From Micromonospora lupini str. Lupac 08 (GTDB taxonomy: Bacteria; Actinomycetota; Actinomycetes; Mycobacteriales; Micromonosporaceae), in the NCBI RefSeq assembly GCF_000297395.2, contig NZ_HF570108.1, positions 1,823,323 to 1,887,322 on the forward strand: DNA of 64,000 nucleotides, read 5' to 3'. The number at the start of each line of letters is the position of its first letter. Positions within the stretch are counted from its first letter, which is position 1. A program made the translations under genes and the position numbers. This document shows, one piece after another, positions 1-64,000 of the stretch. The notes under the pieces were generated by a model that searched no databases, was not told where the DNA came from, and saw nothing but the letters and a program-made list of their open reading frames with translations.

Positions 1-1422
1 CCGGGCGTCCACCTGCTCCTGCCGGGCGTGGGCCTGCACCAGCAGCCGTTCCAGGTCACGGGCTGCGGCATCGCGCTGCTGCACCGCCGCCTGCGCCGCC
101 TTGGTGGCGGCGCGCGCCGCCTTGCCGGCGGCCGTCGCGGCGGCCACCGCCGAATCCGCCGGGACCGCCGGCACCTCGGCCACCGGGTGCTCGCATACCG
201 GGCAGGGCGCGCCGGGGTGCAGGTGCACCCGCAGGCTCACCGCCAGGTCGGTGGCCTTGGCCTCCTCGTGCGCCCGGAAGGCCGCCTCCAACTCGGCGTC
301 GGCCCGCTCGGCGTCCACCCGGGCCGCGGCCAGCGCCGCCACCGCCGTCGCGTGCTCCTCGTCCGCCGCGCGCACGGCCGCGCGGACCGTGTCGGCCTCG
401 CCGGTCAGTCGATCCCGGTCGTCGTACGCCCGCAGTTGCAGGCGCAACGCGCTCTCGTCACCGGCGCCGGCCAGCTCACCGCGCAGCTTCTCCTCCCGCT
501 CCTCGGCCAGCGACACCGTCGTGGCCGCCGCGTCGGCCTCGGCCCGCGCCGCCGTCACCGCGCGGGCCACCTCGGCCACCCCACGCGGGGCACGCACCCC
601 GGACAGCACACCCAACTCGTCGTCGAGCGCGGTCAGCGCGGCCGCCGCCTCCCGCGCGCGTGCCCGGGCCGCGGCCAGCTCCGGTACGGCCCCGGTCACC
701 GCCTCGGCCAGCTCGACCATCCGGCCCACCCGGGCGTCGGCCTCGGCCAACGCCTCGTCGTCCACCCCGGTCAGACCGGCGAGCACCTGGTCGACCGCGT
801 CCAGCCGGGCCTCCGCCTGCGCGGCGCGCGCCGTCGCCCGCTTCTGCACGTCCTCGTAGACACCGAGGCCGAGCAGGTTGACCAGGATCTGCTGCCGGGT
901 CGCCGGCTTGGCGTGCAGGAAGTCGGCGAACTGCCCCTGCGGCAGCACCACGCAGCTGGTGAACTGCTCGTACGGCAGCCCGACCGCCTCCAGCACCGCC
1001 TGCTCCATCTCGGCGGGCGTCCCGGCGATCACCTCGCCGAGGTCGTCCGGGCTCAACCCGGTGTCGAGCTTGGTCACGTCGAAGCCGGCCGGCATCACCT
1101 GCAACCCGGCGTTCGCGGTCTTCACGTTGCCCCGGCCGTCGCGGCGCACCACCCGGGTCGCCACGTACCGGGCGCCGCCGGACTCGAAGACCAGCCGGAC
1201 CCGGGCCTCGGTCGCCGACGGCGCCAGCGCGTTGGCCAGGCCCCGGGTGCCGCCCCAGCGGGGCACCGTGCCGTAGAGGGCGAAACAGATGGCGTCCAGC
1301 ACTGTGGACTTGCCCGAGCCGGTGGGGCCGATCAGCGCGAAGAAGTCGGCGTCGGTGAAGTCGACTGTCGTCTCGTCCCGGAAGACGGTGAAACCGGCCA
1401 TGTCCAACCGCATCGGCCGCAT
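1..1422 (-). CDS. sbcC: Exonuclease subunit SbcC (Rad50-like), N-terminal part; runs off the window
   Basis: Only the first 474 codons lie in the window; the C-terminal part is beyond base 1. The protein opens with MRPMRLDMAGF and has a Walker A motif GPTGSGKST at residues 32-40. An Ala/Glu/Arg-rich coiled coil follows, and the zinc hook CPVC sits at residues 407-410. These are the hallmarks of SbcC/Rad50 ATPases, which dimerise through the hook and with SbcD process DNA ends and hairpins in the cytoplasm. The ATG shares one base with the TGA of sbcD (TGATG), so translation is coupled. The opposite strand is also open but is Arg/Gly/His-rich shadow. Confidence 0.96.
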   Translation of the reverse strand, partial: MRPMRLDMAGFTVFRDETTVDFTDADFFALIGPTGSGKSTVLDAICFALYGTVPRWGGTRGLANALAPSATEARVRLVFESGGARYVATRVVRRDGRGNVKTANAGLQVMPAGFDVTKLDTGLSPDDLGEVIAGTPAEMEQAVLEAVGLPYEQFTSCVVLPQGQFADFLHAKPATRQQILVNLLGLGVYEDVQKRATARAAQAEARLDAVDQVLAGLTGVDDEALAEADARVGRMVELAEAVTGAVPELAAARARAREAAAALTALDDELGVLSGVRAPRGVAEVARAVTAARAEADAAATTVSLAEEREEKLRGELAGAGDESALRLQLRAYDDRDRLTGEADTVRAAVRAADEEHATAVAALAAARVDAERADAELEAAFRAHEEAKATDLAVSLRVHLHPGAPCPVCEHPVAEVPAVPADSAVAAATAAGKAARAATKAAQAAVQQRDAAARDLERLLVQAHARQEQVDAR

Positions 1423-2570
1423 CAGTGCTCGACCTCCTCGAAGAGCTCGTCGAAGAGGTCCCGTACGCCCTCGTCGGCGTGGCCCCGGCTGTCCAGGTAG
1501 TCGCCGAACAGTTCCCGGGGTGAACGCCCCGACCGCTGCGCGATGCGCGCGCCGCTGCCCGGCGCGGCGAGCAGCTCCGGGTCGATCCGGATCTCCAGCG
1601 CCCGGGGGAGCAGCTCCTGGATCTCCTCGCGCAGGCCGGCGCGGGGCTGCTCCCGGACGAACACGCGCAGCCAGGCGTCCGGCGCCTCGATCTCGGCGAG
1701 CTGGGCCAGGGTGCCGCGCACCGTCCGCAGCGCGCTCGCGGCGGTCACCGGCACCTCCCGCACCCGGGCGGCCGTGCTCGCGGTCACCTCGACCACCGTC
1801 ACCGAGGGCACGTTCTCCTGTTCGCCGAAGTCGACGGCGAGCGGGCTGCCGCTGTAGCGCACCGGGCACGGGCCGGCGACCTGCTGCGCCCGGTGCAGGT
1901 GGCCCAGCGCCACGTAGTGGGCGGTCGCGGGGAAGACGGTGGCCGGCACCGCGTAGCCGAGCACCGTGTGCGCGTCCCGCTCACCGCCACCTGCCGCCGC
2001 GCCGGTCACCGTCAGGTGCGCGGTGACCAGGTGCACCCGGTCCGGCTCGGCGAAGCCCTCGGTGAGGCGGCCCAGCACGCGGCCCAGGTGGTCGGCGTAC
2101 GTCTGGTTGGCCTCCGCGGCGGTCAGCTCGTACATCTCCAGCGCGCGGATCGCGTACCGCTGGGACAGGAACGGCAGCGCGGCCAGCTGCCACCGTTCCC
2201 CGCCGGCCGTGGTGCCGTCGATGACGTGCTCCGCCGGGTTTTCCCGCACGCCGCCGCGCAGCGTGATGCCGGCGGCCTCGGCCCACGGCCGCAGAGCGTC
2301 CAGCGCCGGGCCGTTGTCGTGGTTGCCGCCGATCGCGACCACGTCCGCGCCGGTGCGACGCAGCGCGGTCAACGCCCGGGTGACCAGCCGGGTCGCCTCC
2401 GAGGTCGGCGCGGCCGTGTCGTAGAGGTCACCGGCGACGATCACCAGATCCGGCTGTTCGGCACGGGCGATGTCGATCACCCCTGCCAGTACGGCCTTGT
2501 GCTCCTCGGCCCGGGACTGCCCCTTGAGCACCTTGCCCACGTGCCAGTCGGAGGTGTGCAGGATCTTCAC
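1422..2570 (-). CDS. sbcD: Exonuclease subunit SbcD (Mre11-like phosphoesterase)
   Basis: 382 residues, a normal SbcD length. The calcineurin-like phosphoesterase motifs are in order: SDWH (D8, H10), GDLYD (D48), GNHD (N83, H84) and GHLH near residue 206. These residues bind the two manganese ions in the Mre11/SbcD family. The C-terminal third is the capping domain. With SbcC it forms an ATP-dependent dsDNA exonuclease and ssDNA endonuclease that cleaves hairpins and blocked ends. It lies 18 nt downstream of the HerA-like gene in the same direction and overlaps sbcC, so the three look like one operon. Confidence 0.96.
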   Translation of the reverse strand: MKILHTSDWHVGKVLKGQSRAEEHKAVLAGVIDIARAEQPDLVIVAGDLYDTAAPTSEATRLVTRALTALRRTGADVVAIGGNHDNGPALDALRPWAEAAGITLRGGVRENPAEHVIDGTTAGGERWQLAALPFLSQRYAIRALEMYELTAAEANQTYADHLGRVLGRLTEGFAEPDRVHLVTAHLTVTGAAAGGGERDAHTVLGYAVPATVFPATAHYVALGHLHRAQQVAGPCPVRYSGSPLAVDFGEQENVPSVTVVEVTASTAARVREVPVTAASALRTVRGTLAQLAEIEAPDAWLRVFVREQPRAGLREEIQELLPRALEIRIDPELLAAPGSGARIAQRSGRSPRELFGDYLDSRGHADEGVRDLFDELFEEVEH

Positions 2571-2588
2571 AGTTGCACCGGCCCCTAC

Positions 2589-4349
2589 CTAGAACGGGAT
2601 GTCGTCGTCGGTGCCGCCGCCGGAGCCCACCACGGCGAACGGGTCGGCGGACTGGGTGATCGAGCGCAGCGTCTCCGAGGGGGCGCGGCCCGCCTCGGAA
2701 ACCCGGGTGGCCCACGCCGGGAACGGGAACTCCAGGCAGAGCGGCACCGGGATGTCCGGCTGGTTGACGAACATGGTGCCCGGCTTGGCGAGCAGCGCCC
2801 GCTGCCGCTGCGCCGGCGGCAGGAAACCGTACTCCGGACGGGACGCCTCGGCCGGGTCGAGCCGGCCGACCACCCGGATCGCCGAGTTGGTGACGATGCG
2901 CCGCTCCACCTCGCTCGCCGTCTGCTGGGCGCCGATCAGGATGACCCCGAGCGACCGCCCACGCTCGGCGATGTCGAGCAGCACCTCCTTGATGGGGGAG
3001 GAGCCCTCCCGGGGCGCGTACTTGTTGAGCTCGTCGAGGACGACGAACAGCAGCGGCTTGGCCGTGCCGGACTTCTCCTTGCGCTCGAACTCGCTCTTGA
3101 GCGTCACACCGACCACGAACCGCTGGGCCCGGTCCGGAAGGTTGTGCAGGTCCACCACCGTGACCTGGGCCGACTCGCTCGTGTTGATCGAGTGCGGGCG
3201 ACGGGTCGCCAGGTCGCCACGGATCAGCCGGGCCAGGTCCTTCTTGCTGCCGATCAGCCGGCGGGCGAACGCGTTGACGGTGCCCAGGCCGACCGCGCTG
3301 CCCGCCCAGTCGGAGCGGGTCTCGTCGTCGTTGAGCGCATCGACGATGTGGTCGACCAGGTCGCCGTAGGAGCCCAGCCGGACCCCGTCGATGCTGACCC
3401 CGCCGTCGGCGGGCTGGGCGTGGCGGGCCAGGTGCGCGGTGACCGAGTGCACGACCATCGTGTACTGCTGGCGCTCGTCGTCGGCGTCGGCGAAGACGTA
3501 CGGCAGCAGGCGGTCGGCGCAGAACTCGCTGAGCGTCCAGTAGAAGGCGTCCACCCCGGTGAGCCGGCTGCTCACGTCCGGTGTGCCGGCCGCGTCGCCG
3601 ACCCGCGGCGGGGCGTACACCCGCACGTCGGGGAAGGCGCCGGCGCTCAGGCCCAGCTTCGCGTACGCCGCCCGGGTCGGCTCGTCGAGGCGCAGGTTGG
3701 GGTGGTCGAGGAACAGCAGGTCCTCGCCCTTGACGTTGAAGATCAGCGCCTTGGCGTTCACCGCGTCGCCGCCCAGGACGCCGGAGCGGAAGACCGAGTA
3801 GAGCAGGAACGTGGCGAAGCTCGTCTTGGTGGCCACCCCGGAGATGCCGGAGATGGAGACGTGCGCGCCCCGGCTGCCGTCGAGGAAGTCGGCGTTCAGG
3901 TAGACCGGAACCCCGTCGCGGCCCATGCCCATCGGGATACGCCGCTCCATCCGGTCGAAGTGCAGCGCGCGGGCCCGCGCGTCGCCCTCGGCCCGGTGCA
4001 CCACCGCCCCCGGCGTCGGCGGCACGTAGAACTCCGGGTCGACCCGGGTGGTGGTCACCTCGGCCGCCTCCTGCACCTGCGCGGGCAGCGTGCCGTCGGC
4101 GATGGCGAACACGTCGGAGTCGAACTGGGCGCCCTCGTGCCGAGCGCGGACCTGGGTGACCACCCCGGCGATCGTCACCGGCTCCCGGTCGGGCAGCTCG
4201 CGGCGGGTGACCACCACGTCGTCGAGCTGGAGGTAGCTGCCGGGCGCCACGGCCGTCCAGAACTGCAACGGGGTGGCGTCGGCGGTGCCGAGCACCCGGC
4301 CGACCGGCTGGCCCGGGCCGTCCAGGCCGTCGTGGTCGACGTCGGTCAT
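2589..4349 (-). CDS. HerA-like ATPase (DUF87/FtsK-HerA superfamily)
   Basis: 586 residues from the ATG at 4349; the frame is open for 37 codons further upstream, but that extension is Arg/Pro-rich and looks non-coding. An N-terminal HAS-barrel-like beta domain is followed by a P-loop region GISGVATKTS (residues 168-177), a Walker B LLFVVLDE (433-440) and a GAQQTASEVERR segment near 473-484 that fits the sensor/arginine region of HerA helicases. The P-loop departs from the GxxxxGK[ST] consensus. HerA ATPases form hexameric rings that translocate duplex DNA and in archaea work with NurA, Mre11 and Rad50. Co-orientation with sbcD and sbcC suggests a role in end resection; no NurA-like gene is visible. 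Confidence 0.85.
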   Translation of the reverse strand: MTDVDHDGLDGPGQPVGRVLGTADATPLQFWTAVAPGSYLQLDDVVVTRRELPDREPVTIAGVVTQVRARHEGAQFDSDVFAIADGTLPAQVQEAAEVTTTRVDPEFYVPPTPGAVVHRAEGDARARALHFDRMERRIPMGMGRDGVPVYLNADFLDGSRGAHVSISGISGVATKTSFATFLLYSVFRSGVLGGDAVNAKALIFNVKGEDLLFLDHPNLRLDEPTRAAYAKLGLSAGAFPDVRVYAPPRVGDAAGTPDVSSRLTGVDAFYWTLSEFCADRLLPYVFADADDERQQYTMVVHSVTAHLARHAQPADGGVSIDGVRLGSYGDLVDHIVDALNDDETRSDWAGSAVGLGTVNAFARRLIGSKKDLARLIRGDLATRRPHSINTSESAQVTVVDLHNLPDRAQRFVVGVTLKSEFERKEKSGTAKPLLFVVLDELNKYAPREGSSPIKEVLLDIAERGRSLGVILIGAQQTASEVERRIVTNSAIRVVGRLDPAEASRPEYGFLPPAQRQRALLAKPGTMFVNQPDIPVPLCLEFPFPAWATRVSEAGRAPSETLRSITQSADPFAVVGSGGGTDDDIPF

Positions 4350-4450
4350 CGGGCGGGGTGGGTCGGTCGGGCAACGCGGTCGGGGCACATGCCCGTCATC
4401 CTGCCCGAGGAGTACGACAGGTCGCCACGCGACGCGGCGGAGGACACGAT

Positions 4451-4488
4451 GCCCGGTCACACTCGCGACGCTGGGTGTGTGACCGGGC
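4451..4488 (-). terminator. Hairpin terminator after the RibD-like gene
   Basis: A perfect 12-bp inverted repeat (GCCCGGTCACAC at 4451-4462 and its complement at 4477-4488, 14-nt loop) starts 10 nt beyond the stop codon of the minus-strand reductase gene and lies upstream of the HerA-like gene. Confidence 0.6.
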
Positions 4489-4497
4489 GACGGTTCG

Positions 4498-5244
4498 TCA
4501 CCCGCGGGCGTGGCGGAGCATGAGGACGCCGTCGTCGGCGGCGAGCACGTGCCGCAGCGGCAGGTGCCGGGGCGCGCCGGCGTCGCCGGCGGTGATCCGG
4601 CCCGCGCCGGGGCCGGCGAGCAGCGGCGCGACGGTGAGGCACAGCTCGTCCACCAGGTCGGCGGCGGTGAGCGCGCCGAGCAGGTGCGGGCCGCCCTCGC
4701 AGAGCAGTTGGGTCAGCCCGCGCCGGTGCAGCTCGGCGAGGCCGGCGGCGAGGTCGACCCGGTCGGTCCCGCAGCGCAGCAGGTCGGCGACGTCGGTCAG
4801 GCCGGGCGGCGGGTCGGCGTCGGCGCGGGTGAGCACGATCGGCCGGACCGGGGCGTCGGCGAAGGCGGCCTGCGCCGGGTCCAGGTCGAGAGAGCCGGAG
4901 ACGACCACCAGAGTCGGGTACGCGGCCACCCCGTTCGCCCGACGCCAGGCGCGTCGGCCCTCGTCGAGGCGGACCGCCCGGTACCCCTCGTGGCGCAGGG
5001 TGCCGGCGGCCACCACCAGGGCGTCGCAGAGCATCCGCAGCAGGCCGAAGACCCGCTTGTCCGGCTCGCCGGACAGGCCGGCGGAGTAGCCGCCCACACT
5101 TACCGCGCCGTCCAGGCTGGCGACGAAGTTGACCCGCAGCCGGGGCTGGTCGCCGCGGCGGTAGAGCGCGGTGAGCGCGGCGTCGTCGAGCGGCTCGGTG
5201 GACGGCTCGGGCCAGAGCCGCCGGATCGGGATTCCGACCGTCAT
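4498..5244 (-). CDS. Pyrimidine reductase family protein (RibD C-terminal domain)
   Basis: 248 residues forming a single RibD C-terminal / dihydrofolate-reductase-like fold. Visible motifs include RVNFVASLDGAVS near the N-terminus (residues 32-44), a LVVAAGTLRHEGY stretch and LLCEGGPHLLG in the C-terminal half. This family reduces the ribosyl side chain of a pyrimidine using NADPH in riboflavin or related deazaflavin pathways. No deaminase domain is fused, and no other rib genes are nearby, so it may be a stand-alone paralogue with another substrate. The start is the ATG at 5244, which overlaps the stop of the 39-residue Cys-rich gene by ATGA. Confidence 0.9.
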   Translation of the reverse strand: MTVGIPIRRLWPEPSTEPLDDAALTALYRRGDQPRLRVNFVASLDGAVSVGGYSAGLSGEPDKRVFGLLRMLCDALVVAAGTLRHEGYRAVRLDEGRRAWRRANGVAAYPTLVVVSGSLDLDPAQAAFADAPVRPIVLTRADADPPPGLTDVADLLRCGTDRVDLAAGLAELHRRGLTQLLCEGGPHLLGALTAADLVDELCLTVAPLLAGPGAGRITAGDAGAPRHLPLRHVLAADDGVLMLRHARG

Positions 5245-5360
5245 TCGCCGGCCGGACCGGTGACCGGAGGGGTCGGTTCGGCGGTACGGTGCTGGCAGTC
5301 GCACCAGTTCCGGCCCGGGCAGTCGTCGTGCCGCCGGGCCCGGCACGCTCGGCAGATCAT
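5241..5360 (-). CDS. 39-residue cysteine-rich (CxxC, CDCQH) putative metal-binding protein
   Basis: A short gene of 39 residues beginning MICRACRARRHDDC and containing WCDCQH. Cysteines at 3, 6, 14, 20 and 22 and histidines at 11 and 24 could bind zinc or an iron-sulfur cluster. Its TGA overlaps the ATG of the RibD-like reductase as ATGA, the coupling typical of actinobacterial operons, which supports a real gene. I recall similar tiny CxxC...WCDCxH proteins in related actinomycetes but cannot name a family. The function is unknown; a partner or metal-delivery role for the downstream reductase is only inference. It is divergent from the pRiA4b-type gene, with 34 nt between the starts. Confidence 0.7.
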   Translation of the reverse strand: MICRACRARRHDDCPGRNWCDCQHRTAEPTPPVTGPAGE

Positions 5361-5394
5361 GCTCGCAGCCTAAGCCGCCGGAGGACAGGACAGC

Positions 5395-5940
5395 ATGCCG
5401 CGTCAGATCTTCCAGTTGAAGATGTCCCTCGCCGGCGTACGTCCGCCGGTGTGGCGTCGGGTGCTCGTCCCGGCCGGCTACACGCTGGACCGGCTGCACC
5501 GGGTCGCCCAGCACGCCATGGGCTGGCGGGACTGCCACCTGCACTCGTTCGAGATCGACGCGGTGGCGTACGGCGAGCCGGACCCGGACGGGGGTCTGGC
5601 GCTGCACGACGAGCTGGACGTCCGGCTGGACGCGGTGCTCGGCAAGGGCAGCAGGTTCTCCTACACCTACGACTTCGGTGACTGGTGGGAGCACGACCTG
5701 GTCGTGGAGGACGCGCTGACCGCCGACCACGACGAGCGGTACCCGATCTGCCTGGACGGCGAAATGGCCTGCCCCCCGGAGGGCATCGGTGGGCCGCCCG
5801 GCTACCAGGCCCTGCTCGCGGCGCTTGCCGATCCGACCCGTCCGGAGTCCGCCGTGCTGCGGGGCTGGGCCGGCGACGCGTTCGACCCGACGTTCTTCGA
5901 TCCGACCGTCGCCACCACGCTGCTGCGCCGCTTCTGCTGA
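5395..5940 (+). CDS. Plasmid pRiA4b ORF-3 family protein
   Basis: 181 residues matching the pRiA4b ORF-3-like family: IFQLKMSLAGVRPPVWRRV at the start, LDRLHRVAQHAMGW, then the signature YDFGDWWEHDLVVED (around residues 91-105), and a Pro/Gly-rich CPPEGIGGPPGY segment. The family is widespread on plasmids and chromosomes; no biochemical function is established. A GGAGGA ribosome site lies about 10 nt before the ATG. It stands alone, divergent from the Cys-rich/RibD-like pair and upstream of the cellobiose operon promoter. Confidence 0.9.
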   Translation: MPRQIFQLKMSLAGVRPPVWRRVLVPAGYTLDRLHRVAQHAMGWRDCHLHSFEIDAVAYGEPDPDGGLALHDELDVRLDAVLGKGSRFSYTYDFGDWWEHDLVVEDALTADHDERYPICLDGEMACPPEGIGGPPGYQALLAALADPTRPESAVLRGWAGDAFDPTFFDPTVATTLLRRFC

Positions 5941-6008
5941 CCCCGCCTGGGCGTACGAGCCGACGTTTGTCACCTCGCGTGCCGGTCCGAAACAGGGCGG
6001 TAACGATC

Positions 6009-6022
6009 TGGGAACGCTCCCA
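6009..6022. promoter_or_regulatory. cebR box: CebR-like operator O1 (TGGGAACGCTCCCA)
   Basis: This 14-mer differs at one base from TGGGAGCGCTCCCA, the palindrome bound by CebR, the LacI-family cellobiose sensor of actinomycetes. It lies just upstream of a consensus -35 (TTGACA, 6031-6036) serving the sugar operon. Confidence 0.8.
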
Positions 6023-6030
6023 ATGGTCTA

Positions 6031-6059
6031 TTGACACCCTGGTAGCGCCCCGGCAATCT
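6031..6059 (+). promoter_or_regulatory. Promoter of the cellobiose operon
   Basis: A perfect TTGACA at 6031-6036 is followed after 17 nt by a weak -10-like CAATCT at 6054-6059. It sits between operators O1 and O2, so a repressor bound at either site would block polymerase. The -35 is convincing and the -10 is not. Confidence 0.55.
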
Positions 6060-6061
6060 CA

Positions 6062-6074
6062 TGGGAGCGCTCCC
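6062..6074. promoter_or_regulatory. cebR box: CebR-like operator O2 (TGGGAGCGCTCCC)
   Basis: Thirteen of the fourteen bases of the CebR consensus TGGGAGCGCTCCCA are matched (the final A is G here). It lies where transcription from the TTGACA promoter would start, 53 bp (about five helical turns) from operator O1. Confidence 0.85.
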
Positions 6075-6207
6075 GGGGGAGTGGCCGAAGTCTCCTTCAC
6101 AGTTCTCCCCAGATCGCCCACGACCACCGGTCCGGCGACGGCAGGGGCGCTGCAGCACCCCCCACCACGCACGACACACCAAGCCTCACCACTTGAGAGG
6201 GGTCAGG

Positions 6208-7518
6208 ATGAGCGTCACCTCACGTCGCCGCTTTGCGGCGATCGCGCTCGCGTCCGTCGCCGTACTCGCCTCGGCGACCGCCTGCGGCGGCGACGACTCG
6301 TCGTCCGACAAGGACGGCGGCAAGGTCACTCTGGTCGTCGACGTCTTCGGCGACCAGGGCTTCGGATACGAAGATCTTTACAAGCAGTACCAGACGGAGC
6401 ACCCGAACGTCACCATCCAGGAGCGCGGCAAGGGCCTCGGTCTGGGTGACTACAACACCCGGCTCACGCAGCAGATCACCGCGGGCGCGGGCGCCGGCGA
6501 CGTCGTCGCCCTCGAAGAGGGCACGATCGTGCAGTTCTTCGCGCAGGCCGACAAGTTCGTGAACCTGGCCGACCACGGCGCCAACGACCTCAAGGGCAAC
6601 TTCCTGCCGTGGAAGTGGGAGGGTGGCCTCACGCCGGACGGCAAGGTGCTCGGTCTCGGCACCGACGTCGGCGGCATGGCCGTCTGCTACCGCAGCGACC
6701 TCTTCAAGGCCGCCGGTCTGCCGACCGACCGCGAGCAGGTCGGCGCCCTCTGGCCGACGTGGGACGCCTTCATCGAGCAGGGCAAGAAGTTCACGGCCGC
6801 CGACTCGAAGCACAAGTTCGTCGACTCGGCCACCAACTTCTACAACATCGTGCTGATGCAGACGGCGGGCGCCGGCAACGGCTACACCTACTTCGACAAG
6901 AGCAACAAGCTCGTCGTCGGCGAGAACCAGGACGTGCAGGCCGCGTTCCAGCAGACCACCAAGATGATCAGCGCGGGTCTGTCGAACAACCTGCGCAGCT
7001 TCTCCAACGAGTGGAACGCCGGCTTCAAGAACGGCAGCTTCGCCACGATCGGCTGCCCGGCGTGGATGACCGGTGTCATCAAGGGTCAGGCCGGTGACGC
7101 GGCGGCCGGCAAGTGGGACGTCGCCAAGGCGCCGGGCAACGGCGGCAACTGGGGCGGTTCCTGGCTGGCCGTGCCGAAGTCCAGCAAGCACCAGAAGGAA
7201 GCCGCCGAGCTGGCCAAGTACCTGACGACCGCCAAGAGCCAGACCGAGGCGTTCAAGAAGGTCGGTAACCTGCCCTCGTCGCCGCAGGCGCTCAACGACC
7301 CGGCAGTGCTCTCCGCCACCAACGACTACTTCAGCAAGGCGCCGATCGGCAAGATCTTCGCCGCCGGCGCGAGCGAGCTGAAGCCGGTCTACCTCGGCCC
7401 GAAGAACCAGGCGGTCCGGGACGCGGTCGAGAACGCGCTGCGCAGCATCGAGCAGGGCAAGGCCGCTGACGCCGCTTGGCAGGACGCGGTGAAGAACGGC
7501 CAGGCCGCAGGCAAGTAA
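6208..7518 (+). CDS. cebE: Cellobiose/cello-oligosaccharide ABC transporter substrate-binding lipoprotein (CebE-like)
   Basis: 436 residues. The N-terminus has an Arg-rich start, a hydrophobic segment and a lipobox-like ATAC, so it is an exported lipoprotein anchored at the outer membrane face. The remainder is an extracellular solute-binding protein of family 1. The ATG at 6208 is preceded by GAGAGGGGTCAGG; the frame is open upstream to 6061, but that part has no signal sequence. It is the first gene of the operon with two permeases, a GH1 beta-glucosidase and a LacI regulator, behind two CebR-like operators. This points to cellobiose and longer cellodextrins as ligands. The ATPase (normally MsiK) is not encoded here. 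Confidence 0.9.
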   Translation: MSVTSRRRFAAIALASVAVLASATACGGDDSSSDKDGGKVTLVVDVFGDQGFGYEDLYKQYQTEHPNVTIQERGKGLGLGDYNTRLTQQITAGAGAGDVVALEEGTIVQFFAQADKFVNLADHGANDLKGNFLPWKWEGGLTPDGKVLGLGTDVGGMAVCYRSDLFKAAGLPTDREQVGALWPTWDAFIEQGKKFTAADSKHKFVDSATNFYNIVLMQTAGAGNGYTYFDKSNKLVVGENQDVQAAFQQTTKMISAGLSNNLRSFSNEWNAGFKNGSFATIGCPAWMTGVIKGQAGDAAAGKWDVAKAPGNGGNWGGSWLAVPKSSKHQKEAAELAKYLTTAKSQTEAFKKVGNLPSSPQALNDPAVLSATNDYFSKAPIGKIFAAGASELKPVYLGPKNQAVRDAVENALRSIEQGKAADAAWQDAVKNGQAAGK

Positions 7519-7532
7519 CGGCTGTGACGCGC

Positions 7533-7567
7533 TCACGGGTGGTGCCGGACTCCGGCACCACCCGTGA
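7533..7567 (+). terminator. Intra-operon hairpin between binding-protein and permease genes
   Basis: A perfect 16-bp stem (TCACGGGTGGTGCCGG at 7533-7548) with a 3-nt loop lies 15 nt after the binding-protein stop and before the permease genes. It could attenuate transcription or protect the upstream mRNA, making the lipoprotein more abundant than the permeases. Confidence 0.7.
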
Positions 7568-7630
7568 ACCCGCGTCGGAACGCCCTGCCGCGGCGCCCGC
7601 GACGGTGCCGCCGAGTGTGAAGGAACGCTC

Positions 7631-8617
7631 ATGAGCTCCCTGAAGACCCCCGCGCCACCGGGTGCGTCGGCCCGCCGGTCGCGCCCCGCCCCGCGGCACT
7701 CACCGGCGCGCCGCCGGCAGCTGAACCGGCTGGACCTGCGCGTCACCCCGTACGTCTTCGTCCTGCCGTTCTTCGTGCTCTTCGCGATCTTCGGCGTCTA
7801 CCCGATCGTCTACACGTTCTGGATCGCGATGACCGACAGGTCACCGATGAACGCGACGATCAGCTTCGTCGGGCTGGACAACTTCGTCGAGCTGTTCACG
7901 AACGATCCGCAGTTCTGGAACGCGGTGGTGAACACCTTCGGGATGTTCGCGCTCTCCACCATCCCGCAGCTCGTCATCGCCCTGCTGCTGGCGAACGCGC
8001 TGAACCGGCGCATCCGCGGCCAGATGTTCTTCCGGTTGGCCATCGCGATGCCGATCATCACCTCGACCGCCGTGGTGGCGCTCATCTTCTCGATGATCTA
8101 CGCCCGCGAGTTCGGCCTGATGAACTGGCTGCTCGACCTGGTCGGCGTCGGCCCGATCGACTGGCGGGCCAACCGCTTCGCCTCCTGGTTCGCCATCGCG
8201 ACGATGGTCGACTGGCGGTGGGTGGGTTACAACGCGCTGATCTACCTCGCGGCGATGCAGTCGATCAACAAGGACGTGTACGAGGCCGCCGCCCTGGACG
8301 GGGCCTCCCAGCGCCGGCAGTTCTGGTCGATCACCATCCCCCAGCTGCGTCCCACAATCATCTTCACGCTGATCATCTCGACCATCGGCGGTCTGCAGCT
8401 CTTCACCGAGCCGCTCATGTTCACCAGCGGCTCGGGCGCACTCTCCGGTGGCACGGAGGGGCAGTTCCAGACGATCACGATGTACCTGCTGGACGTCATG
8501 AACCAGCGGTTCCGGTGGGGATACGCGGGCGCCGTCGCGCTTGTGCTCTTCCTGCTGATCGCGTCCGTCTCGTTCCTCAACTACCTGCTGGCCCGCCGAA
8601 TCAGCTCCGACAAGTGA
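7631..8617 (+). CDS. cebF: Sugar ABC transporter permease (CebF-like)
   Basis: 328 residues with a long basic cytoplasmic N-terminus (about 45 residues) and then six predicted membrane helices, beginning VTPYVFVLPFFVLFAIF. The EAA loop that contacts the ATPase is EAAALDGASQRRQFW, followed by ITIPQLRP, typical of MalF-type permeases. It pairs with the next gene, which ends the uptake channel. A ribosome site AAGGAACGCTC lies just before the ATG. It is second in the cellobiose operon and 13 nt upstream of the CebG-like gene. Confidence 0.92.
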   Translation: MSSLKTPAPPGASARRSRPAPRHSPARRRQLNRLDLRVTPYVFVLPFFVLFAIFGVYPIVYTFWIAMTDRSPMNATISFVGLDNFVELFTNDPQFWNAVVNTFGMFALSTIPQLVIALLLANALNRRIRGQMFFRLAIAMPIITSTAVVALIFSMIYAREFGLMNWLLDLVGVGPIDWRANRFASWFAIATMVDWRWVGYNALIYLAAMQSINKDVYEAAALDGASQRRQFWSITIPQLRPTIIFTLIISTIGGLQLFTEPLMFTSGSGALSGGTEGQFQTITMYLLDVMNQRFRWGYAGAVALVLFLLIASVSFLNYLLARRISSDK

Positions 8618-8630
8618 GGGTGGCCCACCC

Positions 8631-9533
8631 ATGACCAGTACCACTCTGCGACCGCCGGCGGTCCAGCCACCTGCCAGTCGCCCCGGCATGCGCCACCGGG
8701 CGGAGAAGCTCTGGACGGCCAGTCCGCTCACCTGGTTCGGCCTCGTCCTCGGCGTGATCCTGTCGCTCTTCCCGTTCTACTGGATGATCGTCATCGCCTC
8801 GCGGACCAGCGACGCCGCGAACTCCTGGCCGCCGCCGTTCCTGCCGGGCGGCAAGCTGGGCGAGAACATCCAGCGGGTGCTCGACAACGGTGACGCCAAC
8901 ATCGTCAAGGGCCTGCTGAACTCGTTCCTGGTGTCGGGCACGATCACGGTGGCTACCGTGTTCTTCGGCTCGCTCGCCGGGTTCGCGTTCGCGAAACTGC
9001 GTTTCCGCGGCAAGAACGCGCTGTTGCTGATCATCCTGGCCTCGATGATGATTCCCATTCAGCTCGGCGTGCTGCCGCTGTACATCCTGATGGCGAAGCT
9101 GGAATGGCTGAACACCATGCCGTCGGTGACCGTGCCGTTCCTGATCGGCGGGTTCGGCATCTTCATGATGCGCCAGTACGCCGAACAGGCCGTGCCCAAC
9201 GAGCTCATCGAGGCGGCCCGGGTCGACGGCTGCTCCACCTGGCGCGTCTACTGGCACGTGGTCGTGCCGGCGCTGCGACCCGCGGCGGCCGTGCTCGGAC
9301 TGCTCACCTTCATGGAGCAGTGGAACCAGTTCTTCTGGCCATTCGTGGTGCTCGCCGACCCGGCCAATCCGACCGTGCAGATCTCACTGCGCAGTCTGAA
9401 CACCGCGTACTTCGCGGACAATTCTCAGATCTTCGCGGGTACGCTCATCGCGACCCTTCCGTTGTTCATCGTGTTCGTTCTGTTCGGCCGCCAGATCATT
9501 GGCGGGATCATGGAAGGTGCCGTCAAGTCGTGA
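8631..9533 (+). CDS. cebG: Sugar ABC transporter permease (CebG-like)
   Basis: 300 residues of the MalG-type permease family: a short cytoplasmic start, six predicted membrane helices and the EAA loop [15 protein letters not shown] with VVVPALRP after it. It completes the two-permease channel of the cellobiose importer. Its stop TGA overlaps the GTG start of the beta-glucosidase gene (GTGA), so uptake and intracellular cleavage are translationally coupled. Confidence 0.92.
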
Positions 9534-10963
9534 GCAACCCCGCCAGCCCACCCGCCGTCGACGTCCTCGACGAGCGCCCCGGGCTGACCTTCCCACCCGC
9601 CTTCCTGTGGGGCGCCGCGACCGCGGCTTACCAGATCGAGGGGGCGGCGGCCGAGGGCGCCCGCACCCCGTCGATCTGGGACACCTTCAGCCACACCGAG
9701 GGTCGGGTGGTCAACGGACACACCGGTGACGTGGCCTGCGACCACTACCACCGGCTCCGTGACGACGTCGCGTTGATGGCCGAGCTGGGCCTGAAGTCGT
9801 ACCGTTTCTCGGTCTCCTGGCCCCGGGTGCAGCCCGGCGGCTCGGGCGCGGCCAACCCGCAGGGTCTGGACTTCTACAGTCGTCTGGTCGACGAGCTGCT
9901 GGCCCACGACATCGAGCCGTGGCTCACCCTCTACCACTGGGACCTGCCGCAGGAGCTGGAGGACGCCGGCGGCTGGCCGTCGCGGGACACCGCGGCGCGC
10001 TTCGCCGACTACACCACGCTCGTCGCCGACGCCCTCGGCGACCGGGTGCGCTACTGGACGACGCTCAACGAGCCCTGGTGCTCGGCGTTCCTCGGGTACG
10101 GCTCCGGCGTGCACGCCCCGGGCCGGTCGAACGGCGCGGACGCGGTCCGCGCCGGGCACCACCTGATGCTCGGGCACGGCCTGGCCGTGCAGGCGCTGCG
10201 GGCCGCCCGACCCACCGCCGAGGTGGGCGTGACAGTCAACCTGTACCCGGTCGACCCGGCCAGCGACGCTCCCGCAGACATCGACGCGGCCCGGCGTATC
10301 GACGGGCTGGCCAACCGCTTCTTCCTCGACCCGCTGCTGCGCGGGTCGTACCCGGCGGACCTGGTGGCCGACCTGCGCACGGTGACCGACTTCGACCACG
10401 TACGAGACGGCGACCTGGCGACCATCGCCACGCCGCTGGACGTGGTCGGGATCAACTACTACAGCCGGCACGTGGTCGCCGCGCCGGTCGAGGCCGCCGA
10501 GCCCGAGCCGTCCTGGCGGGAACCGTCCTGCTGGCCGGGCAGTGAGGACGTCCGCTTCGTCAGCCGGGGCTTCCCGGTCACCGACATGGACTGGGAGATC
10601 GACGCCCCGGGTCTGGTCGAGACGCTGCGGCGGGTGCACGAGGAGTACACCGACCTGCCCCTGTACGTCACCGAGAACGGCTCCGCGTTCGTCGACACGG
10701 TCGTCGACGGGCAGGTCGACGACGTTGACCGGCTGGCCTACTTCGACGCCCACCTGCGTGCCTGCCACGAGGCGATCGACGCGGGCGTGCCCCTGCGGGG
10801 ATACTTCGCCTGGTCACTGATGGATAATTTCGAGTGGGCCTGGGGTTACACCAAGCGCTTCGGCATGATCCACGTCGACTACGACAGCCAGCTTCGCATT
10901 CCCAAGTCCAGCGCCAGGTGGTACGCCTCGGTGATCCGACGCAACGGTCTGGCCGCACAATAG
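9530..10963 (+). CDS. bglC: GH1 family beta-glucosidase
   Basis: 477 residues with the full GH1 barrel and no signal peptide, so it works in the cytoplasm on imported cellobiose. The acid/base glutamate is E181 in TLNEPW and the nucleophile is E382 in [28 protein letters not shown] near the start and the C-terminal [12 protein letters not shown] sugar-binding motif are also present. The GTG at 9530 overlaps the stop of the CebG-like permease by GTGA; the frame continues upstream, but that lies inside the permease gene. The same cebEFG-bglC-cebR order is known from Streptomyces, though cebR is often divergent there. Confidence 0.94.
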
Positions 10964-11045
10964 GCTCGGGCCAGCCATCAGGGCGGTCCTGGTGTCCACC
11001 TTTCGCTGGTGGCGCCAGGCCCGCCCGCCGTCGGAGGAGCAGACG

Positions 11046-12092
11046 ATGACAACGCAGCGCACCCGGTCGCTCGGGCGCCCGACCCTCGACGCGGTCGCGG
11101 CGCGCGCCGGCGTGGGTCGAGGCACGGTCTCCCGCGTGGTCAACGGCTCGCCCCAGGTCAGCCCGGAGGCCCGGGCCGCGGTCCAGCAGGCCATCGCCGA
11201 GCTGGGGTACGTGCCGAACCGCGCCGCCCGCGCGCTCGTCACCCAGCGGACCGACTCCGTCGCCCTGGTGGTGTCCGAATCCGGCGAGCGGGTCTTCACC
11301 GAGCCGTTCTTCGCCGCGATCGTGCGGGGGATCAGCTCCGGTCTGCTGGAGACGCCCATGCAGCTCTGGCTGGCGATGGCCCAGTCGCCGGTCGAGCGGG
11401 AGCGCGTCGAGCACCACCTCACCAACCAGCACGTCGACGGCGTACTGCTGCTGTCGTTGCACGACTCCGACCCGCTGCCCACCCTGCTGGAGGAGCGCGG
11501 CCTGCCCGCGGTGCTCGGCGGCCGGCCGGCCCGGATGCTGCAACCCGGGGCGCAACCGGCCTGGTTCGTCGACGTGGACAACGTTGGCGGCGCACGGCAG
11601 GCGGTGGAGTACCTGACCGGTCAGGGGCGGCGGCGGATCGCCACCATCGCCGGCCCGCAGGACATGGGCGCGGGCCTGGCCCGTCTGGCCGGCTACACCG
11701 AGGCCGTCAAGGCCACCGGCGCCGGCGTCAACCCGGACCTGATCGCGTACGGGGACTTCAGCGAGGGCAGCGGCGCGACCGCCATGCGCCGGCTGCTGGA
11801 CGCCTGCCCGGACCTGGACGCCGTCTTCGTCGCGTCCGACCTGATGGCGTTCGGCGCGCTGCGGACCCTGCGTGACGCCGGCCGGCGTGTCCCCGCGGAC
11901 GTCGCCGTGATCGGCTTCGACGACGCGCCGGTCGCCCGGCAGGCGGATCCGCCGCTGACCACTGTGTTCCAGCCGGTGGAGGAGATGGGTCGGCAGATGG
12001 CCCGACTGCTTGTCGCCCGCATCCGCGGCGACGACCTTCCCGCCCCGCACATCCTCCTGGACACCCAACTGGTCCACCGCGCCTCCGCCTAG
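11046..12092 (+). CDS. cebR: LacI-family transcriptional repressor (CebR-like)
   Basis: 348 residues: helix-turn-helix at residues 12-34 (TLDAVAARAGVGRGTVSRVV) with the NG hinge, then a periplasmic-binding-protein-like effector domain. The ATG at 11046 is chosen because a GGAGGAG site lies just upstream; an in-frame start 18 codons earlier would add an untypical leader. Position after the beta-glucosidase gene, plus TGGGAGCGCTCCCA-like operators in front of the operon (6009, 6062) and the GH9 cellulase (19466), support a CebR role: repression relieved by cellobiose. The regulator-operator match is inferred from known CebR sites. Confidence 0.9.
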   Translation: MTTQRTRSLGRPTLDAVAARAGVGRGTVSRVVNGSPQVSPEARAAVQQAIAELGYVPNRAARALVTQRTDSVALVVSESGERVFTEPFFAAIVRGISSGLLETPMQLWLAMAQSPVERERVEHHLTNQHVDGVLLLSLHDSDPLPTLLEERGLPAVLGGRPARMLQPGAQPAWFVDVDNVGGARQAVEYLTGQGRRRIATIAGPQDMGAGLARLAGYTEAVKATGAGVNPDLIAYGDFSEGSGATAMRRLLDACPDLDAVFVASDLMAFGALRTLRDAGRRVPADVAVIGFDDAPVARQADPPLTTVFQPVEEMGRQMARLLVARIRGDDLPAPHILLDTQLVHRASA

Positions 12093-12132
12093 GGCCCGCC
12101 GCAGGCCGGCCCGGGGCTTTGACACGGGCCCT
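12091..12132. terminator. Possible hairpin between convergent genes
   Basis: An 8-bp inverted repeat (AGGGCCCG at 12091-12098, CGGGCCCT at 12125-12132) spans the gap between the LacI regulator and the convergent acyl-CoA dehydrogenase. The stem is short and the loop long, so this is a weak call. Confidence 0.35.
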
Positions 12133-12146
12133 CAGCGGCGGTGGGT

Positions 12147-13355
12147 TCAGGCCCAGCGGCGGAGTTCGCGTTTGGCGAGGGAGTTGCGGTGCACCTCGTC
12201 GGGGCCGTCGGCGAGACGCAGGGTGCGGGTCTGCGCCCAGAGGGCGGCAAGTGGGGTGTCCTGGCTGACACCGGCGCCGCCGTACCCCTGGATGGCCTTG
12301 TCGATCACCCACTCCGCCATCGCCGGTGTGCCGATCTTGATGGCCTGGATCTCGGTGTGCGCCCCCTTGTTGCCGACGGTGTCCATCAGCCAGGCCGTCT
12401 TGAGCACCAGCAGGCGGGCCTGCTCGATGCGCACCCGCGACTCGGCGATCCACTCTCGGACGACGCCCTGCTCGGCGAGCGGCCGGCCGAACGCGACCCG
12501 CTCGTTGGCCCGGCGGCAGAGCAGCTCCAATGCCCGCTCAGCCATTCCGATCAACCGCATGCAGTGGTGGATCCGGCCCGGGCCCAGCCGCGCCTGGGCG
12601 ATGGCGAAGCCGGTGCCCTCGGCGCCGATCAGGTTCTCCGCCGGAACCCGGACGTCTGTGAAGTCGATCTCGGCGTGCCCACCGTGTGAGCCGTCGGTGT
12701 AGCCGAAGACGGTCATGCCCCGACGGACGTGCACCCCGGGGGTGTCCCGGGGGACAAGCACCATGCTCTGCTGGCGGTGCCGATCGGCGTCCGGGTCGGT
12801 CTTGCCCATCACGATGAAGATCTCGCAGCGCGGGTCCATCGCGCCGGACGACCACCACTTGCGGCCGTTGATGACGTACTCGTCGCCGTCGCGGACGATC
12901 CGGGTGGCGATGTTCGTGGCGTCGGAGGACGCCACGTCCGGCTCGGTCATGCAGAACGCGGAGCGGATCTCGCCCTCCAGCAGCGGCATCAGCCAACGCT
13001 GCTGCTGCGCCGGGGACCCGAACTCGGCCAGCAGCTCCATGTTGCCGGTGTCCGGCGCCGCGCAGTTGACCGCCTCGGGCGCCAGGTGCGGGCTGCGCCC
13101 GGTCAGCTCGGCGAGCGGCGCGTACTGCAGGTTGGTCAGACCGGCGCCGTAGCGCGGATCGGGCAGGAACAGGTTCCACAGGCCGCGCTTGCGGGCCTCC
13201 GCCTTCAGCTCGGCCAGCACCGGGGTACGCGACCACGGGTCACCCGCGGCGACCTGCTCGGCGTGCACCGCCTCGGCCGGGTAGACGTGGTCGGTCAGGA
13301 ACCGGGTCAGCTCGTCGCGCAGCTCCTCGGTCCGGGTGTCGTACGAGAAGTCCAT
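12147..13355 (-). CDS. Acyl-CoA dehydrogenase family protein (ACAD10/11-like)
   Basis: 402 residues with the acyl-CoA dehydrogenase fold: [16 protein letters not shown] for FAD and substrate contacts, [14 protein letters not shown], and a C-terminal [19 protein letters not shown]. It is an FAD enzyme oxidising acyl-CoA thioesters in the cytoplasm. Its start ATG at 13355 shares a base with the stop of the upstream phosphotransferase gene (TGATG); a GTG one codon earlier is also possible. Pairing of an APH-type kinase with this dehydrogenase mirrors the fused human ACAD10/ACAD11, which degrade 4-hydroxy acids by phosphorylation and elimination. The same use here is plausible but unproven. Confidence 0.92.
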
Positions 13356-14434
13356 CACCGCTCCCTGGCGGCGGTCAGCCCGTGCGCGACCAGCGGTGCC
13401 ACCATCTCGCCGATCCGGTCGAAGCCCTCGCCGAGCGTCTGCCCGAGCGTGTGGCGGTAGTGGATGCCCTCGCAGATCACCGCGAGCTTGAAACAGCCAA
13501 GCGCCACGTGCCAGTGCAGCGGCCCGACGTCCACGTCGCTGCGCCCGGCGTACCGCTCGATCAGCTCGGCGCCGGTGGGGAAGCCGGCGCGCGGCCCGAG
13601 CCCGTCGGCGACCGGGTTGCCCTCGGCCGTGTCGCTGCCGCCGAGCACGTCCCAGTACGTCAGGAGCAGCCCCAGGTCGGCGAGGGGGTCGCCGAGGGTG
13701 GCCATCTCCCAGTCGAGGACGGCGTGCACGGCCACCGGGTCGGCCGAGGCGAGAAGATTGTCCAGTCGGTAGTCGCCGTGCACGATCCGGCCGGCGTTCG
13801 CGCCCTCCGGGGCGGTCGCGGCCAGCAGGTCACGCAGCTCGTCGATGCCGGGCAGGTCGCGGCTGCGCGAGCGGTCGAGCTGCCCGGCCCAACGGCGGAC
13901 CTGCCGGGCCAGGTAGCCCTCGGGGCGGCCGAAGTCGCCGAGCCCGACGTCGGCCGGTTCGACGGTGTGCAGCGCGGCGAGCGTGTCCATCATCGCCATG
14001 GCGAGCGCCCGTCGTCGCTCGTCGCCGAGCGGGTCGGTCTGCGCGCGGGTGCGGAACACCTCGCCGGGCATCCGCTCCATGAGGTAGAACGGCGCGCCGA
14101 TCACCTCGGGGTCGGTACAGAGCAGCAGCGCACCCGGCACCGGCACCTCGGTCGGGGCCAGCGCCGAGATCACCCGGAACTCGCGGGACATGTCGTGCGC
14201 GGTCGCCAGCACGTGCCCCAGCGGCGGCCGGCGCAGCACGACCTCCCGGTCGCCGAGGCGCAGCAGGTAGGTGAGGTTGGACTTGCCGCCCGCGATCAGG
14301 TCGGCGCGCACCGGTCCCACGGCCAGCTCGGGTCGGTGCGCCGCCAGATAGCCGGTGAGTCGATCGAGGTCGAGCCCGGCGGGGGAGGCCGGAACCACGC
14401 CCGGCCGGAGCGCGCTGACGGCCGGATCGGTCAT
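13355..14434 (-). CDS. Phosphotransferase family protein (APH fold, ACAD10/11-associated)
   Basis: 359 residues. Kinase motifs are [17 protein letters not shown] near residues 42-57, the catalytic loop HGDYRLDN at 219-226 and the metal-binding DWE at 241-243 in [17 protein letters not shown]. The family is usually mis-called aminoglycoside phosphotransferase, but the pairing with acyl-CoA dehydrogenase points to phosphorylation of hydroxyacyl-CoA. The ATG at 14434 lies at the natural N-terminus; the frame stays open far upstream, but into the oppositely coded ACT genes. Confidence 0.9.
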
Positions 14435-14584
14435 CCGACTAGTTGATGGCAGGCCGCTCACGTTGTCAAGGTCAGATTTTCCCCTCGGGACATGCCTCGG
14501 CAACAGGGACGAAATGGTCAACAGGCAGGCTGTGACGCAGCCTGCCGGCCGCTTGTCGCCGGCCCGCCGAGCGGAGGGACAGAC

Positions 14585-15286
14585 ATGTTGCTGCGAGTTC
14601 GGGTCACCCTGCCGGACCGTCCGGGCACCCTCGGCCAGGTCGCCCGCACGCTGGGCGTCTCCGGCGCGGACATCGTCCAGGTGGTGGTCCTCGAGCGTCT
14701 CGGCGGGCGCGCGGTGGACGACTTCACCGTGGTGTGGCCCGGCGCGGCTCGGGTCGAGCGGCTGCTGGCGGGCCTCGCGGCGATTCCGGGCGTGCGGGTG
14801 GACGGGGTGTGGCGGGCGATCGGCGCGCCCACCACCACCGGCCAGGACGCGGAGTTGCTGGCGCAGGTCGCGGCCAATCCGGCCGACGGGCTGGCGACCC
14901 TTGTCGACGCCGTGCCGGGGCTGCTGGCGGCCGACTGGGCGGTCGCCGCGGTGGTCCCGGTGGACTGGGCGTCCCGCAGCGGGGGTGGTGGTGCCACCGT
15001 GGGCCACGCGAGCTGGCGTGCCCCCGTGCCGACGCGGTTGCCCGAGGTGACCCCGCTGCGTGGCCGGTCGATGACCACGCCCGACGGCACCCACCACGCG
15101 ATCGCCCCGTTCGGCCGGGCCGGCCTGGTGCTGGTGGTGGCCCGGGAGCACAACGACACCCTCTGCGCCGCGAATTTCCACAGCACCGAGGTCGACCGGC
15201 TCACCCAGCTCGTCCGCGCCAGCGCGGTGATCCTCGGCGACCGACTGGACCTGGTCGGCACGCCGCCGGTGGTCGCCGGTCCCTGA
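14585..15286 (+). CDS. ACT domain-containing protein
   Basis: 233 residues. The N-terminal 75 residues form an ACT domain (LLRVRVTLPDRPGTLGQV, GVSGADIVQVVVL), the small beta-alpha fold that binds amino acids and regulates enzymes. The rest resembles a GAF-like sensor layer (THHAIAPFGRAGLVLVVAREH) without catalytic motifs that I recognise. A GCGGAGGGAC ribosome site precedes the ATG at 14585. It lies 111 nt before a second ACT protein of similar layout, so the two probably arose by duplication. The cellular role is unknown. Confidence 0.75.
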   Translation: MLLRVRVTLPDRPGTLGQVARTLGVSGADIVQVVVLERLGGRAVDDFTVVWPGAARVERLLAGLAAIPGVRVDGVWRAIGAPTTTGQDAELLAQVAANPADGLATLVDAVPGLLAADWAVAAVVPVDWASRSGGGGATVGHASWRAPVPTRLPEVTPLRGRSMTTPDGTHHAIAPFGRAGLVLVVAREHNDTLCAANFHSTEVDRLTQLVRASAVILGDRLDLVGTPPVVAGP

Positions 15287-15397
15287 GCACGTCGCCGGCC
15301 CTGAGCGGCCCCAGGGCCTGTTCCCGGGCCGACACGGCCGAGCAACCGGGCGGCAACAGCCGGGGGCGAGGCTCTGAGGTGGGGAAGGGAGCCAACC

Positions 15398-16453
15398 ATG
15401 ACGTTGTGGCGGATTCGGGCCACCGTGGACGACCGGCCGGGTTACCTGTCGGTTCTCACGGCGAGCCTCGCGCTGCGTGGGGTCAACATCCTCAGCGTGC
15501 AGGTGCAGCCCACCGAGCAGGGCGCGGTGGACGATTTCCTGGTCGACGCGCCGGACGCGCTCGACGAGGCCGAGTTGATCGCGGCCGTCGAGCGGGGTCG
15601 TGGTCGGGACTGCTGGGTGGCGCGCAGCGAGGCGCGCGGCCTGGCCGACCAGCCGACCCGGGTCCTCGGACTGGCAAACCGGCTGGTGCGTGACCCGGAC
15701 GCGGCGGGTGCGGCGCTGCGGACCCTGCTCGGCGCCGACTCGGTCAGTTGGCGGCCGGCGTCGACAGGCGACGAACGGGGCATCACCGGCACCACAATGC
15801 TGCTGGCCGACCCGGCGGGCGGCACGTTCGCGCTGCGCCGGGCCGCGCCCGCCTTCACCCCGGCGGAGTACGCCCGCGCGCAGGCCCTTGTCGAACTGGC
15901 CGCGACCGTGGTGCGTCGGGCCGCCGAACAGGTCACAGTGGTGCTGCCCGACGGTGCCGAGGTGACCGTGCGGCCGGCCTGCGCGGACGACCTGTCCGCC
16001 GTGGTGGAGCTGCACGAGGGGTGCTCGCCACGCAGCCGGCAACGGCGTTACCTGGGCGGGGCGGCTCTGCCGCGGCCGGCCCGCCTGCGCCGGCTGCTGG
16101 AGCCGAGTCGCGGGCTGACCCTGGTCGCCACGACCACCGACGGGGCCGGCGGGCTGGTCGCGATGGCGAACCTGACCGGCGAGGGCGACGAGGCCGAGGT
16201 GGCGCTGCTGGTACGCGACGACTGGCAGCGCCGCGGCCTGGGCTCGACGCTGCTGCGGCGGCTGGTCCGGCACGCCGACGAGGCCGGGTACGCGGCGCTG
16301 GTGCTGCACGTCCAGGCCGACAACGCCCCGATGCTGCGGACGCTGCACCGGCTGGGCCGGCCCGCCGCGGCGGAGCGCGACGGTGGGCTGCTCACCCTCA
16401 CCGTTCCGCTCACCGCGGATCGCACGGGCGTGTCCCTGACGTCGGGAGCGTAG
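15398..16453 (+). CDS. ACT domain - GNAT acetyltransferase fusion
   Basis: 351 residues. Residues 1-75 form an ACT domain (WRIRATVDDRPGYLSVLTAS, RGVNILSVQVQP). A middle part resembles the neighbouring ACT protein, and a C-terminal GNAT N-acetyltransferase covers about 185-340 with the acetyl-CoA site RRGLGSTLLRRL. Fusion of an amino-acid-sensing ACT domain to an acetyltransferase is known for actinobacterial protein acetyltransferases regulated by amino acids (such as Micau_1670 from Micromonospora, as I recall). Here it may likewise be an amino-acid-controlled lysine acetylase. The ribosome site GGGGAAGGGAG precedes the ATG. Confidence 0.85.
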   Translation: MTLWRIRATVDDRPGYLSVLTASLALRGVNILSVQVQPTEQGAVDDFLVDAPDALDEAELIAAVERGRGRDCWVARSEARGLADQPTRVLGLANRLVRDPDAAGAALRTLLGADSVSWRPASTGDERGITGTTMLLADPAGGTFALRRAAPAFTPAEYARAQALVELAATVVRRAAEQVTVVLPDGAEVTVRPACADDLSAVVELHEGCSPRSRQRRYLGGAALPRPARLRRLLEPSRGLTLVATTTDGAGGLVAMANLTGEGDEAEVALLVRDDWQRRGLGSTLLRRLVRHADEAGYAALVLHVQADNAPMLRTLHRLGRPAAAERDGGLLTLTVPLTADRTGVSLTSGA

Positions 16454-16482
16454 GGAGGGCCCTGGTCACCCGGTGTGCGGCA

Positions 16483-16520
16483 GGGCCCCTCGCCCCGCAC
16501 GAGGCGTCGACGAGGGGCCC
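16483..16520. terminator. Bidirectional hairpin terminator
   Basis: A perfect 10-bp stem (GGGCCCCTCG at 16483-16492 with its complement at 16511-16520) lies between the convergent ACT-GNAT and aldehyde dehydrogenase genes. Confidence 0.55.
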
Positions 16521-16535
16521 CTCCCGGCACAGCGG

Positions 16536-18101
16536 TCAGGTGGCGGGGTAGCTGGTGTAGTCGGGGAAGTTGCCGTAGAGCCGGCCGTCGCCGCCCACCG
16601 TGACCGCCTGCACCAGCAGGTCGCCGCCGACGAACGCGCCCTTCCAGGACGCGCCCCGGCCCCCGAACGGCTCGTCCCGGTCGCCGCGCGAGCGCGGCTT
16701 GTTGATGCCCACCTTGAACGCCTGGAGGTCCACCGCGAGCTTGCCGGCCTCGTCGGTGTCGTCGCAGGCCAGCGATGCGACGAGCGCGCCGTTGGAGGCG
16801 TTCATCGCGGCCAGCAGCTCGTCGGTGGTGTCCACCACGACGATCGTGTCGACCGGGCCGAACGGCTCGGCGTGCATCAGCCGGGACCGGCCGGGCGGGG
16901 CGAGCAGCACCGACGGCGCCGCGTACGCCGAGGTGTCCTGCCCGGGCAGGAACGGCGCTCCGGTCAGCTTGCCCCGGTGCAGCGGCACCGCGCCGCCGCG
17001 TACCGCCTCGTCGACCTTCCGGCGCAGCTCGTCGGCCTTGGCGGCGCTGATCAGCGGCCCGAAGTCCAGCTCGGGCAGCGGGTCACCGGCCGTCCAGTCG
17101 TCCCCGACCGCGAGGGGGTGACCGAACCGGACCGAGCGCACGACCGGCAGGTACATGTCGAGGAACTCGTCGACCAGGTCGCGCTGCACCACGAACCGGG
17201 GGTACGCGGTGCAGCGCTGCTTGCCGTACTCGAAGCCCTTCTTCAGGTGCGCGGCGAGCAGGTCCCACTGGGAGAAGTTCCAGATGCCCCAGGCGTTGAG
17301 GCCCTCCTGCTCGATGAAGTGCCGCTTGTCGCTGTCGAGCAGCGCGGCGGCCACCTTGCCGCCGTTCGAACGGCCGCCGACGAACGCCACCGCCCCGATC
17401 TCGGGTGCCCGGACGAGCACCTCGGACAGCTCCTCGCCGCCGCCGGACACGAGGGTGGCGGGCAGGCCGGCGCGGCGCAGCAACGCGTGCGCGACGGTCA
17501 GGCAGACGGCGCCGCCCTGGGACGGGGTCTTGGCGATGACCGCGTTGCCGGCCAGCAGTTGGACCAGTTCGGCGTGCACGAGGACGCTCATCGGGTAGTT
17601 CCACGAAGCGATGTTGCTGACCGGACCGGCCAGGGGCTCGCGGCCGTCGGCGAGCATCCGGTCGATCTCGCCCGCGTACCAGCGGACGCCGTCGAGGGCC
17701 CGGTCCACGTCGGCGCAGGCCAGCCGCCACGGCTTGCCGATCTCCCAGACGAGCAGCAGCGCGAGCAGGTCACGGTGGGCCGTGAGGGCGTCCAGGGCGT
17801 CGGAGACCCGGGCCTTGCGGTCGGCCAGCGGAGTACGCGCCCAGGCCCGGTGCGCGGCGGCGGCGTGCGCGACCGCGGCGCGGGCGGTGTCGGCGTCCAG
17901 CCTCGACAGGTTGATGACGACGCTGTTGTCGACGGGAGTGCGGCCCGGCGCCGGGTGGCCGACGGCTCTCCACTCACCCTCGACGAGGTTGTGCAGCGTG
18001 ACGACGCCGTCCACCTCGGCGCCGAACGCCTCGGGTGTGGCGGCGACCGCCCGGGCGAGGACGTCGGACCAGGCGGTGCCGTCGGCGAGTCGTAGTGCCA
18101 T
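16536..18101 (-). CDS. Aldehyde dehydrogenase family protein
   Basis: 521 residues of the NAD(P)-dependent aldehyde dehydrogenase superfamily. The catalytic cysteine is C297 in GKQRCTAYPRF, N168 lies in IASWNYP, and the general-base region reads FIEQEGLN (E264/E266) where classical members have LELGGK. The C-terminus contains EPFGPVDTIVVV and PFGGRGASWKG. It would oxidise an aldehyde in the cytoplasm; the substrate cannot be told from sequence. The ATG at 18101 follows a GAGGAGAACG ribosome site. It is monocistronic. Confidence 0.9.
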   Translation of the reverse strand: MALRLADGTAWSDVLARAVAATPEAFGAEVDGVVTLHNLVEGEWRAVGHPAPGRTPVDNSVVINLSRLDADTARAAVAHAAAAHRAWARTPLADRKARVSDALDALTAHRDLLALLLVWEIGKPWRLACADVDRALDGVRWYAGEIDRMLADGREPLAGPVSNIASWNYPMSVLVHAELVQLLAGNAVIAKTPSQGGAVCLTVAHALLRRAGLPATLVSGGGEELSEVLVRAPEIGAVAFVGGRSNGGKVAAALLDSDKRHFIEQEGLNAWGIWNFSQWDLLAAHLKKGFEYGKQRCTAYPRFVVQRDLVDEFLDMYLPVVRSVRFGHPLAVGDDWTAGDPLPELDFGPLISAAKADELRRKVDEAVRGGAVPLHRGKLTGAPFLPGQDTSAYAAPSVLLAPPGRSRLMHAEPFGPVDTIVVVDTTDELLAAMNASNGALVASLACDDTDEAGKLAVDLQAFKVGINKPRSRGDRDEPFGGRGASWKGAFVGGDLLVQAVTVGGDGRLYGNFPDYTSYPAT

Positions 18102-18432
18102 CGCGTTCTCCTCAGGGTTGACCGGGGAGCGGCGGCGTCGACGGCACCGCTGATGAGCCGTACTGTCTCGCGCTCGGTAGTCGGTCAGCAACCGTACGTC
18201 TGTCTGGCTGGACGTCGGCCGCCCGAAGCCGCTCGATGGCCGACTCGGAGAGAGGGGCCGCGACCAGCCAGGATGGCAATCGACTCATTGACGTGTGTAA
18301 ATGATGTGAGGTTGTTGGCTGGGTTACCCGTGAGTACGAAAGTCGGGCGGGGCGTCCGGTGTGGAGGCAGGCGAAACGCCCACGACCGGTCCTCGGGGCG
18401 ATGTCCGGGGGCCGGTCGTGGGCGTTCGTCGA
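18102..18432. other. Intergenic region between LPxTG-protein and aldehyde dehydrogenase genes
   Basis: 331 nt without a convincing gene. The left part should hold the minus-strand promoter of the aldehyde dehydrogenase. The right part holds the terminator hairpin of the LPxTG gene (18375-18426). The mid part (18270-18345) is noticeably less GC-rich than its surroundings. Confidence 0.5.
18375..18426 (-). terminator. Hairpin terminator of the LPxTG-protein gene
   Basis: A perfect 15-bp inverted repeat (AACGCCCACGACCGG at 18375-18389 and its complement at 18412-18426) begins 6 nt past the stop codon of the minus-strand surface-protein gene. Confidence 0.75.
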
Positions 18433-19230
18433 TCAGCTGGTGAAGGTGATCCGGTCGCGACGGCGACGCATCATCAGCAGGGCGCCGCCGGCGATCAGGG
18501 CGACACCGCCGAGTGCGAAGCTGGTGACGGCCACGCCGGTGAGCGGGAGGCTGCCACCGTTGTCGCCGCCGCCCGCCCCTCCCGGGGTCGAGGTCGATCC
18601 GCCGGGCGCGGTGGACTCCGACGGCGGGACCGACTCCGACGGCGGGACCGAGCCCGACGGCGTCGACGTGGCCGGGGTGGTAGGCGTCGGCGAGCCCGTG
18701 GTCGGCGTCGGCGTCGGGGACTCCGTGCTCGGCGTGGTCGGCGTCGGGGTCGGCGACGCCGTGGTGCCGGTGCCGGCGCACGTGTGGCTGAGGTTGAACT
18801 TGTCGCCCTCGCCGCTGACCAGGGCGCTGCCGCCGGTAAGCGTCCACCCCGACGGGGTGAAGAGATAGGCGTGCTTCACCTGCTTGTCGCCGCCGCCGTT
18901 GGCGGACAGGAAGTCGGTGTACGCGTCCGCGGGGTTCGGCACGGTCACCGTCACGGAGACGCTTGCGGTGTCCTTGAAGGTCAGGGTCAGGCTCTGGAAG
19001 TCGCCGGCCTGCTTGGTGGGCAGCACGAAGTGCCAGCCGTCCTGGTTGGTGGGTCGCGTACCGAACCTGGGGTCCCGACACTCCTGCTGGAACGTCCCGG
19101 CCGTCGCGCCGGCGTGAGCGGGGTTGAGGGGAACGACGCTCGATGCCCACGCCGGGGAGGCGATGGCGAGAACGGCCGTGGCGGCGGCGGTGGAGACTGC
19201 CGTGCGCGTCAGGCGCCGACGCAGTGGCAT
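18433..19230 (-). CDS. LPxTG-anchored surface protein with Thr/Pro/Ser-rich stalk
   Basis: 265 residues: signal peptide (RRRLTR then TAVSTAAATAVLAIAS, cleavage near PAWAS), a globular domain of about 120 residues, a TPTPTT/PPSES low-complexity stalk of about 65 residues, then LPLTG at 228-232, a hydrophobic helix and the basic tail MRRRRDR. This is a sortase substrate joined to peptidoglycan, with the stalk holding the N-terminal domain outward. The globular domain (two cysteines, GWHFVLP and HAYLFTPSGW) is not one I can name. No sortase gene is in the window, so a housekeeping enzyme must act on it. Confidence 0.85.
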   Translation of the reverse strand: MPLRRRLTRTAVSTAAATAVLAIASPAWASSVVPLNPAHAGATAGTFQQECRDPRFGTRPTNQDGWHFVLPTKQAGDFQSLTLTFKDTASVSVTVTVPNPADAYTDFLSANGGGDKQVKHAYLFTPSGWTLTGGSALVSGEGDKFNLSHTCAGTGTTASPTPTPTTPSTESPTPTPTTGSPTPTTPATSTPSGSVPPSESVPPSESTAPGGSTSTPGGAGGGDNGGSLPLTGVAVTSFALGGVALIAGGALLMMRRRRDRITFTS

Positions 19231-22482
<3,252 letters not shown>

Positions 22483-22496
22483 CCCGAGCCACGACC

Positions 22497-22545
22497 AGAT
22501 CGTGGACAGTTTCCGTCGAGCGTCGACGGAAACTGTCCACGATCT
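22497..22545. repeat. 23-bp perfect palindrome (terminator or dispersed intergenic repeat)
   Basis: Two perfect 23-bp arms (22497-22519 and 22523-22545, starting AGATCGTGGACAGTTTCC) with a 3-nt loop, 15 nt after the cellulase stop. A shorter related half (ATCGTGGACGGTTGCCGT) appears at 22670-22687. It can terminate transcription, but the perfect length and extra half-copy also fit a palindromic repeat family. Confidence 0.75.
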
Positions 22546-22740
22546 GCGCCCGCGTACGCGCACCGTCGTACCCGGGATGACGTCGCCGGGCGCCGGGGTG
22601 TTCGCCACCAACGCCGCCCGGCGGGTGCCGCAGCGGTCGGAACCCACCGCACCGCTCGCCTGACCCCGGATCGTGGACGGTTGCCGTGCTCTCGCCGCGG
22701 ACCGGGGATAAGCCGGCGGGATTCTGGGCATGCCAGCGTC

Positions 22741-23268
22741 GTGGGAGGGTTGCTGACTGTCGGGCACGGCACCGCCGACCGGGTGCGGCTGGGCGACCTG
22801 CTGGCCGAGGCCGGGGTGGACCTGGTGGTGGACGTGCGGCGGTACCCGGCCAGCCGCACCACCCAGGACGTCCGGCGGGAGGAGCTTGAGCGGTGGTTGC
22901 CCGAGCGGGGCATCGACTACCGCTGGGAGCCGCGCCTCGGCGGACGCCGGCACACCCCCGCCGGAGAGCCGGAGCCGGACACCTGGTGGACGGTCGCGGC
23001 CTTCCGGGCGTACGCCAGGTACACCCGCACACCGGAGTTCGAGGCGGCGCTGGCCCAGGTGCTGGCGGACGCGGGCCGGCGGAGCACCGCGGTGATGTGC
23101 AGCGAGAGCCTCTGGTGGCGCTGCCACCGTCGGCTGATCGCCGACGTCGCGGTGCTCGGCCACGAGACGCCGGTGACGCACCTCCTGCCGGGCGGACGAC
23201 TCAGCCCACACCAGCCCGCCGAGGGCGCACGCCGGCGGCCGGACGGGCACGTGTACTGGGTTGGTTGA
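22741..23268 (+). CDS. DUF488 family protein
   Basis: About 175 residues. It has the DUF488 signatures LLTVGHGTAD at the N-terminus, VVDVRRYPASR, RWEPRLGGRRH and CSESLWWRCHRRLIAD near the C-terminus. The family is uncharacterised, small and soluble, with conserved Cys, Trp and His suggesting an enzyme. The start is uncertain: GTG at 22741 fits the family N-terminus, but no good ribosome site is visible. It stands between the cellulase and xylanase genes. Confidence 0.8.
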   Translation: MGGLLTVGHGTADRVRLGDLLAEAGVDLVVDVRRYPASRTTQDVRREELERWLPERGIDYRWEPRLGGRRHTPAGEPEPDTWWTVAAFRAYARYTRTPEFEAALAQVLADAGRRSTAVMCSESLWWRCHRRLIADVAVLGHETPVTHLLPGGRLSPHQPAEGARRRPDGHVYWVG

Positions 23269-23274
23269 GCCCTG

Positions 23275-23400
23275 TCACTCCGTGAGGTCGTCGGCGAGCA
23301 GGTCAATGAGCAGGGCGTCGTGCCAGCGGCCGTCCTCGCCCCGCTGGTAGCGGCGCATGATGCCCACGGGACGGAAGCGCGGCTCCAGCGTCCCGGCCGC
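23275..23400 (-). pseudogene. C-terminal fragment of a GNAT acetyltransferase (partial copy of the gene at 26114)
   Basis: The last 30 or so codons (FRPVGIMRRYQRGEDGRW and onward to DDLTE) repeat the C-terminus of the intact acetyltransferase 2.8 kb away. DNA at 23285-23378 and 26124-26217 matches over 94 nt with about 7 differences, on the same strand. Beyond the FRPVG motif the homology stops, so no full gene exists here. It is a decayed duplicate or insertion scar flanking the xylanase. Confidence 0.8.
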
Positions 23401-23410
23401 CGCAGCGTAG

Positions 23411-23430
23411 TTCCGAAACTTTTCCGAAAC
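23411..23430. promoter_or_regulatory. Tandem TTCCGAAAC repeats before the xylanase gene
   Basis: TTCCGAAAC occurs at 23411-23419 and 23422-23430, 11 bp (one helical turn) apart. GAAACTTTTC between them is a small palindrome. This resembles the CGAAA-N-TTTCG type operators of LacI-family xylan regulators in streptomycetes. It lies about 115 bp before the xylanase ATG. Confidence 0.5.
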
Positions 23431-23474
23431 ATCTTTGCCGGGTCGGCATGTGGTGAAAGCATCGACTGAGTTAG

Positions 23475-26045
<2,571 letters not shown>

Positions 26046-26070
26046 GCGTCACTCCGTTCGCGGAGAACCG

Positions 26071-26106
26071 GGGCGTGTCCGGCACCGTGCGGTGCCGGGC
26101 ACGCCC
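26071..26106. terminator. Bidirectional hairpin terminator after the xylanase
   Basis: A 16-bp stem with one G-T pair and a 4-nt loop (arms 26071-26086 and 26091-26106) lies between the convergent xylanase and acetyltransferase genes. Confidence 0.75.
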
Positions 26107-26113
26107 GTCCCAT

Positions 26114-26620
26114 TCAGCCGGCCAGGTCCTCGGCGAGCAGGTCCATCAGCAGGGCGTCGTGCCAGCGGCCGTCCTCGCCCCGCTCGTAGCGGCGCATGAT
26201 GCCGACCGGGCGGAAGCCCACCTTGGCGTACGCCCGGATGGCCGCGCTGTTGGCGGCGGCCGGGTCGATGGTGAACCGGTGGTGGCCGTACTCGTCGATC
26301 AGGTGCCGGGCCAGGGTGCGGATGGCGTCCCCGCCCAGACCCGCGCCGCGCGCCGCCGGGTCGAGGAAGATGTCCAGGCTGGCGTGCCGGTAGTCCGGGT
26401 CCGGTTCGGCGTACCACTGGATCGCGCCGATCAGCCGGCCGTCGTGCTCGATGGCGTACAGGGCGAGGTCGTCGTCGTTGAGGTCGGCCTGGACGGCGGC
26501 GGCCAGGTCGTCGCCGCCGCGCCACCACCGGCGTACCTCCGGGTCGGCCCGGATCGACGCGAGGGCCGGCACGTCAGCGACCGTCGCCGGTCGGAGGGTC
26601 ACCGCACGCCCACGCAGCAT
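26114..26620 (-). CDS. GNAT family N-acetyltransferase (AAC(6')-like)
   Basis: 168 residues with the GNAT fold: VTLRPATVADVPALASI at the start, an acetyl-CoA loop around RGAGLGGDAIRTL, and a C-terminal FRPVGIMRRYERGEDGRW typical of aminoglycoside 6'-N-acetyltransferase-like proteins. Resistance activity cannot be assumed, since many of these act on other amines. The start at 26620 is 5 nt after the stop of bsaP, so it is probably the last gene of a bioB-bsaP unit. Its C-terminus is duplicated at 23275. Confidence 0.85.
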   Translation of the reverse strand: MLRGRAVTLRPATVADVPALASIRADPEVRRWWRGGDDLAAAVQADLNDDDLALYAIEHDGRLIGAIQWYAEPDPDYRHASLDIFLDPAARGAGLGGDAIRTLARHLIDEYGHHRFTIDPAAANSAAIRAYAKVGFRPVGIMRRYERGEDGRWHDALLMDLLAEDLAG

Positions 26621-26625
26621 CGGGC

Positions 26626-26826
26626 TCAGCCTCGACTCTCGCCGTGCTCGACGCACACCGCCGACCAGCCGACCGGCAGCACCTGCACCTTCATCCGGCG
26701 TCGGCAGCGCGGGCAGTAGCGCGGCGGCTCCAGCGTCCGGGCCACCGCGCACGACTCGTGCCCGGTGGCCGACGCGTCCTCGCCGCAGCGGTCACACCAG
26801 CGCTGCGCTGCCACAACCTCGGTCAC
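26626..26826 (-). CDS. bsaP: Biotin synthase auxiliary protein BsaP
   Basis: 66 residues with CDRC at 11-14, H23, C26, CPRC at 38-41, C58 and H61, enough to hold a metal or iron-sulfur cluster. It begins with GTG at 26826, 19 nt after the bioB stop. Small Cys-rich proteins encoded directly after bioB in actinobacteria are known as BsaP and are needed for biotin synthase activity there, reportedly with BioB's iron-sulfur chemistry. Assignment rests on size, Cys pattern and position. Confidence 0.85.
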   Translation of the reverse strand: MTEVVAAQRWCDRCGEDASATGHESCAVARTLEPPRYCPRCRRRMKVQVLPVGWSAVCVEHGESRG

Positions 26827-26845
26827 GTCGTCCTCACCGGTCAGC

Positions 26846-27841
26846 TCAGAGGGTCGCGGACAGGGCCTTGACCGGCATCTTCAGCTCGTCGAGCAGGTCG
26901 AGGTCGGCGGTCGCCGGCCGGCCCAGGGTGGTCAGGTAGTTGCCGACGATCACCGCGTTGATGCCGCCGAGCAGACCGTCGCGGGTGCCCAGGTCACCGA
27001 GGGTGATCTCCCGGCCTCCCGCGTACCGGAGGATGGTGCGCGGCATGGCCAGCCGGAACGCGGCGATGGCCCGCAGCGCGTCCTTGCCCTCCACCACCGG
27101 TCGGTCGCCGAGCGGGGTGCCGGGGCGCGGGTTGAGGAAGTTGAGCGGCACCTCGTGCGGGGCCAGCTCGGCGAGTTGCGCGGCGAACTCGGCCCGCTGC
27201 TCGACGGTCTCGCCGAGGCCGAGGATGCCGCCGCAGCACACCTCCATGCCGGAGTCGCGGACCATGCGCAGCGTCTCCCACCGCTCCTCCCAGGAGTGGG
27301 TGGTGACCACGTTCGGGAAGTACGACTTGCAGGTCTCCAGGTTGTGGTTGTAGCGGTGCACGCCCATGTCGACCAGGTCGTCGACCTGCTCCTGGGACAG
27401 CATCCCCAGCGACGCGGCGACCTGGATGTCGACCTCTGCCTTGATGGCGGCGACGCCCTCGCGCATCTGCTTCATCAGCCGGTCGTCCGGGCCACGCACC
27501 GCCGCGACGATGCAGAACTCGGTCGCCCCGGTCTTCGCCGTCTGCTTCGCGGCCTCGACAAGCGACGGGATGTCCAGCCAGACCGAGCGCACCGGAGAGG
27601 TGAACAGGCCCGACTGCGAGCAGAAGTGGCAGTCCTCCGGGCAGCCGCCGGTCTTGAGCGAGACGATGCCCTCGACCTCGACCTCCGGGCCGCACCACCG
27701 CATCCGCACGTCGTGGGCGAGCTGGAGGGCGGCGGGCAGGTGCTCGTCGGGCAGGTTCAGCACGGCGAGGACGCCGGCCTGGTCGAGGCCGACGCCGTCA
27801 CCCAGGACCTGGGTGCGGGCCTGGTCGAGGATCTCTGGCAT
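26846..27841 (-). CDS. bioB: Biotin synthase BioB
   Basis: 331 residues. The radical-SAM cluster motif is CPEDCHFC at residues 67-74. Further BioB hallmarks are YNHNLET and [13 protein letters not shown]. It inserts sulfur into dethiobiotin in the last step of biotin synthesis, using SAM and two iron-sulfur clusters. The gene is divergent from bioF-bioD with about 250 nt between, and bsaP follows at once, so the whole biotin ring-assembly set except bioA lies here. Confidence 0.96.
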
Positions 27842-28092
27842 GGCTCGTACCCTACAAGGCCCCCGGTCAGGCGGGTACGACCTGCCGTCCGGTCGATCTC
27901 CACCAGCGACGCCGGGTCAACGGCGCAGTGGCAGCGTGTCACCGGCTGTTGACGTTACGTGGTCGCACACTTCTCGGCTTCGTCCCTGGGTGGCCCCGGG
28001 TGCCGTGGATTCGCCGGGTCGGTGGCGGCGGGTGGTAATTTCGCCCGGCGGGTGTCGGCGTGACCGGCGCGGACGGCGGTGAAGGGGTGACG
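27842..28092. promoter_or_regulatory. Divergent promoter region bioB / bioF
   Basis: About 250 nt between the divergent bioB and bioF starts. A TTGACG hexamer lies at 27949-27954 facing bioF, but no good -10 follows at the right spacing, and I see no recognisable BioQ- or BirA-type operator. Confidence 0.35.
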
Positions 28093-29229
28093 GTGGCGGA
28101 CTGGCTGGCGGCGCTCGATCGTCGCGCGCAGTTGCGGGCGAAGGCCGGCCTGACCCGTCGGCTGCACCCGCGTCCCGCCGACGACCGGATGACCGACCTC
28201 GCCGGCAACGACTACCTCGGCCTGGCCACCCACCCGGAGGTCACGGCCGCGGCCACGGCGGCGCTGTCGGCGTACGGGCTGGGGGCGACCGGGTCGCGGC
28301 TGGTGCGCGGCTCGACCGACGCGCACGAGGCCCTGGAGGACGAGCTGGCGCAGTGGCTGGGCACCGACCGGGCACTCGTCTTCTCCTCCGGATACCTGGC
28401 CAACCTCGGCGCGCTGCGGGCCCTCGTCCAGCCCCGGACCCTGCTCGTCTCGGACGCCCACAACCACGCGTCGCTCATCGACGGCTGCCGGATCTCCGGC
28501 GCGGAGACGGTGGTCAGCGCGCACGCCGACGTGACGGCGGTGGCCGCCGCGCTGGCCGTGGCGCCGGGACGTCCGGCGGTGGTGGTCACCGAGTCGGTCT
28601 TCTCGGTCGACGGCGACCTCGCGCCGCTGGCCGAATTGCACGCGGTGGCCCGTCGCTACGGCGCGCTGCTGCTTGTCGACGACGCGCACGCGCTCGGCGT
28701 GACCGGTCCGTCCGGGGCCGGCGCGGTCGCGGCCGCCGGGCTGGCCGGCGAGCCGGACGTCGTGGTCACCGCCACCCTCTCCAAGGCGCTCGGCGGTGCG
28801 GGTGGGGTGGTCGCCGGCCCGGCGGAGTTCGTCCGACACCTGGTCGAGACCGGCCGTACGTTCATCTTCGACACCGCCCTGCCGCCGGCCGTCGCGGCCG
28901 GTGTGCACGCCGCGCTGCGGCTGGCCCGGGCCGGCGACGACATGCGTGCCGAGCTGGCCGACCGGGTGGCGTTGGCGGTCGGTCGACTGGGCGCGGCCGG
29001 CCTGGCCGTCTCCGCGCCGGACGCGGCGGTGATCTCGGTGGCGGCGCCCGGCCCGGAGGCGGCGACCGCCTGGGCGGCCGACTGCCGGGACCGGGGAGTC
29101 GCGGTGGGCTGTTTCCGGCCGCCCTCCACCCCGGACAGCCGCTCCCGGCTGCGCCTCACCGTCAGCGCCGGGGTGCCCCGGGTGGATTTCGAGCGGGCGT
29201 TGGACGTCATCGTGGAGTGTGCGCCGTGA
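28093..29229 (+). CDS. bioF: 8-amino-7-oxononanoate synthase BioF
   Basis: 378 residues from the GTG at 28093, placed 5 nt after GAAGGGG; in-frame GTGs at 28060 and 28087 are alternatives. It is a PLP enzyme of the alpha-oxoamine synthase family with the Schiff-base lysine K231 in TLSKALGG, LAGNDYLGLA near the start, DAHNHASLIDG and VDDAHALGVTG. It condenses pimeloyl thioester with alanine, the first ring-forming step of biotin synthesis. Its stop overlaps the GTG of bioD. Confidence 0.93.
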   Translation: MADWLAALDRRAQLRAKAGLTRRLHPRPADDRMTDLAGNDYLGLATHPEVTAAATAALSAYGLGATGSRLVRGSTDAHEALEDELAQWLGTDRALVFSSGYLANLGALRALVQPRTLLVSDAHNHASLIDGCRISGAETVVSAHADVTAVAAALAVAPGRPAVVVTESVFSVDGDLAPLAELHAVARRYGALLLVDDAHALGVTGPSGAGAVAAAGLAGEPDVVVTATLSKALGGAGGVVAGPAEFVRHLVETGRTFIFDTALPPAVAAGVHAALRLARAGDDMRAELADRVALAVGRLGAAGLAVSAPDAAVISVAAPGPEAATAWAADCRDRGVAVGCFRPPSTPDSRSRLRLTVSAGVPRVDFERALDVIVECAP

Positions 29230-29960
29230 GCGCCGTGAGCGCGTGGGAGGGGCCGGTGCTGGTCACCGGCACCGACACCGAGGTGGGCAAGACGGTGGTC
29301 ACGGCGGCGATCGCGGCGGCCGCGCAGGCCGCCGGCCTGCGGGTGGCGGTCGTCAAGCCGGGTCAGACCGGCACGGCCGGTGGGGAGCCGGGCGACGTGG
29401 ACGCGGTCAATCGGCTGGCGGCTCCGCTGACGGGTCGTACGCTTGCCAGTTTTCCGGATCCGCTCGCCCCGCTGGCCGCCGCGCGGGTCGCGGACCTGCC
29501 GCCGCTTGAGTTGTACGCGGCGGTGGATGCCGTCCGGGAGGAGGCGGACAAGCACGACCTGGTCCTGGTCGAGGGGGCCGGTGGCCTGCTGGTGCCGATG
29601 GGGCTGCGTCCGTCCGGCGAGCCGTGGACGATGGCCGACCTGGCGGTGTCGCTCGGCGCGCCGGCGGTGGTGGTCACCCGCGCCGGGTTGGGCACGCTCA
29701 ACCACACCGCGCTGACCCTGGAGGCGCTGGACCGTCGGGCGGTGCCGGCCGGCGTGGTGATCGGCGCCTGGCCGGCGTCGCCGGAGCTGGTGCACTGGAC
29801 GAACCTGACCGACCTGGTGCCGAACCTGCTGGGCGCGGTGCCGGCCGGCGCGGGCGCGATCGATCCGGGGGTGTTCCGGCGGTCGGCGCCGGGCTGGCTC
29901 ACTCCGGCGCTGCACGGGGTGCTCGACGACTGGCGCGTCTGGGCCGAGGAGAGCAGCTGA
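29226..29960 (+). CDS. bioD: Dethiobiotin synthetase BioD
   Basis: 244 residues. The P-loop GTDTEVGKT is at residues 15-23, and VEGAGGLLVPMG is the second nucleotide/Mg motif. It closes the ureido ring of dethiobiotin using CO2 and ATP. The GTG at 29226 overlaps the bioF stop by GTGA; a second GTG three codons on is also possible. It makes a two-gene unit with bioF. Confidence 0.94.
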   Translation: MSAVSAWEGPVLVTGTDTEVGKTVVTAAIAAAAQAAGLRVAVVKPGQTGTAGGEPGDVDAVNRLAAPLTGRTLASFPDPLAPLAAARVADLPPLELYAAVDAVREEADKHDLVLVEGAGGLLVPMGLRPSGEPWTMADLAVSLGAPAVVVTRAGLGTLNHTALTLEALDRRAVPAGVVIGAWPASPELVHWTNLTDLVPNLLGAVPAGAGAIDPGVFRRSAPGWLTPALHGVLDDWRVWAEESS

Positions 29961-29963
29961 ACA

Positions 29964-29976
29964 CCTGACTTTCGTC
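29964..29976. promoter_or_regulatory. CCTGACTTTCGTC motif before the two-component genes
   Basis: The 13-mer CCTGACTTTCGTC recurs exactly at 34116-34128 in front of the nearby ABC exporter. Here it lies 25 bp upstream of a -10-like TAGCCT (30002-30007), which itself is 7 nt before the kinase GTG. It is a candidate binding site of the neighbouring response regulator. Confidence 0.55.
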
Positions 29977-30014
29977 GGTGTCCGCGCAGGTCGGGCGTGG
30001 GTAGCCTGGCCGCC

Positions 30015-31601
30015 GTGAGGATCCTGGACCGGTTGCTGCCCGGACGGTGGCGGCGTCCGCTGCTGGACGTGCTGCTCTGGGCGGTGGTGGCCGCTCCGAT
30101 CGCGGCTGCCCGGCTGAGTCCGCCGTACCCGCGTTTCGACGTGGCGTTGCTGCTCGGCTCGCTGGCGCTGTTGGCGGCCGCGGTGGCGTCGGCGCGGCGC
30201 TGGCCGCTGGTGGGGTTGCTGCTGGTGGTGCTCGGTTCGCTTGTGGACGGCAACTTCGTCTTCGCCATCCCGGTGTTCAGCTATCTGAGCGGGCGGCGCA
30301 GTGCGGGCGCCGCGCCGGCGGCAGTGCTGTTCGGCGTGATCGCCCTCGGCGGCACGGTGTTGAACCTGGGGTTGCTCGGCACCGGGGCGGCGACCTGGTT
30401 CCTGCTCGCTTCGGTGCTGCTGTTCGCCGGGGTGTTCCCGTGGCTGGTGGGTCGCTACCGGCGGCAGCAGCAGGCGCTTGCCGACGCCGGGCGCCGGCAC
30501 GTCGAGGCGCTGACGCGCGAGCGGCGGGGCGCCGCGGAGCGGATCCGGCTGCGGGAGCGGGCCCGGATCGCCGAGGAGATGCACGACTCGCTCGGTCACG
30601 ACCTCAGCCTCATCGCCGTACGGGCCGCCGCCTTGGAACTGGCCGACGACCTCGCCCCGGAGCACCGGACGGCGGTGGGGGAGCTGCGGGCCAGCGTCGC
30701 GGCGGCGACCGAACGGCTGCACGGCATCATCGGGGTGCTGCGGGAGGAGGGCGGTCCGGCCGGCGTCCGCCCGGTGGGGGAGACCGTCGTCGACCTGGTG
30801 GCCGGGGCCCGCGAGGCCGGGATGGCGGTACGGCTGGACGCCCCGCCCGACACCGTGGAGTTGCCCGGGATGACCGGGTCCGCCGCCCATCAGGTGGTGC
30901 GGGAGGCGCTCACCAACGCGGCCCGGTACGCCCCGGGCGCGCCGGTGACCGTCACCCTCGCCCGCGACGCGGACGGGGTCGAGGTACGGGTGCGTAACGC
31001 GTCGGCGCCGGCCGGCCCGCTGCCCCGACCGGCCTCCTCGGGGAGCGGGCTGCTGGCCCTCGCCGAGCGGGTCCGGCTGGCCGGTGGCGTACTGGATGCC
31101 GGTCCGGGCTCCGACGGTGGCTTCGCGGTGCGCGCCCGGCTGCCGTTGCCCGCCGAGGCGCACTCCGGCGCGGGATGGTCGGCGGTGCCCGTTCCGGTGT
31201 GGGCCGTGCCCGACGGCACGGGTACCGCCCTGGTCGGCGGCGGCCCGGAACGGCCGGCGGACGCCGAGCGTCGGCTGCGCGAGGCGCGTCGTCGGGCCCG
31301 GCGCAGCCTGCTGACGGCGCTCGCCGCCCCGGCCGGCTTCGGGCTCGTCCTGTCTCTGCTCTACTACTCCTTCGCCACGGCCGGGACGGTGCTTGACGAG
31401 TCGGCGTACGACCGGATGCGGCCCGGGACCGAACGCGCCGACCTGCCCGGTCTGCCCCGCCGGCAGCTAACCCCGCCGCTCGGTGCGTCGGCGCCGGGGT
31501 GCGAGTACTACACCGACGGCAACTTCCCCCTCGCCGAGCCGACGTGGCGGCTCTGCTTCACCGACGGCCGGCTGGCCAGCAAGGAGCGGATAGCGTCGTG
31601 A
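30015..31601 (+). CDS. NarL-type sensor histidine kinase with C-terminal membrane-anchored domain
   Basis: 528 residues. The N-terminus has about five or six membrane helices (residues 15-145). A HisKA_3 dimerisation domain follows, with phospho-acceptor H190 in EEMHDSLGHDLS, then an HATPase domain (about 275-390; SGLLALAERVRLAGG). Unusually, the chain goes on: a further helix (SLLTALAAPAGFGLVLSLLY) and an outside tail of about 75 residues with YDRMRPGTERAD, CEYYTDG and WRLCF. The GTG at 30015 has TAGCCT 7 nt before it, fitting a leaderless mRNA. The stop overlaps the regulator start (GTGA). Confidence 0.88.
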   Translation: MRILDRLLPGRWRRPLLDVLLWAVVAAPIAAARLSPPYPRFDVALLLGSLALLAAAVASARRWPLVGLLLVVLGSLVDGNFVFAIPVFSYLSGRRSAGAAPAAVLFGVIALGGTVLNLGLLGTGAATWFLLASVLLFAGVFPWLVGRYRRQQQALADAGRRHVEALTRERRGAAERIRLRERARIAEEMHDSLGHDLSLIAVRAAALELADDLAPEHRTAVGELRASVAAATERLHGIIGVLREEGGPAGVRPVGETVVDLVAGAREAGMAVRLDAPPDTVELPGMTGSAAHQVVREALTNAARYAPGAPVTVTLARDADGVEVRVRNASAPAGPLPRPASSGSGLLALAERVRLAGGVLDAGPGSDGGFAVRARLPLPAEAHSGAGWSAVPVPVWAVPDGTGTALVGGGPERPADAERRLREARRRARRSLLTALAAPAGFGLVLSLLYYSFATAGTVLDESAYDRMRPGTERADLPGLPRRQLTPPLGASAPGCEYYTDGNFPLAEPTWRLCFTDGRLASKERIAS

Positions 31602-32275
31602 ACACCGACACGGCCGTGCCGACACCGGTCCGGGTGGTCCTCGCCGACGACGAGGCGATGATCCGGGCCGGCGTCCGGGCCATCCTCGCCGCCGATCCGG
31701 GCATCGAGGTGGTCGCCGAGGCCGGCGACGGGCGGGCCGCGGTGGAGTTGGTCCGCGCGCACCGACCCCGGGTGGCGTTGCTGGACATCCGGATGCCCTG
31801 GTTGGACGGACTGGCGGCGGCGGCCGAGATCCACCGGGTCGCGCCGGCCACCGCGACGCTCATGTTGACCACCTTCGGCGAGGACGACCACGTGGCCCGG
31901 GCGCTCGGGCACGGCGCGAGCGGGTTCCTGCTCAAGTCCGGCGACCCGCGCGAGCTGATCGCCGGGGTGCACGCGGTGGCGGACGGCGGGGCGTACCTGT
32001 CGCCGCGGGTGGCCCGCCGGGTGATCGAGCTGGGGGCCGGGCGGCTGGCGCGCCGACCCGCCGCGCGGGACCGGACGGCAGGGCTGACCGAGCGGGAACG
32101 TGAGGTGCTGGCCCTGGTCGGGGCGGGGCTGTCCAACGCGGAGATCGCCCGCCGGCTGCACCTGGTGGAGGGCACCGTGAAGAGCTATCTGACAAGCATC
32201 TTCACCCGACTGGACGTGCGTAACCGGGTGCAGGCGGCGATCCTCGCGTACGAGGCGGGGTTGGTCGAGCGGTGA
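31598..32275 (+). CDS. LuxR/NarL-family response regulator
   Basis: 225 residues: receiver domain with phosphorylation site D63 in LLDIRMPWLDG, acid pocket ADDEA, and K in LLKSGDP; LuxR-type HTH at about 155-220 (LTEREREVLALVGAGLSNAEIA). It is coupled to the kinase by a GTGA overlap, and together they form a two-component system. The likely targets are its own promoter and the convergent ABC exporter, both preceded by CCTGACTTTCGTC. Confidence 0.92.
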   Translation: MNTDTAVPTPVRVVLADDEAMIRAGVRAILAADPGIEVVAEAGDGRAAVELVRAHRPRVALLDIRMPWLDGLAAAAEIHRVAPATATLMLTTFGEDDHVARALGHGASGFLLKSGDPRELIAGVHAVADGGAYLSPRVARRVIELGAGRLARRPAARDRTAGLTEREREVLALVGAGLSNAEIARRLHLVEGTVKSYLTSIFTRLDVRNRVQAAILAYEAGLVER

Positions 32276-32301
32276 GCGGGGGCCGCGAGGGCCCCCGCTC
32301 A
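32273..32301. terminator. Bidirectional hairpin terminator
   Basis: A perfect 12-bp stem (TGAGCGGGGGCC at 32273-32284, complement 32290-32301, 5-nt loop) includes the stop codon of the regulator and serves the convergent permease gene. Confidence 0.8.
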
Positions 32302-32306
32302 GTGCC

Positions 32307-33124
32307 TCAGGCGTCGCGGCGGCGCAGGGCGGCCCGACCGAGCAGTAGGGCGGCTCCCGCCCAACCGACGAGCACCAGCAACCCCACCGCGCCCGGGTAC
32401 GGGTCGGTGTCGCCGGCCATGAAGTGCCCACCGGCCACGCCGGGGAACGCGTCCGCGATCCGGTTCAGGACTGCGATGTCCGGCTCCTGCAGGGACAGCG
32501 GCACGATCATCAGGGTGGCGAAGAGCACGACGATCGTGAGCACCGCGCTGCGCAGTGCCGCGCCGAGGCCGAGCGCGAGGACGCTGACCAGGGCCAGGTA
32601 GGTCGCCACCGCCACGATGTCGCCGATCGTGCCGGCGGTCGGCGCGCTGCCCCACTCGCCGAGTACCGGCCGGGCGACCAGGGCGCCGACACCGCCGAGC
32701 AGCAGTCCGAGAACGAAGGTGACGGCGCCGGCCACCACGGCCTTGGCCAGGAGCACCCGGCCGCGTGCCGGGGTGCACTGCAGGGTCGTCCGGATGGTGC
32801 CGCTGGTGAACTCCGTGGTGATGGCGAGCAGTCCCAGTGCCAGCACGGCGTACTGGGTCAGCTCGACCGCGTCGATCAGCACGCTGCCGACGGCGACGAT
32901 GCCGGGGTTGTCGGCCGGGTCGTCGTTGGTGTTGGCGTTGGCCGCGTAGATGGCGAGTTGTCCGGCGCTCGCGGCCATCACGAGCAGCCCGGCCAGCATC
33001 GTCCACCAGGTGCTGCGTACCGAGACCAGCTTGGTCCACTCGGCGGCCACCGCCGCGCGGAAGGCGGCCGGCGCGCTGAGCGCCGGCGCGACGGTGGGAC
33101 GGCTGCCCACCACGGTCTGCGTGC

Positions 33125-33128
<4 letters not shown>
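32307..33128 (-). CDS. ABC-2 type exporter permease
   Basis: 273 residues with six predicted membrane helices. The N-terminal FRAAVAAEWTKLVSVRSTWW is typical of ABC-2 permeases of the YhaP/DrrB-like kind in actinobacteria, and a TTEFTSGTIRTTL loop follows. Its ATG overlaps the stop of the ATPase gene (ATGA). With that ATPase it forms an exporter whose cargo is unknown (drug, lipid or peptide). It is convergent with the kinase/regulator pair. Confidence 0.9.
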
Positions 33129-34057
<929 letters not shown>

Positions 34058-34115
34058 GCGCTGACGCTAGGCGTCCGGCACGTCGGCCCGCCGCGCCCGA
34101 AGGGCAGCACCCGAC

Positions 34116-34131
34116 CCTGACTTTCGTCAGG
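34116..34131. promoter_or_regulatory. CCTGAC-TTTC-GTCAGG palindrome before the ABC exporter
   Basis: A 6-bp inverted repeat around TTTC whose first 13 bases are identical to the site at 29964 upstream of the two-component genes. It lies about 46 bp upstream of the exporter -10, on the minus-strand side. Confidence 0.6.
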
Positions 34132-34140
34132 CCGCCCGGG

Positions 34141-35013
34141 TCAGCGGATGTAGTCCTCAAGCAGCGCCGGGGTGAGCCCCGCCCGGTGGATCGCCTTCAG
34201 CGCCGCGAGGAGGTCGTCCATCAGCGCCGGTCGGAAGTGCATCAGCAGCACGTCGCCGGGTTGGACCACCTTCTCCGGGGTCTGGTAGCGCACCTTGCCC
34301 TCGTGGACGGTCTCGGACCAGTGCAGGACCGCCTTCGCGCCACAGTCCCGAGCGGCGGTCAGCGTGGTGCTGTCGTACTCGCCGAACGGGGGGCGGAACA
34401 GGGTCGCCCGCTTGCCGAACAGCGTCTCCAGCTTGTCCGCGGCGCCGCAGATCTCCTGCCTCTGGTAGTCGTACGATCGGCCGGCCAGCGAGGTGTGCCT
34501 GACCGTGTGGTTCTCGACGATCCCGCCGGCCACCTGGATCTGCCGGAAGTAGTCGTCGTGCTCCTCGGCCGCCGGAGAGTTCAGGAACATCGTGACCGGG
34601 ATGTGCGCCCGCCAGATGAAGTCGGCCACCGCGGGCGGGCGGGCCAGCCCACCGTCGTCGATGGTGATGAAGGCGACCTTCTGGTCGGTCGGCAGGCGGT
34701 GCCAGAACGGAATCGCCCCGGTCGCGGTCAACGGCACCGGCTGCGGAGGTGGCGCCTCGGGAAAGGTCGGCGCCTGGGACACGTACCAGTCCAGGCTTCC
34801 GGGGGCGGGCGGGGCCGTCGTCGTCGGCGCGGCCGACGGGGACGGCGACGTCGACGGCATGGGCGTCGGGACCGACGGGCTCGGCGGGGCCGCGGTGATC
34901 TGCCGGGCGTGGAACACCGGTCGGGCTGCGCAGGCGCTCAGCGTCAGCAGGGCCAGAAGCGTTGCGGCGGCGAGGATCCGACGCGCAGAGGTGGCGGACA
35001 CGCCCGGAAACAT
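34141..35013 (-). CDS. Polysaccharide deacetylase family lipoprotein (NodB domain)
   Basis: 290 residues. A signal peptide with lipobox LSAC (C27) anchors it at the membrane, then a Pro/Ser/Thr-rich linker leads to a NodB domain from about residue 95. Its motifs are FITIDDGG (catalytic and metal aspartates), NHTVRHTSL (metal histidines) and RPPFGEYD. It should remove N-acetyl groups from a cell-wall or extracellular glycan at the cell surface. It is co-directional with the ABC exporter but has an 80-nt gap before it, so joint transcription is uncertain. Confidence 0.9.
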   Translation of the reverse strand: MFPGVSATSARRILAAATLLALLTLSACAARPVFHARQITAAPPSPSVPTPMPSTSPSPSAAPTTTAPPAPGSLDWYVSQAPTFPEAPPPQPVPLTATGAIPFWHRLPTDQKVAFITIDDGGLARPPAVADFIWRAHIPVTMFLNSPAAEEHDDYFRQIQVAGGIVENHTVRHTSLAGRSYDYQRQEICGAADKLETLFGKRATLFRPPFGEYDSTTLTAARDCGAKAVLHWSETVHEGKVRYQTPEKVVQPGDVLLMHFRPALMDDLLAALKAIHRAGLTPALLEDYIR

Positions 35014-35110
35014 ACCGAGTCACGGGCAGGTGCTGCGTGCCCGCTCCCGTGCTTCCTTGCCCGGGCTGTCTAGCCTCGGATCGAGTCGATTCGATCAGCG
35101 GGGGCAGCCG

Positions 35111-35404
35111 ATGACACGGTGGATCTTGCAGGTACTCGCCACCGTTGGCTTCGGCCTGCTGCTGGGGTTCATCGGGCTGACGATGGTCTTCGACCTGTTC
35201 GGGTTCGTCGACGCACACACACGCCGGTTGTCGAGGACTTCGTTGAACCGCCTGTTGGGCTTTCCGGATCGGGATCCGGCCGAGGTGCGGAGGGGCGTCG
35301 GCTACCGCTTCGCGCGGTTCTTCGTCAGCGGCATCACGCTCCTCCTCGGTGTCGTGGCGGTGGTCGGGGGCATCGTGCTACTGGTCGGCGGGCCGCTCGA
35401 CTGA
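35111..35404 (+). CDS. Small two-helix membrane protein, unknown function
   Basis: 97 residues with one helix at the N-terminus (LQVLATVGFGLLLGFIGLTMVF), a basic middle with LLGFPDRDPAEVRRGVGYRFARF and a second helix at the C-terminus (ITLLLGVVAVVGGIVLLVG). The family is not recognised. A GCGGGGGCAG site precedes the ATG. The last 27 nt overlap the 3' end of the convergent P450 gene. Confidence 0.65.
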   Translation: MTRWILQVLATVGFGLLLGFIGLTMVFDLFGFVDAHTRRLSRTSLNRLLGFPDRDPAEVRRGVGYRFARFFVSGITLLLGVVAVVGGIVLLVGGPLD

Positions 35405-36559
35405 CCGCACCACGAAGGCGTCCGGCATCCGGAAGGTGAGGTTGTCCGGGCACCAGGGCGGCCGGACCACTGTCACCCCGTCGAGCAGCGGCGTCGCCTC
35501 GGCCACCACCACGGCCGCCTCCATCCGGGCCAGGACGTCCCCGACACAGCGGTGCGCGCCCGCGCCGAACGCCAGGTGCCGGCGCGAACCGCGCTGCCCC
35601 GGGCGGAACTCGTCGGGGGACTCGACGATCGCCGGATCCCGGCCGGCGCGGGCCAGCCACAGCACGATGCTGGTGCCGGCCGGCACGGCGGTTCCACCAA
35701 GCGTGCCGTCGACCGCCGCGACGCGCCGCCACGTGACGATGGGCGGCTCGAGGCGCAGGCCCTCCTCGACGACGTCGGCGACCGCGACGTCACCGGTGCG
35801 CAGGCCGGCGCGTACCGCCGGTTCGCCGGCCAGCCGGTGCAGCAGCAGGGTGAGGAACTGCGAGGTGGTCTCCTGGCCGGCGACCAGCAGGAAGAAGAGC
35901 GCGCCGACCACCACGTCCGGCGGGTGGCCGCCCGCGCGCAGTTCGGCGGCCAGGCCGCCGCCGGTGGCCGCGAACTCGCGCAGGACGCCGTGGAAACGGC
36001 CCACCTCGGTGGCGAGCGCCACCTGCCGGTCGCCGTCCAGGGGCGCCCAGAACAGCTCCAGCGCCGCCCGGGCGAACTCCTTCACCGCGCCGACCGGCGC
36101 GTCCGGCAACTCGACCAGTCGGGCCAGCACCAGCAGGGGCAGGTCGGCGGCGAGGTCCGCGTACAGGTCGACCGGCTCACCGGCGTCGAGCGCGGCGCGC
36201 AGCCGGGCCACCCGCTCCCGGACGAGGGCGGTCAGCCAGGGGCGCTGCGCCGCGACCCGGGCGGGGTGCAGCGCGTCGGCGACGATCGCCCGGATCTCCG
36301 GATGGCTGGCGGCGGAGTTGTTGGCGAGGGTCGGCGGCAGCCGGAACCGGTGCCCGGCGAGCACCCGCAGCGCGGTCACCGGCATCGGGGTCACCGCGTC
36401 CAGGGCGTTGTCCGGCCGGTAGCGGACCGGGTCGGCGAGGACCTGGCGGACCAGCGCGTGCCGGGTGACGACGAGGTGACGTACGCCGACGTGGTCGGTC
36501 ACCTCGGCGACGTCCGGCCAGGGTGCCTCGACCTCGGACGCCCAGCCGGAGAACAGCAC
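35378..36559 (-). CDS. Cytochrome P450
   Basis: 393 residues, usual for a soluble bacterial P450. The heme-binding loop FGAGAHRCVG has the ligand C338, the I-helix reads VAGQETTSQ and the K-helix EEGLRLE stands for ExxR. It would oxidise a small molecule with electrons from a ferredoxin encoded elsewhere. It follows the methyltransferase gene by only 9 nt, so the two may tailor the same compound; no other biosynthetic genes are near. Confidence 0.94.
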   Translation of the reverse strand: MLFSGWASEVEAPWPDVAEVTDHVGVRHLVVTRHALVRQVLADPVRYRPDNALDAVTPMPVTALRVLAGHRFRLPPTLANNSAASHPEIRAIVADALHPARVAAQRPWLTALVRERVARLRAALDAGEPVDLYADLAADLPLLVLARLVELPDAPVGAVKEFARAALELFWAPLDGDRQVALATEVGRFHGVLREFAATGGGLAAELRAGGHPPDVVVGALFFLLVAGQETTSQFLTLLLHRLAGEPAVRAGLRTGDVAVADVVEEGLRLEPPIVTWRRVAAVDGTLGGTAVPAGTSIVLWLARAGRDPAIVESPDEFRPGQRGSRRHLAFGAGAHRCVGDVLARMEAAVVVAEATPLLDGVTVVRPPWCPDNLTFRMPDAFVVRSVERPADQ

Positions 36560-36568
36560 GTCGACACG

Positions 36569-37237
36569 CTAGCCGGCAGCTCCCGGCAGGCCGGCGCGCA
36601 ACTGCCAGACGGTGGTGCGCTTCACCCGGACGCTCTCCAGGGCCTCCGGCACCGGCACGTCGTACGCGGCCAGCTCGTCGAAGCGGTCCCGGGGCAGGAA
36701 CGCCCGGCCGGGGTCACCGACAAGCGCCGGCGCCCCGGCCCGCGTGGCGCGCAGCAGGAACCGCAGCACCCGGCGGGCCATCGCCTCGCTGTAGAACACG
36801 TCCCCGGCGAGCACCACCTCGGCGTCGCCCGCGTCGCCGTCGAGGATGTCGCCGAACTCGGCGTCGACGCGTACACCGTTGGCCTCGGCGTTGAGCGCGA
36901 CCGCCGCGACCGCCAGCTCGTCCACCTCGACGGCCCGCACGGACGCCGCGCCGGCCCGGGCGGCGGCGATGGCCACCAGGCCGGAGCCGGAGGCGAGGTC
37001 GAGCACCCGGCGGCCGGCGACCAGCTCCGGGTGATCGGTGACGTACCGGGCGAGCGCCTGCCCGCCGGCCCAGGCGAAGGCCCAGAACGGCGGCGGCCGG
37101 TCGCTGGAGAATTCACCCTCGGTCAGCTCCCAGAGCCCGATCGGTTCGTCCGCCTGGTGCAGGCGCACCTCGGGAACGAAGGCGACCGGGGCCAGCCGGG
37201 CGTGCAGGCGGACGAACGTGCTGGAGAGCTCGGACAC
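36569..37237 (-). CDS. Class I SAM-dependent methyltransferase (NNMT/METTL-like)
   Basis: 222 residues. The SAM site is VLDLASGSGLVAIAAARAGA, followed by VRAVEVDELA and a post-I motif; VVLAGDVFYSEAM resembles the D-x-x-Y region of protein-lysine methyltransferases such as ETFB-KMT (METTL20). WELTEGEFSSDRPPPFWAFAW precedes the SAM site, as in that group. The GTG at 37237 is chosen as the natural N-terminus (SELSSTFVRLHARL); the open frame upstream is Arg-rich. It is upstream of the P450 in one unit. Confidence 0.82.
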   Translation of the reverse strand: MSELSSTFVRLHARLAPVAFVPEVRLHQADEPIGLWELTEGEFSSDRPPPFWAFAWAGGQALARYVTDHPELVAGRRVLDLASGSGLVAIAAARAGAASVRAVEVDELAVAAVALNAEANGVRVDAEFGDILDGDAGDAEVVLAGDVFYSEAMARRVLRFLLRATRAGAPALVGDPGRAFLPRDRFDELAAYDVPVPEALESVRVKRTTVWQLRAGLPGAAG

Positions 37238-37427
37238 CCGGCAATTCTCGCGCACCGGTCGGCCCCGACGACGCAGGGAGGTGGTCCGGGACGCGCGGGT
37301 ACGGGTGAAGGGTTCACCACTCTCGGTGAAATCACCAGCCGCGCTTGGCGGCCGATGCGAAGACACCCCTCTGTCCGGCCCGCCCGTTTCCTCCTAGCGT
37401 TTCCCACAAGCGACGAGAAGGAACGGG

Positions 37428-38288
37428 GTGGTGGTGATCGTGTGGCGGTACGTGCTGCGGCTCGCAGCGTTGGTTGCCGGTGTTGCCGGGGTGGTGCTGA
37501 CACTGGCCGCACCGGCGCAGGCGGCCTTCGCCACCGAGATGAGCGGCCTGCCGGCCCGGTTCACCGCGGGGGACCAGGTGCGCACGATCTCGGCGGTGGT
37601 CTCGCAGACGGACCGGCGCGGCGGATGCGCGAAGGTGCGCTGGTCGATGGTGCTCCGTGTGCAGGGCATCCGGCTCGACCAGGTGAAGATGGACCGGGTG
37701 GAGGAGACCGGCGACTTCCCGCTGGAGATCCGCACCGAGGGGGACGTGGCCCGGTTGACCGACAGGCAACTCGACCCGGGCACGCTCTGCCCGGGCCGCA
37801 CGGTCACCGCCCGCTACCGGGTGGCCTTCGACGAGGACGTCACCCAGGGGCGGGTCACCCTCGCCGCCGAGGCGTACGACGCGAACCTGCGCCTGTTGGC
37901 CCGCCAGACCGCCACCCGGTCGGTGGTGGGGGCGGCCGTCCGGCCGACGGGTACGCCGACACCGAGCGCGACGCCTGCCGAGCCCAGCGACCCGCCGAGC
38001 GAAGCGGTCGAGGAGAGCGCCCCGGCCGGGGAGCCGGTCGCCGACGGGCCCGTCGACGTCGCGCCACCCGCGGCCGGCGCCGGCCGTCCGGTCTCGCAGA
38101 GCGGTGGGTTCGGCGTGGTGCAGGCCGCGTTCCTGCTCGGTGGGCTGCTGCTCTCGCTCGGGGTGGGGCTGCTGCTGCGGCTGCGGCACCTCACCCGGAC
38201 CGCGACCGCCGTGGAGGACGACCCGCCTGTGGACCGGCTCTGGGAGCGACAGGCGACGGCCGACCCCTGGCGGCCGGCCCGCCGCTGA
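37428..38288 (+). CDS. Secreted, membrane-anchored protein of unknown function
   Basis: 286 residues: signal peptide ending near AQAAFA, a beta-rich domain of about 140 residues (two cysteines, CAKVRWSMVLRVQG, CPGRTVTARYRVAF), a Pro/Glu/Thr-rich stretch, a C-terminal membrane helix (AAFLLGGLLLSLGVGLLLRL) and a cytoplasmic tail. There is no LPxTG motif. It looks like a cell-envelope protein with its domain outside. The GTG at 37428 follows GAGAAGGA; a second GTG lies one codon later. The family is not recognised. Confidence 0.75.
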   Translation: MVVIVWRYVLRLAALVAGVAGVVLTLAAPAQAAFATEMSGLPARFTAGDQVRTISAVVSQTDRRGGCAKVRWSMVLRVQGIRLDQVKMDRVEETGDFPLEIRTEGDVARLTDRQLDPGTLCPGRTVTARYRVAFDEDVTQGRVTLAAEAYDANLRLLARQTATRSVVGAAVRPTGTPTPSATPAEPSDPPSEAVEESAPAGEPVADGPVDVAPPAAGAGRPVSQSGGFGVVQAAFLLGGLLLSLGVGLLLRLRHLTRTATAVEDDPPVDRLWERQATADPWRPARR

Positions 38289-38297
38289 ACGGGAGGT

Positions 38298-38329
38298 GTC
38301 GGGGCCGACGGAGATCCGCCGGCCCCGAC
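38298..38329. terminator. Bidirectional hairpin terminator
   Basis: A perfect 10-bp stem (GTCGGGGCCG at 38298-38307, complement 38320-38329) between the convergent anchored protein and M36 peptidase genes. Confidence 0.7.
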
Positions 38330-38333
38330 CGTG

Positions 38334-41264
38334 TCACTTCGTGAACGCCTGGAACTCGGCGATCCGGACCTGGGCACGGGCCGGGCTGGCGGTCGCGCAG
38401 TCCGTCGTCGTGGCCGGGTCGGCGTCCTGCTCACCGGCGTACTGCGGGCCGCCGGTGCACTGACTCGCCAGCACCTCCAGGCGCAGGTGGGTGGCGAGGG
38501 TGGTGGGCACCGCGAACGTCCGCAGGTTGATGTCGCGGCTGTACGCCCGGTACGCCCCGCCGGGGAACGCGTCGCCCGCGCTGGTGTAGATCCGCTGCCA
38601 GTGCGCCGGATCCGCGCAGTCGGTGGTCGTCGCGTCGCACGCGGACACCGCGAACGAGCGCAGCGCGCTCAGCGCGTTCTGACTGCCGGTGTCGGCGTCC
38701 CCGGTGATCGCGGGCCGCAGCATCGCGCTGACGTTCACGCGCTTGACCGACTGCGGGCCGTCGCCCGGCAGGTCCACCGTGAGCTGCCGGCCGGCCACCC
38801 CGTCCAGGGAGGCCCAGTTCGTCGCCTCGGTGTCGTCGGCGACCCGGTCCAGGTTGACCCCGTCGCCGGTGATCGTGGCCCCGGAGGCCGTGGACGCGAG
38901 GTTGCGACTCATCCGCAGGTCCACGTATCCGGTCCGGCCGGCGTCGGCGACCACGCTGAGCCGCTGGTGCCCGAAGCCGGGCGCGACGGCCAGCAGGTCG
39001 TACGTGCCGGCCACCAGCTCCAGCGTGTCCGGGATCGGCGTCGCCGGGTCGGTGTCCGCGACGGGGGTGGCCCGCGCCTCGTACGCCCCGACGTACACCC
39101 GGATCGGCGCGTCGACGCTGTCCCCGCGGGGACGCAGGGTGAGCGTCGCGTTGCCGCCGCGCGGCGAGGCGAAGCTCGGCGTCGGGTCGGTGTCCCCGGC
39201 GCCGTTGGTGACGGCGTCGCGGCCCATCCCGGAGCGCGCGAACTCGGCCCAGATCAGGTCCTGGTTCGCGCCCCCGAAGCGCAGCAGGTCGGCGGTGAGC
39301 ATGTTGTCGCGCATGTCGAGCATGCTGACCTGGCTGGCGGCCTGGAGCAGGAACGAGTCGAAGACCAGTTGCGACCAGCGCCGGTTGCCCGGGCACTTGT
39401 CGGCGGCGACCTTGCCCTGTGCGCACTCCACCTGCCGTTGGGTGGTGCCGAGGCCGTACCGCTTGACCAGCGCCGAGCGGACCCGGTAGTTGGTGGCGCC
39501 CCAGATCTCCCCGTCGGCGTGCACGGCCGGGCCGCCGGTGTTGTAACCGATGTCGGAGTAGTTCAGCGGGCTGCGGCTCAGGTCGTAGTTGCGGATGCCG
39601 CTGACCAGGTTGCCGGTGACGTAGCCGCCGGTGACGAAGGGCGTCTCGCCGGGCGCGCGCAGCCCGTTCTGGTACAGGTACTCGGCGGCGAGCAGGTCGC
39701 CCCACGACTCACCCATCGCCCCGCCCTGGTGGCCGCTGATCCCGCTGTCCGGCCCGGCGATCATCCGGTTGGTGATGGCGTGTGTGTACTCGTGGCCGAT
39801 CACCGTCATGTCGTAGTCGCCGTCCACGCACGGCGGGTACGGGCCGCCGGCCTGGGGCTGCCACAGGTACATGTTGGTGGTCGGCGGCACGCCGTCGCGC
39901 CCGGTGCCCTGGTTGGCGTTGTTGCGGTTGCCGGTCAGCGCGCCCTGCTGGGCGCGGCCCTGCTCGGCGTCGCCGCCCAGCCCGGACGGGGTCAGGTTGA
40001 CCGCCTGGAGGTTCCACGCCGACTCGGTGAAGCCCAGCTGGTACGCCCAGTCGTGCATGCGGTTGTGCATGACGAAGAGGTTGGCGATCGCCGCGTCCGC
40101 GTCGTTGCGCTGCGCTGACGTGAACACCTCGGGGTTGCACTTCGCCTGGTGCCACTGGTCGGTGAACGGGTACTCGTAGCGGCGCTCCGGGCTGGGGGTG
40201 GCCGGGACGACCGGGGTGTTGTTGCCCCAGGAGAGCACGGTGTTGGCCGAGTTGCCGCGCGAGGTGAAGGTCGGTGTGCCGGTGGCCGCGTCGACGTCCC
40301 ACGGCTGGCCGGTGGCCGGGTCCCGGTAGGCGGCCTGGCAGCCGGGGGCCGGGTCGCCGCACCAGCGCACCCGGGGGTCCTGCCCGGCGGCGAGGTCGCG
40401 GGGCGGGGCGGCGGGGAAGACCGCCCAGCTCGGGTTGTCCGAGTCGAAGTCGACGAGGTCCTCGCGGACCAGGACCTTTCCGGTGCTGCCGTCCACGTAG
40501 CTGGTGAACGCGGCCGGGTGGTCGGCGTCCTTGCCGATCAGGGTCACCTCGTAGGCGGCCCGGGGTCCGTCCAGCGGGGTGGGCACGGCCACGGCGCGCA
40601 CGGTGTGGCTGGCCACCGCCGCCGCGGTCAGACCGGCGTCGGCGAGGGCGTCGGTGTACGCCTGCTCGGCGGTGCGGGTGGCCGGCGCGGGCGCGCTGGT
40701 GTCGCGGGCCAGCGAGGAGTTGACGGCGAGCACCGAGCCGCCGGAGACCGCGAGTGTGACCAGGCCGTCGGGCCCGGCCGGCAGGTTGCCGAAGCGCTGC
40801 CGCAGGGTCACCACGGCACCGCTGCCGATCGGTCGGACCAGCACCCGTTCCAGGCCGGCGACCGTCGCGGCGTCCATGCCGTACAGGTCCCGGTTGGCGG
40901 CCAGGTAGGCGCGGGCGGCGGCCTCCGGGTCGCCTGGCAGTCCGGTGGCGAGCGGGGTACGACCGGGACCGAGTGCCTGCGGGGTGCCGAACCGGTTCCA
41001 CCGCACGTCGGGATCGGCGGCGCGGGCCAGGCCGCGCTGGCGGGCGTCGGGTGCCGCCGTACCGGAGCGGTTGTCGAGGTCGGCGGGCTCGTGGTTGCCC
41101 TCGGCGAACGGCCCGGACGAGCGTGGGGTGGACGGCGCCCCGGCGGGGGCCGCGGTGCTCGCGCCGGTGGGTAGCAGCGCGGCGATGGTCGCGGTCGTCG
41201 CCAGGACGGCGATGAGCCGGCGTCGACGCCGGCTCATCGGGGGTGACCACTCCGGTTGTGGCAC
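38334..41264 (-). CDS. Secreted M36 (fungalysin-type) metallopeptidase
   Basis: 976 residues: signal peptide (RRRRRLIAVLATTATIAALL), an N-terminal FTP/PepSY-like propeptide of about 250 residues, then the catalytic domain with zinc site HEYTH (H491, E492, H495) and third ligand E519 in GESWGDLLAAEYL, both typical of family M36. A C-terminal beta-sandwich of about 220 residues follows. The protein would be secreted as a zymogen. The GTG at 41264 sits next to GAGGAGGT; an ATG nine codons further in is also possible. Confidence 0.9.
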   Translation of the reverse strand: MPQPEWSPPMSRRRRRLIAVLATTATIAALLPTGASTAAPAGAPSTPRSSGPFAEGNHEPADLDNRSGTAAPDARQRGLARAADPDVRWNRFGTPQALGPGRTPLATGLPGDPEAAARAYLAANRDLYGMDAATVAGLERVLVRPIGSGAVVTLRQRFGNLPAGPDGLVTLAVSGGSVLAVNSSLARDTSAPAPATRTAEQAYTDALADAGLTAAAVASHTVRAVAVPTPLDGPRAAYEVTLIGKDADHPAAFTSYVDGSTGKVLVREDLVDFDSDNPSWAVFPAAPPRDLAAGQDPRVRWCGDPAPGCQAAYRDPATGQPWDVDAATGTPTFTSRGNSANTVLSWGNNTPVVPATPSPERRYEYPFTDQWHQAKCNPEVFTSAQRNDADAAIANLFVMHNRMHDWAYQLGFTESAWNLQAVNLTPSGLGGDAEQGRAQQGALTGNRNNANQGTGRDGVPPTTNMYLWQPQAGGPYPPCVDGDYDMTVIGHEYTHAITNRMIAGPDSGISGHQGGAMGESWGDLLAAEYLYQNGLRAPGETPFVTGGYVTGNLVSGIRNYDLSRSPLNYSDIGYNTGGPAVHADGEIWGATNYRVRSALVKRYGLGTTQRQVECAQGKVAADKCPGNRRWSQLVFDSFLLQAASQVSMLDMRDNMLTADLLRFGGANQDLIWAEFARSGMGRDAVTNGAGDTDPTPSFASPRGGNATLTLRPRGDSVDAPIRVYVGAYEARATPVADTDPATPIPDTLELVAGTYDLLAVAPGFGHQRLSVVADAGRTGYVDLRMSRNLASTASGATITGDGVNLDRVADDTEATNWASLDGVAGRQLTVDLPGDGPQSVKRVNVSAMLRPAITGDADTGSQNALSALRSFAVSACDATTTDCADPAHWQRIYTSAGDAFPGGAYRAYSRDINLRTFAVPTTLATHLRLEVLASQCTGGPQYAGEQDADPATTTDCATASPARAQVRIAEFQAFTK

Positions 41265-41407
41265 GGGACCTCCTCGTGGGAGCGGGATGGCCGGCGGCTG
41301 CCGGCCGACGCAGCGCGGTGACGCATGCGCATCTGTGGATATCAGTCGGCCGGGGTGGCGGCAAGGCCCGAGATCACTGAGGCGCCACTCAATCGAGAGA
41401 AATCAAC

Positions 41408-41432
41408 TTTACAAAAGCTGGCGTCTTGTAAA
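41408..41432. promoter_or_regulatory. TTTACAA-N11-TTGTAAA palindrome before the AlkB-like gene
   Basis: A perfect 7-bp inverted repeat (41408-41414 and 41426-41432) in an unusually AT-rich patch 53 bp before the AlkB-type monooxygenase ATG. Its shape fits a TetR-type operator, and a TetR gene lies 2 kb away, but the link is conjecture. Confidence 0.55.
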
Positions 41433-41484
41433 AGAGCGTGACGGGTGCCACAGTCGGTGCGGGACGCGAGACCGGAGGTTGGCC

Positions 41485-42618
41485 ATGACAGTCGATGCCG
41501 ATCCGACAGTCGAGCCCGCCGTCTGGCGGGACCGCCGCAAGCCGCTCTGGCCGCTGGCGCTGCTGGTGCCGGCGCTGCCCTTCGTCGGCTTCGCTCTCTG
41601 GCGGGCCGGCGGCGGCGCCTGGGCGTGGTGGCTCACCCCGGCCGTCGTCTTCGGCCTGATCCCGGTGGTCGACCTGCTGCTCGGCGACGACCGGCAGAAT
41701 CCTCCCGAGGAGGCGGTGCCCCGGCTCGCCGCCGACGGCTACTACCGCTGGCTCACCTACCTCTACCTGCCGGCGCAGTACGCGGCAGTGGTGCTGTGCT
41801 GCGCGGTCTGGGCCCGCGACAGCCTCTCCGTCGCCGGTGCCGCAGGCCTCGTGGCGACCGTCGGGGTGGTCGACGGCATCGCCATCAACACGGCCCACGA
41901 GCTGGGCCACAAGCGCGAACGGATGGAGCGGTGGCTCTCCAAGGTGGCCCTCGCGCCGGCGGCCTACGGGCATTTCTACGTCGAGCACAACCGCGGCCAC
42001 CACGTCCGCGTCGCCACGCCGGAGGATCCGGCCAGCTCACGGCTGGGGGAGAGCTTCTGGGCGTTCTGGCCGCGTACCGTCCTCGGCGGCCTGCGCTCGG
42101 CGTGGCGGTTGGAGACCAGCCGGTTCCGCATCCGCGGCCGGTCCCCGTGGACGCACCGCAACGACGTGCTCAACGCCCTCGCCATCACCCTGGCGCTGTA
42201 CGCGGCGCTGACAGTGCTCTTCGGCCCGGTGGTGCTGCCGTTCCTGGCCCTGCAGGCGGTGGTCGGATTCTCCCTGCTGGAGGCGGTCAACTACCTGGAG
42301 CACTACGGGCTGGCCCGGCAGCGCACCGCCGCCGGGCGCTACGAGAAGGTCGACCCCCGGCACAGCTGGAACAGCGACCGCACGGTCACCAACGTCTTCC
42401 TCTTCCAGCTCCAGCGGCACAGCGACCATCACGCGAACCCGTTGCGCCGTTACCAGACGCTGCGCAGCTTCGACACCTCACCGCAACTGCCCGCCGGGTA
42501 CGCGACGATGGTGGTCGTGGCGCTGGTCCCGCCGCTGTGGCGACGGGTGATGGACCACCGGGTGCTCGCGCACTACGGCGGCGACGCGGGACTGGCCAAC
42601 ACGCGGCCCCGACGGTGA
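41485..42618 (+). CDS. alkB: AlkB-type alkane 1-monooxygenase / membrane fatty acid desaturase family
   Basis: 377 residues with about six membrane helices and the eight-histidine diiron site: HELGHK (from H138), EHNRGHH, LEHYG and LQRHSDHH, all as in AlkB. The HYG motif is specific to alkane hydroxylases. It would hydroxylate terminal carbons of medium-length alkanes or similar chains in the membrane. No rubredoxin, rubredoxin reductase or alcohol dehydrogenase lies nearby, unlike usual alkB loci. A GGAGGTTGGCC ribosome site precedes the ATG at 41485. Confidence 0.9.
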   Translation: MTVDADPTVEPAVWRDRRKPLWPLALLVPALPFVGFALWRAGGGAWAWWLTPAVVFGLIPVVDLLLGDDRQNPPEEAVPRLAADGYYRWLTYLYLPAQYAAVVLCCAVWARDSLSVAGAAGLVATVGVVDGIAINTAHELGHKRERMERWLSKVALAPAAYGHFYVEHNRGHHVRVATPEDPASSRLGESFWAFWPRTVLGGLRSAWRLETSRFRIRGRSPWTHRNDVLNALAITLALYAALTVLFGPVVLPFLALQAVVGFSLLEAVNYLEHYGLARQRTAAGRYEKVDPRHSWNSDRTVTNVFLFQLQRHSDHHANPLRRYQTLRSFDTSPQLPAGYATMVVVALVPPLWRRVMDHRVLAHYGGDAGLANTRPRR

Positions 42619-42622
42619 CCGC

Positions 42623-43204
42623 TCAGTCGCCCGGCGCCCAGTCGGGGTCGCGGCCGAAGGCGGCCAGCAGGCGGTCCTGCTCGTCGGCGTCGGCGGACAC
42701 CTGTGCGCCGTCGCCGACCAGCTTGTCGCGCCGGTAGTCGTCGACCCGGCCGGCGAACCAGCGGGCGCACACGCGCACCGCGTCCGGGTCGAGCCGCGGC
42801 TCGGCGCCGATCGCCACCGCCAGATCCCAGCCGTGCACCAGGTGTTCGGCGAGGAGCTGCTGGACGTACTCGGCGGCCGGGGTCGGGCCGGACGACAGGT
42901 GCACGGTGCGGTCGATCGTGCCGGGATGGGTGACGGCGATCTCGGCCTGCGCGGTCGCCTCCCGCGCCGTCCTGGCCGCGTCCGCGCCGAGCACGTCACC
43001 GTCGAAGCGGTCGCCGACCTCGTCGAGGGTGCGGCCGGCGAGCAGCGGAACGCTCCACCGGTCCTCGCCGACCACGTGGTTGACAAGCGTGCGGACGTCC
43101 CAGTCCGGGCACGGTGTCTCCTCGACCCACTGGCCGGGCCCGATCTGGTCCACCCGGTCGACGAACTCGGCCAGGCTCCGGCGGTACGCCTCCAGCAGAT
43201 CCAT
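42623..43204 (-). CDS. TIGR03086 family metal-binding protein (DinB / mycothiol-dependent fold)
   Basis: 193 residues of the actinobacterial TIGR03086 family: FVDRVDQIGPGQW, CPDWDVRTLVNHVVGEDRW (helix bundle with metal His) and LAEHLVHGWDLAVAIG (second His). These are four-helix proteins related to mycothiol-dependent maleylpyruvate isomerase; a thiol-linked role is family knowledge only. It is convergent with the AlkB-like gene, with only 4 nt between. Confidence 0.85.
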   Translation of the reverse strand: MDLLEAYRRSLAEFVDRVDQIGPGQWVEETPCPDWDVRTLVNHVVGEDRWSVPLLAGRTLDEVGDRFDGDVLGADAARTAREATAQAEIAVTHPGTIDRTVHLSSGPTPAAEYVQQLLAEHLVHGWDLAVAIGAEPRLDPDAVRVCARWFAGRVDDYRRDKLVGDGAQVSADADEQDRLLAAFGRDPDWAPGD

Positions 43205-43303
43205 GCCGTCGATTGTTCTCCTCGGGGCGGTGGCCCGAGCCGTTTTGCCCGGCCCGGAGCCGTTCTGTCCGGCCCGCCGTCGCTGTCGCCCCGCCGGCCC
43301 CGC

Positions 43304-43906
43304 TCAGTCCAGGTCGGTCGGGGCCAGGCCCAGCTCCCGGGAGGTGACCAGGCGCACCCACTCCCCGAACTGCCGGCGGGAGATCACCCGGTCGTGCACG
43401 GCGAGCTGCACGGCGAGGCCGTCCATCACGGCGCTGATCCGCCAGGCGGCCCCCTCCGGGTCGGCGCACTGGAAGGTGCCGTCGGTGACCCCGGCGGAGA
43501 TGACCGCGGCGAGATCCTGCCGCCAGCGCAGGTCGAGCCGCCGCGAGACCTTCTCCAACTCGGGGGTGCGCAGCGACTCGGACCAGCCGTCGATCCACAT
43601 CGACCAGGACGTCGCCCGGCCGGCCGGGGTGTAGAGCTTGAGGATCCGGCGGAGCTTCGTCAACGGCGGAGCGGAGGAGCGGGTGACCACGTCCAGGCGG
43701 GCCAGATCCTGCTCGACGGCGTACGCGAACGCCTGCGCGAGCAACCGCTCCTTGGTGGCGAAGTGGTAGAACACCAGTGCCTGACTCACGCCGGCGGCCT
43801 GTGCCACGTCCGCGGTCCGGGTGTTGGCCAGACCGCGCTCCACGATCACGTCACAGGCGGTGCGCAGCAGGGCATCCAGGCGGATCTCGGCCGCACGTCT
43901 CGTCAC
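43304..43906 (-). CDS. TetR family transcriptional regulator
   Basis: 200 residues. The DNA-binding helix-turn-helix covers about 10-55 (LANTRTADVAQAAGVSQALVFYHF), and the C-terminal TetR_C-like ligand domain has tryptophans at WSMWIDGW. In its upstream region GTTACCG occurs twice (near 43910 and 43944), perhaps part of its own operator. The target could be the nearby AlkB-type monooxygenase, but the sequence does not prove it. Confidence 0.9.
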   Translation of the reverse strand: MTRRAAEIRLDALLRTACDVIVERGLANTRTADVAQAAGVSQALVFYHFATKERLLAQAFAYAVEQDLARLDVVTRSSAPPLTKLRRILKLYTPAGRATSWSMWIDGWSESLRTPELEKVSRRLDLRWRQDLAAVISAGVTDGTFQCADPEGAAWRISAVMDGLAVQLAVHDRVISRRQFGEWVRLVTSRELGLAPTDLD

Positions 43907-44312
43907 GACCGTTACCGTAGCCCATCCACCCGAACACGAACAGTTACCGCTACCGTCCGATTCGTGGGGTAAGAGTCGGAAGCCGGACAGTTTCCGGGGG
44001 TGCCGCAGCCCGGTCTACTGGCGGTGTTCGTCGAGGTCCGACGCTCGCCCCAGGATGCATCGCCGCCGGTCGGTGGGCCTGCGCCCCATCGCGGCGCCTG
44101 TCATCGCGTGATGCCGGAGTGTGACGGTGGGAAGTCAATTGAGAACCAGTCCAGCTCCCTAGGAAGCCTGCGGCAGGTGGCCTCGGCCCTGCCCGGGACC
44201 GGCCCGCGGCCCCGGCCGGGCGGGAGGAACGCGCCGACCCGGACCCCGAGTTGGCAGTCGTTCACCGGCTCGGCTAAAGTTCTCATCCGTCACCCGGGAA
44301 CGCCGGGGGCGT
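43907..44312. other. Intergenic region upstream of the tRNA cluster
   Basis: 406 nt without a credible gene. Its left end holds the TetR promoter with two GTTACCG repeats, and its right end the tRNA promoter (44251-44280). The frames open between carry none of the local codon bias or a ribosome site. Confidence 0.5.
44251..44280 (+). promoter_or_regulatory. Probable tRNA cluster promoter
   Basis: TTGGCA at 44251-44256 and TAAAGT at 44275-44280 with 18-nt spacing match the sigma-70 type consensus at five and four of six bases; the first tRNA begins 33 nt further on. Confidence 0.6.
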
Positions 44313-44385
44313 GCGGACGTAGCGCAGCTGGTAGCGCATCACCTTGCCAAGGTGAGGGTCGCGGGTTCGAATCCCGTCGTCCGCT
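44313..44385 (+). tRNA. tRNA-Gly (anticodon GCC)
   Basis: 73 nt with a 7-bp acceptor stem (GCGGACG/CGTCCGC), anticodon GCC at 44346-44348 within CACCTTGCCAAGGTG, and T-arm GGTTCGAATCC. No CCA is encoded. It is repeated identically at 55003. Confidence 0.98.
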
Positions 44386-44419
44386 CGGAGCTGCCGCCAC
44401 GCATGACGGGGGCAACCTC

Positions 44420-44490
44420 GGTGGGGTGGCCGAGAGGCGAGGCAACGGCCTGCAAAGCCGTGTACGCGGGTTCAAATCCCGTCCCCACCT
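44420..44490 (+). tRNA. tRNA-Cys (anticodon GCA)
   Basis: 71 nt; acceptor stem GGTGGGG/CCCCACC, anticodon GCA at 44452-44454, T-arm GGTTCAAATCC, discriminator T as expected for cysteine. It lies between the Gly and Val tRNAs and has no second copy in the window. Confidence 0.97.
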
Positions 44491-44503
44491 CGGTTCTATG
44501 CAC

Positions 44504-44575
44504 GGGCGATTGGCGCAGTGGGAGCGCGCTTCCTTGACACGGAAGAGGTCACTGGTTCAAACCCAGTATCGCCCA
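44504..44575 (+). tRNA. tRNA-Val (anticodon GAC)
   Basis: 72 nt with acceptor GGGCGAT/ATCGCCC, anticodon GAC at 44536-44538 and T-arm GGTTCAAACCC; a CCA follows at 44576-44578. An identical copy is at 55124. Confidence 0.98.
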
Positions 44576-44595
44576 CCAGCTGGACAGTAGGTTGA

Positions 44596-44629
44596 AAGGC
44601 CCGTTACCGGAGATCCGGTAACGGGCCTT
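44596..44629 (+). terminator. Terminator of the first tRNA cluster
   Basis: Perfect 15-bp stem (AAGGCCCGTTACCGG at 44596-44610, complement 44615-44629) with a 4-nt loop, 18 nt after the tRNA-Val CCA; it can also serve the convergent ABC operon. Confidence 0.88.
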
Positions 44630-44662
44630 CGTCTATTCGGTCGTAGTCCACCGGCCGGCCGT

Positions 44663-47422
44663 CTACTCGCCGGCGCGGAGCACCTCGCTCAGCCGGTCGC
44701 GTCGCCGCAGCGCCGACTCGACAGGTACGACCGTGGCGGCCGCTGCCAGCAGCGCCACGCTCACCAGGCCGAGCAGCCACCACGGCAGGACCACGCCCGG
44801 GTCGGCGGCCTGACCGGTGAGCAGCCGCAGGTCGAGCGGGCCGAGCATCAGGCGTGCGAGCAGGACACCGAGGAGCGGGCCGCACACCGCGGCGACCACG
44901 ACCGGCGGCAGCAGCTCTCCGGCGGCGACCCAGCGGGCGTCACGTGGGCGGAGGCCGAGGGTCCGCAACCGGGTCAGGGTCTGCCACCGCTCCGACGCGC
45001 CCGCGGCGGCGGCGAGCGTGAGGCCGAGCAGCCCCAGCGCCAGCAGCACCGCAGCGGCCGTCCACGCCAGCCGCAGCAGCCCCGTGGTCAGCGGCGTCGC
45101 GCGCTGCGCCCGCAGGACGTCCGCGCGCAGCACGACGTCGGCGGCGACGCCGCTGTTCGACACGGCCCGCGCCGCGCCGGGGCCGGTCACCCAGACGGTG
45201 TTCGGAACGGCGGGCAGCCCGGCGTCGGCGAGAGCCGCGGCGTCCACGATGACGACGTCGTCGGCGCCGCCGACGGACGGAGCGGTACCGACCGCGGTGA
45301 GTCGGATCGCCGGGGCGTCGTCCCGGGTCAGCTGCAACCGCGTGCCGGTCCCCAGAACGCCGTCGCTCGATCGGACCAGCGCGGGGACGTCCCCGGGGCC
45401 AGGACCGGGTGCGGTGAGCCGGGCCAGCGCCGGCGCATTCGGCAGCGGGGTGGTGGCCAGCAAACGCTGGAACGCGTCGGCGTCCACGACGACCAGCCGT
45501 GGGGTGAGTGGAGTCGATTCGGTGAAGACACGCGCCGAGTCGGTCACCTGCGCGACGACGACCTGCCGTACCCCGGGCGCGGCAGCGATGCGGTCGGCGA
45601 GTGCGGGCGTGGCGGCCTCGGCGTCGGCGCCGACGTCGAGACGGGCGTCGGCCCCGACGGTGCTCCACGCGCCGTCGGCGAGCCCTCGGGTGACGGTGGC
45701 GCCGAGGATGAGCGCGAACGACGCGAGCGCCATGGTGCTGACCAGAACCAGCAGCGGCAGCGCGCGCCCGGCCGTCGTGGCCGCCCGGGCGGCACCGAAC
45801 ACGGCCAGCGGGCGGCGCGAGCGCAGGGCCTGTCGGAGCGCGAACCGCGCGCCGAGGGGCAGCAGCCGGAGCAGGACGAGCGCACCGACGAGCGCGCCCA
45901 GAGCGAGGGCGCTGATCGGTAGGACGAGGTCGCCGCTCAGCTCACCCGTGTCGCCGTCGGAGGCGACGGGCAGCAGCCCGCGCTGGTGCAGTGCGCCGAA
46001 GGCGGCGACCGCGGGGATCAGGACAGCGGCCTCCACGGCGGCGCGGCGCAGCCGGCCGGTGGCCCGGATCCAGCGCCGAGCGGCCGGGTTGGCGGGTTGA
46101 CGCCTGTCGCGACTGGCGCGGGCGGCGGCGAGGGTGCCGAACGCCGGCCCGGCGACGGCGCCGGCCAGGACCACGGGAACGGCCCCGATCCAGGAGATGC
46201 CCGGAGCTGCCGCGCGAGCGAGCGCGAGCCCGACGGCGGCGGCCGACAGGGACACCACGGCGGACTCGATGAGCAGTTCCGCACCGAGGTCGGGCAGCGC
46301 CGCCCCACGCTGCCGGGCGGCGCTCAGCGCCGGCGTACGGCGACGGACCAGCAGTTCGGCGGCGAGCAGCAGGACCAGTACCGTGGCGGTCAGCACTCCG
46401 GTGAGCAGGACGGCGGCCTGTGTGAGAACGGCGCTGATCCGTGTGCGGGCGTCGCGCAGCGCCGTGTCGAGCTGCGACTCCCACTTCAGGGACTCGTCGC
46501 GGTCGGCTGATGAGCCGGAGGTCGCCTTGAGCTTGACCACCCGGCTGGCGAGCGCCCCGGCGGTGTCCCAGGTGAGCGCGTCGGGTTCCGGGGCGAAGTG
46601 GACGGTGCGCCGCAGCTGGTCCTGGTCGACGGCGAGCCGGGCGTCCGGTAGCGACTCGCGCGACAGCAGGCCGCCGAACCGGGTGGTCCCCACGCCGTCG
46701 GCGCCGGGCACGGGGCGCAGTAGCGACAGGGCGAGTCGCCAGGCGGGGTCGGCGGTGTCCGCGGGTCGGTAGATCCCGCTGACCCGTACGTCCATGTCGC
46801 GACCCCGGCCGTCGCTGAGCGGGATACGATCGCCGGGGGCGAGCTGGAGCGCGGTGGCGTCCGCCTCGGAGAGGCCGACCTGCACCGGCCAGGGCGGTCC
46901 GCCGTAGGGCGTCTCGACGTACTCGCCGGTGACAGTGGGGCCGGGCGCGTTGCCGGCGATCCAGGTCACGGCCGGGCCGCCGAGGTCACCGGCCAGGTAG
47001 GTGAACTGGAAGGTACGCGGCGCGGTGCCGTCGGTGATGCTGAGGATCGGGCCGTTGACGACGGCGACGGGCGGGAGCAGCGCGGCGTCCAGGTCGGGTC
47101 CGAGCGCGTAGGTCGCCCGGGCGCGGAAGTCGTCGACGTTTCCGGCGAGGCGGGGTGCCCGGACCCGCCCGCCGGTCGGGCCGTCGTCGCGTTCCCAGTC
47201 GGCGTGCGCGGAGACGTTCGAGTCCTGGCCGGCGCGGCGGACCGTGTCCTGGACGGCGTCGTCGGCGGCGGCGCGGAGCAGCGCCGGCGCGGCTCCGGCG
47301 AGCAGGGCGACGGCCGCGATGACGGCGGCGGTGAGCAGCAGCGGTCCGGCGTCGGTACGGCCCCGGCCGCGGATGCTGGGCCAGTGGAGTGCCGGCCACC
47401 GGCGGGTCAGCCACCGCTTCAC
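44663..47422 (-). CDS. FtsX-like ABC transporter permease (large, second of pair)
   Basis: 919 residues, beginning at the GTG 47422 (VKRWLTRRWPALHWP) that overlaps the upstream permease stop by GTGA. One N-terminal membrane helix is followed by an extracellular domain of about 300 residues, then eight or nine further helices in two FtsX-like blocks separated by another outside domain. This is the MacB/FtsX-type mechanotransmission architecture, in which ATPase strokes move outside domains and cargo is often not carried across the membrane itself. It is the last gene of the four-gene unit from 52242. A much longer open frame upstream belongs to shadow. Confidence 0.88.
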   Translation of the reverse strand: MKRWLTRRWPALHWPSIRGRGRTDAGPLLLTAAVIAAVALLAGAAPALLRAAADDAVQDTVRRAGQDSNVSAHADWERDDGPTGGRVRAPRLAGNVDDFRARATYALGPDLDAALLPPVAVVNGPILSITDGTAPRTFQFTYLAGDLGGPAVTWIAGNAPGPTVTGEYVETPYGGPPWPVQVGLSEADATALQLAPGDRIPLSDGRGRDMDVRVSGIYRPADTADPAWRLALSLLRPVPGADGVGTTRFGGLLSRESLPDARLAVDQDQLRRTVHFAPEPDALTWDTAGALASRVVKLKATSGSSADRDESLKWESQLDTALRDARTRISAVLTQAAVLLTGVLTATVLVLLLAAELLVRRRTPALSAARQRGAALPDLGAELLIESAVVSLSAAAVGLALARAAAPGISWIGAVPVVLAGAVAGPAFGTLAAARASRDRRQPANPAARRWIRATGRLRRAAVEAAVLIPAVAAFGALHQRGLLPVASDGDTGELSGDLVLPISALALGALVGALVLLRLLPLGARFALRQALRSRRPLAVFGAARAATTAGRALPLLVLVSTMALASFALILGATVTRGLADGAWSTVGADARLDVGADAEAATPALADRIAAAPGVRQVVVAQVTDSARVFTESTPLTPRLVVVDADAFQRLLATTPLPNAPALARLTAPGPGPGDVPALVRSSDGVLGTGTRLQLTRDDAPAIRLTAVGTAPSVGGADDVVIVDAAALADAGLPAVPNTVWVTGPGAARAVSNSGVAADVVLRADVLRAQRATPLTTGLLRLAWTAAAVLLALGLLGLTLAAAAGASERWQTLTRLRTLGLRPRDARWVAAGELLPPVVVAAVCGPLLGVLLARLMLGPLDLRLLTGQAADPGVVLPWWLLGLVSVALLAAAATVVPVESALRRRDRLSEVLRAGE

Positions 47423-50400
47423 GGCGCCACCCGCAGGTGCGCGGCGTCGGCCCGGCGGGCCTGCACGGCGACCACGACGGCGACCGCCAGCAGGCATCCG
47501 ACAAGCAGGACGGCGAGCAGTGCGGCCTCGGCTGGCCACGGCCAGTGCGGCTGGGCGGCCGGGACGGGCGCGGCGCCGCTGTCGGAGCGTACGAGCAGGG
47601 GAGCGACGACGCGGGTGGCGAGGGCGCCGACGGCCGCGCCCGCCCCGAGCAGGGGCAGCAGAACGCCGGCGTGCTGGCCGAGCAGTACGCCCCGGATGCC
47701 GCGCCGGGACATTCCCAGGCCGCGCAGCCGCGCCACCTCGACGGCGCGGACCTGTAGATCGCAGGTGACGTGCAGGACGACGCCGGCGAGCAGCAGCAGC
47801 GCCGCGGCAGGGACGATGAGCCGGAGCGCGGCCGGAAGGCCGGCGCGCAGCGGGCCGCCGGTGAGCCGGGCGGACTCCGCCTCGCGGGTCTCGACGGTGC
47901 CCAGGTGCAGGGCGGTGGTCCGCTCGGCGGCACCGTCGGCGGGGTGGCCGACCCACCAGGCGTCGACCGGGAACGTCAGGTCGCCGGTGACGATGCGTGC
48001 GCGGGACAGCGTGTCCAGATCGGCCAGGACGGCGACGGCGCCGGGGGCGGACGGCACGGTCGGCACGACCTCGGTGACGACGACCGGGACGGGCGTGGCG
48101 CCGACAGTGACGCTGAGCTGGCTGCCGCTCTCGGCGCCGACCTCGCTCGCGAAGCGGGCGGAGACGGCGACGGGCACCGGTCCGGGGTCCGGGAAGGCGG
48201 AGGCGACGAGGGTCCGGGCGGCGTCCTCGGCGCCGCCGAGATCGACGGTCGCGGTCATCCGCAGCGCGGTTCCTCTCGGCGTGGTGGACAACCTGAGGTT
48301 CAGGTCGCTCACCTTGGCCGGGACCGGCGGCGCGGACGTGGCGGTCCAGTCCGATCCGTCCGTGGACGCCTCGGCCGACCCGGCGGGCGGCACGGTGAGC
48401 GTGACGGCCACGGCGACGGGTCCGCCGACCGCGTCGGCGGTGACCGGCAGGGCGACCGCGACGAGGCGCAGCCCGTCGGCAGTGGCGCAGGTCGGCAGCC
48501 GAACCTCCTGGCCGTCGAGCGGTACGGCGGGACCGGTGCAGGACGTGCGGAGGCCGGTGGCGTCCTGCAGCAGCAGTCGGGGCGTCACGGCGAGCGGGAT
48601 GTCGCCGGCCGCGGTCCCGCTCACGACGAGCGGGGCGCCGGTCGGTACGGCGACGCCGGTGACCCGGGTACGTGGTGCCAGCGTGGCGCCCACGTCCGCC
48701 CATCCCCGGTCGTTGTCCAACCGCCCGCGTAGCAACGCGTCGGCGCGGGTGGTGTCGACGGCGACCAGGCGTGGCGCCTCGCCGGCGGTGCCGAGCCACT
48801 GACCGACGCTGGTGCCCCGGTCGAGGGCGGGGCTCACGGCCCCCGCGGTGGCGGCGCTGACGACCGCGCCGTCGCCGGGCATCGGCGCCGTGCCGAGGGT
48901 GAGTGCCAGATCGGTGCCGACGGAGAGCGCCGCCTGGTCGCGCTGCGACTGGTGCCACGTGTCGTCGAAGGCGAGGCCGAAGGTTCCGGCCGCGCAGGCC
49001 AGCCCGACGAGCAGCCCGGCGGCGACCGCCTGGGGTCGGCGGGCGCTCTCGGAGGCCGCCAACGGAAGCGCGAGCCCGCGGGCGCGGTACGCCAGCCGGT
49101 CGGCGCCGCGCAGGGCGGGCAGTACCACCCGGAGCGCCAGGGCGGCGCCCGCGGTGAGCAGCAGCGCCGGCGCGAGCACCCGGACCGCGTCCGCGCGCGG
49201 ACTGGCGGCGGTGGGCTGCGCGTACAGCTGCCACCACCCGGCGGCGGCGAACACCGCGAGCAGCAGGTCGGCGCCGGAGCGGGCCAGCAGTTCGCGGCGG
49301 GTGCGCCGGTCGCCGGGTGCCGGGACGGGCCGGATCGCCAGGACGGTGAGGACAGCGGCGAGCGCCAGCGCGCCGCAGGCGACGGCGAGGACCTGGACAC
49401 CGGTGACGGCCGGCGGGACGGTCAGGCCGGCGCCGTCCAGCGGCGCCAGGTGGGTCAGGCCGGCGTGCAGGGCCGACGAGGCCGGTGTGGCGAGCGCGGC
49501 GGCGACGGCGGCGACGAGCCCGGCCTCGAGTGTCGCGGTGGCGGCGAGTTGGCGACGGTTGGCGCCCAGGGCGGACCGCAGGGCGGTCTCGTCGGCGCGG
49601 ATGCCCGCGGTCAGCCGGCCGGCGAGGACGAGTGCCGTCGCGGTCAGGACACTGCCGAGGACGGCGATGGCGAGCACGACGGCGGCGGTGACGTGCCGTT
49701 GGTCGTCGGCGGATCGCAGGGTCGTCGGCAGGTCGGAGGCGACACGTGCGAGCTGGACGCGGTCGCCGAGGGTGCCGGCCAGCCGGCGGTCCGCACCGTC
49801 GACCGCCCCGGCGACGGTCTCCAGGTCGCGGCGGTGGGGGTCGGACAGGTCCGGATGGGCGGTGATCTCCATCCGGTCGACTGTGGAACTGGTGCTGACC
49901 AGGTCGGCGAGGTCGACGAGGAACGGGCCGTAGGCGTTGACCGGTTGCAGGAAGCGGCCGTCCCGGTAGCCGACGGCGGAGCCGGCCGCGGCCAGCGGGT
50001 CGCGGTCCCAGCCGCGCCCCGGCAGCGGGCGTACGACACCGACGACCGTCACGTCGACGGCCGGGACGGGCGCGTGGGCCAGTTCGGCGCCGAGGCGCAC
50101 CCGGCGACCGGGGGTGAGGCCGAGCAGGTGGGCGGTGGACTCCAGCAGCACCGCGTCGCCCGGGTGCTGTGGCCAGCGCCCGGTGACCAGCTCGGCTCGG
50201 GTCGGCAGGTCGTCCAGCCCGGACAGGTACGCCTGGGGCGCGACTGTGGTGCCGGGGGCGAGCCCGGGCGGCAGCGCCCGCAGCACCGTGGACGCCCGCG
50301 CGCTCGTCGTCACCGGGAACGGTGCGAGCGCGGAGGCCACGACGGTGCGGGTGTCGGCGGCGACGGACGCCGCGTCCCGGCCTTCGACGGTTCCGGTGTA

Positions 50401-50583
50401 GACGGTCACGTCGACGGCGGCGGGGGCGGCGCGGGCCATGGCGACCTCCAGCGCCCGCTCGGCGGTGCGGGTGCTCAGCAGGGTGCAGGTGCCCAGCAGG
50501 GTCGCGCCGATGGTGACGATCCCGAGGAGGGCTGCCAGCAACGGCCACTGCGCGCGGGCGCGCCTGCGGACAAGCCTCAGCAT
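47419..50583 (-). CDS. FtsX-like ABC transporter permease (large, first of pair)
   Basis: 1054 residues: N-terminal helix (LLAALLGIVTIGATLLGTCTLL), an outside domain of about 230 residues, then an FtsX block near residues 300-470, further helices, a second outside domain and a C-terminal FtsX block with LRGLGMSRRGIRGVLLGQ. It pairs with the 919-residue permease to form the membrane part of the system. It begins 7 nt after the second ATPase stop. The substrate is unknown. Confidence 0.88.
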   Translation of the reverse strand: MLRLVRRRARAQWPLLAALLGIVTIGATLLGTCTLLSTRTAERALEVAMARAAPAAVDVTVYTGTVEGRDAASVAADTRTVVASALAPFPVTTSARASTVLRALPPGLAPGTTVAPQAYLSGLDDLPTRAELVTGRWPQHPGDAVLLESTAHLLGLTPGRRVRLGAELAHAPVPAVDVTVVGVVRPLPGRGWDRDPLAAAGSAVGYRDGRFLQPVNAYGPFLVDLADLVSTSSTVDRMEITAHPDLSDPHRRDLETVAGAVDGADRRLAGTLGDRVQLARVASDLPTTLRSADDQRHVTAAVVLAIAVLGSVLTATALVLAGRLTAGIRADETALRSALGANRRQLAATATLEAGLVAAVAAALATPASSALHAGLTHLAPLDGAGLTVPPAVTGVQVLAVACGALALAAVLTVLAIRPVPAPGDRRTRRELLARSGADLLLAVFAAAGWWQLYAQPTAASPRADAVRVLAPALLLTAGAALALRVVLPALRGADRLAYRARGLALPLAASESARRPQAVAAGLLVGLACAAGTFGLAFDDTWHQSQRDQAALSVGTDLALTLGTAPMPGDGAVVSAATAGAVSPALDRGTSVGQWLGTAGEAPRLVAVDTTRADALLRGRLDNDRGWADVGATLAPRTRVTGVAVPTGAPLVVSGTAAGDIPLAVTPRLLLQDATGLRTSCTGPAVPLDGQEVRLPTCATADGLRLVAVALPVTADAVGGPVAVAVTLTVPPAGSAEASTDGSDWTATSAPPVPAKVSDLNLRLSTTPRGTALRMTATVDLGGAEDAARTLVASAFPDPGPVPVAVSARFASEVGAESGSQLSVTVGATPVPVVVTEVVPTVPSAPGAVAVLADLDTLSRARIVTGDLTFPVDAWWVGHPADGAAERTTALHLGTVETREAESARLTGGPLRAGLPAALRLIVPAAALLLLAGVVLHVTCDLQVRAVEVARLRGLGMSRRGIRGVLLGQHAGVLLPLLGAGAAVGALATRVVAPLLVRSDSGAAPVPAAQPHWPWPAEAALLAVLLVGCLLAVAVVVAVQARRADAAHLRVAP

Positions 50584-50590
50584 CGTCGCG

Positions 50591-51313
50591 TCACCTGACG
50601 TCCGGCACGGGCGCGGAGGGCTGCCCGGCCGACTGTTCGTCGAGGTGCCCGTCGTGGATGCGGATCACCCGGTCGGCCAGGGCCATCATCACCGCGTCGT
50701 GCGTCGACACCACGACGGTGACGCCTTCGGCTTCCGCTATCCCGCGCAGCAGCGCCATCACCGACAGGCCGGTCTCGGCGTCCAGTTGCCCGGTGGGCTC
50801 GTCGGCGAGCAGGAGCTGGGGCGAGGCGGCCAGCGCGCGGGCGATCGCCACCCGCTGCTGCTGGCCGCCGGACAGCTCGGTCGGGCGCTGTCGGGCGTGG
50901 TCGGCCAGGCCGATCAGCTCCAGCAGGAGCTCGACCCGCCGTTCGCGCTCGGCCGGGGCGACGCGGGCCAGCCGCAGCGGGGCGGCGACGTTCTCGGCGG
51001 CCGACAGCACCGGGATCAACCCGAAGCTCTGGAAGACGTACGACACCTTCTCGCGCCGCAGCCGGGACAGGCCGTCCTCGTCGAGCGCGGTGACGTCGGT
51101 GCCGTCGACGTGCACGGTGCCGGCGTCCGGGCGGTCCAGGCCGCCGATGATGTTGAGCAGGGTGGTCTTGCCCGAGCCGGACCGGCCGACGAGCGCCACC
51201 ATGGAACCGGCGGCCACGTCGAACGACACGCCGCGCAGGGCATGGACGACTGTCGGCCCGGTGCGGAAACGCCTGTGTACGCCGCGCACGCGCAGCAGCG
51301 GCTCGCCGCTCAT
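50591..51313 (-). CDS. MacB/LolD-type ABC transporter ATP-binding protein
   Basis: 240 residues: Walker A GRSGSGKTT, Q-loop, signature LSGGQQQRVAIARAL, Walker B LLLADEPTGQLD and switch H in VVSTHD. It is the short, conventional ATPase of the four-gene unit. The ATG at 51313 overlaps the stop of the first ATPase (ATGA). Confidence 0.95.
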   Translation of the reverse strand: MSGEPLLRVRGVHRRFRTGPTVVHALRGVSFDVAAGSMVALVGRSGSGKTTLLNIIGGLDRPDAGTVHVDGTDVTALDEDGLSRLRREKVSYVFQSFGLIPVLSAAENVAAPLRLARVAPAERERRVELLLELIGLADHARQRPTELSGGQQQRVAIARALAASPQLLLADEPTGQLDAETGLSVMALLRGIAEAEGVTVVVSTHDAVMMALADRVIRIHDGHLDEQSAGQPSAPVPDVR

Positions 51314-52242
51314 TCGCCGCTTCCCGCGTCGGGGTGGATCGTGATGTGGTCGGTTTCCAGGGCCAGCCGGACCCGTCGGGTCAGGGCCAGCGCCTGGCGG
51401 AACTCGCGGGGCACCTGGACGCGTCCGGCCCGGTCCATCACGGCGTACTCCTCGGCGATCGTGTGCGTGTCGCCCTCCGCGTCGGTGGTGGTGCGGCGCA
51501 GCACCTCGCTGCTGGTGCGCCCGTCCCGGATCGCGACGGTCCGTTCGACCTGGCCGCTGACCTCCGGGTCGTGGGTCACCACGACGACTGTGACGCCGTA
51601 CCGTCGGTTGACGTCCCGCAGCACGCCGAAGACCTCGGCGGACGTGGCGGCGTCCAGTTCGCCGGTCGGTTCGTCGGCGAGCAGGATCCGCGGCTGGTTG
51701 GCCAGCGCCACCGCGATCGCGACCCGCATCTGCTGCCCTCCGGAGAGCTGCCCGGGGCGCCGGTCGGCGCAGTCGGCGACACCGAGGCTGTCCAGCAGCT
51801 CGGCCGTGCGCTCCCGGCGCTCCTTCTTCGCGGTACGGGCCGCCGTCATCGGCAGGTCCACCATCTCCCGCGCGGTCAGGTAGGGGATCAGGTTGCTGGC
51901 CGTCTGCTGCCGTACGAACCCGACGGTGTGTCGCCGGTAGTCCACCCGGTCCGCGCGGGACATGGTCAGCAGATTCCACCGGTCGACGCGGACCCGCCCG
52001 GCGGTGGGGGAGTCGATGCCGGCCAGGATGGAGAGCAGCGTCGACTTGCCCGACCCGGAGGCGCCGACGACGGCGACCAGCTCACCGCTCTCCACGGCCA
52101 GGTCCAGGCCCTGCAGCGCCTGCACCTCGATCGAGCCGGTCTGGTAGATCCGCACCAGGTTCTCGCAGACGATGAGCGCGTCCCGGCCGTACTCGGGCGC
52201 CCGCGCGGTGGGCTGCGGCAGGGACAGCGGTGTGCGGGACAT
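51310..52242 (-). CDS. ABC transporter ATP-binding protein with AbrB-like C-terminal domain
   Basis: 310 residues. Residues 20-245 form a MacB/LolD-type ATPase: GASGSGKST, LSGGQQMRVAIAVAL, ILLADEPTGELD, VVVTHDPEV. The last 65 residues are extra: YAVMDRAGRVQVPREFRQAL followed by VRLALETDHITIHP, a pattern that closely resembles the AbrB/MazE/SpoVT swapped-hairpin DNA-binding fold. It is the first gene of the unit and could be both motor subunit and autoregulator, or the tail may only pair subunits. Two ATPases and two giant permeases imply a heteromeric complex. Confidence 0.9.
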   Translation of the reverse strand: MSRTPLSLPQPTARAPEYGRDALIVCENLVRIYQTGSIEVQALQGLDLAVESGELVAVVGASGSGKSTLLSILAGIDSPTAGRVRVDRWNLLTMSRADRVDYRRHTVGFVRQQTASNLIPYLTAREMVDLPMTAARTAKKERRERTAELLDSLGVADCADRRPGQLSGGQQMRVAIAVALANQPRILLADEPTGELDAATSAEVFGVLRDVNRRYGVTVVVVTHDPEVSGQVERTVAIRDGRTSSEVLRRTTTDAEGDTHTIAEEYAVMDRAGRVQVPREFRQALALTRRVRLALETDHITIHPDAGSGE

Positions 52243-52408
52243 GCCCTTCTCCGTCCGGGTTGTGCCGACCGTGCTGACGCAGATTGAAGCAGCTTCGCGT
52301 ATCGGCGGCTCGGTTGACCATGCCCCTGCACGCTTTCCTGCATCCTGGGCGAGGGTCTGCCACCCACCGTTCCGCTGGGCGGGGCGGCGGGGCTGGCGCT
52401 GTCCGCGC

Positions 52409-52520
52409 TCAGAAGGTGAGGAGCCGGAACTCGCCCACCGGCTGGAAGTCGAGCCGGCGGTAGACCGACTCCGCGATTGGCGACGAGGTGAAGGCCGCCG
52501 TGGAGGCGCCGTAACGCGGG
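52409..52520 (-). pseudogene. Remnant of a GNAT acetyltransferase C-terminus
   Basis: An open stretch ending in SPIAESVYRRLDFQPVGEF plus RLLTF and a stop reads like the last 35 residues of a GNAT acetyltransferase (usual form SPMGE-VYRRLGFRPVG-FRL). Upstream of it no GNAT sequence or start can be found before the ArsR-type gene. It is a degraded leftover, of a different subfamily from the AAC(6')-like gene at 26114. Confidence 0.6.
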
Positions 52521-52578
52521 CAGTCGTGCCCCTCGCCAGGGGTAACGACGCTGGGCGGGGCCGCCCCGGAGTCGCCGC

Positions 52579-53544
52579 CTACGCGGTCGCCGAGAGCAGT
52601 GCCTCCGCGAGGTCGGTGCGGGCGCTGAGCAGCGTCCGGCCCCGACGGTGGGTCGCCACCAGACCGGCCGCGCGCAACGCGGTGAGGTGCTGGGAGACGC
52701 CGCCGGGTGACATCCCGCTGCGCCGGGCCAGCTCGGTCGTGCTCACCGGCCCGGTCAGTTCGGTGAGCAGCCGGGCCCGTCCGCGGCCGAGGACTGCGGC
52801 CAGCGCGTCCGGGACGCCGCGCGGCCGCTCCCAGAGGGTGCCCAGTCCACGGGCGGGATAGGCGAGCTGCGGCGCGTCCCCGGTGGAGACGCTCAGCACC
52901 GACGGCCAGACGAATACCGACGGAACCAGCACCAGGCCCGGACCGTCCGCGACGTCCGGGGCCAGGCAGTGCCGCTGCGCGACGAGCAGGGTGTCGCCCT
53001 CCCACCGGACCTGCCGGTGCAGGTCGTTGAGGAGCACCGCCGCGCCGTCCTCGGCGAGCAGGCGAGCGCGCGCGGTGACGTCGGCGTCGAGCAGCAGCCG
53101 CAGCCGTGGCCAGTGCGCGGCCAGGGCGATCCGCCAGTACGCCTCGATCTCCGCACTCAGCCGGCGCAGCCCGGCCGGCGGGTCGGCGTACAGGGCGGCG
53201 AGCGCCGGCGTGCGGTCGCCCGGGTACAGGTCCAGGTGTGCCCGGACGGTGTCGGCCGGGGTGGCGCGCAGGGCGGCCAGTTCGGCGGCCAGGTCCGGGA
53301 TGAGGCCGGTGGGCGGCGGGGTGAGGAAGTCGGCCAGGTAGCCCGGCGGGGCCGGCACCAGCTGCCAGAGCAGCGCGTCGTCCTCCTCGATCACACCCGC
53401 CTGGACCAGCGGTTGTCGTACCCGGCGAACCCAGGGCAGGTGGACCGCGTGGTCCCCGGGGTCGCGCAGCACCCGGACGCTCGCGACGACCTCCCACAGG
53501 CAGGAGACGGCGAACCGGATGCGGGCGACGGCGCCCGCCGACAT
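52579..53544 (-). CDS. ArsR-type winged-helix regulator (DUF5937-like)
   Basis: 321 residues. A long N-terminal domain of about 240 residues (AVSCLWEVVASVRVLRDPGDH) precedes a C-terminal ArsR-type winged helix: LTELTGPVSTTELARRSGMSPGGVSQHLTALRAAGLV. This order is that of the actinobacterial DUF5937-ArsR proteins. The ATG at 53544 is divergent from the PEP mutase-like gene with 85 nt between and a clear palindrome (53573-53592), pointing to mutual or auto-regulation. The signal is unknown. Confidence 0.85.
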   Translation of the reverse strand: MSAGAVARIRFAVSCLWEVVASVRVLRDPGDHAVHLPWVRRVRQPLVQAGVIEEDDALLWQLVPAPPGYLADFLTPPPTGLIPDLAAELAALRATPADTVRAHLDLYPGDRTPALAALYADPPAGLRRLSAEIEAYWRIALAAHWPRLRLLLDADVTARARLLAEDGAAVLLNDLHRQVRWEGDTLLVAQRHCLAPDVADGPGLVLVPSVFVWPSVLSVSTGDAPQLAYPARGLGTLWERPRGVPDALAAVLGRGRARLLTELTGPVSTTELARRSGMSPGGVSQHLTALRAAGLVATHRRGRTLLSARTDLAEALLSATA

Positions 53545-53572
53545 GCTGATGGCGACCACGGCACCCCCGGTG

Positions 53573-53592
53573 GTTTCAGCTGGCGCTAAAAC
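53573..53592. promoter_or_regulatory. Putative operator GTTTCAGC-TGGC-GCTAAAAC
   Basis: A 20-bp palindrome with one mismatched pair in the 85-nt divergent promoter region between the ArsR-type regulator and the PEP mutase-like enzyme; it is the only AT-rich patch there. Confidence 0.6.
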
Positions 53593-53629
53593 ATTACCGG
53601 CGGCTGCGGGGCCGGCCGAGACTTGCCGC

Positions 53630-54445
53630 GTGAGCGAACACCACACCCGAGCCGAACTCTTCCGATCCCTGCACACCCCCGGGTCGCCGCTGGTCCTGGT
53701 CAACGCCTGGGACGCCGCGAGCGCCCGCGTCGTGGTGGCCGCCGGCGCCCGCGCGGTGGCCACCACCAGCGCCGGCGTCGCCTGGAGCCTCGGTACGCCC
53801 GACGGTGACATCCTCGGCCGCGACGCGGCAGTGGACCTGGTCCGCCGGATCACCGCCTCGGTGTCGCTGCCGGTCACCGCGGACATCGAGTCCGGGTACG
53901 GGGGGACACCGGCGGAGGTCGGCGCAACCACCCGGGCCGTGCTCGACGCCGGCGCCGTCGGCGTGAACATCGAGGACGCCCACCGTACGGGCGGCCCACC
54001 CCTGCGCGGCGTGCCCGACCAGTGCGCCCGCATCGGCGCGGTGCGGGGCGCGGCCGACGCGGCGGGTCTGCCGCTCTTCGTCAACGCCCGGATCGACACG
54101 TTCCTCAGCGGCGGCGGGGGCGTCGACGAGACGGTGGCCCGGGCCAGCGCCTATCTCGCCGCCGGCGCGGACGGCATCTTCGTGCCGGGAGTGGTCGACC
54201 CGGTGACCATCGGCGCGCTGGTGCAGGCGGTTCCGGCGCCGCTGAACGTCCTGGCCGGGCCGGGTGCGCCGGCGGTGGGGGAACTGGCCCGGCTGGGGGT
54301 GGCGCGGGTGAGCCTCGGCTCGTCGGTCGCGCAGGCGGCGTACGCGGTCGCCCGCCGAGCGGCGGACGAGGCCCTCGGCGCGGGCACGTACGGCGCGCTG
54401 GCCGACGCCCTCGACTACGGCACGCTCAACGCCCTCATGCGCTGA
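53630..54445 (+). CDS. Isocitrate lyase/PEP mutase family protein
   Basis: 271 residues with the PEP mutase/isocitrate lyase barrel: LVNAWDAASARVVVAAG, AVATTSAGVAWSLG, VTADIESGYG, GVNIEDAH and FVNARIDTFL. These enzymes form or break C-C or C-P bonds of 2-oxo or carboxyvinyl acids with Mg. The small size and motif set match the oxaloacetate-decarboxylase / 2-methylisocitrate-lyase-like subgroup, so substrate prediction is unsafe. The GTG at 53630 follows the divergent operator. Confidence 0.88.
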   Translation: MSEHHTRAELFRSLHTPGSPLVLVNAWDAASARVVVAAGARAVATTSAGVAWSLGTPDGDILGRDAAVDLVRRITASVSLPVTADIESGYGGTPAEVGATTRAVLDAGAVGVNIEDAHRTGGPPLRGVPDQCARIGAVRGAADAAGLPLFVNARIDTFLSGGGGVDETVARASAYLAAGADGIFVPGVVDPVTIGALVQAVPAPLNVLAGPGAPAVGELARLGVARVSLGSSVAQAAYAVARRAADEALGAGTYGALADALDYGTLNALMR

Positions 54446-54510
54446 CCGGACGGGCCGGGTCGCGCTCGGAGCCGGCGCCCTCCGTGGCGGGAGGGGGGCC
54501 AGGAAATCGA

Positions 54511-54544
54511 CGGGCCGGCCGCCTCTGTCGAGGTGGCCGGCCCG
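54511..54544. terminator. Bidirectional hairpin terminator
   Basis: Stem of 13 bp with one mismatch (CGGGCCGGCCGCC at 54511-54523; right arm 54532-54544) between the convergent PEP mutase-like and DUF6458 genes. Confidence 0.7.
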
Positions 54545-54581
54545 GGTTCGCCTGCTCCGCCTGCGGTGGCCCATGCTCGTG

Positions 54582-54854
54582 TCACAGCGGCGGGGCGATG
54601 TCCCGCCGCTCCTCGACCCGGCGGTACTCGACCGGCTCCTCGACCCGGCGGTACTCCACCGGCTGCTCGGTGGCGACGGGAACCGCCTGGCGACGGCGAC
54701 CCCAGATCAGCGTGGTCATGATCAGGCCGAGCACGCCGGCCCCCATCAGGATCCAGCCGACCACGTCGAGGTTGATGCCGCCGACGCTCGCGTCCAGCGC
54801 GAAGGTGAGGATCGCGCCGAGCGCGATCAGGAAGATGCTGGTGCCGATACCCAC
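54582..54854 (-). CDS. DUF6458 family membrane protein
   Basis: 90 residues: two helices (GTSIFLIALGAILTFAL and VVGWILMGAGVLGLIMTTLIW) form a short hairpin, then a cytoplasmic tail with the ninefold residue unit EPVEYRRVE twice in tandem (27-bp DNA repeats at 54611-54637 and 54638-54664 with one difference). The family is common and unstudied in actinobacteria. Confidence 0.88.
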   Translation of the reverse strand: MGIGTSIFLIALGAILTFALDASVGGINLDVVGWILMGAGVLGLIMTTLIWGRRRQAVPVATEQPVEYRRVEEPVEYRRVEERRDIAPPL

Positions 54855-55002
54855 GACAGCCTCCTTAGGGGGTGTGGTGCGCTGTCGAGGTCCCTCAGTA
54901 CCCCGGCGGCGACCAGCGCAATCTCCGCCGCCCAGGGTCGCGCGCCCGCCGATCTTGGCATCGGGTAGAGTTTGCCGCGTCGCCGACGTTCGTCGGGGAC
55001 GT

Positions 55003-55075
55003 GCGGACGTAGCGCAGCTGGTAGCGCATCACCTTGCCAAGGTGAGGGTCGCGGGTTCGAATCCCGTCGTCCGCT
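55003..55075 (+). tRNA. tRNA-Gly (anticodon GCC), second copy
   Basis: 73 nt identical to the tRNA-Gly at 44313, with anticodon GCC at 55036-55038. A TAGAGT -10-like hexamer lies at 54966-54971. Confidence 0.98.
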
Positions 55076-55123
55076 CGCGATTCGCCTCGACGGGCCTGAG
55101 CGCCCGGGTCGGGCGGAAACCAC

Positions 55124-55195
55124 GGGCGATTGGCGCAGTGGGAGCGCGCTTCCTTGACACGGAAGAGGTCACTGGTTCAAACCCAGTATCGCCCA
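55124..55195 (+). tRNA. tRNA-Val (anticodon GAC), second copy
   Basis: 72 nt identical to the tRNA-Val at 44504, including the CCA that follows at 55196-55198. The tRNA-Cys that lies between the first pair is missing here. Confidence 0.98.
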
Positions 55196-55204
55196 CCAGG
55201 CAGA

Positions 55205-55236
55205 ACGGCTCGTCACCGACATCGGTGGCGAGCCGT
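55205..55236 (+). terminator. Terminator of the second tRNA cluster
   Basis: Stem ACGGCTCGTCACC / GGTGGCGAGCCGT (one G-T pair) with a 6-nt loop begins 7 nt after the tRNA-Val CCA. Confidence 0.75.
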
Positions 55237-55310
55237 CGTGCGTGCTGACACCTGACGCCGCCGGCAATACCGGTGGCGGGGGCCTGTCGCTCCTTGCGAG
55301 ACTCGGCCCC

Positions 55311-55961
55311 GTGCGAGAGCCGGACCGCTTCCGAGCCGCCGTACGCCTCTGGGCGGCCGGCGGTCCCGACGTGGCGACGGCCGCCGGCGTGGCCCGGGAA
55401 CTGGCCGCCGGCCTGAGCGCCGTCGTGCTCGTCGAGGGGGTCAGCGACCAGCGCGCGGTGGAGGCGCTGGCAGAGCGACGGCACCGCGACCTGGCCGCCG
55501 AGGGTGTGTGCGTGGTACCGCTCGGCGGCGCGATGAGCGTCGGTCGGTACCTGCGGCTCTTCGGCGCGCAGGGGCTCGCCGTGACCGTACGAGGGCTGTG
55601 TGACGAGGCCGAGGAGAGCTTCTTCCGGCGTGGCCTGGAGCAGGCGGGCCTGGGCGCCGGCCTGACCCGGTCGGCGATGGAGGTGCTCGGCTTCCACGTG
55701 TGCGTCACCGACCTGGAGGACGAGCTGATCCGCGCGCTCGGCAGCGACGGCGTCGAGCGGGTCGTCGCGGAGCAGGGGGACCTGGCCCGGTTGCGGGTCT
55801 TTCAGAACCAGCCCGCCCAACGTGGACGGTCGGTCGAGCGGCAACTGCGCCGCTTCCTGGGCACGATGAGTGGCCGTAAGGCCCGCTACGCGGGGGCGCT
55901 CGTGCGCGCTCTCGAACCGGGTGCCGTACCCCGCCCGCTGGACCGGCTGCTCGCGGGCTGA
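55311..55961 (+). CDS. Stand-alone TOPRIM domain protein (OLD-nuclease-like)
   Basis: 216 residues. The TOPRIM core shows VVLVEGVSDQRAVEAL (E42) and, after VVPLGGAMSVGRYL, the acidic GLCDEAEESFF (D98), as in the TOPRIM half of OLD-family nucleases. Conserved C-terminal FQNQPAQRGRS and FLGTMSGRKARYA follow. There is no ABC-type ATPase domain, which OLD nucleases normally have. The GTG at 55311 is taken as the start since family members begin here as I recall; an earlier in-frame codon at 55242 overlaps the terminator. It is directly downstream of tRNA-Val. Confidence 0.8.
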   Translation: MREPDRFRAAVRLWAAGGPDVATAAGVARELAAGLSAVVLVEGVSDQRAVEALAERRHRDLAAEGVCVVPLGGAMSVGRYLRLFGAQGLAVTVRGLCDEAEESFFRRGLEQAGLGAGLTRSAMEVLGFHVCVTDLEDELIRALGSDGVERVVAEQGDLARLRVFQNQPAQRGRSVERQLRRFLGTMSGRKARYAGALVRALEPGAVPRPLDRLLAG

Positions 55962-56072
55962 CCGACCCGAGCCGGCTGCGCGCGGGCGTTGGCGCGCGGT
56001 TCTGCCGAGGGCAGATCCGCTCACCGTGAACAGGAGCGCCACGCGCCGCGACCACCCGGCAGGGTGGAGCAC

Positions 56073-57083
56073 ATGAGATTGCTGGTGTTGGGCGGTACGG
56101 GTTTCGTCGGTGGTGCGACGGTCGCCGAGGCGGTACGCCGGGGCTGGTCGGTGACGGTGTTCAACCGGGGGCTGCACGGCTCGGTTCCGCCGGGCGTACA
56201 CCTGTTGCGGGGTGATCGGACCGCGCCCGACGGTCTGGCCGCACTGGCCGGCGGCGAGTGGGACGTGGTGGTGGACACCTGGGACGGCGCGCCGCGGGCC
56301 GCGCGCGACGCGGCCCGCGCCCTGGTCGACGCCGTCGGGCACTTTGTCTACGTCTCCAGCGGCTCGGTCTACGCCGACCCGGTGGCACCCGGCTCGGACG
56401 AGACGGCGCCGGTGGCCGACGGTGACCCGGACGCTGTCGACGGCGACTACCAGCAGCTCAAGGCGGGGGCGGAGCGGGCGGTGCGGGAGGTCTTCGAGAA
56501 CCGCGCGCTGATCGCCCGGGCCGGGCTGATCCTCGGTCCGGGGGAGGACATCGGCAGGCTGCCCTGGTGGCTGAACCGGATCGCGCGGGGCGGCGACGTG
56601 CTCGCCCCCGGCCCGGCCGAGCTGCCCATCCAGTGCATCGACGTGCGCGACCTGGCCAGCTGGATGCTGGACCAGGGCGAGCGGGGGCAGGGCGGCACGT
56701 TCAACGCGGTCAGCCGCCCCGGGCACTCCACGATGGGTGAGCTGCTCGACGAGTGCGTGGCGGTCACCGGCTCCGACGCCCGGCTGCGTTGGATCGATCC
56801 CGAGTCGATCCTCGCCGCCGGTGTGGAGCCGTGGAACGAGCTGCCGATCTGGTTGCCGCTCGGGCATCCGTACCGCTGGCTGCTGGAGCGGGACACCAGC
56901 CGGGCTCACGCGGCGGGGTTGACCTGCCGGCCGGTGGCCGAGACGGTGGCGGACACGTGGCGGTGGCTGCGGGAGGTGGGCACGGTCCCGCCGCGCGCCG
57001 GCAGGCCCGACCCTGGTTCGGTCGGCCTGGACCCGGCCCGGGAGGCCGCGTTGCTGGCCGCGGCCGAGCCTGCGGCGGGCTGA
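56073..57083 (+). CDS. NAD-dependent epimerase/dehydratase family protein
   Basis: 336 residues with an extended SDR fold: cofactor motif LGGTGFVGG at residues 6-14, VYVSSGSVYADP, and catalytic YxxxK in DYQQLKAGAE. The middle contains the isoflavone-reductase-like INRIARGGDVLAPGP type substrate loop (read here as LNRIARGGDVL). It uses NAD(P) on a nucleotide sugar or similar alcohol; the substrate is unknown. The ATG at 56073 follows AGGGTGGAGC. Confidence 0.85.
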   Translation: MRLLVLGGTGFVGGATVAEAVRRGWSVTVFNRGLHGSVPPGVHLLRGDRTAPDGLAALAGGEWDVVVDTWDGAPRAARDAARALVDAVGHFVYVSSGSVYADPVAPGSDETAPVADGDPDAVDGDYQQLKAGAERAVREVFENRALIARAGLILGPGEDIGRLPWWLNRIARGGDVLAPGPAELPIQCIDVRDLASWMLDQGERGQGGTFNAVSRPGHSTMGELLDECVAVTGSDARLRWIDPESILAAGVEPWNELPIWLPLGHPYRWLLERDTSRAHAAGLTCRPVAETVADTWRWLREVGTVPPRAGRPDPGSVGLDPAREAALLAAAEPAAG

Positions 57084-57146
57084 CCGGCGACCGCCGGAGC
57101 CCGATGAGGTCCTTGCCGGTGGGCGAAGTCAAGACGCTCGTGGCTG

Positions 57147-58130
57147 CTACCCCGCGATCGCACCGGCGGTCGGTGCCGTGAGCACCTCGTCGACAGCACG
57201 GCGCGGGGTGGGGCGGCCCGGTTGGCCGTACCCGATGCGCAGCGCCATCTGCGGTGCGCCGAACCGCCCCAGCGACACCCGTAGCTGCTCCCGCGCCGTA
57301 GGCACCTCGATCGGCTGGGACAGCAGCGACACGCTGAGCCCCGCGTCGGTGGCGGTGAGCAGCACCCGTTGCAGGGCCTGCCCGGCGACCACCTGGTCCA
57401 CTGCGGTGTTGCCGACCGAGCCGAGCACCCCCACCAGGGGTTCGGGTTCGAAGTCCCGCCCCGGCGCGCGGTCCCGTCCACCGAAGCCGCGCGTCGGCAG
57501 CACGTCCTGCGGCTCGTGCTGCGGGCCACCGGCCGCGGCCGGCAGGCCGTCCGGCGCGGGCTCGTGACGCAGCCACAGTTCCCGCTCGGCGCGGTACGCG
57601 GGGTCGCGCTCCAGGACCCGGTGCGCGCTGCGGGCGATCTCGCCGAACGCGGTCACGGCGCTCACCCCGATCAGCAGCTCCAGCCAGCACTGCTCGGCGC
57701 GGGCCGCCTCGGCGAGGCGCCACCGCGCGTCGGACGGCACCGGGTCCGGCCAGAATGGGAGCCGGTTGCTGAACCGGCGGGGGATGGCCGCGTGCAGGCT
57801 CTGCTCGGCGGGTGTGGGCCGGCGCGGGAGGTCCGGCACCAGCCGGGCCAGCAGGTCCGGCTCGGCCGGGTCGGGGCGCAGCCGTACCCGGGCCGGGGCG
57901 CCGGCCGCGGCCAGCGCGAGCCGCAGGTTGAACAGGGCGGCACCGCAGGCGATCCGTACGCCCCAACCGCTCGGATCGGTTGCCGGCAGTCGCCGGGTCG
58001 GATCGGCAAGCACCTCGATCCCACCGTCGCGCAGCCGTAACCGCCACGGCTGGGTGTTGTGCAGCGACGGCGCCCGGACCGCGTCCGCGGCGGCGGCCCG
58101 CAGTTGGTCTGTGGTGTAGCCGATGTCCAT
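57147..58130 (-). CDS. Acg family FMN-binding oxidoreductase (nitroreductase-like)
   Basis: 327 residues. SLHNTQPWRLRL near residue 22 and a weak nitroreductase fold (ACGAALFNLRLALAAAG, ATDAGLSVSLLSQPIEV) mark the Acg family of Mycobacterium (Rv2032, Rv3127), members of the DosR dormancy regulon. It is a homologue of the 327-residue protein at 60817. Its promoter carries a candidate DosR box at 58212-58231, and it is divergent from the DevR-like regulator. Confidence 0.87.
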   Translation of the reverse strand: MDIGYTTDQLRAAAADAVRAPSLHNTQPWRLRLRDGGIEVLADPTRRLPATDPSGWGVRIACGAALFNLRLALAAAGAPARVRLRPDPAEPDLLARLVPDLPRRPTPAEQSLHAAIPRRFSNRLPFWPDPVPSDARWRLAEAARAEQCWLELLIGVSAVTAFGEIARSAHRVLERDPAYRAERELWLRHEPAPDGLPAAAGGPQHEPQDVLPTRGFGGRDRAPGRDFEPEPLVGVLGSVGNTAVDQVVAGQALQRVLLTATDAGLSVSLLSQPIEVPTAREQLRVSLGRFGAPQMALRIGYGQPGRPTPRRAVDEVLTAPTAGAIAG

Positions 58131-58211
58131 GGCGGTGCTCCCTTCCGGTGGGTCGATCGTCGAGCCGGGACGGTCGGCCACCCCTACGGTCCGCCCGCCG
58201 GGTGGGGCCGA

Positions 58212-58231
58212 GCAGGGCCGGACGTCCCGAT
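58212..58231 (-). promoter_or_regulatory. Candidate DosR/DevR box before the first nitroreductase
   Basis: Read on the minus strand it is ATCGGGACGTCCGGCCCTGC, fitting the pattern TCGGGAC-N-T-N-CG-N-CCC shared with two further sites in this locus. Confidence 0.55.
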
Positions 58232-58340
58232 CCACCGGGTCCGACCGCCCGGGGCCGGGACCACCGGAGGCCGCCGGCGGGCCGGGGCCGTCCCGACCCG
58301 CCCGCCCGGCACCGACGCCGGCCGGGACGACTGACGCCGG

Positions 58341-58360
58341 GTCGGGACCTTCGGCCCGTG
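58341..58360 (+). promoter_or_regulatory. Candidate DosR/DevR box before the DevR-like gene
   Basis: GTCGGGACCTTCGGCCCGTG agrees with the mycobacterial DosR consensus (TTSGGGACTWWAGTCCCSAA) at 14 of 20 bases. It ends 20 nt before a TAGAAA -10-like hexamer (58381-58386) and 32 nt before the ATG, the usual place of an activator box. Confidence 0.65.
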
Positions 58361-58392
58361 CGCCTGGCCAGCGGCGCCTGTAGAAACGAGTA

Positions 58393-59031
58393 ATGATCCG
58401 CGTCTTCCTCCTCGACGACCACGAGGTCGTCCGCCGTGGCCTGGCCGACCTGCTGCAGAGCAGCGGTGACATCGAGGTGGTCGGCGAGTCCGGCTCCGCG
58501 CAGGAGGCGTCCCGCCGCATCCCGGCGCTGCGGCCCGACGTGGCGATCCTCGACGCCCGGCTGCCCGACGGCAACGGCATCGACGTGTGCCGCGACATCA
58601 GGGCCGTCGACTCGTCCATCAAGGGCCTGATCCTCACCTCGTACGAGGACGACGAGGCGCTGTTCGCCGCGATCATGGCGGGGGCCGCCGGGTACGTGCT
58701 CAAGCAGATCCGCGGCACCGACCTGGTCGACGCGGTGCGTCGGGTGGCGGCCGGGCAGTCCCTGCTCGATCCGGCGATCACCGCCCGGGTCCTGGAGCGC
58801 ATCCGCAACGGCGTCGAGCAGCCGCGCGAGCTGAAGTCGCTCACCGAGCAGGAGCGGCGGATCCTGGAGTACGTGGCGGAGGGGCTCACCAACCGGGAGA
58901 TCGCCGGGAAGATGTTCCTCGCGGAGAAGACGGTGAAGAACTACGTCTCCAGCGTGCTGGCGAAGCTCGGCCTGGAGCGTCGCACCCAGGCCGCCGTCCT
59001 GGCCACCCGCCTGCTCGGCAAGACCACCTGA
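58393..59031 (+). CDS. devR: DevR/DosR-like response regulator
   Basis: 212 residues, the length of DosR. The receiver domain has acid pocket LLDDHE, phosphorylation site D54 in VAILDARLPDG, and LKQIRG. The C-terminal LuxR-type HTH includes LTEQERRILEYVAEGLTNREIA and KTVKNYVSSVLAKLG, closely resembling the DNA-contact helix of M. tuberculosis DosR. It should activate the boxes in this locus under hypoxia, NO or CO. It is convergent with the kinase gene (10 nt between stops). Confidence 0.92.
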   Translation: MIRVFLLDDHEVVRRGLADLLQSSGDIEVVGESGSAQEASRRIPALRPDVAILDARLPDGNGIDVCRDIRAVDSSIKGLILTSYEDDEALFAAIMAGAAGYVLKQIRGTDLVDAVRRVAAGQSLLDPAITARVLERIRNGVEQPRELKSLTEQERRILEYVAEGLTNREIAGKMFLAEKTVKNYVSSVLAKLGLERRTQAAVLATRLLGKTT

Positions 59032-59041
59032 GCTGCGCCGG

Positions 59042-61800
<2,759 letters not shown>

Positions 61801-61890
61801 CGTCCTGACCTTTCCATCTCTGCCATCGCTCACCTGGCGGTGACGCGCGGTGTCTCGCCGCTCCATCCTGGGGCATCGCCGGACGTCGTG

Positions 61891-61910
61891 CAGGGGTCGC
61901 AGGTCCCGAA
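61891..61910 (-). promoter_or_regulatory. Candidate DosR/DevR box before the nitroreductase-devS unit
   Basis: On the minus strand TTCGGGACCTGCGACCCCTG; 16 of 20 bases equal the box before devR, and a -10-like CAGGAT follows after the same 20-nt spacing. Confidence 0.65.
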
Positions 61911-61913
61911 CCC

Positions 61914-61957
61914 GCGGGTCGTGGAGCCCACCGGGGCGGGTCGTGGAGCACACCGGG
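61914..61957. repeat. 22-bp tandem duplication
   Basis: Two adjacent copies (61914-61935 and 61936-61957) differ at one base; they lie just upstream of the DosR-like box of the nitroreductase-devS unit. Confidence 0.8.
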
Positions 61958-62004
61958 CGCGTCCAACGGGCGGCTCGGATGCCGGCGATGTGCCGAGCCA
62001 CCAG

Positions 62005-62023
62005 GACGCGCCGCTGGCGCGTC
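62005..62023 (-). terminator. Short hairpin downstream of the universal stress protein gene
   Basis: Perfect 8-bp stem (GACGCGCC at 62005-62012, complement 62016-62023) with a 3-nt loop, 33 nt after the stop codon of the minus-strand gene. Confidence 0.5.
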
Positions 62024-62056
62024 ACCGCCGACGCGGGCAGGTGAGCGAGCGCGGCC

Positions 62057-62902
62057 TCAGCGTTCCCGGACGACCGCGACCGGGCAGCCGGCGTGCTGGA
62101 TCACCTGCTGGCTGACCGAGCCGAGCAGCATCCCGGCCAGCCCACCCCGACCCCGACTGCCGACCACCACCAACTGCGCGGACCGGCTCGACTCGATGAG
62201 CGTCCCCGCCGGGCTGCCCGCGACGAGGTCGAGCGTCATGTCCAGCTCGGGGTACGTCCGCCGCCACGGCTCCAGCGCCTCCTCGACGGCGGCCTGCTCG
62301 TCGGGCTTGCCGGCCGCCCCGTCGGGGCCGGGCGTCCAGGCGTGCAGCACGCGCAGCGACACCCGGCGTTGGGCGGCCCGTTCCGCCGCGAAGCCGAGCG
62401 CCACAAGCGACGGCTCCGAACCGTCCACGCCGACCGCCACCGGGGCGTCCGGCCCGCCTGCCGTTCCGTCGCGCACCACCACGACCGGGCAGTGCGCGTG
62501 GGCGGCGACCGCCACCGCCGTCGACCCGGTCAGCAGGCCGCCGAACCCGCCGTGGCCCCGACTGCCGAGCACCAGCAGCCCTGCGTCGGCGGAGCGCTCC
62601 TGCAACACCAGGGCGGGCGGCCCGTCGTACACCTCGCCGGTGATCGTCAGGCCGGGATGCGCGGCGGTGGCGTCCGCCGCGGCCTTGCGGACCAGGTCGT
62701 CGACCTGCCGCCGGGCGGTGTCGTCCGGCCAGACACCGGGCGCCACGCCCGGACCGACCCAACTGGCCACCGTCAGCCATTCGAAGACGTACGCCAGCCG
62801 CACCGGCTGGCCGCTGCGCTCGGCCTCGGCCAGCGCCCAGTCCAGGGCCACCGACGCGTCGGTGGAGCCGTCGTAGCCGACCAGGATCTCCGCGTCCCGC
62901 AC
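62057..62902 (-). CDS. Tandem-domain universal stress protein
   Basis: 281 residues made of two UspA domains (about 5-143 and 152-281). Each has the ATP-binding pattern G-2X-G-9X-G-S/T: GSRGHGGFGGLLTGSTA and GSRGRGGLAGMLLGSVS, and each opens with VGxDGS. Tandem USPs of this kind are typical DosR-regulon members in mycobacteria. The GTG at 62902 follows AGGAGGAC and starts 10 nt after the phosphoketolase stop, so both are in one message. Confidence 0.92.
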   Translation of the reverse strand: MRDAEILVGYDGSTDASVALDWALAEAERSGQPVRLAYVFEWLTVASWVGPGVAPGVWPDDTARRQVDDLVRKAAADATAAHPGLTITGEVYDGPPALVLQERSADAGLLVLGSRGHGGFGGLLTGSTAVAVAAHAHCPVVVVRDGTAGGPDAPVAVGVDGSEPSLVALGFAAERAAQRRVSLRVLHAWTPGPDGAAGKPDEQAAVEEALEPWRRTYPELDMTLDLVAGSPAGTLIESSRSAQLVVVGSRGRGGLAGMLLGSVSQQVIQHAGCPVAVVRER

Positions 62903-62912
62903 GTCGTCCTCC

Positions 62913-64000
62913 TCAGGGGTTGGTCGGGTCGGTCTCGCGGACCCAGCGCCACTCGGCGACCCGGGGATCGTCCTCGCCGTGCTCACGGGTGTAGTCGCGG
63001 GCGGCCTGGCGGGCGTCGACCATCTGCTGACGCAGGTGCGCGGCGCGGGCGCCCAGGCCGGGCACCCGGTCGATGACGTCGATGACCAGGTGGAACCGGT
63101 CCAGGTCGTTGAGCATCACCATGTCGAACGGGGTGGTGGTGGTGCCCTCCTCCTTGTAGCCGCGCACGTGCAGGTTGTCATGGTTGGAGCGGCGGTAGGT
63201 CAGACGGTGGATCAGCCACGGGTAGCCGTGGTAGGCGAAGATGACCGGCCGGTCCGCGGTGAAGATGGTGTCGAACTCCTTGTCCGGCAGGCCGTGCGGG
63301 TGTTCGGTGTCCGGCTGCAGACGCATCAGGTCGACCACGTTGACCAGCCGCACCTTTAGCTCCGGCAGGTGTTCGCGCAGCAGCTCGGTGGCGGCCAGCG
63401 TCTCCAGGGTGGGCACGTCACCGCAGCAGGCCAGGACGACGTCCGGCTCGCTGCCGCCGTCGCTGCTGGCCCACTCCCAGATGCCCAGCCCACGGCGGGT
63501 GTGCTGGATCGCCTCGGTCATCGTCAGCCAGTTCGGCGCCGGCTGCTTCCCGGCCACCACCACGTTGATGTAGTGCCGGCTGCGCAGACAGTGGTCCATG
63601 GTGGAAAGCAGGGTGTTGGCGTCCGGCGGCAGGTAGACCCGCACCACCTCGGCCTTCTTGTTGACCACGTGGTCGATGAAGCCCGGGTCCTGGTGCGAGA
63701 AGCCGTTGTGGTCCTGCCGCCACACGTGGCTGGACAGCAGGTAGTTCAGTGCGGCGAGCGGCTGCCGCCAGGGGATCGCCCGGGTCACCTTCAGCCACTT
63801 GGCGTGCTGGTTGAGCATCGAGTCGACGATGTGGATGAACGCCTCGTAGCTGGTGAACACGCCGTGCCTGCCGGTCAGCAGGTAACCCTCCAGCCAGCCC
63901 TGGCACAGGTGCTCGGAGAGCACCTCCATGACCCGGCCGTCGGGGGAGAGGTGGTCGTCGCCGGGGACCGTGGCGCCCATCCAGGCCCGGTCGGTCACCT
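62913..64000 (-). CDS. xfp: Xylulose-5-phosphate/fructose-6-phosphate phosphoketolase, C-terminal part; runs off the window
   Basis: The last 362 or so residues of a protein of about 790. Family motifs include [69 protein letters not shown] and [17 protein letters not shown]. This thiamine-diphosphate enzyme splits sugar phosphates to acetyl phosphate, yielding ATP without respiration, which fits an oxygen-limited state. It is co-transcribed with the universal stress protein; the N-terminal part with the ThDP site is outside the window. Confidence 0.94.

Follow-up and report, generated by a model that had tools for sequence, protein, structure and literature searches.

Does a 39-codon open reading frame that ends on the start codon of a reductase gene encode a protein in its own right, and if so, what is this protein to its neighbor? 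We examined this question in a 64,000-nucleotide stretch of Micromonospora lupini str. Lupac 08 DNA, hereafter the window, where the original prediction had described a 39-residue Cys-rich ORF sharing ATGA with a reductase gene. We found this ORF at 5241..5360, on the minus strand, which the prediction had left unstated. Translation of 5360..5241 (minus) yields MICRACRARRHDDCPGRNWCDCQHRTAEPTPPVTGPAGE, a miniprotein of 39 amino acids with cysteines at positions 3, 6, 14, 20, and 22 and histidines at positions 11 and 24. Its core, C-x2-C-x4-H-x2-C-x5-C-D-C-Q-H, spans residues 3-24 and is followed by a Pro/Gly tail (residues 25-39). The stop codon overlaps the start codon of the reductase ORF in the ATGA at 5241..5244 (minus), an overlap that is kept in relatives. 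The reductase, RibD_C (4498..5244, minus, 248 amino acids), matches Pfam RibD_C with E 3.2e-29, and its top NCBIfam models are those of PRK14059, "pyrimidine reductase family," with scores below the curated cut-offs. A search of this genome returned a single copy of the miniprotein gene, the second-best stretch having an E value of 0.08. We consider it rather likely that this is a genuine miniprotein, probably zinc-holding, whose gene is read from a leaderless mRNA and both makes a protein acting in trans and loads ribosomes onto RibD_C, the pair having arisen by loss of an AFG1 ATPase gene.

The miniprotein is common to several actinobacterial groups and some viruses. Matches at E 1e-14 or better were obtained in 37/37 genomes of the genus, our own genome counted. 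For genomes of other families in the same search, 4/24 gave E 4.4e-7 or better, and the others 0.018 or worse; the tally of 59/61 for this genus-level search admits E values as high as 1, and beyond the genus it consists mainly of chance matches. At E 0.001, we detected the miniprotein in 139/200 genomes and 30/44 genera of the Micromonospora family, and, with candidates partly scored, in at least 40/200 genomes and 10/60 genera of the order sample and in at least 46/394 genomes and 19/137 genera of the class sample. The remaining 348/394 class genomes had no miniprotein match among candidates scored in part only. A phylum-wide search with partly scored candidates gave at least 14/296 matches at E 0.01 and nothing better than E 2e-4 outside the class. 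The order, class, and family samples overlap, and related genomes are non-independent samples. The best 80 of 240 named matches belonged to Micromonospora, two Verrucosispora, and one Micromonosporaceae isolate. Plasmid and named-phage searches with the miniprotein returned no match. One genome (G438, contig 5, 102581-103514) held three miniprotein matches, of which two are partial, inside a 1-kb stretch; the three are perhaps tandem copies.

No named family accounts for these sequences: the miniprotein family is without a name in our Pfam, NCBIfam, PHROGs, and PDB searches. A Pfam scan of 40 members with E values up to 1 returned four unrelated weak families, the best being TNFR_nem at E 0.005 in 2 members. 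NCBIfam gave 0 miniprotein matches at E 1, the best PHROGs hit (E 0.0069) was to an unnamed family, and the best PDB sequence match had E 1.1. Literature searches, limited to search listings, produced no description of the miniprotein and none with the motif WCDCQH. This adds a widely conserved gene that is missing from the profile libraries searched.

The conserved residues Cys3, Cys6, His11, Cys14, Cys20, Cys22, and His24 are the probable ligands of one or two zinc ions; on general chemical grounds, seven ligands could bind two metals with one shared cysteine, or a single metal with ligands to spare. A structural model built with 44 sequences was of middling confidence (pLDDT 76, pTM 0.42) and contained one short helix, and Foldseek and VIA-align found no match to it. 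Given the middling model and the empty Foldseek search, the metal geometry is only putative. The haloarchaeal zinc-finger micro-proteins provide one comparison. These are exemplified by HVO_0758 and carry two C(P)XCG motifs with four cysteines; like the miniprotein, they are free-standing, Cys-rich, under 70 amino acids, and widely conserved within one clade (PMC10716476). The miniprotein has five cysteines and two histidines.

What might such a protein do? The miniprotein core is present on 34 viral contigs (L238-L271), several times as an ORF of ~30 residues without the tail. It may be a zinc-knuckle-like nucleic-acid binder serving DNA repair or recombination in both host and phage, which would be a special case of our preferred explanation; nucleic-acid binding is our favored, if tentative, guess for its role. 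An Arg-rich stretch lies between the ligands. As a raw proportion, 13/34 viral loci have, within ~3 kb, a protein from a cluster for which the single member tested resembled a Sak4-like annealing protein, an exonuclease, a polymerase, or a primase; two of the 13 (L260 and L261) look alike in all listed features. AidB also neighbors the miniprotein gene in two host families, f34 (upstream, 5/6 loci) and f22 (a single locus). Against this reading, the ten viral neighbor proteins tested included one tail protein and two without a match, and host neighbors vary between families. Another of the ten had a weak methyltransferase-like match. The CCHC zinc knuckle has the pattern C-x2-C-x4-H-x4-C. The miniprotein shares the C-x2-C-x4-H spacing of the first three ligands but departs from it in H-x2-C and a second C-x-C-x-H, and none of the 40 members scanned had a zinc-knuckle match in Pfam.

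We then considered how the miniprotein gene is expressed. A strict sigma-70 scan of the window locus detected no promoter. Comparison of upstream regions, on the other hand, revealed an xANNNT hexamer (mostly TAGGCT) ending 6 nt 5' of the ATG in 43/43 distinct upstreams from L001 and L008-L057, against a background of 0.05 per position. In the window, the predicted -10 element is the TAGGCT at 5367..5372 (minus), 6 nt 5' of the ATG. Across L058-L109, which include four loci from other families and one stretch that was perhaps counted twice, 34 of the 51 distinct upstreams had a -10-like element at a spacing of 6 and 10 at a spacing of 7. TTGACC-like -35 elements were discerned by eye in several upstreams. 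Leaderless genes have this layout, and the position of the -10-like element suggests a leaderless mRNA, which probably begins at the miniprotein ATG itself. A divergent PRiA4_ORF3-like gene, outside the operon, lies head to head with the miniprotein gene at 5395..5940 (plus), 34 bp from its start, and the same layout recurs in many family loci.

At the other end of the gene, the RTGA overlap was kept in 71/99 fetched family loci and in 50/51 of the Micromonospora-like set (L001 and L008-L057). The other 28/99 loci had no RTGA overlap, 6 of them having no RibD_C in the fetched stretch. An SD-like tetramer preceded the RTGA point in 10/99 family loci. At the sequence level, the coupling of the two genes is real. 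We propose that in the Micromonospora family the miniprotein gene opens a small operon read from a leaderless mRNA and that ribosomes finishing at its TGA would restart on the overlapping RibD_C ATG, mostly without a Shine-Dalgarno-like site. The gene would thereby have a dual job in this family, encoding a protein that acts in trans and loading ribosomes onto RibD_C.

This arrangement has a precedent. RTGA-coupled leaderless small ORFs are overrepresented in mycobacteria, as Shell et al. 2015 report (PMC4633059). Like those ORFs, the miniprotein gene is a short ORF with an RTG at the predicted 5' end of the transcript, in the -1 frame and with an RTGA overlap (PMC4633059). In the Fig. 6B example of that paper, coupling alone is conserved and the peptide is not, and other, uncoupled uORFs are conserved (PMC4633059). 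Unlike the Fig. 6B example, the miniprotein is conserved across families, and its gene also occurs uncoupled.

All seven Cys/His residues (5C2H) were kept in 98/99 fetched family loci; in the sole exception, G137, several ligands were lost, yet the frame remained open and the overlap was retained. These 99 loci represent 98 genomes (G096 twice) and were BLAST matches hand-picked across the list, of which 86 distinct 39-amino acid sequences were used. The genus pN/pS was 0.256 (43 distinct sequences), or 0.393 when the ligands and WCDCQH were excluded, and the family pN/pS was 0.321 (86 distinct sequences). Ligand codons gave 0.000 in the genus and 0.006 in the family. In a six-frame test with 66 sequences, pN fell below pS only in the miniprotein frame (0.256) and in one antisense frame (0.399). 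The six-frame set was chosen with a motif filter, and the pN/pS analysis was repeated on the 99 loci without one. Because alignment A1 drew on CDCQH-containing proteins and one further protein, and the viral loci were found via WCDCQH and tail patterns, the invariance of those residues in alignments A1 and A2 is in part a product of the selection.

Synonymous sites revealed a second layer of constraint. For the 27 loci with a RibD_C of 247-248 amino acids, to which this comparison was confined, synonymous differences in the miniprotein ORF amounted to 0.45 of the RibD_C-based expectation. The ratio was lowest next to the RibD_C start (0.17, codons 33-39) and reached 0.99 in codons 9-16. Because the ORF has fewer synonymous differences than RibD_C, part of the constraint acts on nucleotides; the coupling and the promoter of the divergent gene are candidate sources.

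Such constraint, strongest next to the RibD_C start, would also be expected of a cis-acting leader in which the peptide is irrelevant and translation of the Cys codons senses the cysteine or redox state and sets RibD_C translation. Polycysteine leaderless attenuators of mycobacteria were reportedly described by Canestrari et al. in 2020, and leaderless ORFs of this kind are the model for this alternative. The miniprotein ORF is likewise Cys-rich, leaderless-like, the first ORF in its operon, and coupled through RTGA, and shortened versions, described below, remain coupled although most of the peptide is gone. Several observations make the leader an unlikely explanation nonetheless. Polycysteine leaderless attenuators carry contiguous Cys codons (PMC9031893). 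The Cys codons of the miniprotein are instead dispersed over its 39 codons in a fixed pattern, both histidines are retained together with the cysteines in all but one of the 99 fetched family loci, and the downstream RibD_C lies outside cysteine metabolism. The f34 loci, in which AidB lies upstream of the miniprotein gene and the next downstream gene is on the opposite strand in 4 loci, also argue against a leader, as do the viral copies of the core. An RNA alignment of 18 sequences, examined for structure over the downstream start, gave no covariation support either (covariation term +0.31, with a double change in 1/20 pairs). Finally, all f31 loci (7/7) have another short ORF, with the ending ...RSAIC, between the miniprotein gene and sirA. 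On these observations, we rejected a pure cysteine attenuator.

This second f31 ORF, which looks leaderless by eye, is itself likely to be a cysteine leader. Its RSAIC ending occurs in L225, L226, L227, L230, L234, L235, and L236, as RSAICC in three of them, at most 5 residues from the stop codon.

Returning to the preferred reading, in which the miniprotein acts in trans, we asked whether RibD_C is its target. The original prediction proposed a dedicated partner, either a metal chaperone or a subunit, of stand-alone RibD_C reductases. Adjacency within the family favors this: RibD_C lies directly 3' of the miniprotein gene in 126/132 family genomes with both matches listed, the other 6 having it 4-6 kb away (five) or on a separate contig (one). 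An older, looser linkage points the same way, as a good RibD_C match was found on the same contig within ~30 kb in 7/12 genomes checked. The two genes are therefore old neighbors and may have a looser functional tie.

A dedicated partnership is very improbable, however. RibD_C occurred in 197/200 family genomes (E 1e-20) versus 139/200 for the miniprotein. Among the 139 miniprotein genomes, 7 had no listed RibD_C match, including G205, which had none at E 1e-20. G036 and G205 keep the miniprotein and have only RibD_C-like proteins of 34-40% identity; G257 has only such proteins of 29-30% identity. Calling the RibD_C-like proteins of G036, G205, and G257 paralogues is a judgement from identity.

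Moreover, outside the Micromonospora family and f13, the miniprotein gene adjoins other genes. It is next to glgX, mostly with treY, in f10 (6/7 loci), f12, f24, f32, and 1/2 f5 loci, and next to sirA-cysH in f31 (7/7 loci). In f34, where the AidB stop codon overlaps the miniprotein start in 3/5 loci, sirA-cysH is found further along in 4. One locus each of f10, f5, and f34 had none of glgX/treY, sirA-cysH, or AidB. We therefore rejected a RibD_C-specific partner on the grounds of these other neighbors, the unequal occurrence of the two genes, G036 and G205, and the probable loss of AFG1, which would account for the adjacency. What stands of the original prediction is a conserved Cys/His miniprotein whose gene overlaps the reductase start; the partnership with stand-alone RibD_C reductases is not supported.

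A chance ORF was rejected because the frame and the cysteines are conserved and under purifying selection. Cys density is insufficient to settle the reality of the gene (of 4428 open-frame tiles of 24 residues across the window, 12 hold at least 5 cysteines); conservation does settle it, and the ORF is a genuine gene. The original prediction had named loss of the reading frame or of the cysteines in related genomes as the outcome that would speak against it, and we clearly observed the opposite, in 37/37 genus genomes, 139/200 family genomes, and the seven Cys/His of 98/99 loci.

How, then, did the two genes come to overlap? In f13, the order is miniprotein, AFG1 ATPase (on the opposite strand), and RibD_C in 5/5 loci, AFG1 beginning 2.8 kb away in one of them. 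AFG1 adjoins RibD_C in G055, G410, and G306 and does not in G348. We found AFG1 in 0/101 genomes (44 genera) of the Micromonospora family. Taken with the f13 order, this absence suggests that loss of AFG1 probably created the pair by bringing the miniprotein gene and RibD_C together.

We also surveyed the bases 5' of RibD_C at 37 loci in 34 family genomes without a recognised miniprotein gene. All six g40 loci (6/6) kept the -10-like element and the ATG but lacked the N-terminal half; the remaining ORF of 21-22 amino acids reads MSCDCQHRTP plus 11-12 residues and ends in RTGA at RibD_C. Two g46 loci had four codons, V-I-G-A, up to the RTGA at RibD_C, and a third had 16 residues with a CxxC start and a 7-nt overlap with RibD_C. 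The four-codon frames may be remnants, going by their retained -10-like element and start context. In 20/37 loci, a loose leaderless pattern lay at a start codon in frame with RibD_C. Since the shortened ORFs still end on the RibD_C start, the loading arrangement seems to outlast the protein. These living intermediates suggest how a leaderless small gene can turn into a translation start device for its neighbor, and they keep apart two questions often mixed for small ORFs, whether selection acts on the peptide and whether it acts on the translating itself.

In its widest form, the proposal would be a new family of 25-60-amino acid zinc-binding proteins in several actinobacterial families and viruses, possibly binding nucleic acids in both; in one bacterial family, such a gene, set in front of an enzyme gene by a deletion, would have become its ribosome loading site and kept that function through a shortening from 39 codons to 22 and then 4. 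As a whole, we put this forward as speculative. Two minor observations complete the description. In L104 (G013, same genus), the copy is frameshifted past the core and 111 residues long, which is either genuine or a sequencing error. In the window, 3' of RibD_C, positions 1422-4460 (minus) contain an SbcD-like nuclease gene and a 623-amino acid ORF without a Pfam match.
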